Position numbers and translations under genes: made by a program. This document shows, piece after piece, positions 1 to 46,714 of a stretch of 46,714 bases of DNA. Source of the DNA: Candidatus Cloacimonadota bacterium (GTDB lineage Bacteria > Cloacimonadota > Cloacimonadia > Cloacimonadales > TCS61). The stretch is from contig JAGYMQ010000068.1 in the NCBI GenBank assembly GCA_018400535.1, positions 1-46,714 of the forward strand. Reading direction: 5' to 3'. The notes beneath the pieces were generated by a model. It had not been told where the DNA came from and did no database searches. It saw nothing but the letters and a program-made list of their open reading frames with translations. Every line of letters begins with the position of its first letter. The stretch's first letter is position 1.

Positions 1-379
1 TTCTCCAGAGGAGAAGGAAAAGTTTCTTTGAACTCTGCATTTTCTTCTCCCTCTCCGCTTGTGGAGAGGGCTGGGGTGAGGCCGAAACCAACGATTTCCA
101 CAAAAGAAAAGATAGAAACCACGAATTTCACGGAATGAAGCTTATCGGATTTCTTTAACTAAAAATTCAAAATTTAACATTCAGAATTTTCCCAGTTCTT
201 ATTCCCTTTTCCCATTTCCCCCTTTTCCTTCCTTCGACTCCGCTCAGGATGACAGAGTAAAAAGGTTTTGGGTGTTGGGTGTTGGTAAATAATTCAGGAC
301 GGGGCATTCCCTCTTAATTTTCCATTTTCCATTTTTCATTTTACATTTTACATTTTTCCTTGATCCCTATCTCCTTTGA
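1..379. repeat. non-coding left flank with repeat-like fragments
   Basis: I see no credible gene here. The stretch holds a perfect 8-bp hairpin (CCCTCTCC at 49-56 with GGAGAGGG at 63-70) followed by GCTGGGGTGAGG. It also holds CTTCGACTCCGCTCAGGATGACA-like sequence near 233-256, a GGGTGTTGGGTGTTGG run near 271-286, and a degenerate ATTTTCC/ATTTTAC tandem tract near 315-358. From memory such fragments recur between genes in many MAGs, so I call them dispersed repeats. Copy number cannot be judged from one window. The sppA gene (minus strand) ends at the right edge, and no strong terminator is visible. Confidence 0.5.
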
Positions 380-2107
380 TCATTTAATTTCGATCTCCAT
401 CACAGCTTGCATCGGATCATTTTTTATGCTCTTCAACAAGAACAATGCTTTTTCCAATTCCATCTCTGCGATTATTTGCTGTTTCATTTTTGCAGTCAGA
501 TCGAAGTTTAATTTTTCTGACAAAAGGTTTTCAATGAAGCTTTTCTTTTTTGGATAGAACTCTACTGAATAATCTGATATTTTTGCAAGTTCAGCAGCTT
601 TACTAACAGCATCGTTCATTAAACCAATCTGATCTATCAATCCATTTTCTTGAGCCAGATCAGCGCTCCAGATCTGACCTTGCGCAATTTTTTCCACACT
701 ATCAAGGTCGATATTTCTTCCAGCCGCAACGCGCTCTTTGAATTCGAGATAAGTGAGTTGAATATTTTTACGAAGAGCGTCATATTCGCGTTTATCTGCT
801 TTTTGCAAAGGATTGAGCAGATCAGCATATTTTCCACGCGAGATCTCATCAGTGGTCAATCCAAGCTTATCAGCAAGTTCTTTTGCATTTGGCAACATCG
901 CGACGACGCCAATCGAACCTGTTATCGTAAAAGGATCTGCCACGATATGATCTGCATTAGCCGAAATGTAATATCCACCAGAAGCTGCCACATTTCCCAT
1001 TGAGATAACGACGGGCTTCATTGCTTTCAATTTTGCAATCCTATCATGAATGATCTCCGATTCCAAAGCACTGCCACCTGGACTGTTGATGCGCAAGACA
1101 ACAGCTTTGATTTTGTCGTTTTCGGCAATTTTATCGATTTGGTCGTCCATAAAAGAAGCTGAAATATAATTGGCAGAATAGAGCTCATTTTGCTGGGCAA
1201 TTCCACCATCTGCATAAAGAATTGCTATCTGGTTGTCTTCGGATTTACGTTTTCCAATGTTATATTTGGAAAGTTCAATCAAATGATCTTCGTCAATATT
1301 CAATTTCTGATAGATGTCTTCAAACATCAGAAGTTCATCGACCAATTTATATTCGAGAGCTTTTTTGCCGCTGATGAAAACTTCATCTCGTTCTTCATAG
1401 ATCGCCATTACTTCAGGAACAGACAAGTCTCTATTTTGTGAGATCGTTGCGATGATCTTTCCATAGAGCTCATCAAAAACCTTTTCCAGATTCTGTTTTA
1501 CAGGAGCAGAAAAACTGGATCGGGAAAAATTTTCGCCTGCGCCTTTATATTTTCCAGCGTGGATCACTTCGACATTAACGCCGATTTTATCTAACATTTT
1601 TTTGTAGAATAGACTGCTCCCGCCAATGCCGGTGAAAAGCAAACCGCCGGAAGCAGAAGGATTCAGATAGATCTCATCAGCTAAAGAACAAAGAAAATAA
1701 TCTTTATCATAGCCAATTTTCAGATAAGCATAGATCTTTTTCCCTTGCTCTTGAAATTTCCTTAATGAATTTTCCAATTCGTGTAAATTTGCATATCCAC
1801 ATTGAATGAATTGCGGTGTCAGAACGATTCCTTTGATCTTCTCATCATGAGCTGCTGTGTTGATCTTTTCCATCAATTCGTGCAAAGAAGTTGCATTCTT
1901 GGTAAGAAAATCATCTTCAAAGCGCTGATAATCACTAATTGGACCTGATATATTGATTTGAAGATAGGAATTTCTGGGAATAGATGCGACTTTTGCCTTT
2001 TGAAAACTTTTTCCGATCTTGCCGATCGTTGTGACCGAGATGATAAACATGACCAGCACTATGATGACTGATGATAAACAGCCGAAAGCAAACCATTTAG
2101 ATTTCAT
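380..2107 (-). CDS. sppA: signal peptide peptidase SppA, long form
   Basis: Membrane-bound serine protease of peptidase family S49 that degrades cleaved signal peptides and other membrane fragments. At 575 residues it is the double-domain (67K-type) form. One transmembrane anchor lies near residues 7-28. The N-terminal half carries the general-base lysine in AGKYKGAGENF (about K188). The C-terminal half carries the nucleophile in NVAASGGYY (about S376), preceded by the oxyanion motif RINSPGG. This split Lys/Ser dyad is the E. coli SppA arrangement. The start has an AAAGGAG Shine-Dalgarno 6 nt upstream. It lies 12 bp after the NtrC-type regulator gene and looks like the last gene of that operon, which links the two-component system to membrane protein turnover. 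Confidence 0.93.
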   Translation of the reverse strand: MKSKWFAFGCLSSVIIVLVMFIISVTTIGKIGKSFQKAKVASIPRNSYLQINISGPISDYQRFEDDFLTKNATSLHELMEKINTAAHDEKIKGIVLTPQFIQCGYANLHELENSLRKFQEQGKKIYAYLKIGYDKDYFLCSLADEIYLNPSASGGLLFTGIGGSSLFYKKMLDKIGVNVEVIHAGKYKGAGENFSRSSFSAPVKQNLEKVFDELYGKIIATISQNRDLSVPEVMAIYEERDEVFISGKKALEYKLVDELLMFEDIYQKLNIDEDHLIELSKYNIGKRKSEDNQIAILYADGGIAQQNELYSANYISASFMDDQIDKIAENDKIKAVVLRINSPGGSALESEIIHDRIAKLKAMKPVVISMGNVAASGGYYISANADHIVADPFTITGSIGVVAMLPNAKELADKLGLTTDEISRGKYADLLNPLQKADKREYDALRKNIQLTYLEFKERVAAGRNIDLDSVEKIAQGQIWSADLAQENGLIDQIGLMNDAVSKAAELAKISDYSVEFYPKKKSFIENLLSEKLNFDLTAKMKQQIIAEMELEKALFLLKSIKNDPMQAVMEIEIK

Positions 2108-2119
2108 AAAAAACTCCTT

Positions 2120-3457
2120 TTAAGTTATTTTTAATTCTTTTAATTTTCGGGAAAGATTGCTAACTTGCAATTCCAGCGCTTCTGCAGTTCTGGAAATACT
2201 TCCCTCGTGCATTTTCAATTGCGTGGAAAGATATTTTATTTCAAATTCTTTCTTCTTTTCTTTGAAAGTAAGAGTTTGATTCCAAAATTCTGTTTTAGGA
2301 ATTTCTCCTTTGATGATCCTCAAATCTTCTGGCTCAACATCAATTTTACTCACCAATATATAGATCCGTTCCATCAAATTTTTTAATTCCCGCACATTTC
2401 CTTTGAATTGCCAGGATTGCAATTCATTGATCACAGCAGGAGAGAACGTTTTTTCGGGAACAGTTAATTCTTCTGAAAAATGTTTTGAAAAATGTGAGAT
2501 CAGAATTGGAATATCTTCAGGATGCGTGCGTAATGGCGGAGTTTTGATGGGGATGACATTCAAACGATAGAAAAGGTCTTCGCGGAATTGTCCATTTCCC
2601 ACCATTTTTTCCAGATTTTTATGAGTTGCAGCCAGCAATCGAACATCGATCTTCTGCGTCTTATTCCCGCCTACTCGTTCAAATTCTCCTTCTTGAATAA
2701 CTCGCAAAATTTTTGCCTGTGCACTTGAACCCATATCTCCGATCTCATCCAGAAAAAGTGTGCCCTTGTGTGCTTGTTCGATCTTTCCTTCTTTGCTTCT
2801 CGCTGCGCCAGTAAACGCACCTTTTTCATAACCGAATAATTCGCTTTCTACCAGCTCAGAAGGAATGGCAGCAGAATTGAATTTGATGAAAGGCTTGTTT
2901 TTTCGTTTGCTATTTTTATGGATTGCATAAGCCACAAGCTCTTTTCCTGTGCCGCTTTCACCGCGGATCAAAACTTTGGAATCAGTGGGAGCAACTTTTT
3001 GGATAATGTTCTTCAGATCAATGATCTTCTGACTTTCACCGATGATCTCATATTGCTTATCTTCGTTGGATTTCAATCTTTTGTAATCGGTTGCAATATT
3101 TTTGAATTCGATCGCTTTTTTCACTGTCAATTTTACTTTGGAAAGACTCAAAGGTTTTTCCAGAAAATCATAGGCACCTAACTTGATAGCCCGCACTGCT
3201 TCTTTGATCCCGCTATGACCAGAGATCATGATCACGATCACGTCTTTTTTCATTTCTTTGAGTTTTTCCAAAACATCCAGACCGTTTGCATCTTCCAATT
3301 TCACATCCAATAATACAAGATCAGGATTTTCTGTTTCAAAAAATTCAATTCCTTTTTTATCATCTAAAGCATGAAAACATTCATAGTCTTCGTCTTCCAG
3401 AATAGTCTTCAAGGTAAGACAAATATTCAATTCGTCATCAATGATCAATACTTTCAT
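2120..3457 (-). CDS. NtrC/NtrX-type sigma-54 response regulator
   Basis: DNA-binding activator of sigma-54 RNA polymerase. The receiver domain (1-120) has the acidic pocket DD at 7-8, phospho-acceptor D51, switch S79 and K101. The AAA+ domain has Walker A GESGTGKE (166-173), the sigma-54-contacting GAFTGA loop (213-218), Walker B GTLFLDEIGD (232-241) and an arginine-finger region. A Fis-type helix-turn-helix ends the protein (SRTAEALELQVSNLSRKL). All parts needed for sigma-54 activation are intact. It overlaps the kinase gene by 20 bp, so they are probably translated together. The best candidate target is the sigma-54 promoter at 6471-6486 just upstream in the same cluster. The name NtrX is likely from the partner kinase, but the true signal is unknown. 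Confidence 0.93.
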   Translation of the reverse strand: MKVLIIDDELNICLTLKTILEDEDYECFHALDDKKGIEFFETENPDLVLLDVKLEDANGLDVLEKLKEMKKDVIVIMISGHSGIKEAVRAIKLGAYDFLEKPLSLSKVKLTVKKAIEFKNIATDYKRLKSNEDKQYEIIGESQKIIDLKNIIQKVAPTDSKVLIRGESGTGKELVAYAIHKNSKRKNKPFIKFNSAAIPSELVESELFGYEKGAFTGAARSKEGKIEQAHKGTLFLDEIGDMGSSAQAKILRVIQEGEFERVGGNKTQKIDVRLLAATHKNLEKMVGNGQFREDLFYRLNVIPIKTPPLRTHPEDIPILISHFSKHFSEELTVPEKTFSPAVINELQSWQFKGNVRELKNLMERIYILVSKIDVEPEDLRIIKGEIPKTEFWNQTLTFKEKKKEFEIKYLSTQLKMHEGSISRTAEALELQVSNLSRKLKELKIT

Positions 3458-4607
3458 TTTTGCTCCTCTTGATCGTGATCATAAATTTAGTAAATTCATT
3501 CAATTCACTCTGCACGAATATTTCAGCATTATTAATGTCCACCAATTTTTTCACCAGCGCCAGTCCGAGTCCTGTTCCTTTTCTTTTTTTCGTGAAATAT
3601 GGCTCAAAAATTTGTTTTATATCTTCTTTTGATATTCCTTTTCCATGATCCAAAATACTCAATTTCACAACCTGTTCATTTTTTTGGATTTTGATCTCGA
3701 TCTCGTCATTTTTTTGAGAGGCATCAATAGCATTTTGCAGAATATTGGTGACGATCTGATAAAAATGTGTGCGATCGAAATCGATTTTGCAATCACAAGG
3801 TTGGAATTTTATCTGGAAATTTTTTTCGTAGGATGTGATAATCTCTTTGATCATCTTGCTGGGATTAAAAATTGATTTTTCAGGATAGATATTTTTGGCA
3901 AAATTGGAAAATGTTTTTGCCAGATTCTGCAAATTAGCTATCTCTTGATTGATGATATTCGCTGTTTCAGGAAAGATCTGAAGGAACTTCTCTTTATCCA
4001 ATTCATATTTTTCTTCCAACCTCTGGATCGAAAGCTGGATCGGCGTCAATGGATTCTTGATCTCGTGCGCCAAAATACGGGAAAGTCCTTTCCACATGGC
4101 ATCTTTTTCTGCCTGGATCAATTTTTTTTGGATTTTATCCAGCTCTTGGGACATACTATTGAAAGAGCCTTTCAAAGCTCTGATCTCTTGAAAACCATCT
4201 TCTTTGAGCTGGATAGAAAAATCGCCTTCTCCGATCTTTGCCGTAACCATTTGCAGTTTTTTCAAAGGATGAGAAATGAGGTAGAAAATTAGAGAAAAAA
4301 TCCCGATAGTGATGATCATGATCAAAGATAAAAAAGCTGCTGAATAGATTTTTGTCTCGTGCTGATTCAATTCTATCTCCGCAATATTCTCATTGTAATT
4401 ATTGATCAGTTTACGGGCAAGCAGACTATCTTTTTGCGTCACAAGATCAATTTCAGACAGCGTTTCATTTAATCTCACCCTTCCGATCTTTTCAGCAATT
4501 TTACTATTCTGAACATTGAAGTAGTAGTTCATCAATAACAAGCTGGGCAGATAAAGTCCGATGAAAAGAAAAATTATGGTGCTACGAAATCTGAGTTTAA
4601 GTTTCAT
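3438..4607 (-). CDS. NtrY-like membrane sensor histidine kinase
   Basis: Inner-membrane sensor kinase of 389 residues. Transmembrane helices at about 10-30 and 88-112 flank a short periplasmic segment of about 55 residues. A HAMP linker follows (113-165), then the phospho-acceptor box LAHEIKNPLTPIQ (H181), which is the variant typical of NtrY-family kinases. The N box is ILQNAIDAS and the G boxes are DHGKGISKED and GTGLGLALVKKL. There is no PAS domain, unlike classical NtrY. It overlaps the DUF4390-like gene by 11 bp upstream and the response regulator by 20 bp downstream, so the three genes are one unit. The small periplasmic part suggests it senses membrane state or a partner protein rather than a bulky ligand. 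That is inference. Confidence 0.9.
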   Translation of the reverse strand: MKLKLRFRSTIIFLFIGLYLPSLLLMNYYFNVQNSKIAEKIGRVRLNETLSEIDLVTQKDSLLARKLINNYNENIAEIELNQHETKIYSAAFLSLIMIITIGIFSLIFYLISHPLKKLQMVTAKIGEGDFSIQLKEDGFQEIRALKGSFNSMSQELDKIQKKLIQAEKDAMWKGLSRILAHEIKNPLTPIQLSIQRLEEKYELDKEKFLQIFPETANIINQEIANLQNLAKTFSNFAKNIYPEKSIFNPSKMIKEIITSYEKNFQIKFQPCDCKIDFDRTHFYQIVTNILQNAIDASQKNDEIEIKIQKNEQVVKLSILDHGKGISKEDIKQIFEPYFTKKRKGTGLGLALVKKLVDINNAEIFVQSELNEFTKFMITIKRSKNESIDH

Positions 4608-5139
4608 TTATCTCTTGAATGATTATCATTTTTTTTGGCGTTTTAAATTTCCACAGCATCATCAGATCATGAGCTTTTTCATCATTAAATTGGATTGCCG
4701 GTAAAGAAGCTTCAATATTGATCTTTAGAGATTTTTTCTTTTCCAATCTATGTAAAAATTCGATTTTAGAAATCTCCTTGATCAATTTTTGCCAGGAAGA
4801 AATGACCATCGTTTCTTTGCGCTCCTGCAATTCCAGAAAATATGCACTTTCAAGAGGATCATAATTTACAGTGTGGAAAAATGTTTCAGAAAACAATAGA
4901 TCTTCTTCGCTGGAAACCTCAATCTTGAATCTGATGTCAATTGCTTTTCCTAATTGAAAAATACGTTCAAAATCATTTTCAAAGGCGTTTTCCAATCTTG
5001 TCTGGATAAAAATATTATTCTCGATCAAAGATACATCCGTATCTGCAAAACGTGGTTCATTTCCTTCATACGAAGAAAAAAGCATCATACTTAACGAAAT
5101 AAAACCTGTAATAATTTTTTGCGATAATGCTCCAAACAT
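4597..5139 (-). CDS. DUF4390-like exported protein
   Basis: A 180-residue protein starting MFGALSQK with a hydrophobic signal or anchor at about 8-24. A mostly beta region follows, containing DVSLIENNIFIQTRLENAF, GKAIDIRFKIEV and a C-terminal MMLWKFKTP. The layout (strand, 'ends as an argument to a fixed-size barrel-like fold') resembles DUF4390, a family often encoded just before NtrY-type kinases. The same order is seen here. I chose the ATG at 5137-5139 because AAGGA lies 8 nt upstream. A longer TTG start at 5169 would sit inside a terminator hairpin. It may be a periplasmic partner of the kinase, since the genes overlap by 11 bp. The family call is from memory and moderate. Confidence 0.65.
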   Translation of the reverse strand: MFGALSQKIITGFISLSMMLFSSYEGNEPRFADTDVSLIENNIFIQTRLENAFENDFERIFQLGKAIDIRFKIEVSSEEDLLFSETFFHTVNYDPLESAYFLELQERKETMVISSWQKLIKEISKIEFLHRLEKKKSLKINIEASLPAIQFNDEKAHDLMMLWKFKTPKKMIIIQEINET

Positions 5140-5152
5140 TTTTTTTATCCTT

Positions 5153-5189
5153 AAAAAAGTCTCTGACAAATTTTTTGCCAGAGACTTTT
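5153..5189 (-). terminator. intrinsic terminator after the PDZ gene
   Basis: An 11-bp perfect stem (AAAAGTCTCTG at 5155-5165 with CAGAGACTTTT at 5179-5189) has a 13-nt loop. Read on the minus strand it ends in a T-run. It lies just past the stop of the PDZ gene and before the DUF4390-like gene, so the two-component operon is either read through or has its own weak promoter. Confidence 0.75.
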
Positions 5190-5212
5190 ACGTTTGTAAA
5201 ATTGTCAACTTT

Positions 5213-6427
5213 TTAAAATCCGAACCAGGGACCGATAGAAATCGTGTAGCCATCAAATGATGTGTCTGGCGAATTATTCACTTCGAAAGTATCACCGCAG
5301 GAATTCGCATTCCAACCGCTGGTGAAAGAATGACTGAGAAGATAACCAGCTTCAGCGCGGATTCCCAGCCAATCTAAAATGCGATACATCATCATCACTT
5401 TTGGCTGGAACATAATATAATCACGCGAGATCTTGATCGTGTTATTGTCTGATGCTTCCAGATTATCTTTTATTTCATTCCAATTATAGCTTCCATCAGT
5501 TTGAGAAACTTCCAATTCATGACCACCCCAGCCCAGCATGAAGCCAAGAGAAGTGATTAATTTTTTGGAAATTGCCAGTCTTTTATCCAGAGTTACACCA
5601 CCATAACCGAAGCTGTAATTCATTCTGCGAGTAACGTTCATGTTGTTGGTAGTTGTATAACCTCTCTTCTTATCGATGGAATACCAGGTACCCATTCCGC
5701 CAAGAAACCAGCCTTTGCCAACGTTTCCTTTACCACCAAATCCATTCGTGAAAATACCTTTTTCATCTAAAAGATTGAAACCAACACTATCCAAAAGTGT
5801 ATTTATATCTTCAAATTCGTCTTTGGGAGCATACCAGACGGGAATCCAGCTACCACCACCTCCACCGACCGAAAGTTTTGTTTTCACTTTTCCGTCTTTG
5901 GTAACAATAGCTTCTTCGCTTTCTCTTTTTGGTGAAAAAAGTTCCAGCTCTGCTTCGATAATGTTTTCGTCGCGGAAAGCAACAACTTTGACCACATCAC
6001 CAATGCTTTTGCTGTGAATGAGTTTCACGAGGTGATCTTCATATTTCACTTTGACCCCATCAAATTTCATCACGATATCACCTTCTATCAAACCAGCTTT
6101 CTTGGCGGGACCGTCATCATTAACGCCTGTGATAAGGGCTCCATAGCAATATGGATAGTGCATTTCATAAGCATCCTGGAAATCCAGATCAGAAAGATAA
6201 ACGCCCATTTTCGGAGTATTTCCAGAACCTTTTTCAATCTTGATAACTTTGACATCAGACGATTCTGGGATCTTTTCCAGATCTGTTTCCAATTTTTCCA
6301 TCGCCCGATCTACTTTTTCCATTGCCTTTTCAAATTTCTTTTCGTCAAATTTCTGTTTTTCCTGCCCGAAGACAAAAGCCGACATAACCAACAAACTAAC
6401 TGTGATCAAAATAATCTTTTTCATCAT
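5213..6427 (-). CDS. exported PDZ domain protein with C-terminal beta-rich (barrel-like) domain
   Basis: 404 residues with a signal peptide (1-21, cleavage near FG-QE). A charged helical segment follows at 24-55 (KFEKAMEKVDRAMEKLE), then one PDZ domain at about 73-165 (GALITGVNDDGPAKKAGLIEGD). A glycine linker GGGGGS near 188-193 leads into a Gly/Tyr/Trp-rich region of about 210 residues that ends in GPWFGF. The terminal aromatic residue and alternating strands suggest an outer-membrane beta-barrel or a lipid-facing beta domain. There is no protease domain, so this is not DegP/HtrA. The start has an AGGAGG Shine-Dalgarno. It is preceded by a sigma-54 promoter and followed by the two-component genes, so it may be the target or sensor partner of that system. 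Function unknown. Confidence 0.8.
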   Translation of the reverse strand: MMKKIILITVSLLVMSAFVFGQEKQKFDEKKFEKAMEKVDRAMEKLETDLEKIPESSDVKVIKIEKGSGNTPKMGVYLSDLDFQDAYEMHYPYCYGALITGVNDDGPAKKAGLIEGDIVMKFDGVKVKYEDHLVKLIHSKSIGDVVKVVAFRDENIIEAELELFSPKRESEEAIVTKDGKVKTKLSVGGGGGSWIPVWYAPKDEFEDINTLLDSVGFNLLDEKGIFTNGFGGKGNVGKGWFLGGMGTWYSIDKKRGYTTTNNMNVTRRMNYSFGYGGVTLDKRLAISKKLITSLGFMLGWGGHELEVSQTDGSYNWNEIKDNLEASDNNTIKISRDYIMFQPKVMMMYRILDWLGIRAEAGYLLSHSFTSGWNANSCGDTFEVNNSPDTSFDGYTISIGPWFGF

Positions 6428-6470
6428 AACCTCCTTTTTTTTTGATCTTCATCTTTTGGAAGAGAATAAA

Positions 6471-6486
6471 AGCAATAGTTATGCCA
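6471..6486 (-). promoter_or_regulatory. sigma-54 (-24/-12) promoter of the PDZ gene
   Basis: On the minus strand the sequence is TGGCATAACTATTGCT, which fits the consensus TGGCAYRNNNNTTGCW at every fixed position, with the 12-nt GG-to-GC register. The expected transcription start is near 6459, about 30 nt before the ATG at 6427. An NtrC-family activator with an intact GAFTGA loop is encoded 3 kb downstream in the same cluster. Confidence 0.8.
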
Positions 6487-6501
6487 AAAATTTTAATACG
6501 A

Positions 6502-6522
6502 TTTATCTCTTTGCCAGATAAA
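6502..6522. promoter_or_regulatory. candidate activator dyad TTTATCT-N7-AGATAAA
   Basis: A perfect 7-bp inverted repeat with a 7-nt spacer, centred about 54 nt upstream of the predicted sigma-54 start. It shares the TTTATC/GATAAA half-site with the dyad at 6571-6600. It is a possible binding site for the NtrC-type regulator or another protein. The AT-rich context makes chance occurrence possible. Confidence 0.4.
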
Positions 6523-6570
6523 GCATTAGCTCAATTTGATTTATTATGAAGATTTAATAATTTTATAATA

Positions 6571-6600
6571 ATGATAAATAGAGGATTCTTGCTTTATCAT
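6571..6600. promoter_or_regulatory. candidate upstream activating dyad ATGATAAA-N14-TTTATCAT
   Basis: A perfect 8-bp inverted repeat with a 14-nt spacer, about 112-141 nt upstream of the predicted sigma-54 start of the PDZ gene. That is the usual distance for an NtrC-type enhancer. It repeats the GATAAA half-site seen at 6502-6522. Confidence 0.4.
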
Positions 6601-6626
6601 TTTGATAATATTTTTGCTATTATTCC

Positions 6627-6660
6627 TAAAAAAAAGACCCGATACATAATGCATCGGGCC
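6627..6660 (-). terminator. intrinsic terminator of the ALDH operon
   Basis: CCCGAT (6638-6643) pairs with ATCGGG (6653-6658), extended by a G-C pair outside. On the minus strand it is followed by a run of eight T. It lies about 20 bp after the stop of the ferredoxin-like gene, the last gene of the metabolic operon. Confidence 0.8.
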
Positions 6661-6680
6661 ATAACTTTTTCATTATCATT

Positions 6681-7226
6681 TTACTGTGAAGAAATAGCCT
6701 TCACCGGACAGCCTTGATATTCATCACCATCACCATTTTGACAAATTCCGCAGGAAATGCACTTTTCTTGATCGATAACGGCAACGCCATTTTGCATGGA
6801 AATCGCGCCTGTGGGACAAATTGATGGGCATAATCGACAGCCAACACATTTTTGTGTTTCGATGCTGTAAGTAGGAAGTTCGAAATTTTCTTCCCAGAGT
6901 GGATTTCCCTGTTTATCGCGCAGAGGAATATATTTTTCCTGTAGCTTCAAAGCGTGAACAGTGATGACGTCTTCGGCTAAAACACCTTTGATCTCAATTT
7001 TTTTTTCATTTTCCAGAACTATCATAAAATCCAGAAGATAATCTTCTGAGGCAAGTTCCAGTTGAAAAAAATCATCATCGGTTTTTATGAACCAATTTGA
7101 ACTGATCTTTTTTAATGAACCGGAAAATTTCTCGGTTGCGACCTTTCTTTCCGTTTGAGAAAAGAGGTTCAATCCAAAACCGAAGAGAGCTAAAACGATA
7201 ATGATCTTTGGATAGATTTTTTTCAT
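6681..7226 (-). CDS. exported ferredoxin-like protein with two 4Fe-4S motifs
   Basis: 181 residues starting MKKIYPKIII with a signal peptide or anchor to about residue 24 (NLFSQ). A region of about 95 residues without a recognised fold follows, then two 4Fe-4S motifs. The first is canonical, C127-x2-C130-x2-C133-x3-C137-P. The second is C156-x2-C159-x2-C162-x10-C173-P, with ten residues instead of three before the last cysteine. The protein would carry electrons at or outside the inner membrane. The ATG at 7224-7226 is chosen because it falls 1 bp after the ALDH7 stop. A longer reading would only overlap that gene. It is the last gene of the ALDH operon, so it may pass electrons from amino acid oxidation, which is inference. 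Confidence 0.75.
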   Translation of the reverse strand: MKKIYPKIIIVLALFGFGLNLFSQTERKVATEKFSGSLKKISSNWFIKTDDDFFQLELASEDYLLDFMIVLENEKKIEIKGVLAEDVITVHALKLQEKYIPLRDKQGNPLWEENFELPTYSIETQKCVGCRLCPSICPTGAISMQNGVAVIDQEKCISCGICQNGDGDEYQGCPVKAISSQ

Positions 7227-7227
7227 C

Positions 7228-8754
7228 TTAATCAAGATCGAATTCCACGCCTTGAGCAAGTGGCATTTCCTTACCCCAATTGATCGTGTTGGTTTGACGA
7301 CGCATATAAGCTTTCCAGGCATCGCTGCCAGCTTCTCTGCCACCGCCAGTTTCTTTTTCGCCACCAAAAGCACCGCCGATCTCTGCACCGCTTGTTCCAA
7401 TATTCACATTAGCAATACCGCAATCGCTGCCTTTGTGACTGAGGAATTGTTCAGCATATTGCATATTATTTGTGAAAATGGAGGAAGAAAGTCCTTGCGG
7501 TACATCGTTGTGCAATTCGATCGCCTGATCAATATCTTTGATCTTTATCAGATAGAGGATCGGTGCAAAAGTTTCTTGTTGAACTATTGGAAAATCATTT
7601 TCTGCAATTGCTATTGTGGGAAGAACATATTGCGTGCCAGGCACATTCTCTTTCAATACTTTTCCGCCATAAATTATTTTTCCGCCTTGCTCTTTGATCT
7701 TGGTCAAAGCGGTTTGATAATCATTTACAGCAGCTTTACTTACCAGCGGTCCCATCAAAATATTTTCATCGAGAGGATCACCGATTGAAACAGATTTGTA
7801 AGCCTTTTTCAGTTTTTCTGCAAATTCGTCGAAGATGCTTTCGTGAAGCAGCACTCTACGAGTAGAAGTGCAACGCTGTCCAGCTGTTCCAACAGCTCCA
7901 AACAAAACTGCTTTCAAAGCCAGTTCCAGATTTGCGTCTTCCATCACGACAACAGCATTGTTTCCGCCAAGTTCCAGGATGGCTCTGCCGTAATGCTTGG
8001 AAAGTGCCATATAAACTCTTTTCCCCATCTGACAGCTGCCTGTTGCGGAAACGAGTGGAACTTTCGTATCGTTGATCAATTTTTCACCGACTGTGCTTCC
8101 AGTACCAATTGTCAAATTGAAAATTGCTTTTGGAACATCATTTCTTTCCAGAACTTTGTGCACGATATTCGTCACAGCGATAGCAGTGAGTGGCGTGGAA
8201 GAAGACGGTTTCCAGATCATCGTATCGCCACAGACACCTGCGATAAAAGCATTCCATGACCAAACAGCGACTGGGAAATTGAAAGCGCTGATGATCCCGA
8301 TGGCACCAAGCGGATGCCATTGTTCATACATTCGATGAGATGGTCTTTCTGATTGCATCGTCTTTCCGTAAAGTTGCCGGGAAAGGCCGACCGCAAAATC
8401 TGCCATATCGATCATTTCTTGAACTTCACCGAGTCCTTCTGTGAGGATCTTGCCCATTTCCAAAGTGACCAATTTTCCCAGATCATCTTTGTGCTCTCGC
8501 AGCTCCAATCCGATCTGGCGGATCAATTCACCACGTTTCGGAGCTGGGATCATTTTCCAGACTTTAAAAGCTTTTTGTGCTTCCGAACGCACAACATCAA
8601 AATCTTCTGCTGTTGCTGATTTCACTTTTGCTAAAAGTGAATCATCGATCGGTGAACGCACTTCGATCAATCTGCCATTCGTTTCCAGCCATTCGCCGCA
8701 ATAAGCGCCGTCATTGACTTCTTTGATTCCTAATCTTTTCAATAATTCTTGCAT
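7228..8754 (-). CDS. ALDH7 (antiquitin-type) aldehyde dehydrogenase
   Basis: NAD-dependent aldehyde dehydrogenase closely resembling ALDH7A1/AmaB, the enzymes that oxidise 2-aminoadipate 6-semialdehyde in lysine breakdown. Shared stretches include PAPKRGELIRQIG, LEMGKILTEGLGEVQE, SAFNFPVAVWSWN, GSDCGIANVNIGTSGAEIGGAFGGEK and DAWKAYMRR. Active-site residues are E261 (ELGGNN) and C295 (GQRCTSTRR). Length is 508 residues from the ATG at 8752-8754, normal for the family. A longer in-frame extension overlaps pruA and lacks homology. It starts 17 bp after the pruA stop. Substrate preference (aminoadipate semialdehyde or another amino acid aldehyde) is inferred from family similarity. Confidence 0.92.
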   Translation of the reverse strand: MQELLKRLGIKEVNDGAYCGEWLETNGRLIEVRSPIDDSLLAKVKSATAEDFDVVRSEAQKAFKVWKMIPAPKRGELIRQIGLELREHKDDLGKLVTLEMGKILTEGLGEVQEMIDMADFAVGLSRQLYGKTMQSERPSHRMYEQWHPLGAIGIISAFNFPVAVWSWNAFIAGVCGDTMIWKPSSSTPLTAIAVTNIVHKVLERNDVPKAIFNLTIGTGSTVGEKLINDTKVPLVSATGSCQMGKRVYMALSKHYGRAILELGGNNAVVVMEDANLELALKAVLFGAVGTAGQRCTSTRRVLLHESIFDEFAEKLKKAYKSVSIGDPLDENILMGPLVSKAAVNDYQTALTKIKEQGGKIIYGGKVLKENVPGTQYVLPTIAIAENDFPIVQQETFAPILYLIKIKDIDQAIELHNDVPQGLSSSIFTNNMQYAEQFLSHKGSDCGIANVNIGTSGAEIGGAFGGEKETGGGREAGSDAWKAYMRRQTNTINWGKEMPLAQGVEFDLD

Positions 8755-8771
8755 AATTGCTCCTAATATTT

Positions 8772-10403
8772 TTATTTTTCGTTCATAAAGGGATATCGAT
8801 AATCGATGGGCGGATTGAAATTTTCTTTGATCGTGCGTGGAGAAACCCATCTTAATAAATTCACCATATCACCGGCTTTATCGTTTGTGCCCGAAGCTCG
8901 TGATCCGCCGAAAGGCTGTTGACCAACAACAGCTCCGGTAGGTTTATCGTTCACATAGAAATTTCCAGCAGCGTGACGAAGAATTTCTTTTGCTTTGACG
9001 ATAGCTTCACGATCATCGGCAAAGATTGCTCCAGTCAGTGCATAAGAGGAAGTTTTGTCGCAAAGATGAAGAGTTTCTTCATATTTTTCGTCTGGATAGA
9101 TATAAACTGTGAGGACGGGGCCAAAAATCTCTTCTTCTATTGTTTTGAAATGTGGATTGGAGGTAAGTATAATAGTCGGCTCAATGAAATAACCCTCGCT
9201 ATCATCATAATTTCCACCCACCAAAATTTCTGCATCTTCCGATTTTTTTGCAAAATCGATGTATGATGTAATCGAATCAAAAGCGCTTTTATCGATCACT
9301 GCATTAACAAAATTCGTGAAATCTTCGACCGTTCCCATTTTCAAATTCTTTGTCTCTTCTAACAGATCATCTTTCAATTCTGTCCAGACTGATTCTGGAA
9401 TATAAGAGCGAGAAGCAGCTGAACATTTCTGTCCTTGATATTCAAAAGCGCCGCGGATCAATGCGGTTTGCAGAGCTTTGGCATTCACTGAACTGTGCGC
9501 AAAAACGAAATCCTTCCCGCCTGTTTCTCCGACAATGCGCGGATAAGTTTTGTAACTGCGGATATTATCGCCAACGGTTTTCCACATATTTTGGAAAGTA
9601 TTCGTGCTGCCCGTAAAATGAATTCCAGCCAGATAAGGGCTTTTCATAACAGGAACACCGACTTTTGCGCCAGAACCTGGGATAAAATTGATAACGCCAT
9701 CAGGCAAACCAGCTTCTTTGAATAATTTCATCAAATAATAGGCACTATAAACGGATGATGAGGCTGGTTTCCACAGTGAAACATTCCCCATTATTGTTGG
9801 TGCAGAAGGCAGATTTCCGGCAATAGAAGTGAAGTTGAACGGCGTCACAGCAAAAATGAATCCTTCCAAGCCGCGATGCTCCAGAGTATTCCAAATGCCG
9901 CGTGAGGAATTGGGCTGTCGTTCGTAGATCTGCATAGCATAATAACTGTTGAAGCGGAAGAAATCGATCAACTCACAAGCGGAATCAATTTCTGCCTGGA
10001 AAACATTTTTGCTCTGAGTCAGCATCGTGGCTGCGTTCAGAATTGGTCGATATTTTGTGGAAAGCAGTTCTGCTGCTCTCAGAAAAACGGCAACGCGATC
10101 TTCCCAGGCCATTTCTGACCATTCTTTTCTGGCTTTCAGCGCTGCTTCGATCGCCATTTCGATTTCTTTCTTTCCAGCTTTGTGATATTTCCCCAGGCGA
10201 TGAGCATGATCATGGGGAATTCTGCATTCTCCCAGCTCACCTGTTTTAACCTCTTTCCCGCCGATGATCAGCGGAATTTCCAGCTCTTCACTTTTCATTT
10301 CCTCAATTTGAGCTTTGAGGATCTTCTTTTCGTCCGAACCAGCACCATAGGCTAATATCGGCTCATTACAAGGATAAGGAACGTTTAATTTTGCATTTGG
10401 CAT
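8772..10403 (-). CDS. pruA: 1-pyrroline-5-carboxylate dehydrogenase (ALDH4 type)
   Basis: Oxidises glutamate semialdehyde/P5C to glutamate with NAD, the second step of proline and arginine breakdown. The 543 residues match the stand-alone ALDH4A1 form and not the PutA fusion. Diagnostic segments are ATMLTQSKNVFQAEIDSACELIDFFRFN, VTPFNFTSIAGNLPSAP, GIHFTGST, VGETGGKDF (E293) and YQGQKCSAASR (C327). C-terminal PFGGSRASGTNDKAG is also typical. No proline dehydrogenase gene is present in the window. It sits 13 bp after the DUF1858 gene and before ALDH7, so two amino acid semialdehyde dehydrogenases are co-expressed. This suits an organism that ferments amino acids. Confidence 0.95.
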   Translation of the reverse strand: MPNAKLNVPYPCNEPILAYGAGSDEKKILKAQIEEMKSEELEIPLIIGGKEVKTGELGECRIPHDHAHRLGKYHKAGKKEIEMAIEAALKARKEWSEMAWEDRVAVFLRAAELLSTKYRPILNAATMLTQSKNVFQAEIDSACELIDFFRFNSYYAMQIYERQPNSSRGIWNTLEHRGLEGFIFAVTPFNFTSIAGNLPSAPTIMGNVSLWKPASSSVYSAYYLMKLFKEAGLPDGVINFIPGSGAKVGVPVMKSPYLAGIHFTGSTNTFQNMWKTVGDNIRSYKTYPRIVGETGGKDFVFAHSSVNAKALQTALIRGAFEYQGQKCSAASRSYIPESVWTELKDDLLEETKNLKMGTVEDFTNFVNAVIDKSAFDSITSYIDFAKKSEDAEILVGGNYDDSEGYFIEPTIILTSNPHFKTIEEEIFGPVLTVYIYPDEKYEETLHLCDKTSSYALTGAIFADDREAIVKAKEILRHAAGNFYVNDKPTGAVVGQQPFGGSRASGTNDKAGDMVNLLRWVSPRTIKENFNPPIDYRYPFMNEK

Positions 10404-10416
10404 CGCTTCCTCCTAA

Positions 10417-10674
10417 TTATATTTTTTCATAATCAATTACTTTTTTTTGTTTTTGTGCTTTCCCTTCATTTTCTTCGACGTATTTATTTAACTGGATGAT
10501 ATTTTCGTCGATCTCTTCCTCAGAAAAACCTTTGTCTTTCATCAATTCTTCCAAACTTCCCCATACTGGTTCACCGCATCGGACGCAAACGATTCCCTGT
10601 TTGGAAAGAAAATCTTGAGAAATTGGAAATTTTTCCAAAATCTCTTCCATCCACATATCTCGCGTTATTTTCAT
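10417..10674 (-). CDS. DUF1858 redox-disulfide domain protein
   Basis: An 85-residue cytoplasmic protein made of one DUF1858 domain: ITRDMWMEEILEKFPISQDFLSKQGIVCVRCGEPVWGSLEELM. The CxxC pair is C30/C33 in the family motif CxxCGEPVWGTL. Members are small, predicted redox-active and often sit beside hybrid-cluster proteins or fermentation enzymes. A lysine-rich tail follows. It is the first gene of the operon leading into pruA, ALDH7 and the ferredoxin-like gene, which suggests a redox accessory role. The molecular function of the family is not established to my knowledge. Confidence 0.85.
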   Translation of the reverse strand: MKITRDMWMEEILEKFPISQDFLSKQGIVCVRCGEPVWGSLEELMKDKGFSEEEIDENIIQLNKYVEENEGKAQKQKKVIDYEKI

Positions 10675-10700
10675 ATCATACCTTCTAAAAAATTTTTTCC

Positions 10701-10729
10701 GAAAATTTGTTGGAAATAGACTGTGTCAA
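10701..10729 (-). promoter_or_regulatory. candidate housekeeping promoter of the ALDH operon
   Basis: On the minus strand a perfect TTGACA (10729-10724) is followed after 17 nt by ATTTTC (10706-10701), a poor -10. The same TTGACA/ATTTTC pair occurs at 43759-43787. It lies 27 bp upstream of the DUF1858 start. The -35 match is strong and the -10 weak. Confidence 0.4.
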
Positions 10730-11168
10730 GCAGAATTTCATCTCGTAATGATCATTTTTCGACCTAAAAAATATCGTTGTGAGCATAGTCAAACCATCTT
10801 AATCCTATGATTCCAGGATAAGTTTTTTCAAAGATCACATAACACACAAAACATTAATATTTCATTTCGAATTCATCTTTGAAAGTCTGCGGCAGTTAAC
10901 TGACATTAGCAAGCAGGACTTGATTCGCTGCAAAAAACTAGTGTGCGCTGTGAATTGATGAGAACAATCAAAAGAGATGCAGAATTTTGCATGAGCAAGA
11001 TTATGAGAAACATATCAATTTTCCTATACTTGAAAATTCAAGCTATCATTCAATTATGTCGGGTATTTCAGAAAGCTTAGAAATTGCAATTCCATCTTTT
11101 CTTGTTGATCCGCAATTTTTTTGAAAAAAGCCTTGCAACAGGATCATAGAATAATAAATTGCAAATTG
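10730..11168. other. intergenic region between divergent ALDH operon and protease gene
   Basis: About 440 bp with no convincing gene. One 22-codon open frame (11056-11124) lacks a ribosome binding site. A short dyad CTTGAA-AA-TTCAAG (11029-11042) lies about 150 nt before the predicted sigma-54 start of the protease gene and could be an enhancer site. Nothing else stands out. Confidence 0.4.
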
Positions 11169-11184
11169 TGGCTCATTTTTTGCT
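11169..11184 (+). promoter_or_regulatory. sigma-54-type promoter of the C25 protease gene
   Basis: TGGCTCATTTTTTGCT fits TGGCAYRNNNNTTGCW with one mismatch (T for A at the fifth base). The GG and GC are in the correct 12-nt register. The start site would be near 11195, leaving a leader of about 35 nt with GGAG at 11219-11222 before the ATG at 11230. Confidence 0.65.
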
Positions 11185-11229
11185 ACGATAGTAAGAATAA
11201 TTTCAAATAATACAAAATGGAGTTTAAAT

Positions 11230-14200
11230 ATGAATAAATATTTTTACATAATTTTAGTTTATTCTCTTGTGATGAATCTTTCAGCAGAGATCATCGAACA
11301 GAATTATTTTTTTGGAAATCCCACCATTGCAGAGAAAGAAGGATTCCAGACAATTTCCTTTCCGCAAACAAAACTTTCAGGAAAAAAGGGCGAACCACTT
11401 CTGCCCTACTACGCTGTCAGATTATTACTACCGCCAGGACAGATCGCAGAGCAGATCGAGATCGTTTCATCGGATAGAAAAAAAATGGATGCTGAATTTC
11501 TGCTTGCTCCAGCTCAGCCTTCTCGACCGATATCTGCGGGACATAGCGGTGAATTTGTGATCAATGAACAGATCTATGACAGCGAAAATTCTTATCCTGA
11601 AAATCAGCATGGAAAATTGATCACGCAATTTATGAATGGACACGCCATCGCACTTACCACGATCACACCAATCGTCTATTTTCCTCAGCAAAAAGATATT
11701 TTTTATTTTGGAAAAATAACCGTCAGGATCAAGACAAGATCGTCTTCCAATTTTCCTTATGAAAAAATGAATTCCAATAAAATCGGGCGAATAAAAAAAT
11801 TCGTGCAAAATCCTGAAATGAGTTTTCGTTATAATTATCCGCTCAGAGATGACGAATATCAGATCCTGATCATCACGCCAACTATCTTCCAAAACGAACT
11901 TTCTGCTTTGGAACAACATTATTTGCAACAAGGTTTACTATCGCAGATCACCTCTCTGGCAGAGATCACTTCTTCCCAGCCAGGACAAGATGTTGCAGAA
12001 AAAATGAGAAATTACATTATACAGGAATATCAGGATCATGCAATCGAACACGTCATTCTCGTGGGCGATGTCGAACATTTGCCCTATCGCGGATTCTATT
12101 GTTATGTGGAATCGGGAAACGGTTATCAAGACGATGATATTCCGGCTGATCTCTATTTTTCAGCTCTTGATGGTAATTGGAATGATGATGGAGATGATCT
12201 TTGGGGCGAGATCGGTGAAGAAGATCTTTTACCAGAAATCGCTGTTGCTCGCATTTCCGTCAGCACAACCGATGAACTGCAAAATATGTTGAATAAAACT
12301 TTCGCTTTTGAAAATCAACCCGTTCTCGGAGAATTGCGAAATCCACTCCTTGCTGGCGAAAATCTTTATAACGACCCGTTAACTTGGGGTGGCGATTATC
12401 TCGATCTTCTAGTCGGCTTCCACGATGATAATGGCTATGTTACTGATGGAATTCCAAATGATCACAATATCACGACAATGTATGATCGCGATCTCGGTTC
12501 TTGGAATGGCTCAGAATTGATCGCTGAGATAAATCAAGGACAGTCTTTCATCCATCATTCGGGACACAGCAGCGCTGAATATACGATGCGATTGACAAAT
12601 TCTGATATCACGAACAACAATTTCTCACAGGTCAATGGCATTGATCACAATTTCACTTTCGTTTATTCACACGGCTGTATCTGCGGCGCTTTCGACCATG
12701 ATGATTGCATTGCCGAAAGAATGACAAATATTGAAAATTTCCTGGTCGCTTTTGTGGGAAATTCTCGTTACGGTTGGTTCAATGAAGGACAAACGGAAGG
12801 ACCTTCCGCTCATCTACACCGTGAATTCGTAGATGCTCTTTATACTGATAAATATCAGCGGATCGGACGAGCCCACATGGAATCAAAGATCGAAACAGCT
12901 CCCTGGGTAACTGCGCCAGGTCAATGGGAAGAAGGCGCATTAAGATGGTGTTTCTATGATTGTAATGTCCTGGGAAGCTCCGCTTTACCAGTTTGGACAG
13001 ATGAACCACTCGCGCTCACAGCAAATTTCGATCCTGTCATTTTTCTGGGCGAAGAAGAATTTTCGATAACTATATCGCAGAATGGCATTCCAGCCGAGAA
13101 TATCCGCTGCACTATCCTGCAGAATGATGAATTGATCGGCACAGCACAAACCGACATTACGGGATTTGCTGAGATAAATTTCGACCCGATGCTGCTTTCG
13201 ACAGGAAGTGCAGAACTGTTTATATCAGGCTACAATTTGCCTCCCGAAGAACACCAATTGCAAGTCGTTCCTGCTGGTTACTTTATAAATGTGACAGATC
13301 ATTCTCTGCAAGCTGGAAATGATGATGTCATCGAGTTTGGCGAAAATGCGCTTCTAAGTTTGACTTTGGCGGATATCGGAAATGTTGGCGATCTTCATAA
13401 TGTTTTCGTCGAAATCACAACAAACGACAATTTCATCCAAATCAATGATAATTTTGAAAATATCGGATTGTTTCCAAACGGAGGAACGCTGGAATTGAAC
13501 GATGCTTTCGATTTTGATGTTTCAGAAGCCCTTCCCGATGAACACGATTTTGCAATAGAAATCACAATTTTCAGCGATGAAGGAGAATGGACTTCGACAC
13601 TTGATCTAACCGGATTTGCTGCAAATATCGAATTATTGAATATCACTGTTTTGGATAATAACAATAGTTTTTTGGATCCGGGTGAAACCGCTGAACTGAC
13701 GCTAACTTTTCAAAATTCCGGTGGTGCTGATCTCTATCAGATCCTTCCACAAATTTTCACTGATAATCAATTAGTGGAAATCACAAATTATTTTCCTCAG
13801 CTCGATTCTTTGAATGCAGGTTATGAAACGGAAGCACTTATTTGCAGCATCGAATTGGATGAAAATATTCAGCTCGGTGAAAGCATTGATTTTCTCTTCC
13901 AGATCGCGGGACACAACAATTTTGCTCAAACTGAAGAATTTTCTTTACTGGTAGGACTTTCCATCGAAGATTTTGAAACGGGAGATTTTTCTTTATTTGA
14001 CTGGCAATTTTCTGGAAATGCTGATTGGTATATCACTTCAGATTCCTATCAAGGTAGCTTTGCTACACGTTCTGGAAATATTGACAACAATAATTTTTCA
14101 GAGTTATCTCTACAATTGGAAGTGATCGCAGAAGGTGAAATATCTTTTTGGAAAAAAATCTCTTCCGAAGCTGATTATGATTTCCTGAAATTTTATATTG

Positions 14201-14694
14201 ATGATATATTGCAAGAACAGTGGTCGGGTGAGATTGACTGGAGTGAATCAGTTTATCCAGTCTCTTCTGGAATTCACACATTCAGCTGGAAATACCAGAA
14301 GGATACTTACGTTTCCAACGGAGAAGATTGTGCCTGGCTTGATCAGATCACTTTTCCACCGATTTCTGGCGATGTGAGTAGCAACGAAATTCTCTTGCCA
14401 GCTAAAATTGAATTATTAGGCAACTATCCCAATCCCTTCAATCCAAGCACTACGATCAATTTTAATTCAACCGCAGAAAACACAAAGAGCACAGAGATAG
14501 TTATTTATAATTTGAAAGGACAGAAAATCCGCACTATTGAGTACATCTGCCGTGACAATACTGGATCATCACACTCCATAATCTGGAATGGACGAGATGA
14601 GAATGATGAACCTGTCAGCAGCGGAGTCTATTTTTATCGATTGAAAACAAATGGAGAAACTATCGCCAGCAGCAAAATGTTACTTTTGAAATAA
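11230..14694 (+). CDS. secreted C25 (gingipain-like) cysteine protease with FCB sorting tail
   Basis: 1154-residue secreted protein. Order: signal peptide (about 1-18), propeptide region, peptidase C25 catalytic domain (about 200-600), several beta-sandwich modules, and a C-terminal FlgD-Ig/type-A sorting-like domain. That domain contains NYPNPFNPSTTINF and ends SSGVYFYRLKTNGETIASSKMLLLK. The predicted catalytic dyad is H446 (HHSGHSS) and C483 (SHGCICGAF), matching the GH and CxxGxF patterns of C25 peptidases. The tail is of the kind used by type IX secretion in Bacteroidota and found widely in candidate FCB phyla. It is a single-gene unit behind a sigma-54-type promoter. It could degrade external protein to feed the amino acid pathway encoded next door. 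Substrate specificity is unknown. Confidence 0.9.
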   Translation: MNKYFYIILVYSLVMNLSAEIIEQNYFFGNPTIAEKEGFQTISFPQTKLSGKKGEPLLPYYAVRLLLPPGQIAEQIEIVSSDRKKMDAEFLLAPAQPSRPISAGHSGEFVINEQIYDSENSYPENQHGKLITQFMNGHAIALTTITPIVYFPQQKDIFYFGKITVRIKTRSSSNFPYEKMNSNKIGRIKKFVQNPEMSFRYNYPLRDDEYQILIITPTIFQNELSALEQHYLQQGLLSQITSLAEITSSQPGQDVAEKMRNYIIQEYQDHAIEHVILVGDVEHLPYRGFYCYVESGNGYQDDDIPADLYFSALDGNWNDDGDDLWGEIGEEDLLPEIAVARISVSTTDELQNMLNKTFAFENQPVLGELRNPLLAGENLYNDPLTWGGDYLDLLVGFHDDNGYVTDGIPNDHNITTMYDRDLGSWNGSELIAEINQGQSFIHHSGHSSAEYTMRLTNSDITNNNFSQVNGIDHNFTFVYSHGCICGAFDHDDCIAERMTNIENFLVAFVGNSRYGWFNEGQTEGPSAHLHREFVDALYTDKYQRIGRAHMESKIETAPWVTAPGQWEEGALRWCFYDCNVLGSSALPVWTDEPLALTANFDPVIFLGEEEFSITISQNGIPAENIRCTILQNDELIGTAQTDITGFAEINFDPMLLSTGSAELFISGYNLPPEEHQLQVVPAGYFINVTDHSLQAGNDDVIEFGENALLSLTLADIGNVGDLHNVFVEITTNDNFIQINDNFENIGLFPNGGTLELNDAFDFDVSEALPDEHDFAIEITIFSDEGEWTSTLDLTGFAANIELLNITVLDNNNSFLDPGETAELTLTFQNSGGADLYQILPQIFTDNQLVEITNYFPQLDSLNAGYETEALICSIELDENIQLGESIDFLFQIAGHNNFAQTEEFSLLVGLSIEDFETGDFSLFDWQFSGNADWYITSDSYQGSFATRSGNIDNNNFSELSLQLEVIAEGEISFWKKISSEADYDFLKFYIDDILQEQWSGEIDWSESVYPVSSGIHTFSWKYQKDTYVSNGEDCAWLDQITFPPISGDVSSNEILLPAKIELLGNYPNPFNPSTTINFNSTAENTKSTEIVIYNLKGQKIRTIEYICRDNTGSSHSIIWNGRDENDEPVSSGVYFYRLKTNGETIASSKMLLLK

Positions 14695-14836
14695 AATCTT
14701 GTCGTTGGCAAAAATATCCGATGCACTTTTATCATAAGCAGCTCTCAATGAAAATAAATTTCAAAAACGAAATACGTTCATAAATCTAACTTGTGATAGA
14801 ATTGCAATAATGTAAAAAAATTATGCAACAAAATAA

Positions 14837-14865
14837 TTCTTGATAGCAATAAAACGCTTTACAAT
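14837..14865 (+). promoter_or_regulatory. weak candidate promoter of the coaBC operon
   Basis: A good -10 (TACAAT, 14860-14865) lies 47 bp upstream of the coaBC start. Upstream are TTCTTG at 17-nt spacing (poor match) and TTGATA at 14-nt spacing (good match, short spacer). The surrounding 217-bp gap holds nothing else I recognise. Confidence 0.25.
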
Positions 14866-14911
14866 TTACCTAAATTGAATTCTCTGCCAAAATCCTAAAA
14901 TGGAGCAAGTT

Positions 14912-16075
14912 ATGTTAAAAAATAAAAAAATTTTATTGGGAATAACTGGCGGCATCGCTGCTTACAAAGTGATTGATCTTGCCAGTAAATTGACAAAAAC
15001 TGGTGCTGTCGTGAAAACCATCATGACATCGCACGCCAGTGAATTCATCTCACCCATAACTTTACGTGCGATCACTCACCAAACTGTCAGCACAAAAATG
15101 TTTGATCCTCAGTCTGAGATCGAACACATCACGCTCGCTGATTGGGCAGATATCTTCGTCATCGCACCGGCAACGGCAAACATTCTGGGAAAAGCAGCAA
15201 ATGGCATTGCTAATGACCTTCTTTCGACGACGATCTTAGCAACAACCGCGCCAATTCTTTTTGTTCCAGCAATGAACGTTCATATGTATGAAAATCCAGT
15301 ATTACGTTCTAATTTGGTAAAATTGCAAAAATTTGGCTATTTTTTGATGGAACCAGAAATTGGTAAACTCGCTTGCGGATACGAAGGAAAAGGACGTTAT
15401 CCACGAAATGAAGACATAATTGATCATATCAGGACTTTTTTGCGTTACCAAAAGGATCTGGTCGGGAATTCACTTTTGATCACAGCAGGTGCAAATCAGG
15501 AAAACATTGATCCGATGCGCTTTATCAGCAATTTATCCAGCGGAAAGATGGGTCTGGCTTTGGCAAAAGCTGCTGCTATCCGTGGAGCGCAGGTAAAATT
15601 GATCTATGGTAAAATTTCAGAAACGATTCCTTCCTATATCGTTGCAGAAAAAAAAGAATCTGCACAAGAAATGCACAAAGCTGTCATCACTGCTGTGAAA
15701 AATTTCAAAGCAATTATTATGGCTGCTGCCGTAGCCGATTTCACACCCAGCCAAATTGCAAAGAAAAAGATAAAAAAAGCAGATAATTTGACACTTAATT
15801 TACAAAGAACAACTGACATTCTGGCAGAATTGGGAAAAAATAAGAAACAAAAGTTAATCGGATTTGCCGCTGAAAGTGACGATCTGGTGCAAAATGCTCA
15901 AAAAAAACTTCAGGAAAAAAATCTTGATCTGATAATAGCAAACAATCTGAAGAACGCAGGAAAAAGCAAAACTACTATCAAGATCATCAATAAAAATCTA
16001 GAAATTCTGGAATACAGCGGAGAGAAATTTGCCGTCGCTCACAAAATTTTGGACGAGGTGAAAAAGCTGCTATGA
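14912..16075 (+). CDS. coaBC: bifunctional CoaBC (phosphopantothenoylcysteine synthase/decarboxylase)
   Basis: Makes 4'-phosphopantetheine for coenzyme A: CoaB joins cysteine to phosphopantothenate and CoaC decarboxylates the product. The N-terminal flavodoxin-like CoaC domain (1-180) shows GITGGIAAYK, catalytic H72 (EIEHITLADWAD), PAMNVHM (N122) and LACGYEGKGR (C155). The CoaB domain (185-387) shows ITAGANQENIDPMRFISN, SSGKMG and AAAVADFTP with downstream lysines. I chose the ATG at 14912 because GGAG (14902-14905) is correctly spaced. An ATG at 14900 would place that Shine-Dalgarno inside the gene. First gene of an eight-gene overlapping chain. Confidence 0.95.
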   Translation: MLKNKKILLGITGGIAAYKVIDLASKLTKTGAVVKTIMTSHASEFISPITLRAITHQTVSTKMFDPQSEIEHITLADWADIFVIAPATANILGKAANGIANDLLSTTILATTAPILFVPAMNVHMYENPVLRSNLVKLQKFGYFLMEPEIGKLACGYEGKGRYPRNEDIIDHIRTFLRYQKDLVGNSLLITAGANQENIDPMRFISNLSSGKMGLALAKAAAIRGAQVKLIYGKISETIPSYIVAEKKESAQEMHKAVITAVKNFKAIIMAAAVADFTPSQIAKKKIKKADNLTLNLQRTTDILAELGKNKKQKLIGFAAESDDLVQNAQKKLQEKNLDLIIANNLKNAGKSKTTIKIINKNLEILEYSGEKFAVAHKILDEVKKLL

Positions 16076-16818
16076 AAACAATTTTGATCACAGGTGCTAA
16101 TGGAAATTTGGGCTCTTTTTTTTTGGAAAAATATGTTTCTTCAGGAAAAAATGTTATCGCTTTGATCCATCAGAATAGTGATCGCATCCGATCTTTCAAA
16201 GAAAAACACCGTAAAAATTTACAGATAATTTCCGTCGATCTAAGCGATTTTTCATCTTTAAAAACCAAACTCGCCCATCTTTTTCGACAAAGAAAATGGA
16301 TACCAACTATGCTCATCCACACATCGACAGCTCGCAGCCACGATTTCAAACCGCTCGCAGAAAGCGATCCAAAGCTTTGGTCAAAGATCATAGACGTTAA
16401 TATCAAAGGAACTTTTAATATTCTGAAGATCATTTTACCGGTGATGAGATCACAAAATTTCGGTAGGATCGTGCTTTTTGGTTCAAATGTATCACGATTG
16501 GGCCTGCCCAAAGGATCGGCTTATGCTGCTTCCAAATCAGCAATTGCCAATATTTGTCGCAGCGTGGCAGCAGAAGAAGCAAAAAATAACATTCTGATGA
16601 ACACAATTTCTCCTGGACCGATCAAAATTGATGACAGTCATTTTTCCGAAAGCTATCGCAAATTCCGACAGGAATATTACAATGAAAAGATCAAACTCAT
16701 TCCTTTGAAAAGATATGCAAAATTTGAAGATATTATGGGACTCAGTAATTTTTTGCTTTCTCCCGAAAATAATTATATTACTGGAGAAGAATTTTTTATT
16801 ACAGGAGGAAAACTTTAA
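16072..16818 (+). CDS. short-chain dehydrogenase/reductase
   Basis: 248-residue SDR of the FabG-like classical type. NAD(P)-binding TGANGNLG (7-14), N110 in DVNIKGTF, S138, and the catalytic pair Y151/K155 in YAASKSA are all present, and the C-terminus is YITGEEFFITGGKL. The charge pattern around residues 30-40 does not settle NADH or NADPH use. Its start overlaps the coaBC stop by 4 bp (ATGA), implying coupled translation. Substrate cannot be read from sequence. With coaBC and envelope genes around it, lipid or cofactor metabolism are equally possible. Confidence 0.85.
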   Translation: MKTILITGANGNLGSFFLEKYVSSGKNVIALIHQNSDRIRSFKEKHRKNLQIISVDLSDFSSLKTKLAHLFRQRKWIPTMLIHTSTARSHDFKPLAESDPKLWSKIIDVNIKGTFNILKIILPVMRSQNFGRIVLFGSNVSRLGLPKGSAYAASKSAIANICRSVAAEEAKNNILMNTISPGPIKIDDSHFSESYRKFRQEYYNEKIKLIPLKRYAKFEDIMGLSNFLLSPENNYITGEEFFITGGKL

Positions 16819-17879
16819 TGAGAATTTGTGTTGTCATTTTCATGCTGCTATTCAATTCCTTGATAATGGCGCAAACCGAGATCGCTGCCTATCCACAATT
16901 TTCCTATTCTGATGAAACAGGTTTTATGGGCGGTTTCATCAGCTTTTTGCGTTTCCAGTTTGATGACTATCCCACCGAAATTCCTAAACAAAATATCACT
17001 TCCCAAATCCTTTATAGTTCCAAAAAGCAATTCAATTTTTCGCTGATGCCAGCCTATTTTTCTCGAAATGGATTTTATCAGATCGAGGCAGATCTGGATT
17101 ATCGCTATTGGCCTTCGGAATTTTTTGGCGTGGGAAACACAGATTATGATAAAGAAGGTGAAAAATTTACACCGCAAAAAATTTCCTCCTATCTCCATGT
17201 GAAACGAAAAATCGCCAGAAACTGGTATATTTTAGCGCTTTCCGAGTTTTATCATAACGAATTACTAAAAACTCAAGAAGGGGGTGATCTGGAAAATAAT
17301 TCTATTCCAGGCAGCGAAGACTTTTCACTTCTGGGATTCGGTTCTGGAATCCAATTTGACAGACGTAATTCCACAACCTATCCGACTTCTGGCGAGATCA
17401 TAAAATTTTCCTTTCTTGGCTATAATTCAGCTTTTGGCAGCGATTATAATTTTATGCAATTCAATTTTTTAGCCAGTAAATTCTTTTCGCTTACTGAAAA
17501 ACAAGTTATTGCACTTTCTTCCAAATTCATCTATACCGACACAGCAGCACCTTTCCAAAAATTGCCACATTTGGGAGAAGAAGTTCGCGCCTATCCTGAT
17601 GAGATATTTATCGATGAAAAAATGTATTCTTTGCGCTCTGAATATCGAATTTTTCCCTGGCGCAGAAAATTTTTGGAAAGATTGGGTTTCGTGCTTTTTT
17701 TCGATACAGGACAAACTGTAGCACAGATCGATGATTTTTCCCGAGAAAACATTCATTGCTCTTATGGTGCTGGCTTCCGTTATTCTGTCTTTGTTGAAGA
17801 TCGCTTCAATGTGCGACTGGACGTTGGCTTTTGCAAAGAAAATAGCAGTTTTGAAATAAGCGGAGGGGAAGCCTTTTGA
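16818..17879 (+). CDS. outer-membrane surface-antigen (BamA/TamA-type barrel) protein
   Basis: 353 residues with a signal peptide (1-19, LIMAQTE) followed by a beta-barrel like the Bac_surface_Ag domain of Omp85 proteins. Typical parts are LGFGSGIQFDRRNSTTYPTSGEIIKF and a variant of the strand-14 motif, EEVRAYPDEIFIDEKMYSLRSEYRIFPW, where families usually have RGY. There are no POTRA domains, so it is a barrel-only member and not BamA itself. Its ATG shares one base with the SDR stop. It is followed by a periplasmic DUF3108 gene in an overlap, so both may serve one envelope task. Role unknown. Confidence 0.78.
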   Translation: MRICVVIFMLLFNSLIMAQTEIAAYPQFSYSDETGFMGGFISFLRFQFDDYPTEIPKQNITSQILYSSKKQFNFSLMPAYFSRNGFYQIEADLDYRYWPSEFFGVGNTDYDKEGEKFTPQKISSYLHVKRKIARNWYILALSEFYHNELLKTQEGGDLENNSIPGSEDFSLLGFGSGIQFDRRNSTTYPTSGEIIKFSFLGYNSAFGSDYNFMQFNFLASKFFSLTEKQVIALSSKFIYTDTAAPFQKLPHLGEEVRAYPDEIFIDEKMYSLRSEYRIFPWRRKFLERLGFVLFFDTGQTVAQIDDFSRENIHCSYGAGFRYSVFVEDRFNVRLDVGFCKENSSFEISGGEAF

Positions 17880-18631
17880 AAAAACTATTCTGCCTTTTTT
17901 CCCTGATCTTTTCAGTTTCTCTGCTTTCCGCTGTTTTTGAAGCTGGTGAAAAACTGCATTTCAAGATCAGTTACGGATTCATCACAGCTGGCAAAGCAAC
18001 TTTGAAGATCGAAGAACATCTTCATGCTGACAGCATCCCGGCTTTTCAAATTTCCTCTGAAGCAAAGACGAATTCTTTCTTCAATAATTTTTATAAAGTG
18101 CGAGACGAGATCACATCCATCTGGGATAAAAGATCGCTGGTCACACGAAGATTCACGAAAAAACTGCGAGAAGGCTCATATCGTCAACATCGCATCCACT
18201 ATTATTATCCAGAACAAAATCTGACGATCTATCTGAAAAAAGACAAAAAGGCAAAAAAATGGACCGAAAAGAAAATGGATATTCCAGAAAATACTCAGGA
18301 TATTCTTTCTGCCTTTTATTGGATACGAAAACAGGATTTCTCAGTTGGAGACAGCATCCGCATAAATGTGACCGTTGATGGCAGAAGCAAAGTGGCGCAG
18401 GTGATCGTCCATCGAATTGAAATGATCGACACGATCTTTGGCAAAAAAGAATGTTTCGTCATCGAACCTGTTCTGGTTGGAGATACACTTTTCAAACAGA
18501 CTGGAAGAATTTTCGTCTGGCTCACGAAAGACGAATATAAGATCCCGATAATGCTGGAAAGTAAGATAATTTTCGGTCATTTTAGAGCAATTTTAGAAAA
18601 TGCAGAAAAAGTTCCTTACCAAAAAAAGTAG
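17876..18631 (+). CDS. DUF3108 periplasmic protein
   Basis: 251 residues with a signal peptide (1-19) and the DUF3108 signature near the N-terminus (FEAGEKLHFKISYGFITAGKATLKI). A beta-rich body follows, with KVRDEITSIWDKRSL and VWLTKDEYKIPIMLESKIIFGHFRAIL. Family members are exported and of unknown function, possibly lipid- or polymer-binding. The start is TTG at 17876, overlapping the barrel stop. A strong GGAGGGG (17862-17868) is 7 nt upstream, which supports this unusual start. The 3' end overlaps queA by 32 bp. Confidence 0.8.
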   Translation: MKKLFCLFSLIFSVSLLSAVFEAGEKLHFKISYGFITAGKATLKIEEHLHADSIPAFQISSEAKTNSFFNNFYKVRDEITSIWDKRSLVTRRFTKKLREGSYRQHRIHYYYPEQNLTIYLKKDKKAKKWTEKKMDIPENTQDILSAFYWIRKQDFSVGDSIRINVTVDGRSKVAQVIVHRIEMIDTIFGKKECFVIEPVLVGDTLFKQTGRIFVWLTKDEYKIPIMLESKIIFGHFRAILENAEKVPYQKK

Positions 18632-19640
18632 CTATCATTACGAGCTGCCTTCAGAATTGATCGCCCAACATCCAAAAGATGAGAGAAGCTCATCGAATTT
18701 ACTCTATCTTGAGCGCAATTCAGGAAAGATCACCCACCACAAATTTGATGAAATAATTTCCTTTCTGCAAAAAGGCGATCTGCTTGTACTCAATAAAACG
18801 AAGGTCATTCCAGCAAGATTGATCGGAGAAAAAACAACGGGAGCTCGATGTGAAATTTTTCTTCTGGAACAAAAATCTGAAGAAATCTGGAAATGTCTGG
18901 TGAAACCAGGCAAAAAATTGAAGCCCAATTCGGAAGTGGTCCTATCAGAAACATTCCGAGCAAAAATTCTTGATTATGCCGAAGAAGGAACGCGCCTGGT
19001 TAAATTTTTCTGGAACGGTGATTTTGGGGAAAATCTTGATAAATATGGGAAAATGCCATTGCCACCCTATATCAAACGAGAAGCCAAAGCAAAAGACAAA
19101 GAAACTTATCAAACGGTTTATGCAAGCGAAAAAGGCTCTGTCGCTGCACCAACAGCTGGTCTTCATTTCACCAGATCTTTGCTGGAAAAATTGCAGGAAC
19201 AGGGAATTGATCTTGCCGAAGTCGTGCTGGATGTGAGCTTGGGAACTTTCCGTCCTGTCCAAAAGGTTGATATTCGCCAGCACAAAATGCATTCTGAACA
19301 TTGCCGAATTTCTTACAAAAACGCCATGAAGATCAATCAAGCAATCGATGAAAAAAGGCGAGTTATCGCCGTGGGAACGACAACGACACGAACACTGGAA
19401 AGTTTTGCCAAAGATAGAAAAGTGGAATCAGGGCAAAAATGGACTGACCTTTTCCTTTATCCAGGCAAAAAATTTCAGATCATAAACGGTTTGCTCACAA
19501 ATTTTCATATGCCCGAATCTACTCTTTTGATGCTGGTCTCTGCTTTTGCTGGTTACGAAAATATTATGAATGCCTATAAAATCGCAGTAGAAAAGCGTTA
19601 TCGTTTTTTCAGCTATGGCGATGCGATGTTGATCTTATGA
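18600..19640 (+). CDS. queA: S-adenosylmethionine:tRNA ribosyltransferase-isomerase QueA
   Basis: Transfers the ribosyl part of SAM to preQ1 in tRNA to form epoxyqueuosine at wobble position 34. 346 residues of normal length. Family motifs include YELPSELIAQHP, VLNKTKVIPARL, YQTVYA near the middle, GSVAAPTAGLHFT, VSLGTFRPV, RVIAVGTTTTRTLES and NFHMPESTLLMLV. The ATG lies 32 bp inside the end of the DUF3108 gene, and no later in-frame ATG gives a complete N-terminus. queC, an earlier step of queuosine synthesis, lies four genes downstream in the same chain. Confidence 0.96.
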   Translation: MQKKFLTKKSSYHYELPSELIAQHPKDERSSSNLLYLERNSGKITHHKFDEIISFLQKGDLLVLNKTKVIPARLIGEKTTGARCEIFLLEQKSEEIWKCLVKPGKKLKPNSEVVLSETFRAKILDYAEEGTRLVKFFWNGDFGENLDKYGKMPLPPYIKREAKAKDKETYQTVYASEKGSVAAPTAGLHFTRSLLEKLQEQGIDLAEVVLDVSLGTFRPVQKVDIRQHKMHSEHCRISYKNAMKINQAIDEKRRVIAVGTTTTRTLESFAKDRKVESGQKWTDLFLYPGKKFQIINGLLTNFHMPESTLLMLVSAFAGYENIMNAYKIAVEKRYRFFSYGDAMLIL

Positions 19641-20383
19641 AAGATTTGAATTTCAACCATAAACTATTCGATGAAATTAAGATCTTGAATAACTGCGCAA
19701 GCACAATTTCATCAGCAGAAAAATTGATTAAAAATGGTGAGATGAAAGGTAATTTCCTGATCTTGGCTGAAACGCAAACACGCGGAAAAGGACGACAACA
19801 CAATTTCTGGTTCTCTCCCAGCGGTGGAATTTGGCTGACAGCAGCATTTTACAATCTGAACGTTATCGCCAGCATCACTCTATTTACCGGCATTGTTCTG
19901 CACAAGATCCTGTTAAAACTTTTTCCGCAGATCGCTGCTTATCTTAAACTGAAATGGCCTAACGATCTTTTTTTTCAGGATAAAAAATTGGGTGGTATTT
20001 TGACAAAAAGTCTTCCAGCTTTCAGCTATCATCTTATCGGGATCGGCATTAACACAAATTTTAACCATTTTCCACCAGAGCTTGAAAATAATGCGATCTC
20101 GCTCCAAAATATCCTTCAAAAAAAAATCGAAAATGAAACGCTGATCACTTATTTCTTTGATAGATTTGCCGAAGAATTACCACTTTTTATTGAAAATGGA
20201 TTGGACAAAAATTATTATCAGAAATACGCTTATTTGAAGAATAAACAAGTGATATTGACAACTGATTTTGATGTTTTTCAAGGTAAAATGATCGGTATCA
20301 AAAAAGATGGAGCAATTCTATTGAAAATGGCTTCGGGAATGATCCAACCTTTTTATGCTGGATCGGTGGAAAAAATTTTATGA
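19637..20383 (+). CDS. birA: biotin-[acetyl-CoA-carboxylase] ligase
   Basis: Attaches biotin to carrier proteins of biotin-dependent carboxylases. The 248 residues hold only the catalytic and C-terminal domains. The DNA-binding helix-turn-helix of E. coli BirA is absent, so it is not a repressor. The biotinoyl-AMP loop is TQTRGKGRQHNFWFS (46-60) in place of GRGRxGRxW, and LKWPNDLFFQDKKLGGIL (105-122) is the conserved active-site strand. A C-terminal SH3-like segment ends FYAGSVEKIL. It overlaps queA by 4 bp and the NFACT gene by 4 bp. Confidence 0.93.
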   Translation: MKDLNFNHKLFDEIKILNNCASTISSAEKLIKNGEMKGNFLILAETQTRGKGRQHNFWFSPSGGIWLTAAFYNLNVIASITLFTGIVLHKILLKLFPQIAAYLKLKWPNDLFFQDKKLGGILTKSLPAFSYHLIGIGINTNFNHFPPELENNAISLQNILQKKIENETLITYFFDRFAEELPLFIENGLDKNYYQKYAYLKNKQVILTTDFDVFQGKMIGIKKDGAILLKMASGMIQPFYAGSVEKIL

Positions 20384-21807
20384 AATTCGCTATCCTGGAA
20401 AAGTGGGTAAGAGAAAATTTTTCACAAAATCTGATTTTTCTGGAAATTAAAAAATTTGAGGATCAATTTGCCATCTTTTTTCTGAAACAAAATAAATTTC
20501 TTCAGATCAATCTGCATCAACAGGATTGTTTCTGCTTTTTCACAGATAATGATATTTTACCGTTTCAAGAAAGACCTTTGCTGAATAATTTCAATGAACA
20601 TCTTTGTAAATCCAAATTTGAAAAGATCACGATTTTCGAGAACGACCGAATAATTGCATTACACTTTTCCCGAATCGATATTTATAATCAAAAATTGAGT
20701 TATCAATTGATCCTGGAATTAATTCCAAATTACGCTAATATTATTTTGACGCAAAAAGGAAAGATACTTGAAGCACTCAGAAAATTTTCTCTGGCAGATA
20801 ATCCACAAAGACAGATCCTGCCAGGAATTGATTATCAGCAACCGAAAACCAATTTCACACCCGTTCAATCAAAAGTTCTTTATCCAATTTCTTTCACGAT
20901 AAAATCAAAATTATTTTCTTTTTCCAAGACAAATACCTATTTGGAAGCAATATATTATCAAAAATTATTCTTGGAACGCAATCACCACCTTCGTGAAATC
21001 AAACTGAACCAAATTTCAAGACTGAAAAAAAAGAAGGAAAAAAAACTAAAAAAACTACAAACAGAATTTCAAGATGCTTCCCGCGAACAAAAATGGAAAA
21101 AGTTTGCTGAATTGCTGAAAGGTAATTTTTCGAAACTACAAAAAGGCATGAAAAAGATCAAACTAAAAGATTATTATGTCGAGGGTTTTCCCGAAATTGA
21201 GATACCGCTTCAACCAAAAAAATATCCGCAAGAAAATCTGGAATTTTACTATAAAAAAGCACGCAAAGCAAAAAGTGGGAAAAAGAAAATCGCTCATCAG
21301 ATCTTCCTGACAAAAAAAGAAATAGCACAATTGGAAAAAGAAAAAGCAACGATCAGACATCAAAGGTTTTTCCTTTCTTCTGCTGAAAATTCCAAGAAAA
21401 AAGAAAAAGAAGAAATATTTCAGAAAATTCGATTGGACAACAACTGGGAAATCGTGGTCGGGCGCAATAGTCAGGAAAATGACAGGATCACTCTGCATTT
21501 GGCAAAACCGCATGATTGGTGGTTTCACACCCGCATTTTCAAAGGAACTCACGTGCTACTGCGCAATTTGAACAAAAATGAATTGCCAGAAAGATTAAAA
21601 CTTTTTTGCGCTCGGATCGCTGCCTACTATAGCAAAGCAAAAAAATCGACAAACGTGCCTGTAGATTTCACACAAATCCGCTATGTCCGCAAACCTCGTA
21701 AAAGTCCACCAGGTTTCGTTGTTTATGAAAATCAGCAAACGATTTTTGTCGATCCGCTGTCTTACCGCCAGGCAAAAGAAATCGTGCAAAAAGGATGGAA
21801 AATATGA
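20380..21807 (+). CDS. NFACT family protein (RqcH/Rqc2-like)
   Basis: 475 residues with the NFACT-N domain (D89-R90 in FENDRIIALHF, then LILELIPNYANIILT). A helix-hairpin/coiled-coil centre follows, very rich in Lys (about 195-355), then the NFACT-R domain with GRNSQENDRITLHLAKPHDWWFHTRIFKGTHVLL and the basic RYVRKPRKSPPGFV. RqcH binds obstructed large ribosomal subunits and directs alanine tailing of stalled chains. The retained DR pair and NFACT-R suggest a working homologue, though it is about 100 residues shorter than B. subtilis RqcH. It overlaps birA and queC by 4 bp each. The annotation as a fibronectin-binding protein would be misleading. Confidence 0.88.
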   Translation: MKFAILEKWVRENFSQNLIFLEIKKFEDQFAIFFLKQNKFLQINLHQQDCFCFFTDNDILPFQERPLLNNFNEHLCKSKFEKITIFENDRIIALHFSRIDIYNQKLSYQLILELIPNYANIILTQKGKILEALRKFSLADNPQRQILPGIDYQQPKTNFTPVQSKVLYPISFTIKSKLFSFSKTNTYLEAIYYQKLFLERNHHLREIKLNQISRLKKKKEKKLKKLQTEFQDASREQKWKKFAELLKGNFSKLQKGMKKIKLKDYYVEGFPEIEIPLQPKKYPQENLEFYYKKARKAKSGKKKIAHQIFLTKKEIAQLEKEKATIRHQRFFLSSAENSKKKEKEEIFQKIRLDNNWEIVVGRNSQENDRITLHLAKPHDWWFHTRIFKGTHVLLRNLNKNELPERLKLFCARIAAYYSKAKKSTNVPVDFTQIRYVRKPRKSPPGFVVYENQQTIFVDPLSYRQAKEIVQKGWKI

Positions 21808-22484
21808 ACGGAGTTATTTTAGTTAGCGGTGGCATGGACAGCCTTGTTACCGCTGCGATCGCCAAAAGAGAGTGCGCTGAAACTTTTTTTTTGCATATCA
21901 ATTACGGTCAAAAAACCGAAAAAAAAGAATTGCAGCTATTTCAAAAAATTTGTGAATTTTATCAGCCAGAAGATCAGTTAGTCGTAAACATTGATTATCT
22001 GCAGAAAATTGGTGGGTCAAGCTTGACCGACGATAAGCTGGCAGTTCGTGATTTTGCGGGACAAGCAAAGATACCAACTTCCTACGTTCCGTTTCGCAAT
22101 GCCCATTTTTTGGCGATCGCTACCAGCTGGGCAGAAATTCACAAGATCAAGAATATTTATATCGGAGCCGTCGAAGAAGATAGTTCTGGTTATCCAGATT
22201 GTCGGAAAAGTTTTTATCATTCCTTTCAAAAAGCAATTGATCTTGGCACAAAAGATGAAACACAGATCATGATCAAAACGCCTGTCATCGATCTTTCCAA
22301 AACAGAGATCATAAAATTGGGGAAAAAACTTGGTGTGCCTTTTGAATTGAGCTGGAGCTGTTATAAAAATAACGAAATTGCCTGCGGCAAATGTGATAGC
22401 TGTGTTTTACGCATCAATGCTTTTAAAAAAGCAAAAATAATCGATCCAATTTCCTATGAGATAGAAATAAATTGGTTAGAGTAA
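21804..22484 (+). CDS. queC: 7-cyano-7-deazaguanine synthase QueC
   Basis: Converts 7-carboxy-7-deazaguanine to preQ0 with ATP and ammonia in queuosine synthesis. 226 residues. The PP-loop SGGMDS (8-13) and the C-terminal zinc site C-x7-C-x2-C-x2-C (CYKNNEIACGKCDSC) are intact. The ATG at 21804 overlaps the NFACT stop as ATGA and has AAGGA 8 nt upstream. An ATG at 21795 overlaps that Shine-Dalgarno and is less likely. It closes the eight-gene chain. queD, queE and queF are not in the window. Confidence 0.94.
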   Translation: MNGVILVSGGMDSLVTAAIAKRECAETFFLHINYGQKTEKKELQLFQKICEFYQPEDQLVVNIDYLQKIGGSSLTDDKLAVRDFAGQAKIPTSYVPFRNAHFLAIATSWAEIHKIKNIYIGAVEEDSSGYPDCRKSFYHSFQKAIDLGTKDETQIMIKTPVIDLSKTEIIKLGKKLGVPFELSWSCYKNNEIACGKCDSCVLRINAFKKAKIIDPISYEIEINWLE

Positions 22485-22701
22485 AAGGGACAAGCCATTT
22501 CTGCTTTATACGTGTAACTTGCCTTTATAATTAAAATTAAATTAGGCAATCATTCTTCTCAGACAATACAATGAAAAGTTTCGATCAGAAAAAAAATTGA
22601 TTGCTGTCAAAATTTTTATAAAAAATTCTTGACTTATTTAAAGGAGAAAAAAAGAGAACGATAGATGATAAAGATCATCAAAAAAAATAAAGGAGGAAAA
22701 A

Positions 22702-22749
22702 ATGATCTTAATTAGATTTAATTGGAATCCAGCAGGCGATTCTAATTGA
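22702..22749 (+). CDS. 15-residue leader peptide candidate
   Basis: Reads MILIRFNWNPAGDSN then TGA. The start has one of the strongest Shine-Dalgarno sequences in the window (AAAGGAGG at 22690-22697), 4 nt before ATG, in a gap otherwise empty of genes. It is followed by alternative hairpins and an intrinsic terminator, then by an ABC exporter gene. That arrangement resembles the bmrB leader ahead of bmrCD in Bacillus subtilis. No run of one amino acid is seen, so amino-acid-starvation attenuation is less likely than stalling by a translation inhibitor. It might instead be a secreted or signalling micro-peptide exported by the neighbouring transporter. No family recognised. Confidence 0.55.
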   Translation: MILIRFNWNPAGDSN

Positions 22750-22832
22750 TGTGATCAATCCCTTTTTAAAAATTCAAATTTTATAAGATAGATTTTGGTG
22801 GGATTGGTCAGTTAATACAGGGCTAATCCCAC
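22718..22832 (+). promoter_or_regulatory. candidate attenuator: mutually exclusive hairpins 1:2, 2:3, 3:4
   Basis: Hairpin 1:2 lies within the leader ORF (AATTGGAATC 22720-22729 with GATTCTAATT 22738-22747, one G.U). Hairpin 2:3 pairs TGATCAATCCC (22752-22762) with GGGATTGGTCA (22800-22810), extended by ATTGA (22745-22749) with TTAAT (22812-22816). Hairpin 3:4 pairs GTGGGATTGGTC (22798-22809) with GGCTAATCCCAC (22821-22832) and is followed by TATTTTTG. 2:3 shares bases with both others, so it cannot coexist with them. Region 2 starts at the leader stop codon, where a stalled ribosome would cover it. Folding was done by eye. Confidence 0.55.
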
Positions 22833-22854
22833 TATTTTTGTATAAATTTCGCGC

Positions 22855-22889
22855 AAAAGCTCGGGAGAAGCTCTCCCGAGCTTTTTTTA
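22855..22889 (+). terminator. strong intrinsic terminator before the ABC exporter
   Basis: A 13-bp perfect stem (AAAAGCTCGGGAG 22855-22867 with CTCCCGAGCTTTT 22873-22885) has a 5-nt loop and ends in a T-run. Only 28 bp separate it from the ABC gene start at 22917, too short for a normal promoter, so the exporter operon must depend on read-through or antitermination. The loop/3' arm AAGCTCTC (22868-22875) can also pair with GAGAGCTT (22909-22916) just before the ATG, which offers a competing structure. Confidence 0.85.
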
Positions 22890-22916
22890 TTTTTCTATAA
22901 AAACAAGAGAGAGCTT

Positions 22917-24776
22917 ATGAAAAAAATTAAAATGTTTTGGAATTTAATGTCCGGAAATCGTAATTTATATCTTTTTGCGATTCTTGCGATCGGTGTCGCA
23001 ATTTTTCTTCGGTTTTTGTGGCCGCTGGTTTTGCGCGCAACGATCGACAATGTGATCGGCGACAAACCGCTGTCAGATCAAGGTTGGCTGGCGCCTTTGT
23101 TCAATCAATTTTTTTTGCTTCTCGGCGGAAAAACAGTTTTGGAAAAAATGCTGTGGATCTGTAGCTTGTTGCTTATCCTATTGACAGCATCGCGAGGAAT
23201 ATTCATCTTTCTGAAAGGAAAATGGTCTGCGGTCGCCACAGAATCGATCATAAAAAATCTTCGCGAAAAGCTTTATGATCATTTGCAGCATCTTCCTTTT
23301 TCCTATCATGTCAAAGTGCGGACTGGCGATCTTATCCAGCGCTGCACATCAGATATAGAAACGATCCGTAGATTTCTCGCCCTCCAATTCGTGGAAATCG
23401 GAAGAGCGCTTTTTATGATCGTGATCGCACTTTCTTTCATGCTACCCATGAATTTAAAAATGACTTTGATCTCGCTGTCGCTTGTCCCTTTTCTTTTCAT
23501 ATTTTCCTATGCTTTTTTCATGAAGATCAAAATTGCCTTCAAAAATTCAGATGAATCTGAAGGACGTTTATCAACTGTTTTACAGGAAAATCTTACGGGT
23601 GTCCGTGTGGTTAAAGCTTTTGCCAGGCAAAAATTTGAGATAGACAAGTTTGATGCGAAAAATTCAGAATTTCGTGATCTCACTTATAGATTGATCCATT
23701 TATTCGCTATCTATTGGGGATTTTCAGATATGATGAGCTTGATCCAGATCGGTGGCGTTCTGATCTTTGGAACTCTTTTCGCTGCTCAAGGTGAGATCAG
23801 TCTGGGAACGCTACTCGCTTTTTCTTCCTATTCAGGAATGCTTTTGTGGCCTGTTCGTCAATTAGGAAGAGTTCTCACTGATATGGGAAAAGCAATGATC
23901 TCTTTAGAAAGGATCCAGGAAATATTGGATGAACCGATCGAGGATCTTGAGCAGGGAACAAATCTTACTAAAGCAAAAGGCAAGATCAAATTCAAGAATG
24001 TCTGGTTTGGATATGATAAAGAACAGCCTGTTCTAAAAAATATTTCATTCGAAGTAGAGCCAGGACAGACCGTCGCAATTTTGGGTCCAACTGGTTCGGG
24101 AAAATCTTCGTTGGTGAATCTAATTCCCCGCCTCTATGATATCGATCAAGGAGAAATTTTAATCGATGATCATAACATTAATTTGCTTTCCAAACAGAGT
24201 CTGCGACAAAATATCGGAATTGTGTTGCAAGAACCTTTCCTCTTTTCTCGCACGATTAAAGAAAACATCAGCATGAATTGTCAGGATGCTAATGAAGAAA
24301 CCATTTTCAATGCAGCACAAACCGCTTCGGTGCACGATGTTATCGAAACTTTTCAGGATCAATATGAAACGAAAGTTGGCGAGCGCGGTGTGACGCTCTC
24401 GGGTGGACAAAAACAGCGAATAGCAATTGCCCGCGCCATCATAAATTCTGTTCCGATCTTGATCTTCGATGATTCTTTGAGCGCTGTCGATACTGAAACT
24501 GATGCAGCAATACGCAATCGACTGAAAAAGCGACGCGATGACATAACCACGATCATCATCTCACATCGATTGAATACTCTGGCAGAAGCCGATAAAATAA
24601 TTGTGTTAGAAAAAGGTAAGATTGTGCAAGAAGGCGATCATCTCCAGCTTCTGGCAGAAGAAGGATTATATAAGAGGATCTGGCAGCTCCAGAATTCTCT
24701 GGAAGCAGAATTTAATCTCGAAGAAGAGAGCTTCTCCGAACTGGAAAAAAACCAAAAAGCTGTTGAAAACATTTGA
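22917..24776 (+). CDS. heterodimeric ABC exporter, subunit with degenerate Walker B (BmrC-like)
   Basis: 619-residue half-transporter: six-helix type I exporter domain (about 15-325) and ATPase domain (350-600). Walker A GPTGSGKS (390-397), signature LSGGQ (494-498) and switch H550 are normal. The residue after Walker B is D519 (ILIFDDSLSAVD) instead of catalytic Glu. The same change marks BmrC/YheI and TM287, which form heterodimers with one weak ATPase site. The partner follows 12 bp later and carries the complementary defect. Likely exports drugs, lipids or a peptide. A leader peptide and terminator precede it, so expression is probably conditional. The presumed Shine-Dalgarno (GAGAG) is modest. 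Confidence 0.92.
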   Translation: MKKIKMFWNLMSGNRNLYLFAILAIGVAIFLRFLWPLVLRATIDNVIGDKPLSDQGWLAPLFNQFFLLLGGKTVLEKMLWICSLLLILLTASRGIFIFLKGKWSAVATESIIKNLREKLYDHLQHLPFSYHVKVRTGDLIQRCTSDIETIRRFLALQFVEIGRALFMIVIALSFMLPMNLKMTLISLSLVPFLFIFSYAFFMKIKIAFKNSDESEGRLSTVLQENLTGVRVVKAFARQKFEIDKFDAKNSEFRDLTYRLIHLFAIYWGFSDMMSLIQIGGVLIFGTLFAAQGEISLGTLLAFSSYSGMLLWPVRQLGRVLTDMGKAMISLERIQEILDEPIEDLEQGTNLTKAKGKIKFKNVWFGYDKEQPVLKNISFEVEPGQTVAILGPTGSGKSSLVNLIPRLYDIDQGEILIDDHNINLLSKQSLRQNIGIVLQEPFLFSRTIKENISMNCQDANEETIFNAAQTASVHDVIETFQDQYETKVGERGVTLSGGQKQRIAIARAIINSVPILIFDDSLSAVDTETDAAIRNRLKKRRDDITTIIISHRLNTLAEADKIIVLEKGKIVQEGDHLQLLAEEGLYKRIWQLQNSLEAEFNLEEESFSELEKNQKAVENI

Positions 24777-24788
24777 TAGAGGTATTTT

Positions 24789-26660
24789 ATGCATTCATTT
24801 AAAGAAAAAGAATATAATAAAAGATTCGATCCAAAACTCTGGAAAAAAATGCTTTCCTTCTGCAAACCTTATCGCAAGTCACTTTTTGCGCTGGGTTTCT
24901 TTATGCTCCTATTGGCGAGCATCGATGCTGCCTTTCCGCTCTTCAGCAAATATGCGATTGATCACTTCGTGGTGCCTGCTGAAACGAAAGGATTGATGGA
25001 ATTCGCAATTATCTATCTGGCGATAATTATCATTCAAGCCTTGAATATTTACTTTTTTATCAAACTCGCTGGAAAGATCGAGATGAATCTGACTTATGAC
25101 ATTCGCAAAGCTGGTTTTCATCATCTTCAAGAACTTTCGCTTTCCTACTACAACAAAACTCCTGTCGGCTGGTTAATGGCAAGAATGACATCAGACAGCC
25201 AAAGATTGGGAGGTTTCATTTCTTGGGGATTGGTAGATCTGATCTGGGGATTCACTTTGATGCTCCTCATTGCCATCCTGATGTTAGTGATGAATTGGAA
25301 ATTAGCATTATTAGCGCTTTTAGTCGTTCCTATCCTGATTTTAATGAGCGTCTATTTCCAAAAAAAAATATTGAAAGCCTACCGCCGAGTTAGAAAAACT
25401 AATTCTAAAATAACTGGTGCTTTTAATGAAGGAATCTCTGGCGCAAAAACAACAAAAACGCTGGTGCGCGAATCAAGGAATCTGGAAGAATTTCAGCAGG
25501 AAACTGGCGAAATGTACCGAGCTTCAGTGAAAGCTGCGATTTTTTCTGCTTTCTATCTTCCGGCCGTGCTCAGTTTGGGAAGCTTGGGAACCGGGATCGT
25601 TCTCTGGTTGGGTGGAAAAAGTGTGCAAATGCAAGCAATCTCTTATGGAACTTTTGTGGCGTTCATTTCCTACACAGTGCAATTTTTTGAACCGCTACGT
25701 GAACTTGCTCGCATTTTCGCTGAATTACAAAATGCTCAAGCCTCTGGCGAAAGGATATTTTCTATGCTGGATGAAAAATTGGAGATTACAGATTCGGGAA
25801 TAATTCGCAAAAAATTTGGAGATATTTTATCTCCCAAAAAAGAAAATTGGCCGCAGATCAAAGGAGAAATTGAATTCAGGAATGTTACGTTTTCCTACGA
25901 AAAGGGAAAAAACGTTTTAACACATTTTAGTTTGCAGATCAAAGCAGGCGAAACTGTGGCAATTGTTGGCGAAACAGGTTCTGGCAAAAGCACCTTGGTA
26001 AATCTAGCTTGCCGATTTTTTGAACCAGATTCAGGTTCGATCTTGATCGATGACGTCGATTATCGGCAACGCTCTCTATCCTGGCTGCATTCCAATCTGG
26101 GCTATGTTTTGCAGACGCCACATCTTTTCAGCGGAAATATCAGAGAAAATATTGCCTATGGAAAAAACAATATCGAGCAATCGAAAATAGAACAAGCAGC
26201 GAAAATGGTGAACGCCCACGAATTTATCTCCCGATTGAAAAAAGGTTATGAAACAGAGGTGGGAGAAGGTGGAGCAAATCTTTCCACTGGTCAGAAACAG
26301 CTGATCTCTTTCGCCCGCGCCATTTTCACTGATCCCAGAATTTTCGTTTTGGATGAAGCGACATCTTCGGTAGATACTGAAACGGAAAAATTGATCCAAG
26401 ACGCGATCCAAAAAGTATTAAAAACAAGAACGAGTTTCATCATCGCTCATCGATTATCAACGATCCGAGCAGCCGACCGCATTTTCGTGATGCGCAACGG
26501 CAAGATCGAGGAAACTGGAGATCACCATGAATTGATCAAACTGAAAGGTTATTATTACCGCCTTTACACGAATCAATTTATGGAAGAAGAAGAAGGAAAA
26601 ATATTGCAGGCAGAAATTCAAGATGACAAAAAAAGTAAGAAAAAAGGAGTCGCCTTATGA
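24789..26660 (+). CDS. heterodimeric ABC exporter, subunit with degenerate signature (BmrD-like)
   Basis: 623-residue half-transporter partner of the preceding gene. Exporter domain about 25-330, ATPase domain 355-600. Walker A GETGSGKS (394-401) and Walker B IFVLD with catalytic E523 (LDEATSSVD) are intact, but the signature is LSTGQKQL (498-505) in place of LSGGQ. Combined with D519 in the partner, one composite ATP site is fully canonical. The other is degenerate on both faces, as in BmrCD, LmrCD and TM287/288. The short insert SPKKENWPQ before the ATPase domain is unremarkable. Its stop overlaps hflX by 4 bp, so exporter and GTPase are one transcript. Confidence 0.92.
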   Translation: MHSFKEKEYNKRFDPKLWKKMLSFCKPYRKSLFALGFFMLLLASIDAAFPLFSKYAIDHFVVPAETKGLMEFAIIYLAIIIIQALNIYFFIKLAGKIEMNLTYDIRKAGFHHLQELSLSYYNKTPVGWLMARMTSDSQRLGGFISWGLVDLIWGFTLMLLIAILMLVMNWKLALLALLVVPILILMSVYFQKKILKAYRRVRKTNSKITGAFNEGISGAKTTKTLVRESRNLEEFQQETGEMYRASVKAAIFSAFYLPAVLSLGSLGTGIVLWLGGKSVQMQAISYGTFVAFISYTVQFFEPLRELARIFAELQNAQASGERIFSMLDEKLEITDSGIIRKKFGDILSPKKENWPQIKGEIEFRNVTFSYEKGKNVLTHFSLQIKAGETVAIVGETGSGKSTLVNLACRFFEPDSGSILIDDVDYRQRSLSWLHSNLGYVLQTPHLFSGNIRENIAYGKNNIEQSKIEQAAKMVNAHEFISRLKKGYETEVGEGGANLSTGQKQLISFARAIFTDPRIFVLDEATSSVDTETEKLIQDAIQKVLKTRTSFIIAHRLSTIRAADRIFVMRNGKIEETGDHHELIKLKGYYYRLYTNQFMEEEEGKILQAEIQDDKKSKKKGVAL

Positions 26661-27889
26661 TAGAAAAAGCCGTTTTAGTTGGTGTTTGTCTAAATAAAAA
26701 AAATTATGCAGAAAAAGAAGCTTCGATCGCTGAATTGGTGCGACTGGCAGAAACTGCGAAAGTTAAAGTTTGCACAAAGCTGATCCAAAATCGAGAAAAA
26801 ATTGATCCAAAATATTTTGCTGGAAAAGGTTTTCTGCAAAAAATAAAAATGATCTTGCAAAATATAGAAAGCGATCTCTTGATCTTTGATAATGATCTGA
26901 CACCTTCGCAGGTGCGAAATATTGAAAGAGATTTTAAATTGAAAGCAATCGACCGTACAGAATTGATCTTGAATATTTTTCATCAGCATGCAAAGACAAA
27001 AGAGGCAAAATTGCAGGTTAGATTAGCAGAATTGCAATACCAACTGCCAAGATTGAAAAAATTGTGGTCTCATCTGGATCGAGAAAAAGGCACAGCTGGA
27101 AACGTCGGAACTGCGCGTGGAATGGGTGAAAAGCAGATCGAGATCGATAAAAGACTGGTGCGAAGAGAAATCGAAAAGGTGAAAAAAGAATTGGAGAAAA
27201 TAGATAAACAGACGGCAACGCAGCGAAAACAAAGAAAGAGATTTAAAAAGGTCTGTCTAGTGGGCTATACAAATGCTGGCAAATCAACATTATTCAACAG
27301 CTTAACAAATTCTGATGTCTTAGTCGAAGATAAACTTTTTGCTACCCTGGATTCAACTGCAGCAGAGATCAAATTCGACAAAGGCAGAAAATTGATCCTT
27401 TCAGATACTATCGGCTTCATCTCGCATCTTCCCCACCATCTGGTCGCTTCTTTCCGCGCCACTTTGCAAGACGTTATCGATGCTGATTTGCTCTTGCACA
27501 TCGTCGATTCTGCTGACGAGAATCAAAGATTCCAGATCAAAGAAGTAAAAAAAGTATTGAAGGAGATCGGAATAGAAGCTATCCCGCAGATCATGGTCAA
27601 TAACAAAAGCGATCTTATTGATTTCCCCAAAAAAGTTGCAAAAAATCAAATATTTATCTCGGCAGCAAAAAAGATCAATCTGGAAAATCTGAAAAAGCTG
27701 ATCGACGAAAATCTTCATCAAGCTGAAGAAATTGAATTTTTTTTCGACTATTCACAACAACATTTGGTCAATAAATTGCACAAGCTTGCCAAAGTTAGGC
27801 AAGAAAACTATCGCAATGATGGGATTGAGATCAAAGCGATCGTCAATCAAGAAGATCTGAGATATTTTGAAAGTAACAAAAAAAAATGA
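26657..27889 (+). CDS. hflX: ribosome-associated GTPase HflX
   Basis: GTPase that binds the 50S subunit and splits stalled or idle 70S ribosomes. It is known as a heat- and antibiotic-stress rescue factor in E. coli and Listeria. 410 residues: N-terminal HflX domain (1-130), linker with coiled coil and GMGEKQIEIDKR (155-166), then the G domain with G1 GYTNAGKS (203-210), G3 DTIGF (250-254) and G4 NKSD. ATGA overlap with the upstream ABC gene ties its expression to the leader-controlled exporter. This supports a translation-inhibitor response. The GNAT fusion gene follows after 7 bp. Confidence 0.95.
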   Translation: MIEKAVLVGVCLNKKNYAEKEASIAELVRLAETAKVKVCTKLIQNREKIDPKYFAGKGFLQKIKMILQNIESDLLIFDNDLTPSQVRNIERDFKLKAIDRTELILNIFHQHAKTKEAKLQVRLAELQYQLPRLKKLWSHLDREKGTAGNVGTARGMGEKQIEIDKRLVRREIEKVKKELEKIDKQTATQRKQRKRFKKVCLVGYTNAGKSTLFNSLTNSDVLVEDKLFATLDSTAAEIKFDKGRKLILSDTIGFISHLPHHLVASFRATLQDVIDADLLLHIVDSADENQRFQIKEVKKVLKEIGIEAIPQIMVNNKSDLIDFPKKVAKNQIFISAAKKINLENLKKLIDENLHQAEEIEFFFDYSQQHLVNKLHKLAKVRQENYRNDGIEIKAIVNQEDLRYFESNKKK

Positions 27890-27896
27890 GGTTAAT

Positions 27897-30800
27897 ATGA
27901 AAATTGTTCAATATTCTCATAAATATGCTGCTGGTGTGGCCGATATGTGGCGTAATAGCAAAAAAGGTTGGCTGGGTGAAGTCTTTTTTACCACAGCCGA
28001 AAATGTGATCGAAGAAGAAGAAAATTCTCCACGCGTCTGTTCCTGGATCGCTCTGGAAAAAGAAAAAGTTCTCGGTTATTGCAACCTCTATGAATACCGC
28101 GAAGAAGCAAATGCGCTTTATATCGGCCTTTTGAATGTGCGTGATGATCATCATGGAAAAAAGATCGGGAAAAAACTGCTGCTGCGAGCTGTGGAAAAAA
28201 CAGTTGAATTAGGCTGGAAAAGACTCGATCTTTACACTTGGAGCGGAAATACAAAAGCAGTTCCACTCTATAAAAAAGCTGGTTTTTTCTGGGAAGACCG
28301 CGATGATTCCACCCATATGATGAATTTCATACCAACCGTTCTGAATGAAGAATTATTGCACTCATACTTCCAAAAATTTCACTGGTATCAAGATTGTGCC
28401 AGAAATCTGGAAGTGAAACCAGATGGCAAAAAAGAAAATAGCTTTGAATACTACACATATAAATGGAAAAAAGATAATGAAAGCCTGGAAATTGATTTTT
28501 GCCGAAGAGGTCGCGGTTTGCGCCGTATCAAGACCAAAGATTTCGAGATCACAGCAACCGTCGAAAATCTGAAACTGGTTTTCGAATGCGAATATGAGAT
28601 CAAATATCAGATCAGAAATAAAAGGGAAAAACCTTTGAAGATCAGCTTCTCTGGAATCAATGATCGCAATATCAAATTTCACTGGGAAAAAACAATTTTG
28701 GTGAAAAACGACAAAACGATCACGTCAAAATTTTTTGTGGGAAAGATTGATCAAGAACAGAATATCAAGAAAACACATCCTCGCGTTTCCACAAAAATTT
28801 CTGTTGATGGAAAAAGTGCGATCTTCCAGATCGGTATAATGCCAAAGTTTCCAGCAAATCTAACGCTCCAGAAAAAATACGGACTCGTCTTTACTGAGAC
28901 AAGATCTGAGCTTTTTCTGGATATCGAAAATAATTTTCAGGAAACTGCTGAATTTTCATTTTCACTGCCCGAAACCGATGAGATCAAATTCTCTAAACAG
29001 AATTTCAATTTCAAACTGCGCGCTGAAGAAAAAAAATCGATCTTGATAAATTATTTCTTGCAAAAAGGTTTCATCTATTCCCCGCAGATCAAGATCACAA
29101 CAAAGCGCAAAGATCATAATGAACTCAAATTCCAGCGAAAATTGAACCTCAGCTTCCAGACTCTGTCAGATATGTTTGTCGGCAACACGCAGCAAGCAGA
29201 AATGATCGTGAATGGAAATTTTGGCTTTTATCTGATCAAAAAAGATTATTTCAATCGTGCCCGTTTCATTGATAGCAAGTTTGAATCTGCTGGAATGGGC
29301 TTCGATGTTCCCCATTTAGGAAAACCCTATTCTAGCGAATTCAATCAAAAAAAATATGAAAATGTAACATTTGAAGAAAACGGGAACAGCCTTCTTTTGT
29401 GCGCAGAATTCAAATCCAAAACCTATGCTGGAATTTCCTTCAAAATTTTCAATAAACTCTTTGCTAACGGGATATTAGAACGGTGGTTGGAATTTTATTC
29501 AGAAGGAAAGATCAAACACAAAGATCTTTTTTTCAAAGATGGGTTCTGGCTTGGGCGCAACAGATTGACGCTTCCCTACAAAGATCGCATCATCGAAACC
29601 GAACCAGAATTGACAGGAGGAATAAGCAATTGGGATTCTGCTCATCTCACAGAAAATTGGCTCTTTTCTTCCAAAAAAGATGCTTCGATCGGAATAATCT
29701 GGAATCATGAAAATTCACTCAGATTTGGAGATTGGAAAGCTTATATCGAGTATGATCTAAAGAAACTCTCTAAGCAAAAAAAATTGAAGACAAAACCCAT
29801 CATCTTTGCCCTGAATACTTTTTCAAATTGGCAGCAAGTGCGTAAATATGCTCAAAAAAAACATTATACTCATCTTCCTCTCACCACAGAAAGTCTTTCT
29901 TTCCAGATAAATTGCGGAAATCCTTTTGTAAATAGCGCTTTCCCAGTTCAGATCAAAGAATTCAAAAACCAGACACAAGCTGGAAAAATCAAAGTATCCT
30001 CACAAAATGATCTATTCAAAAAATTTGATCTGCTTTTTTCAGAACAGGATCAACAAAATTTTACATTGGAAAAGAATGTGAAATTGCTTTCCAAACATAA
30101 TATTGACCTGATCAATTTCCAGAATGATTTCACCGCCTTCAGCTATAAAAGACGAAAAGTAATATTTCCAACTTTTGAGCAGATCAAACAAGAGCGGATA
30201 GAAAAGGAACAGAAAGAAGTTTATTTATTATCGAATAAACAAATTTCTATCGCTGCTGCCAAAGATTTTGCTCCCACACTTTTCTCGCTGAAATATCGTG
30301 ATCGGGAATGGCTAAACAATGCTTTCCCCAAACCAAAAATTCTGAGTTGGTGGAATAAGTGGTTTGGCGGGATCTTCACTTTCCCTGCTCAGATGCAGTT
30401 CAAATCGATCTTGAATGAAGATCATCAAATCAAATTTGTTGAGCAGAAGGATAATTTTGGAAATAACTGGCAGGGCATCGCAATCACAACGAAGATCAAC
30501 AAATTTGAAGAACTGAAAGGCTGCGAACTAACGCAATATTTTCTCCTTTTGCCATCTTCTCCTGTGCTCTGTCACATGGTGAGATTCCAACAAAAATTGG
30601 GAAAATATTTACCCAGATTCCATCTTGAAAAAAATTGCTTTGTTCAGGCAGATAAACATTTGCAAAATACTTTTTTCCATACTTTGGATAACGAAGAACC
30701 AACTTTTTGGGCACATGCAGGCAAAGAAATGACCAGCATTTCAGGCAATAAAGCGCTTGTTTTTTCTGGAAAAGATCGTCCTGAAAAAATGCATCTATTT

Positions 30801-30989
30801 TTCCATCCAGATAATCGCTGCTTCGCAATGACAGATATAAAATCTTTAGTCGCCTGGATCGATGAAACGATCAGTTCGCAAGATGGTAAAATCTATTGGC
30901 TCAAACCATTATTTTTTATTTTCTCAGAAAATATCTTGCAAGCCGCCGAGCTGAAAGATCTGCTTAACATTAGATTTCAGAATGATTGA
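27897..30989 (+). CDS. giant GNAT acetyltransferase fused to a large beta-rich region
   Basis: 1030 residues. Residues 1-150 are a GNAT N-acetyltransferase domain with the acetyl-CoA loop VRDDHHGKKIGKKLL (81-95) and a C-terminal WSGNTKAVPLYKKAGF typical of the fold. The remaining 880 residues look beta-rich without transmembrane segments or a signal peptide. They include stretches such as GISNWDSAHLTENWLF and FTFPAQMQFKSIL that resemble carbohydrate-binding or mutarotase-like sandwich proteins, but I cannot assign a family. I chose the ATG at 27897 with GAGG 5 nt upstream. An earlier start would overlap hflX. Last gene of the exporter-HflX operon. Target of acetylation unknown. Confidence 0.72.
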   Translation: MKIVQYSHKYAAGVADMWRNSKKGWLGEVFFTTAENVIEEEENSPRVCSWIALEKEKVLGYCNLYEYREEANALYIGLLNVRDDHHGKKIGKKLLLRAVEKTVELGWKRLDLYTWSGNTKAVPLYKKAGFFWEDRDDSTHMMNFIPTVLNEELLHSYFQKFHWYQDCARNLEVKPDGKKENSFEYYTYKWKKDNESLEIDFCRRGRGLRRIKTKDFEITATVENLKLVFECEYEIKYQIRNKREKPLKISFSGINDRNIKFHWEKTILVKNDKTITSKFFVGKIDQEQNIKKTHPRVSTKISVDGKSAIFQIGIMPKFPANLTLQKKYGLVFTETRSELFLDIENNFQETAEFSFSLPETDEIKFSKQNFNFKLRAEEKKSILINYFLQKGFIYSPQIKITTKRKDHNELKFQRKLNLSFQTLSDMFVGNTQQAEMIVNGNFGFYLIKKDYFNRARFIDSKFESAGMGFDVPHLGKPYSSEFNQKKYENVTFEENGNSLLLCAEFKSKTYAGISFKIFNKLFANGILERWLEFYSEGKIKHKDLFFKDGFWLGRNRLTLPYKDRIIETEPELTGGISNWDSAHLTENWLFSSKKDASIGIIWNHENSLRFGDWKAYIEYDLKKLSKQKKLKTKPIIFALNTFSNWQQVRKYAQKKHYTHLPLTTESLSFQINCGNPFVNSAFPVQIKEFKNQTQAGKIKVSSQNDLFKKFDLLFSEQDQQNFTLEKNVKLLSKHNIDLINFQNDFTAFSYKRRKVIFPTFEQIKQERIEKEQKEVYLLSNKQISIAAAKDFAPTLFSLKYRDREWLNNAFPKPKILSWWNKWFGGIFTFPAQMQFKSILNEDHQIKFVEQKDNFGNNWQGIAITTKINKFEELKGCELTQYFLLLPSSPVLCHMVRFQQKLGKYLPRFHLEKNCFVQADKHLQNTFFHTLDNEEPTFWAHAGKEMTSISGNKALVFSGKDRPEKMHLFFHPDNRCFAMTDIKSLVAWIDETISSQDGKIYWLKPLFFIFSENILQAAELKDLLNIRFQND

Positions 30990-31033
30990 TCTACTTTGAA
31001 GATGGCAAAAAAAAATGGACTACGCTTCTTGCA

Positions 31034-31061
31034 TTGACCTTTTTTTTTGAAAAAATAGTAG
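31034..31061 (+). promoter_or_regulatory. candidate promoter of the thyX-like gene
   Basis: TTGACC (31034-31039), a 16-nt T-rich spacer, then TAGTAG (31056-31061). The -35 is good and the -10 weak. The same TTGAC-N16-TAGT layout is seen at 32685. It lies 65 bp before the chosen start at 31126. Confidence 0.35.
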
Positions 31062-31125
31062 CTTTGCTTTGAAAAAACTTGTTCATATAAACATTAATAA
31101 ATTATTGGATAAGAAAGAGAAAAAA

Positions 31126-32649
31126 ATGAAAGTAATTTTAGCAGGTTTCAATATTGACAAGAGCCAGATCGATAAGCTGGCAGAAAAGGAAAAGGTTACG
31201 CCGGAAACGCTTTCAGCAGCTTATGCGCGCATCAGTCGCGATCCGCGCGATGTTCCAGAATTGCGCTCCGAAGCGATCGAAAAGGTGAAGAAAGCAAGGC
31301 GTTCGAATCGAGCGATCGTTTTTGGGATGAGCCATCATTCAGTTGCAGAACACGCCTATTTTAATTTTGATGTTTTGGAAATTTCGCGTCTCGCTTTGGA
31401 AGAATTGGAAGCGCGTCGTATCGGAGTGGCTTACACAGAAAAATCCCAGCGCTATATCAAATTGGAAGGCGATTTCGTTTTACCCGCAGAATTTTCGGAA
31501 AAAGATGCTGAGAAATTTAGCAAGCTGGTACACATTCAAAATGATTTTTATCAGAAGACTTTTCCGAAATTGTTAGAATATCAATCTGCGATCCATCCCG
31601 AACTGAAGGGAAAAGCTGCAGAAGCAGATCGGAGAGGAATTTCAACGAAGATGAACCGCGCAAGAAACACGCTGGAAGGTTGGGCAAAAGAAGACGCTCG
31701 CTATGGTCTCAGTCTGGCAACTCAGGCTCAATTGGGTCTTTCTTTCAATGCGCGCACGCTGGAATATGCAATTCGTAAAATGCGCTATTCTGAATTAGCA
31801 GAAGTGCGTGATCTATCTCAAAAATTATATGCTTCTGCAAAAAAAGTTGCACCGTCTTTGATCATTCTTTCTGATCCGCAGGAATTTCAAAAAGCATTTC
31901 AAAGAAAATTGGAAGAAGATCATCTTAAATTCACAAAATCTCATCTGCGGAAATTCGTGGGGAAACTAAAAAAAGAGATTTCTGGAGATAATTCTATCAG
32001 GCTACCTGAAATTAGTTATTCCAAAAACGTGAAATTCATCTCAGAAAATGATATAGATAAAAATTTGATGGCAGCGATCATTCATCATCATTCGCAATTA
32101 TCAATCGAAAAAGCCTATCAATTAGCAGAAAATATCCTGCAAAACAGAAAAGCAAGAGAAGAATTTTTTCCAACAGTCTGGAAATTTATCTCCCTTTTTG
32201 ATGCAATGCCCCGTGAATTTGAATTTACTGATAAACTCAAATTTGAAGTGATCGTGAGTGCATCTAATTTTGCTCAATTAAAACGCCATCGCTTAATGAC
32301 GATCCTTGCCCAAGATTATGATCCAGAGTTGGGCATAACGATTCCAAATTCTCTGAAAATGATCAAAGCAGAGGTGGAATTTCAAAAACTTTGTCAGCAA
32401 AGTGAAACCCTTTATTTTGAGTTCTTGCCCAAATATGGCAAAGCCGCTGAATATTGTCTGACAAATGCTCATCGACGGCGTGTTCTGATCTCTGTTAATC
32501 CTCGTGAGCTTTATCATTTTTCTCGCCTTCGTGAGGATGAACATGCACAGTGGGATATCAAAGAAACTGCTGGCAATATGCTCGATTTGGCGAGAAGAAC
32601 TGCGCCTTTGTCGTTTCAATTTGCTGGCGGAAAAAATCAATTTCTATGA
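31126..32649 (+). CDS. double-domain ThyX-like (flavin-dependent thymidylate synthase family) protein
   Basis: 507 residues made of two ThyX-like domains. Domain 1 (1-250) has HHSVAEHAYFNFDVLEISRLALEELEARRIG followed by EKSQRY (R97, S107, R109 kept, but RHR lost). Domain 2 (300-500) has LKRHRLMTILAQDYD (R387-H388-R389 kept, but the SxR end lost), then NPRELYHFSRLREDEHAQWDIKE. Together the two halves hold one complete RHR...SxR signature, split between domains. Classical ThyX is about 220-250 residues and tetrameric, so this may be a fused form. It could make dTMP from dUMP with FAD, or have drifted to another task. The start at 31126 is chosen over a longer TTG form. Confidence 0.75.
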   Translation: MKVILAGFNIDKSQIDKLAEKEKVTPETLSAAYARISRDPRDVPELRSEAIEKVKKARRSNRAIVFGMSHHSVAEHAYFNFDVLEISRLALEELEARRIGVAYTEKSQRYIKLEGDFVLPAEFSEKDAEKFSKLVHIQNDFYQKTFPKLLEYQSAIHPELKGKAAEADRRGISTKMNRARNTLEGWAKEDARYGLSLATQAQLGLSFNARTLEYAIRKMRYSELAEVRDLSQKLYASAKKVAPSLIILSDPQEFQKAFQRKLEEDHLKFTKSHLRKFVGKLKKEISGDNSIRLPEISYSKNVKFISENDIDKNLMAAIIHHHSQLSIEKAYQLAENILQNRKAREEFFPTVWKFISLFDAMPREFEFTDKLKFEVIVSASNFAQLKRHRLMTILAQDYDPELGITIPNSLKMIKAEVEFQKLCQQSETLYFEFLPKYGKAAEYCLTNAHRRRVLISVNPRELYHFSRLREDEHAQWDIKETAGNMLDLARRTAPLSFQFAGGKNQFL

Positions 32650-32684
32650 TATGCTATTTCTTAAATAAAGGGAAATTCCATTTC

Positions 32685-32712
32685 TTGACAACTGTTCATT
32701 TTTGATTAGTTT
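32685..32712 (+). promoter_or_regulatory. candidate promoter of the metal ABC operon
   Basis: Perfect TTGACA (32685-32690), 16-nt spacer, TAGTTT (32707-32712). It is 30 bp before the ATG at 32743, with CTGGAGG as Shine-Dalgarno between. No zinc-uptake-regulator-like palindrome is evident. Confidence 0.45.
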
Positions 32713-32742
32713 TTTCAGCAGAATTCTTTGCTGGAGGTTTGA

Positions 32743-33615
32743 ATGAAAAAAATTCTCATCATTTTTTTTGTAATCGCTCTTCTATCTTGTGCGAAAAATG
32801 AACAACAATCCGAAAAGATCAATGTTTTAGTCACCATTTTACCACAAAAAGAATTTGTGGAAAGCGTAGCTCGAAAAAATGTTGATATCCACGTCCTTGT
32901 TCCGCCAGGTAACAATCCTGCTTCCTACGAGCCGAAACCAAATGATCTGCAAAAGATCGAACAAGCAGATATTTATTTTTTGATCGGTCATCTTCCTTTT
33001 GAAAGATCACATCGGAAAAAGATCCAAAATCTGAATACAAAGCTGCAGCTCGTCAATACATCCAGAGAAATTGAGCTCCGCTATTTTGGCGCAAAAGAAA
33101 AACACAGCCATTCTGAAGATAAAATGATTGATCCGCACACGTGGACATCACCTTCGAACGTGAAAAAACAAATAACTATTATCCAGAAAACATTAAGTGA
33201 ATTTGATCCAGCAAAAGCTGAATTTTACAAAAAAAATAGTTTAGAATATCAAAGCAAATTGGATAGTCTGCACAACCTTATCCAAACAAAATTAAAAAAT
33301 TTAAAAAATCGTAACATGATGGTTTTTCATCCTGCCTGGGGCTATTTCGCGCGTGATTTTAATCTGCAACAGATCGCCATCGAACAAGATGGAAAAGAAC
33401 CAACCTCAAAGCAGCTTCACGACCTGATACGCAAAGCCAACACAGAAAGCATCAAAGTGATCTTTGTGCAAAAACAATTCGATGAAAGAGTGGCAAAAGC
33501 GATCGCAGAAAATATTGACGGTGTGGTAGTGGCAATCGATCCACTCGCAGCAGACTATCTTTCCAACATGAAAAAAATTGGAGAAACGATTTCAGGAAAT
33601 CTCGATGCAAACTGA
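32743..33615 (+). CDS. metal ABC transporter substrate-binding lipoprotein (ZnuA-like)
   Basis: 290-residue cluster A-I metal-binding protein anchored by a lipobox (LLSC16). Expected ligands are partly present: H132 (DPHTWTSP), H196 (FHPAWGYF) and D266 (AIDPLAADY). The first histidine of the PHxYEP motif is replaced (NNPASYEP, A60). H83 in IGHLPFE lies nearby and could serve instead, as in some Bacteroidota relatives. A very short His-containing loop (KHSHSED, 120-126) replaces the long zinc-sensing loop of ZnuA. Zinc or manganese are the likely cargoes. First gene of the import operon; overlaps the ATPase gene by 11 bp. Confidence 0.87.
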   Translation: MKKILIIFFVIALLSCAKNEQQSEKINVLVTILPQKEFVESVARKNVDIHVLVPPGNNPASYEPKPNDLQKIEQADIYFLIGHLPFERSHRKKIQNLNTKLQLVNTSREIELRYFGAKEKHSHSEDKMIDPHTWTSPSNVKKQITIIQKTLSEFDPAKAEFYKKNSLEYQSKLDSLHNLIQTKLKNLKNRNMMVFHPAWGYFARDFNLQQIAIEQDGKEPTSKQLHDLIRKANTESIKVIFVQKQFDERVAKAIAENIDGVVVAIDPLAADYLSNMKKIGETISGNLDAN

Positions 33616-34318
33616 AACAAGAAAAGAGATAATCAGATTGGATAATGTCTGGTTTGATTATGCTGGAGAAGATTTTTTAAAAAATTTGAATCTCGTTGTC
33701 TTTCAAGATGATTTTTTAGGGATCGTGGGACCAAATGGTGGCGGGAAAACAACGCTTTTAAAATTGATCATGGGATTATTGAAACCAACCAAAGGCAAGA
33801 TTTCAGTTTTTGGCAAATCACCAGAAAAAGGCAGAAAACAACTCGGCTATCTTTCCCAGTTCAAAGAGATCGATTTTGATTTTCCGATAACTGTGGAAGA
33901 AATCGTGCTTTTGGGCAGAACAAATGATCATTTTTTCAAGAAATTCAGTAATAAAGATAGAGAACAGACTGATAGCGCTTTACGAAAGATGGGGATCGAG
34001 AAATTACGAAAACGGAAATTGAATGAACTTTCTGGCGGTGAGAAACAACGCGTTTTCGTGGCGCGTGCGCTGGTCAATCAGCCGCAAGCATTGGTTTTAG
34101 ATGAACCGATGAACAATCTTGATATGAGCATTCAAAAAGAATTTTATGAAATTTTGCAAGATTTGAATAAAGAAATGGCGATCATCATTGTGGATCACGA
34201 TCTGGATATGATCACCAACTTTGCAAAAGAAGTAGCTTGCGTCAATAAATGCAGCACACATTCGATTCGTTATCATTCTGTGACTGCAAATAAAATATTG
34301 GATATTTGCCATGTCTGA
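33605..34318 (+). CDS. metal ABC transporter ATPase (ZnuC-like)
   Basis: 237-residue ATP-binding subunit. Walker A GPNGGGKTT, Q loop SQFKEIDFDFP, signature LSGGEKQRVFVARAL and Walker B ALVLDEPMNNLD are canonical, followed by IIIVDHDLDM. It powers import of the metal bound by the upstream lipoprotein. The ATG at 33605 has AGGA 8 nt upstream. A TTG start at 33578 would lengthen the overlap and add no conserved sequence. Its stop overlaps the permease gene by 8 bp. Confidence 0.93.
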   Translation: MQTETRKEIIRLDNVWFDYAGEDFLKNLNLVVFQDDFLGIVGPNGGGKTTLLKLIMGLLKPTKGKISVFGKSPEKGRKQLGYLSQFKEIDFDFPITVEEIVLLGRTNDHFFKKFSNKDREQTDSALRKMGIEKLRKRKLNELSGGEKQRVFVARALVNQPQALVLDEPMNNLDMSIQKEFYEILQDLNKEMAIIIVDHDLDMITNFAKEVACVNKCSTHSIRYHSVTANKILDICHV

Positions 34319-35132
34319 AATATTGCAATACAGTTTTTTCCAAAATGCATTGATCATCGCTGTTTTGGCTTCTCTGGCGGGTGGGATAATCGGAACTTAT
34401 ATCGTCGTGAAAAGAATGTCAATGATCTCGGGCAGCATCGCACACACTGCTTTCGGAGGTCTCGGCATCAGCTATTTTGCGAATGTTAATCCATTGATCG
34501 GAGCAATCTTCTTCAGTCTCGCTGCTGCGGTCAGTATTGCTTTCTTCAGAAGAAAGGCAAAAAATCGATTGGACATTTTACTCAGCTTTTTATGGGCAAC
34601 AGGCATGGCGATCGGATTGGTCTTCATTTTCCTTTCGCCCGGCTATTCGACCGATCTTTTCACCTATTTATTTGGAAATATTTTGATGGTCGAAAGAGCT
34701 GATCTCTGGATGATCCTGATACTCGATGTAATCATCATCCTGACTGTTCTTGTTATGTTCAATTCTTTTCTAGCAGTAACTTTTGACGAAGAATATGCCG
34801 AAGTCAGGAATCTTCCTGTAACTTTCATCTTTATCGTATTGTTCAGTTTGATCGCTCTTACTGTGGTGATGATGATACGTGTGGTAGGAATTATCTTGAT
34901 GATCGCCATTTTAACTTTGCCAGCAGCGACTGCACAACTTTTCAGCAAAACGCTCAAAAAGATTATGCTCTATTCTGCTTTGATCACGCTAATCGCAACA
35001 GTTTCCGGCTTGATCATTTCCTATTACTTGAATTTTGCTACCGGACCGATCATCGTGCTGCTGATCTCGATGATCTATCTCTTTGGGATTTTCTTATCAG
35101 GGTGGAAAAAAAATTCTCATAAGACATCTTGA
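34311..35132 (+). CDS. metal ABC transporter permease (ZnuB-like)
   Basis: 273-residue inner-membrane permease of the ABC-3 family with about eight hydrophobic helices. Markers are GTYIVVKRMSMISGSIAHTAFGG near residues 25-50 and GIILMIAILTLPAATAQLFSK near 190-210. The dimer forms the metal channel for the ATPase and lipoprotein encoded upstream. It is the last gene of the three-gene operon and converges on tadA across a 181-bp gap in which I see no clear terminator or gene. Confidence 0.92.
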   Translation: MSEILQYSFFQNALIIAVLASLAGGIIGTYIVVKRMSMISGSIAHTAFGGLGISYFANVNPLIGAIFFSLAAAVSIAFFRRKAKNRLDILLSFLWATGMAIGLVFIFLSPGYSTDLFTYLFGNILMVERADLWMILILDVIIILTVLVMFNSFLAVTFDEEYAEVRNLPVTFIFIVLFSLIALTVVMMIRVVGIILMIAILTLPAATAQLFSKTLKKIMLYSALITLIATVSGLIISYYLNFATGPIIVLLISMIYLFGIFLSGWKKNSHKTS

Positions 35133-35313
35133 TCTGCTTTTCAGTGCGATTTTTAAAATTTTTTTAGCATAGATATAGTTATTTCAAATTCGATCCAGAT
35201 TTTTTCTTCACAACGATAGAACAAAATCTGAACGTGCGGCTGCAATTGACGTAGTTGGAGGTTGACGGAATTTTTCTTTTTATCTCATTTCTGTGGATTA
35301 TTAGAGACCGTCA

Positions 35314-35760
35314 TTACCGTTTCTCAGCAAAAAATTTCTTTAAAATTTCTGCACTTTCGATTTTCATCACACCTGCTTTCAGAATCGGATTATGATTGAA
35401 ATTATTATCTAAAAGTGCATTATAAATCGATCCAGATGATCCTGCTTTCGGATCATAGCAACCAAAAACAACTCTGCTAACACGCGTCCAAATAATCATT
35501 CCAGCACACATCAAACAAGGTTCAGTCGTTACATAGAGCGTATATTCAGAAAGGAATTTTTCACCATTTTGGATCATTTTTTCGATGATCAATTTTTCGG
35601 CATGCGCCAGCGGATCTTTGAGCTCATTCACCCGATTATGGTCTTTTGCCATCAGTTTGTCATTTTTTACCAAGATCGCCCCGATCGGGACTTCATCATT
35701 TTGGAAAGCTAATTTTGCTTGTTCCAGAGCGATATTCATCCAATACAAATCGCTTTTCAT
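35314..35760 (-). CDS. tadA: tRNA adenosine(34) deaminase TadA
   Basis: Deaminates A34 to inosine in tRNA-Arg(ACG). 148 residues. Zinc ligands H53 in HAE (E55 is the proton shuttle) and C82/C85 in PCLMCAGMI are present, as are VPIGAILV and the family's GSSGSIYN segment near residues 105-115. The ATG at 35758-35760 is chosen; a TTG at 35775 would lie inside the hflC terminator. Neither start has a strong Shine-Dalgarno. It lies 60 bp after hflC and behind a terminator, so it needs read-through or its own promoter. Confidence 0.9.
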   Translation of the reverse strand: MKSDLYWMNIALEQAKLAFQNDEVPIGAILVKNDKLMAKDHNRVNELKDPLAHAEKLIIEKMIQNGEKFLSEYTLYVTTEPCLMCAGMIIWTRVSRVVFGCYDPKAGSSGSIYNALLDNNFNHNPILKAGVMKIESAEILKKFFAEKR

Positions 35761-35773
35761 AAAAATTTCTAAC

Positions 35774-35812
35774 AAAAAAAGGTTTCCAGACTGACGTGAA
35801 ATCTGGAAACCT
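35774..35812 (-). terminator. intrinsic terminator after hflC
   Basis: An 11-bp perfect stem (AGGTTTCCAGA 35780-35790 with TCTGGAAACCT 35802-35812) has an 11-nt loop. On the minus strand it is followed by a T-run at 35779-35774. It lies 8 bp after the hflC stop. Confidence 0.85.
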
Positions 35813-35819
35813 GAATTAT

Positions 35820-36749
35820 CTATTTTGTGCTTTTCAAGAATTTGTAATAATCGCTATCAGTGGTCATGATCAGCGTATTTTTTTTATCGATAGTTTGTTC
35901 ATAAGTTTCTAGAGTTTTCAAAAATTCGTAAAAATCAGGGTCGCGATTGTAAGCCCTGGCGTAAATATTGATCGCGTCTGCATCTGCCTCACCTTTGATC
36001 TTTTGTGCTGTTTCATAGGCTTCCGATTCGATCTGATCCAATTCTCTTTTCATTCTTCCTAGAATTTCGGAAGATTTTCCCTGACCTTCGGAACGATATT
36101 TAGCAGCAATTTTTTCGCGTTCGGAGATCATGCGATCAAAAACCTTAGTCTGCACTTCATCGTTATAGTTCAATCTTTTGATTCGAACATCGATCAATTT
36201 GATACCATATTCCATGATTTTATCTTTGGACAGAGTAAAGATCGAATCAGCGATCGCACGCCGTCCATGTTTGATGTTTTCTTTAACAACGTCGCCGTAG
36301 GAGCTTTCCTGATATTCCAGAGTAAATTCCATATCGCGATTTGTGTTGCGCACGATACCAAGAAGCGGATGCCCGCTGATCACATCGCGAGTTGTCCCGC
36401 TGATAATATCATCTAAACGACTGTGGGCGATATTTTCGTAGCGCGTTGTTTCATAGAATTTGAGAGGATCAACGATCTGCCAGCGCGAGAAAGTATCGAG
36501 CCAGATATAGCGTTTGTCCGAAGTTGGAATTTGTTTAGGATCACCATCCCATTCCAACAATCTTTTTTCAAAATAATGAACTTTTTGGATAAAAGGAATC
36601 TTGAATTGCAAACCTGCACTATTTTTTGCTCCCACAGGATCACCAAATTGCGTGATAATAACCTTTTCTTTTTCATCAATGATATAAAGAGAATTGAAGA
36701 TAACGATGAGAGCAATAACGATTATGATAATGAGTGTTTTATATTTCAT
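35820..36749 (-). CDS. hflC: HflC, SPFH/Band-7 membrane protein
   Basis: 309 residues: one N-terminal transmembrane helix (about 4-22), then a periplasmic Band-7 domain (YIIDEKEKVIITQFGDPVG) and a helical tail. With HflK it forms the large cage around the FtsH protease in the inner membrane and limits FtsH access to membrane substrates. AAGGAGG stands 7 nt before the ATG at 36749, supporting this start over one seven codons upstream. It begins 1 bp after the hflK stop. Length and order (hflK-hflC) are standard. Confidence 0.93.
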   Translation of the reverse strand: MKYKTLIIIIVIALIVIFNSLYIIDEKEKVIITQFGDPVGAKNSAGLQFKIPFIQKVHYFEKRLLEWDGDPKQIPTSDKRYIWLDTFSRWQIVDPLKFYETTRYENIAHSRLDDIISGTTRDVISGHPLLGIVRNTNRDMEFTLEYQESSYGDVVKENIKHGRRAIADSIFTLSKDKIMEYGIKLIDVRIKRLNYNDEVQTKVFDRMISEREKIAAKYRSEGQGKSSEILGRMKRELDQIESEAYETAQKIKGEADADAINIYARAYNRDPDFYEFLKTLETYEQTIDKKNTLIMTTDSDYYKFLKSTK

Positions 36750-36750
36750 T

Positions 36751-37728
36751 TTAGTTTCCTCCTTTATCAAGATTTAAAAGTGGTAAAATTCCTTTTTGTT
36801 CATCATCAACGATATAAATCTTTTCAACTTTGGGAATCACTTTTTGCATCGTTTCCAGGTACATTCGGCGTTTGGTCACGGTTTTTGCTAAACGATATTG
36901 ATCATACATACTGATGAAACGTTCAGCATCACCTTCCGCACGATTGACACGATTGACCGCATAACCTTCAGCTTCTTCGATCGTTCGTTTCGCTTTACCT
37001 TTGGCTTCTGGAATAACTTCGTTATATTTCTGCCAGGCTTCGTTTATGATCCGCTCTTTTTCCTGCTTTGCCGAATTCACTTCATTGAATGCCGGTTTCA
37101 CTCGCTCTGGAGGATTCACATTTTGTAGATTGACCGTCACGATCTCGATACCAACTTTATATTCATCCAATAATTTTCCCACCATTTCTTCAGTTTGAAC
37201 AGCGATCTCTTTTCGATTGAGGACGATCACTTCATCGACGCTACGGTCTCCCACGACTTCACGCATAATTGATTCGGAAACATCGCGAATGGTTTCTTCC
37301 ACATTGCGCACATTAAAAAGATATCTAACAGGATCTTTGATACGATATTGCACAATCCATTCGACCTCTGCGATGTTCAGGTCACCCGAGAGCATGATAG
37401 ATTCATTCTCATAATTGCGACGGGAAAATTCTGTTTTGATGCCGGAACGCAAAGTGCGGAATCCGAATTCTTCTTTGTAAACTTGTTTCACTTTCACCTT
37501 TGTGAGTTTATCGATCCCAAAAGGAATCTTAAAATGTAGTCCTGGATCTGTTGTGCTCACATATTTTCCAAATCTTTGAATAACGCCCACTTCTTCTGGA
37601 TTAACGGTGTATAAACCGGTAATAACAAAAATAACAGCAAAAACAATGATTATTGTTGTCACCACTTTTTTTTTGGAAAAATTGGGTATTTTCAATTCTT
37701 TTTTCTTAATTTCTTCAAAATCGGTCAT
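36751..37728 (-). CDS. hflK: HflK, SPFH/Band-7 membrane protein
   Basis: 325 residues with a transmembrane helix near 23-43 (VTTIIIVFAVIFVITGLY). The Band-7 domain follows (VNPEEVGVIQRFGKYV, DPGLHFKIPFGIDKL, EWIVQYRIKDPVRYLFNV), then a long helical segment (AFNEVNSAKQEKERIINEAWQKYN). The glycine-rich N-terminus of E. coli HflK is missing, as in many non-proteobacterial forms. It partners HflC encoded immediately downstream. It lies 45 bp after the NusG-like gene in the same direction. Confidence 0.92.
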   Translation of the reverse strand: MTDFEEIKKKELKIPNFSKKKVVTTIIIVFAVIFVITGLYTVNPEEVGVIQRFGKYVSTTDPGLHFKIPFGIDKLTKVKVKQVYKEEFGFRTLRSGIKTEFSRRNYENESIMLSGDLNIAEVEWIVQYRIKDPVRYLFNVRNVEETIRDVSESIMREVVGDRSVDEVIVLNRKEIAVQTEEMVGKLLDEYKVGIEIVTVNLQNVNPPERVKPAFNEVNSAKQEKERIINEAWQKYNEVIPEAKGKAKRTIEEAEGYAVNRVNRAEGDAERFISMYDQYRLAKTVTKRRMYLETMQKVIPKVEKIYIVDDEQKGILPLLNLDKGGN

Positions 37729-37773
37729 AGATTTCTCCTTTTTTGGATTGGAAGATCAAAATAATTTTCGATA

Positions 37774-38331
37774 TTAAACCTTTTTTCCGATAAATTTGAT
37801 TTGATCAGATCCCACAGAAACAGACACAGCCTGCTTTAATAAACTGATCTTCAAGATTATCTTGTTGATATTTTTGGCATCTTCGACATAGCCAACCATT
37901 CCTTTCAAAGGGCCGGCGATCAATTTCACTCTCATTCCTTTATGCAGGAATTTTGCGATTCGGTAATTAGCACCTTTTTCTTTGCCCGAATGTATTTCCT
38001 GTAATTCTGCTGTCAATACATTATCTCTTGGAACAGCAATAAAATGAGATGAATATCCTGATATTGTCAAAATTCTTTTCTGTTTCAGATCACATTTCAC
38101 AAAGATGTATCCTGGAAACATCGGCTTGGTGAAAGTTACGGTTCGATCTTTGTATCTATTTTCGCTATCCAACAAAGGTAAATAATAAAATATCTTATAT
38201 TCATAAGCAATTTTTGCCAGTTTCTTTTCGCAGCGCGGTTTGGTGCGCACAGCATACCAGGTGAAACCCTCTTGTGCTGGCTTCAGGTCTCCGAATAATT
38301 CTTGGATCTCGTCTTTGTTGTTCGAAGACAT
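37774..38331 (-). CDS. NusG paralogue (RfaH/UpxY-like antiterminator)
   Basis: 185 residues with an NGN domain (WYAVRTKPRCEKKLAKIAY at 25-43, KPMFPGYIFVKCDL at 69-82) and a C-terminal KOW segment (GMRVKLIAGPLKGMVGYVED). The N-terminal RTKPR..EKK and short length match the specialised NusG paralogues (UpxY, RfaH, LoaP) that help RNA polymerase through long polysaccharide operons. It lies 3 bp after a nucleotide-sugar dehydrogenase gene, and glycosyltransferase genes begin 5.5 kb away. Ribosomal-protein and secE neighbours typical of housekeeping nusG are absent. Confidence 0.85.
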   Translation of the reverse strand: MSSNNKDEIQELFGDLKPAQEGFTWYAVRTKPRCEKKLAKIAYEYKIFYYLPLLDSENRYKDRTVTFTKPMFPGYIFVKCDLKQKRILTISGYSSHFIAVPRDNVLTAELQEIHSGKEKGANYRIAKFLHKGMRVKLIAGPLKGMVGYVEDAKNINKIILKISLLKQAVSVSVGSDQIKFIGKKV

Positions 38332-38334
38332 TTT

Positions 38335-39633
38335 TCACATACGAATGATCTTTTCTGAATCAATGCCGTCAGTAGCAAGACGAGTATCCAAGATGATCTT
38401 GGAGCGTTTCACAATTTCTCGATAATTGTATGATGTGTGATTCGTAACGATCACGACAGCGTCATAATCTTCCATTTCGTTTAATCCGACTGAATGATAT
38501 TCTTTTCCGTTCAATTCATTATGGAAGACTGGAACGTGAGGATCATTATAGGCAAAATTAGCTTTATTTTCTTCCAAAAGTAAGATCAGGTCTTGAATGG
38601 GAGATTCTCGCATATCTTCGATATCCTTTTTATAAGCTGCGCCTAACAATAAAATTTTAGATTTTGAGAGAGCAATACCATTTTCATTAAGGATTTTCAT
38701 CAGCTTATTTACCACAAATTGCGGCATAGAATTATTGATCTCGCCTGCCAATTCGATCAATCTCGTATGATAGCCATATTCTCTTGCTTTCCAAGTTAGA
38801 TAAAAAGGATCGAGTGGGATGCAATGTCCACCAATTCCTGGACCTGGATAAAACGCCATAAATCCATAAGGCTTTGTTTTTGCGGCATTTATCACTTCCC
38901 AGACATCAATATTCATCTTTTCGCAGAGTATCGTCATCTCGTTGGCAAGAGCAATATTGATGTTACGAAATGTGTTTTCATAGATCTTTTCCATTTCTGC
39001 TACAGCTGGAGAAGAAACGAGATGGATCGGCGCATCAAGAATTTCCTGATAGAATTTTCGGGAAATTTGATTACAATTGTCTGTCATTCCACCAACTACT
39101 TTTGGAGTGTTTGCTGTTTTGTAATCTTTATTGCCAGGATCAACTCTTTCCGGTGAAAAAGCGATGAAAATATCTTTCCCAACCACGAACCCTTTTTTTG
39201 TAAAGGCAGGAGCAACGATCTCCTCTGTCGTACCAGGATACGTAGTGCTTTCCAGAATAACCAGAGTATTTTTTGATACATTTTCTGATAATGCTTGCAC
39301 AGAAGCTTTGACGTAGCTGGAATCTGGTTGTTGATATTTGTCCAGCGGTGTCGGAACAGCGATCATAATAACATCTGCATCGTTCAAAGCTGCATAATTT
39401 TTGGTAGCTGTTAATTTTTCATTTTCTACGACATTTTTCAGATCGGCATCTGCCACGTCTCCAATGTAATTATCTGCTCTGTTGACGTGTTCTACAGCAT
39501 AATCACTAACGTCCACACCGATGACTTTGAAGCCTTTTTTGGCAACTGTGACTGCCATCGGTAAGCCAACATAACCTAAACCGACAACACCAACGATCGC
39601 AGATTTGTTTTTGATTTTTTCGGTAATATTCAT
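38335..39633 (-). CDS. nucleotide-sugar dehydrogenase (WbpA-like UDP-HexNAc 6-dehydrogenase)
   Basis: 432 residues. NAD-binding GLGYVGLP (18-25), ESTTYPGTT, the FSPERVDPGN stretch (159-168), and the active-site cysteine C271 in GPGIGGHCIPLDP identify a UDP-glucose/UDP-HexNAc dehydrogenase that oxidises C6 of a UDP-sugar to a uronate. SPERVDPGN favours the WbpA/UDP-GlcNAc group over UDP-glucose or UDP-ManNAc enzymes, but this is not proof. The product would feed O-antigen or capsule synthesis. The NusG paralogue follows 3 bp downstream and ahcY lies 45 bp upstream. Confidence 0.9.
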   Translation of the reverse strand: MNITEKIKNKSAIVGVVGLGYVGLPMAVTVAKKGFKVIGVDVSDYAVEHVNRADNYIGDVADADLKNVVENEKLTATKNYAALNDADVIMIAVPTPLDKYQQPDSSYVKASVQALSENVSKNTLVILESTTYPGTTEEIVAPAFTKKGFVVGKDIFIAFSPERVDPGNKDYKTANTPKVVGGMTDNCNQISRKFYQEILDAPIHLVSSPAVAEMEKIYENTFRNINIALANEMTILCEKMNIDVWEVINAAKTKPYGFMAFYPGPGIGGHCIPLDPFYLTWKAREYGYHTRLIELAGEINNSMPQFVVNKLMKILNENGIALSKSKILLLGAAYKKDIEDMRESPIQDLILLLEENKANFAYNDPHVPVFHNELNGKEYHSVGLNEMEDYDAVVIVTNHTSYNYREIVKRSKIILDTRLATDGIDSEKIIRM

Positions 39634-39678
39634 ATTTTTCTCCTGAAATTTATTTGTTATGGATTTTCTGAAAAAATA

Positions 39679-41064
39679 TCAATACTTATAATGCTCTGGT
39701 TTATAGGGTCCTTCGATATCCACACCAATATATTCGGCTTGATCAGAAGTCAATTGCGTCAATTTCACACCTAATTTATCCAGATGCAAGCGTGCAACTT
39801 CTTCATCCAATCTTTTTGGCAAAATATAGACTTTCTTTTCATGAACTTTCTGCCATAATTCCAACTGTGCTAGAACCTGATTGGAAAAGGAATTGCTCAT
39901 CACAAAAGAAGGATGTCCCGTCGCATTACCCAAATTCACCAATCTTCCTTCCGATAACAGAATGATCGAATGATCGTCAGAGAAAAAAATCTGATGTACC
40001 TGCGGTTTGATCTCAACTTTTTTCACGCCAGGAAGTTCGTAAAGTTTATTGACTTGAATTTCATGATCAAAATGTCCGATATTACAAACGATCGCCTGAT
40101 CTTTCATGCGCTGCATATGATCGGTGCGGATCACATCTTTGTTTCCAGTAGCTGTAACAAAAATATCTGCTGTTTCCACGACATCTTCCAAAACTTTCAC
40201 TTCAAAACCTTCCATCGCTGCCTGCAAAGCACAGATCGGATCGATTTCGGTAATAGTTACACGAGCACCGAAATTACGCAACGATTGAGCACTGCCTTTT
40301 CCCACATCACCATAACCACAGATCGCGACAGACTTTCCAGCAACCATTACATCTGTTGCACGTTTGATACCATCTGCCAGCGATTCACGACAGCCATAAA
40401 GATTATCAAATTTGGATTTTGTGACAGAATCATTTACATTGAAGGCGGGAAATTGCAGTGTTCCTTTTTGCATCATTTGGTAGAGACGATTTACGCCAGT
40501 TGTCGTTTCTTCTGAGACACCTTTGATATTATTTGCGATCATTTTCCAATCTTTTTCAGGAAGATTTTTTATAGCTTTATGGATCATCTTCAGGTCTATG
40601 TTGTCAGCTTTTTGTTCCGCCATTTTAGGATCTTGCTGAAATTTTATTGCTTCGTGAATAAAAAGAGTGGCATCACCTCCATCGTCAACGATAAGATCAG
40701 GTCCTTCATTATCTGGAAAAGAAAGCGCTTGTGAGGTGCACCACCAATATTCTTCGATCGTTTCACCTTTCCAGGCAAAAACGGGAATTTTTCTTTTTGC
40801 GATCGCAGCTGCAGCATGATCCTGGGTAGAAAAAATATTACAGCTTGCCCACCGCACATCAGCTCCCAATTCAACCAAAGTTTCGATCAAGACAGCAGTT
40901 TGGATCGTCATGTGCAAGCTGCCAGTGATCTTTGCTCCTTCTAAAGGTTTTTGCGTTGCGTATTTATCACGCAACGCCATCAATCCTGGCATTTCTTTTT
41001 CAGCGATATTTATTTCTAACCGGCCATAATCTGCCAGAGAAATATCCTTGATCTTGTAATCCAT
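39679..41064 (-). CDS. ahcY: adenosylhomocysteinase
   Basis: Hydrolyses S-adenosylhomocysteine to adenosine and homocysteine, removing the product inhibitor of methyltransferases. 461 residues. Markers: [33 protein letters not shown]-type NAD loop [35 protein letters not shown] and the C-terminal KPEHYKY, whose lysine reaches the neighbouring active site. The ATG at 41062-41064 has GGAG upstream and lies 1 bp past the pnp stop. A longer extension would overlap pnp and has no homology. Confidence 0.96.
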
Positions 41065-41065
41065 T

Positions 41066-43237
41066 TTATCTCCGTTTTTTATTAAATTTTTTCTTATGAT
41101 CACGCGAGTGACTATGTGAAGATTTCGGTGTGGGGTTACCATCAACGCCTTTCATCGTCAATTTTACTTTTCCACGATCGAATCCCGTAAATTTAACATT
41201 TACTTTATCTCCCAGCTTGAGCATATCTTCAACTTTTTTCACGTGTGAATCATGTAATTGGGAAATGTGAACAAGCCCTTCTTTTGCACCATGCATGAAT
41301 TTCACAAAAGCACCGTAATCTTCAATACGAGTAACGATTCCTTCATAAACATGGAACATCTTTGGATCATTTACAATATCTTTGATAAATTGTTGAGCCT
41401 TTTTCACGGAACTTTTATCAGGAGCAAAAATCGTTACTTTCCCATCATCTTCGATCTCGATCTGTGCGCCTGTACTGTCTATAATACTATTGATCATTTT
41501 TCCACCAGAACCGATTATTTCACCGATCTTTTTGGTCTCTACTTTCATTGTTTCGATGCGAGGTGCATTTTCAGAAGGTTCTTTTCTCGGTTCAGAGATC
41601 GTTTCAACGATTTTTTCCAAAATGAACATTCTGGCAATTTTTGCTTTTCTTAGCGCTTGTTCCATTATCTCTCTGGTAATTCCTTCGATTTTTATATCCA
41701 TTTGTAAAGCCGTGATCCCATCTTTCGTTCCAGTTACTTTAAAATCCATATCACCAAGATGATCTTCGAGTCCCATTATATCAGTTAGAATAACAAATTC
41801 TCCATTCTCCATGATCAAGCCATTTGCAATGCCAGCAACTGGTTTTTTAATTGGAACACCAGCTGCCATCAAAGCCAACGTGCCGCTACAAACTGTTGCC
41901 ATCGAGGAAGAACCGTTCGATTCCAAAATATCGGAAACTACACGAACAGTATATGGGAATGTCATATCATCGGGCATCATTGGATACAATGCTCTTTCTG
42001 CCAGCGCACCATGCCCCAATTCTCGTCTGCCAGGTCCTCTCATCCAACCTGCTTCTCCCACGCTGAAAGGTGGAAAATTATAATGCAGAAAATAGGGCTT
42101 TTTGAATTCTTCATCGAGTCCATCAATGATTTTCTCATCACGACCTGATCCCAGCGTTACAGTTCCCAATGATTGAGTTTCGCCGCGAGTAAAAAGAGCT
42201 GAACCATGAACTTTCGGTAAAACATCAATTTCGCAAGTGATCGGTCGGATATCATCCAATCCTCTTCCATCAGCGCGATGATGATCTTTGATTATAGAAT
42301 CTCGGAAATATTTGGTGAGAATTTCTTCAAAAGCATCATTGTAAAGTCCGATCTGTTCTTCAAAATCTTCTTTCTCAATTTTCGCTTCGAGCTCTGTTTC
42401 CAGTTCATTTTTTATCTCTTCGAGTGCATCTCCACGTTCCTGTTTACCGTGAATATAGACAGCTTTTTTTATTTTTTTACCATACTTTTTTTCCACTTCA
42501 TCGATTATTTCTTCGGGAGTGATATTCAATTCTAATTCCATCTTTTCAGGTTCAATTTCGTCGATCAATTCTTGTTGCAATGCGATCAATTGCTTGACTG
42601 TTTCATGTCCTTTATAAACGGCTTCGATCATTTTGTCTTCGCTCACTTCATTTGCTCCGGATTCGATCATAACCACAGAAGATTCGGTAGCAGCCACATC
42701 AAGATTCAAAACAGATGAATCCAATTGCGTTTTCGTGGGATTGATCATGATCTCATCATCGATTATTCCAACTTTTGCACCGGCAATCGGACCATGAAAT
42801 GGTATGTCCGAAATGGATAAAGCAGCCGAAGCACCCAAAATTCCAAGCATTCCTGGATCATTTTCGCCATCATAAGAAAGAACAGTAACGACGATATGAA
42901 CAGCGTTTCTAAAACCTTTTGGAAAAAGTGGTCTGATCGGTCGATCAATCAAACGAGCGTTTAAAGTTGCTCTTGTAGAAGGTTTTGCTTCTCTTTTAAA
43001 AAAACCACCGGGGATTTTTCCTGAGGCATACATTTTTTCGATAAAATCTACGGTGAGCGGGAAAAAATCCGTTCCTTCTTTAGGTTCTTTGTCAGCTGTT
43101 GCAGTCACCAAAACACATGTTTCTCCATAAGTGATAAAAACCGCGCCATTAGCTTGTTTTGCCATTCTGCCAGTTTCGATCGTCAATTGTTTTCCTGCCA
43201 CTTCCATAGTTCTTTTCTTCACATTAAAATTGTGCAT
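41066..43237 (-). CDS. pnp: polynucleotide phosphorylase
   Basis: 3'-5' phosphorolytic exoribonuclease and degradosome component. 723 residues: first RNase PH domain ([27 protein letters not shown]), alpha-helical linker, second RNase PH domain ([21 protein letters not shown]), KH domain ([17 protein letters not shown]) and S1 domain ([18 protein letters not shown]). All expected parts are present, with a short basic His/Ser/Lys tail. AAGGAGAA (43241-43248) is its Shine-Dalgarno. The long hairpin just upstream, between rpsO and pnp, suggests RNase III-type autoregulation. Confidence 0.97.
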
Positions 43238-43259
43238 TTATTCTCCTTTTTTGTTTGTA

Positions 43260-43328
43260 AGCGAAGAATTAAAGCAATAGACTAAAGCCACCTACAATAG
43301 ATTTAGTTTATTGCTAACATTCTCCGCT
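43260..43328 (-). promoter_or_regulatory. long hairpin in the rpsO-pnp leader
   Basis: An imperfect stem. The outer arms AGCGAAGAAT (43260-43269) and ATTCTCCGCT (43319-43328) pair with one mismatch. The inner arms AGCAATAGACTAAA (43273-43286) and TTTAGTTTATTGCT (43302-43315) pair over 14 bp with one G.U. The loop is 15 nt. The foot lies 12 nt before the pnp Shine-Dalgarno. E. coli has an RNase III-cleaved stem at the same place, by which PNPase controls its own synthesis. No sequence homology is implied. Confidence 0.7.
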
Positions 43329-43336
43329 CAGGTTTT

Positions 43337-43360
43337 TTAAGGGGACGGCCGTCCCCTTAA
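43337..43360. repeat. 24-bp perfect palindrome TTAAGGGGACGG/CCGTCCCCTTAA
   Basis: Lies between the rpsO stop and the pnp leader hairpin. As an RNA it would fold into a GC-rich hairpin, but on the minus strand it is followed by A-rich sequence and not a T-run, so it is not a classic terminator. It could pause polymerase, be a processing site, or be a copy of a dispersed palindromic repeat. Its GC content stands out from the surrounding sequence. Confidence 0.7.
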
Positions 43361-43370
43361 TTTTGATTAT

Positions 43371-43640
43371 TTATTTTCTAATTCCAAGTGCTTTGATCAA
43401 TTTACGATATCTTGTCACGTCCTTATCATGAAGATAATCTAAGAGTTTTCGACGTTTCCCGATCAGTTTCAATAAACCTCTGTGGGAATGAAAATCCTTG
43501 TCGTGAACTTTAAGATGTTCTGTGATCGATTTGATGCGTTCGGTGATGAGCGCAACTTGGACTTCTGGGGAACCAGTATCAGAATCATGGAGTTTGAACT
43601 CTGCCATGATCGCCTGCTTGGCGTCTTTATTGATTGCCAT
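43371..43640 (-). CDS. rpsO: 30S ribosomal protein S15
   Basis: 89 residues, the normal length. Family motifs include [51 protein letters not shown] and [14 protein letters not shown]15 binds 16S rRNA helices 20-22 early in 30S assembly. The start has GGAGG 5 nt upstream. It is followed by pnp, the rpsO-pnp order seen in most bacteria. It is probably the first gene of the long minus-strand run ending in tadA. Confidence 0.97.
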
Positions 43641-43758
43641 GCAATCCTCCTTGATAAATTTTTAGTCAGAGAAAATTCAAGCCTTTCTTTGTAAAGATTT
43701 TTTTCCGAATAAAATTACAAGCCTGAACTAACCTAACTCTTTAAATCCTAAATTCTTA

Positions 43759-43787
43759 TTGACAGCAAAGCTTTATCCAAAATTTTC
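43759..43787 (+). promoter_or_regulatory. candidate promoter of the polysaccharide-side operon
   Basis: Perfect TTGACA (43759-43764) is followed after 17 nt by ATTTTC (43782-43787). The same pair occurs ahead of the DUF1858 gene. It is 27 bp before the ABC start at 43815, with GAGGAG between. The -10 is weak. Confidence 0.4.
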
Positions 43788-43814
43788 AATTTTAATATAA
43801 TTTTTGAGGAGAAC

Positions 43815-45704
43815 ATGAAAAACATAATCCGTATCTACAAAATAATGCTGCATCATTGGATTTACATGATTTTTGGTGTATTGGCTATGCTCGCCTTTGC
43901 TTTATTCAGCGGAGTGAGCATCACGTTGGCTATCCCCTTGATGGACTATGTTTTCAAATCTGATCCTGCAAAGATCATTTATCATAATTTTTCGGAATTC
44001 TGGCAGATTTTTTCTAGAATAATCACCGATTTTTTAAATGAACACAGCATCTTCCAATTGATGGAAAGAAGTGCTTTGGATAAATTGGCTGAGAATCTGA
44101 AGAACCTTCTTTCTCAAACAGATCCTTATCTACTTCTTTGGATTATCAGTATTTCGATAATTTTGATAATTGTCTTGAAAAATCTATTCTTTTTTCTGCA
44201 ACGTATTTTATTTGCCAATTTGCGTGGAAGAACGATCAAAGATGTGCGCAACCAGATTTATCATAGGTATCTTTATCAATCCTTTGCCTTTTTCAGTAAA
44301 AATAAGGTTGGTGATTCACTTGTTAGAATGGTGTCTGATGTTAATATCGTAAGCAATCTTTTTGTCAGTTCAGTATTTAAAACTTTGCGAGATGTGATCG
44401 TCCTCTTGGTTTTTGCACGAATAGCATTATTTTTGAATGTGAAACTTTTTTTATTGAGTTTGATCCTGTTGCCCATTTTCAGTGCTGTTATCCATTATCT
44501 GGGCAATAAGATCAAAAAATATTCGAAACGCATTCAACAGCAATCTTCCGATCTTTTTTCCAATGTTGAAGAAAAAATAAATGGAATACGAATTGTGAAA
44601 GCCTTTTCTCGAGAAGAATTTGAAATGGAAAAATTCAAAGATATCAACTTCAAACATTTTAGATACTGGCTCAAAGCAGAGTTTTATACAGCCTTCAATA
44701 CTCCACTTTCCGAATTGAATGGAACAATCACAGGATTGGTCATTCTTTTGATCGGTGGCATGCAAGTATTATCACCAGAATCAAATTTTACTTTTGGAAG
44801 TTTCGTCACTTTTATTCTGGCAATTTTCTCTATGCTCCACCCGATGAAAAATGTTACAAAAGCTTATACTGATGTTAGAAAGGCGTTGGTTTCATTGGAT
44901 CGGATTTCAGAGATATTAAATAGGGATTCAGAAATATCTCAGAACAAGGATCAATTATCCAAAAAGAATTTTCGAAAGGAGATCAAATTCAATAATGTCA
45001 ATTTTTCCTATGATTATGATAAGAAGATTTTGAAAAACATTGATCTTCTAATCCCAAAGGGACAAAAAATCGCTTTAGTTGGAAGTAGTGGCTCTGGAAA
45101 AACAACTTTGGTCAATCTTTTGGAACGAATGTATGATGTGAATTCCGGCCGGATATCAATCGATGAAATTCCGATTAAAGACATAAATCTCTCTGATCTG
45201 CGCAATCTTTTTGGAACAGTCACGCAGGAATCAATTCTTTTTGGAGACACGATCGCAAATAACATTCGCTATGGAACTTTACAAGATGTTGGAATGACAG
45301 AAGTCAAAATAGCTGCTCAGATCGCTAATGCTGACGAATTTATCCAAAAGCTTCCAGGAAAATACGATTTTCTGCTAACTGCAAAAGGTGGAAATCTTTC
45401 TGGAGGCCAAAGACAACGCTTATGTATCGCCAGAGCGATCGTAGGAAATCCTCCAATCTTGATCTTCGATGAAGCAACCAGTTCTCTCGATTCTGAATCG
45501 GAGCAAAAAGTGCAACGAGCGATCGAAAAAGCTACGGCAAATCGCACTGTTATCGTGATCGCTCATCGGCTTTCCACGATTCTTTCTTCTGATAAGATCG
45601 TGATGATGGATGAAGGCAAGATTATTGATATGGGCACACATGAAGAACTTCTACAAAAGTGTGCCAAATATAAATACCTTTACGAGTTACAATTTACAAA
45701 TTAA
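43815..45704 (+). CDS. MsbA-like ABC exporter (ATPase-permease half-transporter)
   Basis: 629 residues: exporter domain with six helices (about 15-365, a longer first periplasmic loop at 50-95), then an ATPase domain. Walker A GSSGSGKTT, signature LSGGQRQR, Walker B ILIFDEATSSLD and a switch histidine in IVIAHRLST are all canonical. Both ATP sites would therefore be active in a homodimer, unlike the pair at 22917-26660. Position next to glycosyltransferases suggests lipid A or lipid-linked sugar flipping, but drug export cannot be excluded. GAGGAG stands 5 nt before the ATG. Confidence 0.9.
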   Translation: MKNIIRIYKIMLHHWIYMIFGVLAMLAFALFSGVSITLAIPLMDYVFKSDPAKIIYHNFSEFWQIFSRIITDFLNEHSIFQLMERSALDKLAENLKNLLSQTDPYLLLWIISISIILIIVLKNLFFFLQRILFANLRGRTIKDVRNQIYHRYLYQSFAFFSKNKVGDSLVRMVSDVNIVSNLFVSSVFKTLRDVIVLLVFARIALFLNVKLFLLSLILLPIFSAVIHYLGNKIKKYSKRIQQQSSDLFSNVEEKINGIRIVKAFSREEFEMEKFKDINFKHFRYWLKAEFYTAFNTPLSELNGTITGLVILLIGGMQVLSPESNFTFGSFVTFILAIFSMLHPMKNVTKAYTDVRKALVSLDRISEILNRDSEISQNKDQLSKKNFRKEIKFNNVNFSYDYDKKILKNIDLLIPKGQKIALVGSSGSGKTTLVNLLERMYDVNSGRISIDEIPIKDINLSDLRNLFGTVTQESILFGDTIANNIRYGTLQDVGMTEVKIAAQIANADEFIQKLPGKYDFLLTAKGGNLSGGQRQRLCIARAIVGNPPILIFDEATSSLDSESEQKVQRAIEKATANRTVIVIAHRLSTILSSDKIVMMDEGKIIDMGTHEELLQKCAKYKYLYELQFTN

Positions 45705-45717
45705 GGAAAATCTAAAT

Positions 45718-46671
45718 ATGAAAATAAGCGGTTTTTCTATGGTTAAAAATGGGATAAAGCTGTATTATCCGGTAGTAGAAATGATAGAATCTATCTTACC
45801 AATTGTTGATGAATTTGTCATTGCAATCGGAAAGGGTGATAACGATGATACAACTCGAGAAAAAGTTGTAGCGATAAATGATCCAAAGATAAAAATCATT
45901 GATACTGAATGGGATTTAGAAAAATATCCTCGGGGAATGGAAAATGCCCATCAAACTGATATTGCTAAAGAACACTGTAGTGGAGATTGGCTTTTCTACT
46001 TGCAAGCCGATGAAGTTGTTCACGAAAAGTATTTATCAGTCATAAAGAAAAGATGTGAAGAGCTATTACCTAACAAACAGGTAGAAGGAATTTTGTTTAA
46101 GTACCGACATTTTTGGGGAGATTATCATCATTTCCATAAAAGTCATGGCTGGTATCCTTATGAAATTAGGATAATCAGAAATGACCCGGAAATTCATTCC
46201 TGGGAATCAGCTCAATCTTTTCGCCGAATCCCCAATTTTGATGGCAAAAATTATCGACAGCAGGAAGGAACTTATAAGTTGAATGTTGCAATGATCGATG
46301 CATTTATATATCATTATGGTTGGGTTAGACCACCTCAACTAATGGTAAACAAAAAGAAAGCTCTAGACACAGTCCACAAAGGTGATGAAAGAGTAAAAGA
46401 AATGTACAAAAATGTTGCCGATGTTTTTGATTACGGACCTTTAGAGAGATTAGAAAATTTTAGAGGAACTCATCCAAAAGTTATGCAGAGAATGATCTCA
46501 GAAATGAACTGGCAAGACAAATTACAATACAACGGAAAGCCTAATCCGATGAGAAAATTACATAAACATGAAAGACTTAAATACAGAATCCTAACTTGGA
46601 TTGAACAGAAACTGCTAAATGGGAAACAAATAGGTGGATTTAGGAATTATAAGCTCTTGAAAGGACTTTAA
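45718..46671 (+). CDS. GT2-like glycosyltransferase
   Basis: 317-residue GT-A fold protein: MVKNGIKLYYPVVEMIESILPIVDEFVIAIGKGDNDDT at the N-terminus, and an acidic sugar-nucleotide motif QADE (96-99). A region of about 150 residues rich in Tyr, Trp and His follows. No transmembrane helix is seen. It likely adds one sugar during surface polysaccharide synthesis; donor and acceptor cannot be told. The ATG at 45718 has AAGGA 9 nt upstream, 13 bp after the ABC stop. A start 36 codons earlier would overlap the ABC gene. Its stop shares one base with the next ATG. Confidence 0.8.
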   Translation: MKISGFSMVKNGIKLYYPVVEMIESILPIVDEFVIAIGKGDNDDTTREKVVAINDPKIKIIDTEWDLEKYPRGMENAHQTDIAKEHCSGDWLFYLQADEVVHEKYLSVIKKRCEELLPNKQVEGILFKYRHFWGDYHHFHKSHGWYPYEIRIIRNDPEIHSWESAQSFRRIPNFDGKNYRQQEGTYKLNVAMIDAFIYHYGWVRPPQLMVNKKKALDTVHKGDERVKEMYKNVADVFDYGPLERLENFRGTHPKVMQRMISEMNWQDKLQYNGKPNPMRKLHKHERLKYRILTWIEQKLLNGKQIGGFRNYKLLKGL

Positions 46672-46714
46672 TGAAAAAAGTATTAGTAATATCTTATTAC
46701 TTTCCACCCAATGC
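46671..46714 (+). CDS. partial GT4-like glycosyltransferase N-terminus
   Basis: Only 14 full codons are present: MKKVLVISYYFPPN, cut by the window end. The pattern VLVISYYFPPN is typical of the N-terminal strand and loop of GT4-family (GT-B fold) glycosyltransferases. Its ATG overlaps the stop of the preceding gene, as expected for the next gene in a polysaccharide operon. Confidence 0.6.
   Translation, partial: MKKVLVISYYFPPN

Follow-up and report, generated by a model that had tools for sequence, protein, structure and literature searches.

A doubled ThyX of Cloacimonadota with its signature motif divided between two domains, a candidate thymidylate synthase

A 507-aa protein encoded in a 46,714-nucleotide stretch of DNA from a Candidatus Cloacimonadota bacterium (contig JAGYMQ010000068.1; this whole stretch is called the window) resembles ThyX in both of its halves, and each half carries a different part of the ThyX signature motif. 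The question raised by this locus is whether two such halves make up a working thymidylate synthase and, if so, which part of an active site each of them would supply.

Two ThyX domains with complementary residues

The open reading frame extends from an ATG at 31126 to a stop at 32649 on the plus strand, as do all window features given below, and a ribosome-binding-like sequence, AAGAAAGAG (31111-31119), was read directly shortly 5' of the ATG. Pfam family PF02511 (Thy1) matched the protein twice (E 4.5e-49, 167.3 bits versus a cut-off of 24.8), with both stretches (31198-31857 and 32233-32607) above the Pfam cut-off, and the NCBIfam thyX model TIGR02170 scored 104.2 bits against a cut-off of 87.9. 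The original prediction, made from the DNA letters, had described a duplicated ThyX-like protein at 31126-32649; the frame and the two PF02511 matches show that its coordinates and description were right.

AlphaFold, supplied with 75 aligned family members, returned a monomer model with a pLDDT of 85.5 and a pTM of 0.85. Three stretches had low confidence: residues 62-69, the SxR loop (107-110) and residues 249-269, with a pLDDT <50 at the interdomain linker (31912-32007). Domain 1 (residues 1-262; 31126-31911) matched M. tuberculosis ThyX over model residues 1-261 (3hzg_A; Z 14.5, rmsd 3.2, 204 residues aligned), and domain 2 (residues 295-507; 32008-32646) matched T. maritima ThyX (3g4a_A; Z 13.4, rmsd 2.4, 194 residues aligned). 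These figures were obtained by using VIA-align; Foldseek aligned single ThyX chains at high rmsd and with low TM over the query. Both halves are predicted to adopt the ThyX fold, and the monomer model speaks to the fold of each half only, being silent on composite sites.

The active sites of structurally characterized ThyX enzymes provide a key to the residues found in the two halves. In M. tuberculosis ThyX, subunit A of a site contributes the RHR motif (residues 95-97) and R199, subunit B contributes S71 and R190, and subunit C contributes R87, the Q103 backbone, S105, R107 and the lid residue Y108 (PMC6514825). Excerpts of other accounts describe a like division in PBCV-1 ThyX, with Gln75 and Arg182 on one monomer and Ser88/Gln89 on the other (PMC3498832), place H53 of T. 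maritima ThyX on a third monomer, and report that the SxR-matching loop is flexible in the oxidised T. maritima protein (PMC11940539). The premise that classical ThyX builds its sites between subunits therefore holds, and the motif halves, which work in one site, do come from different subunits.

We assigned equivalents in an alignment of 110 relatives, mostly from a phmmer alignment and, for domain 2 upstream of RHR, by gapless back-counting. Domain 1 contains the residues of roles B and C. The triplet H70-H71-S72 (31333-31341) holds the equivalents of M. tuberculosis H69 (T. maritima H53, a correspondence numbered by our own alignment) and S71, both assigned to role B, with the histidine and the serine each kept in 107/110 relatives. 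R88 (31387-31389) corresponds to R87, a dUMP residue of role C (108/110), and E105-K-S107-Q-R109-Y110 (31438-31455) forms the SxR loop with the lid tyrosine, also on the dUMP side and of role C, its S, Q, R and Y each being present in 109/110. N208-A-R210 (31747-31755) ends in the equivalent of R190, an FAD phosphate residue of role B (109/110). Role A is lost from this domain: A96-R97-R98 (31411-31419) stands where RHR would be expected, the first position of that motif is arginine in 33 relatives but the full motif occurs in none, and the R199 equivalent is arginine in just 26. R98 itself is kept in 108/110 relatives.

Domain 2 shows the reverse arrangement. R387-H388-R389 (32284-32292, within KRHR at 386-389) is the FAD motif of role A, with each residue found in 109/110 relatives, and R469 (32530-32532; 108/110) is the equivalent of M. 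tuberculosis R199 and T. maritima R174, the role-A arginine that activates dUMP; H473, the H203 equivalent, is kept in 97 of the 110. The R87 equivalent occurs in no relative, the position being occupied by A, E, S or Q, and the H69 equivalent is lost. At the place of S71 the role-B residue is replaced by a conserved arginine, R363 (32212-32214; R in 106/110). An R190 equivalent is present in this domain too (R460, 108/110), as is the conserved E366 (109/110).

Taken across the alignment, RHR was found in domain 1 of none and in domain 2 of 109 of the 110 relatives, SQRY in domain 1 of 109, and SxR[YFH] in the domain-2 loop of none; the single row without SQRY or RHR is a gap. This agrees with the earlier reading of the one sequence, by which domain 1 keeps SxR (as SQR) without RHR and domain 2 the opposite. 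The pattern RHRx7-8SxR is not found whole within one domain and is complete only when both domains are counted together. Because RHR lies solely in domain 2 and SxR solely in domain 1, the protein belongs to the ThyX family by descent and is not a classical ThyX. The FAD- and dUMP-contact residues of subunits A, B and C are all present, those of A in domain 2 and those of B and C in domain 1; the loss of such residues, which had been named as a finding that would count against the prediction, was not seen in the alignment, where they are kept and divided between the domains.

Two other genes of the window were noted. A 1040-aa protein (27867-30989) has an N-terminal GNAT acetyltransferase domain followed by ~900 residues without a Pfam match at E 1e-5, and a 1154-aa C25 (gingipain-type) peptidase (11230-14694) carries a Por secretion tail, which suggests a type IX secretion system.

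Conservation of the split and the rarity of ThyA beside it

Relatives at E <= 1e-10 were found in 103 of the 124 genomes of Cloacimonadota, the phylum of the window, and in 66/70 of the good genomes. A contig scan yielded 80 loci that were kept, with named hosts among Cloacimonadota, Syntrophaceae, other Deltaproteobacteria, Aminicenantes, Acidobacteria, Stahlbacteria, WOR-3, Margulisiibacteriota, Fischerbacteria and Spirochaetales; this one scan returned no Chlamydia or Chloroflexi loci. The split architecture is widespread and is not peculiar to the genome of the window.

The 110-row set had been found partly with the pattern TEKSQRY as bait and could not be trusted alone for conservation of SxR; we therefore repeated the count on proteins drawn without the motif. 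The same split was present in 77/77 doubled ThyX proteins obtained by family or whole-protein searches (37 by Pfam domain from a spirochaete-containing phylum sample and 40 from Cloacimonadota by whole-protein search) and in 58/58 from a third, Acidobacteria-containing phylum sample; the proteins read from the spirochaete-containing and third samples are a portion of the doubled ones detected there. The Cloacimonadota sets share members with the 110 relatives, such that the counts are not additive. Single-length ThyX proteins, by comparison, held both motifs in 44/44 cases. Together, the 110-relative, 77/77 and 58/58 counts rule out a split by chance, and as judged from these sequences the split motif is not decay.

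Sixty loci were read in the third sample, and two of them (L270 and L282) were not doubled. These had looked like exceptions, with RHR missing and SGRY late, and were rejected as such; in each, an intein-like insert interrupts a lone ThyX domain within the motif. The insert is ~410 aa long with an HNH-like region (G430:C1:4377000-4379500 and G523:C34:101900-104300, respectively).

A tree built with the motif columns left out resolved three doubled-ThyX groups: the window type, a long type (lineage ii; L162, L175, L179 and L198) and a divergent short type (lineage iii; L117, L180 and L185). The split is oriented alike in all three. All domain 2 sequences grouped together in this tree (support 86/90), and forcing the domain 1 sequences together cost 4.67 log units (p-AU 0.458, motif columns likewise omitted). 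No R190 equivalent is present in either domain of the long type, and domain 1 of the short type is without the R87 equivalent, so the map of roles given above is exact only in the lineage of the window. Among the short proteins, L117 was encoded on a human faecal scaffold labelled Bacteriophage sp. (MT835736.1) and is 22% identical to the window protein with the same split, and L180 (genome G160) and L185 (G147), from the spirochaete-containing sample, have frames of 417-434 aa with SRRY in domain 1.

To relate the protein to thymidylate synthesis, we searched its own genome (95.67% complete) and found no match to PF00303 (ThyA), no other ThyX in a PF02511 search and no FolA-type DHFR (PF00186). 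The original prediction had proposed looking elsewhere in the genome for thyA or a single-domain thyX, and neither turned up. A recognisable DHFR is absent from many ThyX users, according to an excerpt of PMC1971073. Thymidine kinase is encoded in the genome; therefore, salvage could feed dTMP.

Genomes with doubled ThyX seldom encode a full-length ThyA. Within Cloacimonadota it was detected in 5 of the 124 genomes (G059, G060, G103, G104 and G105), four of which are without doubled ThyX; this corresponds to 1/103 doubled-ThyX genomes versus 4/21 others (Fisher p 0.0028, with kinship ignored and with partial PF00303 matches in G008 and G093, both doubled-ThyX genomes, left uncounted). The spirochaete-containing sample of 198 genomes gave 0/38 identified doubled-ThyX genomes versus 41/160 others (Fisher 7.9e-5, kinship again ignored; weak partial PF00303 matches in 20 genomes, none of them doubled, were uncounted). 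Among the 14 genomes examined that carry named loci from other groups, doubled ThyX was present in 14/14, with no PF00303 match in 13 and a weak partial one in the remaining genome. Doubled ThyX, present in 66/70 of the good genomes, is likely the sole thymidylate synthase of much of Cloacimonadota. Two genomes of the phylum, G039 and G073 (99% and 94% complete), matched neither ThyX nor ThyA; assembly gaps may account for this, or the organisms may be thymidine auxotrophs.

A putative composite active site

The partition of residues is consistent with a protein that is very likely the thymidylate synthase of this organism, in which fused ThyX domains share the work of the active site and a homodimer of pseudo-dimers would have two live sites of a possible four. 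Domain 2 would act as subunit A, with RHR binding FAD and R469 activating dUMP. Domain 1 would act as subunit C, with R88, S107, R109 and Y110 holding dUMP and closing the lid, and domain 1 of the partner chain would take the place of subunit B, its S72 and R210 contacting the FAD phosphates and its H70 stacking on folate or flavin. Each chain has one domain 1 and the roles B and C belong to different subunits, so a complete site would need two chains. The pair of chains would then amount to a pseudo-tetramer in which one domain 2 and two domain 1s come together at each of two live sites. If the chains assemble with 222 symmetry and the domain 2s occupy the A/D diagonal, domain 1s would provide B as well as C to sites A and D; a two-fold pseudo-tetramer with this diagonal requires B and C to lie together on domain 1, as they do. 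The remaining two positions would draw B and C from domain 2s and would be dead, their flavin and dUMP residues having been lost, and the observed losses fit this geometry. From this arrangement of residues we infer the homodimer, its diagonal geometry, the two sites and dTMP synthesis. The original prediction that complementary halves could rebuild one working site gains support from retained residues that sort by subunit role in 110 relatives; it needs amendment in that the halves are complementary yet one polypeptide would be insufficient, the B role also lying in domain 1, so that two chains would be called for.

The dead sites may have acquired a use of their own. Somewhat speculatively, they might bind an adenine nucleotide (NADPH or a feedback nucleotide) as built-in allosteric or reductant sites, a suggestion that we regard as doubtful. 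Their phosphate/adenine side is kept in the lineage of the window (R98 108/110, R363 106/110, E366 109/110 and R460 108/110). Plain interface maintenance explains these conserved residues equally well, and most of them (R98, R363, E366, R460) are not kept in lineage ii. NADP+ is found at the FAD site of the M. tuberculosis enzyme, and the place where NADPH binds during flavin reduction by ThyX is still open (PMC6514825). If the suggestion were true, fusion would have reduced the active sites from four to two and given over the other two positions to allosteric or reductant use.

Composite sites might also form by another arrangement of chains, such as one chain together with a second domain 2 or pairing across chains only, and the number of live sites would then differ. 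We consider this unlikely: the retention of R460 (108/110) and E366 (109/110) means that domain 2 could still play B in part, and lineage ii does not follow the B pattern, but domain 2 is without equivalents of S71 and H69, which are residues of a third subunit (PMC6514825; excerpt of PMC11940539). That the fusion is decaying or without function, or that it arose from faulty assembly, is scarcely credible, since the same architecture and split recur in many separate assemblies, several of them on megabase contigs, with invariant residues in both domains, and no point in its favour was found.

The original prediction had also offered a diverged paralogue with a different reaction, that is, a ThyX relative that methylates another pyrimidine or carries out some other flavin reaction, dTMP being obtained by salvage. 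The thymidine kinase gene would fit such a protein, and ThyX-fold relatives with other roles are on record, to go by PDB titles: the PolB UMP/dUMP methylase (4p5b) and the C. glutamicum ThyX, described as not needed for thymidylate. Against these points, the gene is the only one of ThyX/ThyA type in its genome, all named dUMP and FAD contacts are kept and split by role, the protein occurs in 103/124 genomes of the phylum and rarely alongside ThyA, and the lack of a PF00186 DHFR is usual for ThyX users (PMC1971073, in excerpt). A changed reaction thus appears quite improbable and is less favoured than the composite-site thymidylate synthase, given that the contacts are kept and no other ThyX or ThyA was found.

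Comparison with known ThyX enzymes

As an example of labour division that followed the fusion of genes and is retained in many phyla, the composite-site enzyme would be a clean one. Humans lack ThyX, which is a drug target, and having one role per domain allows each role to be mutated separately, which is impossible in a homotetramer. The ThyX of C. trachomatis is ~530 aa long and so is probably doubled. That protein has been isolated and its activity assayed (excerpt of PMC3498832); if it is doubled and carries the split, its assays would already imply that the split form is active.

Doubled ThyX of other phyla entered the literature in 2009: the paper of that year states, in the portion available, that Chloroflexi except Dehalococcoides have a domain-duplicated ThyX that 'has not been characterized', and the same portion does not mention a split motif (PMC3224940). 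Beyond that paper, our searches of open-access literature turned up no account of doubled ThyX, nor any of the split motif. The likeness to single-domain ThyX, or FDTS, of T. maritima (TM0449), M. tuberculosis and PBCV-1 lies in the fold of both halves, in Pfam and NCBIfam membership and in the role residues. Classical ThyX is a one-domain homotetramer in which every subunit carries the whole motif and the four sites are equal, whereas doubled ThyX has two domains with half of the motif in each.
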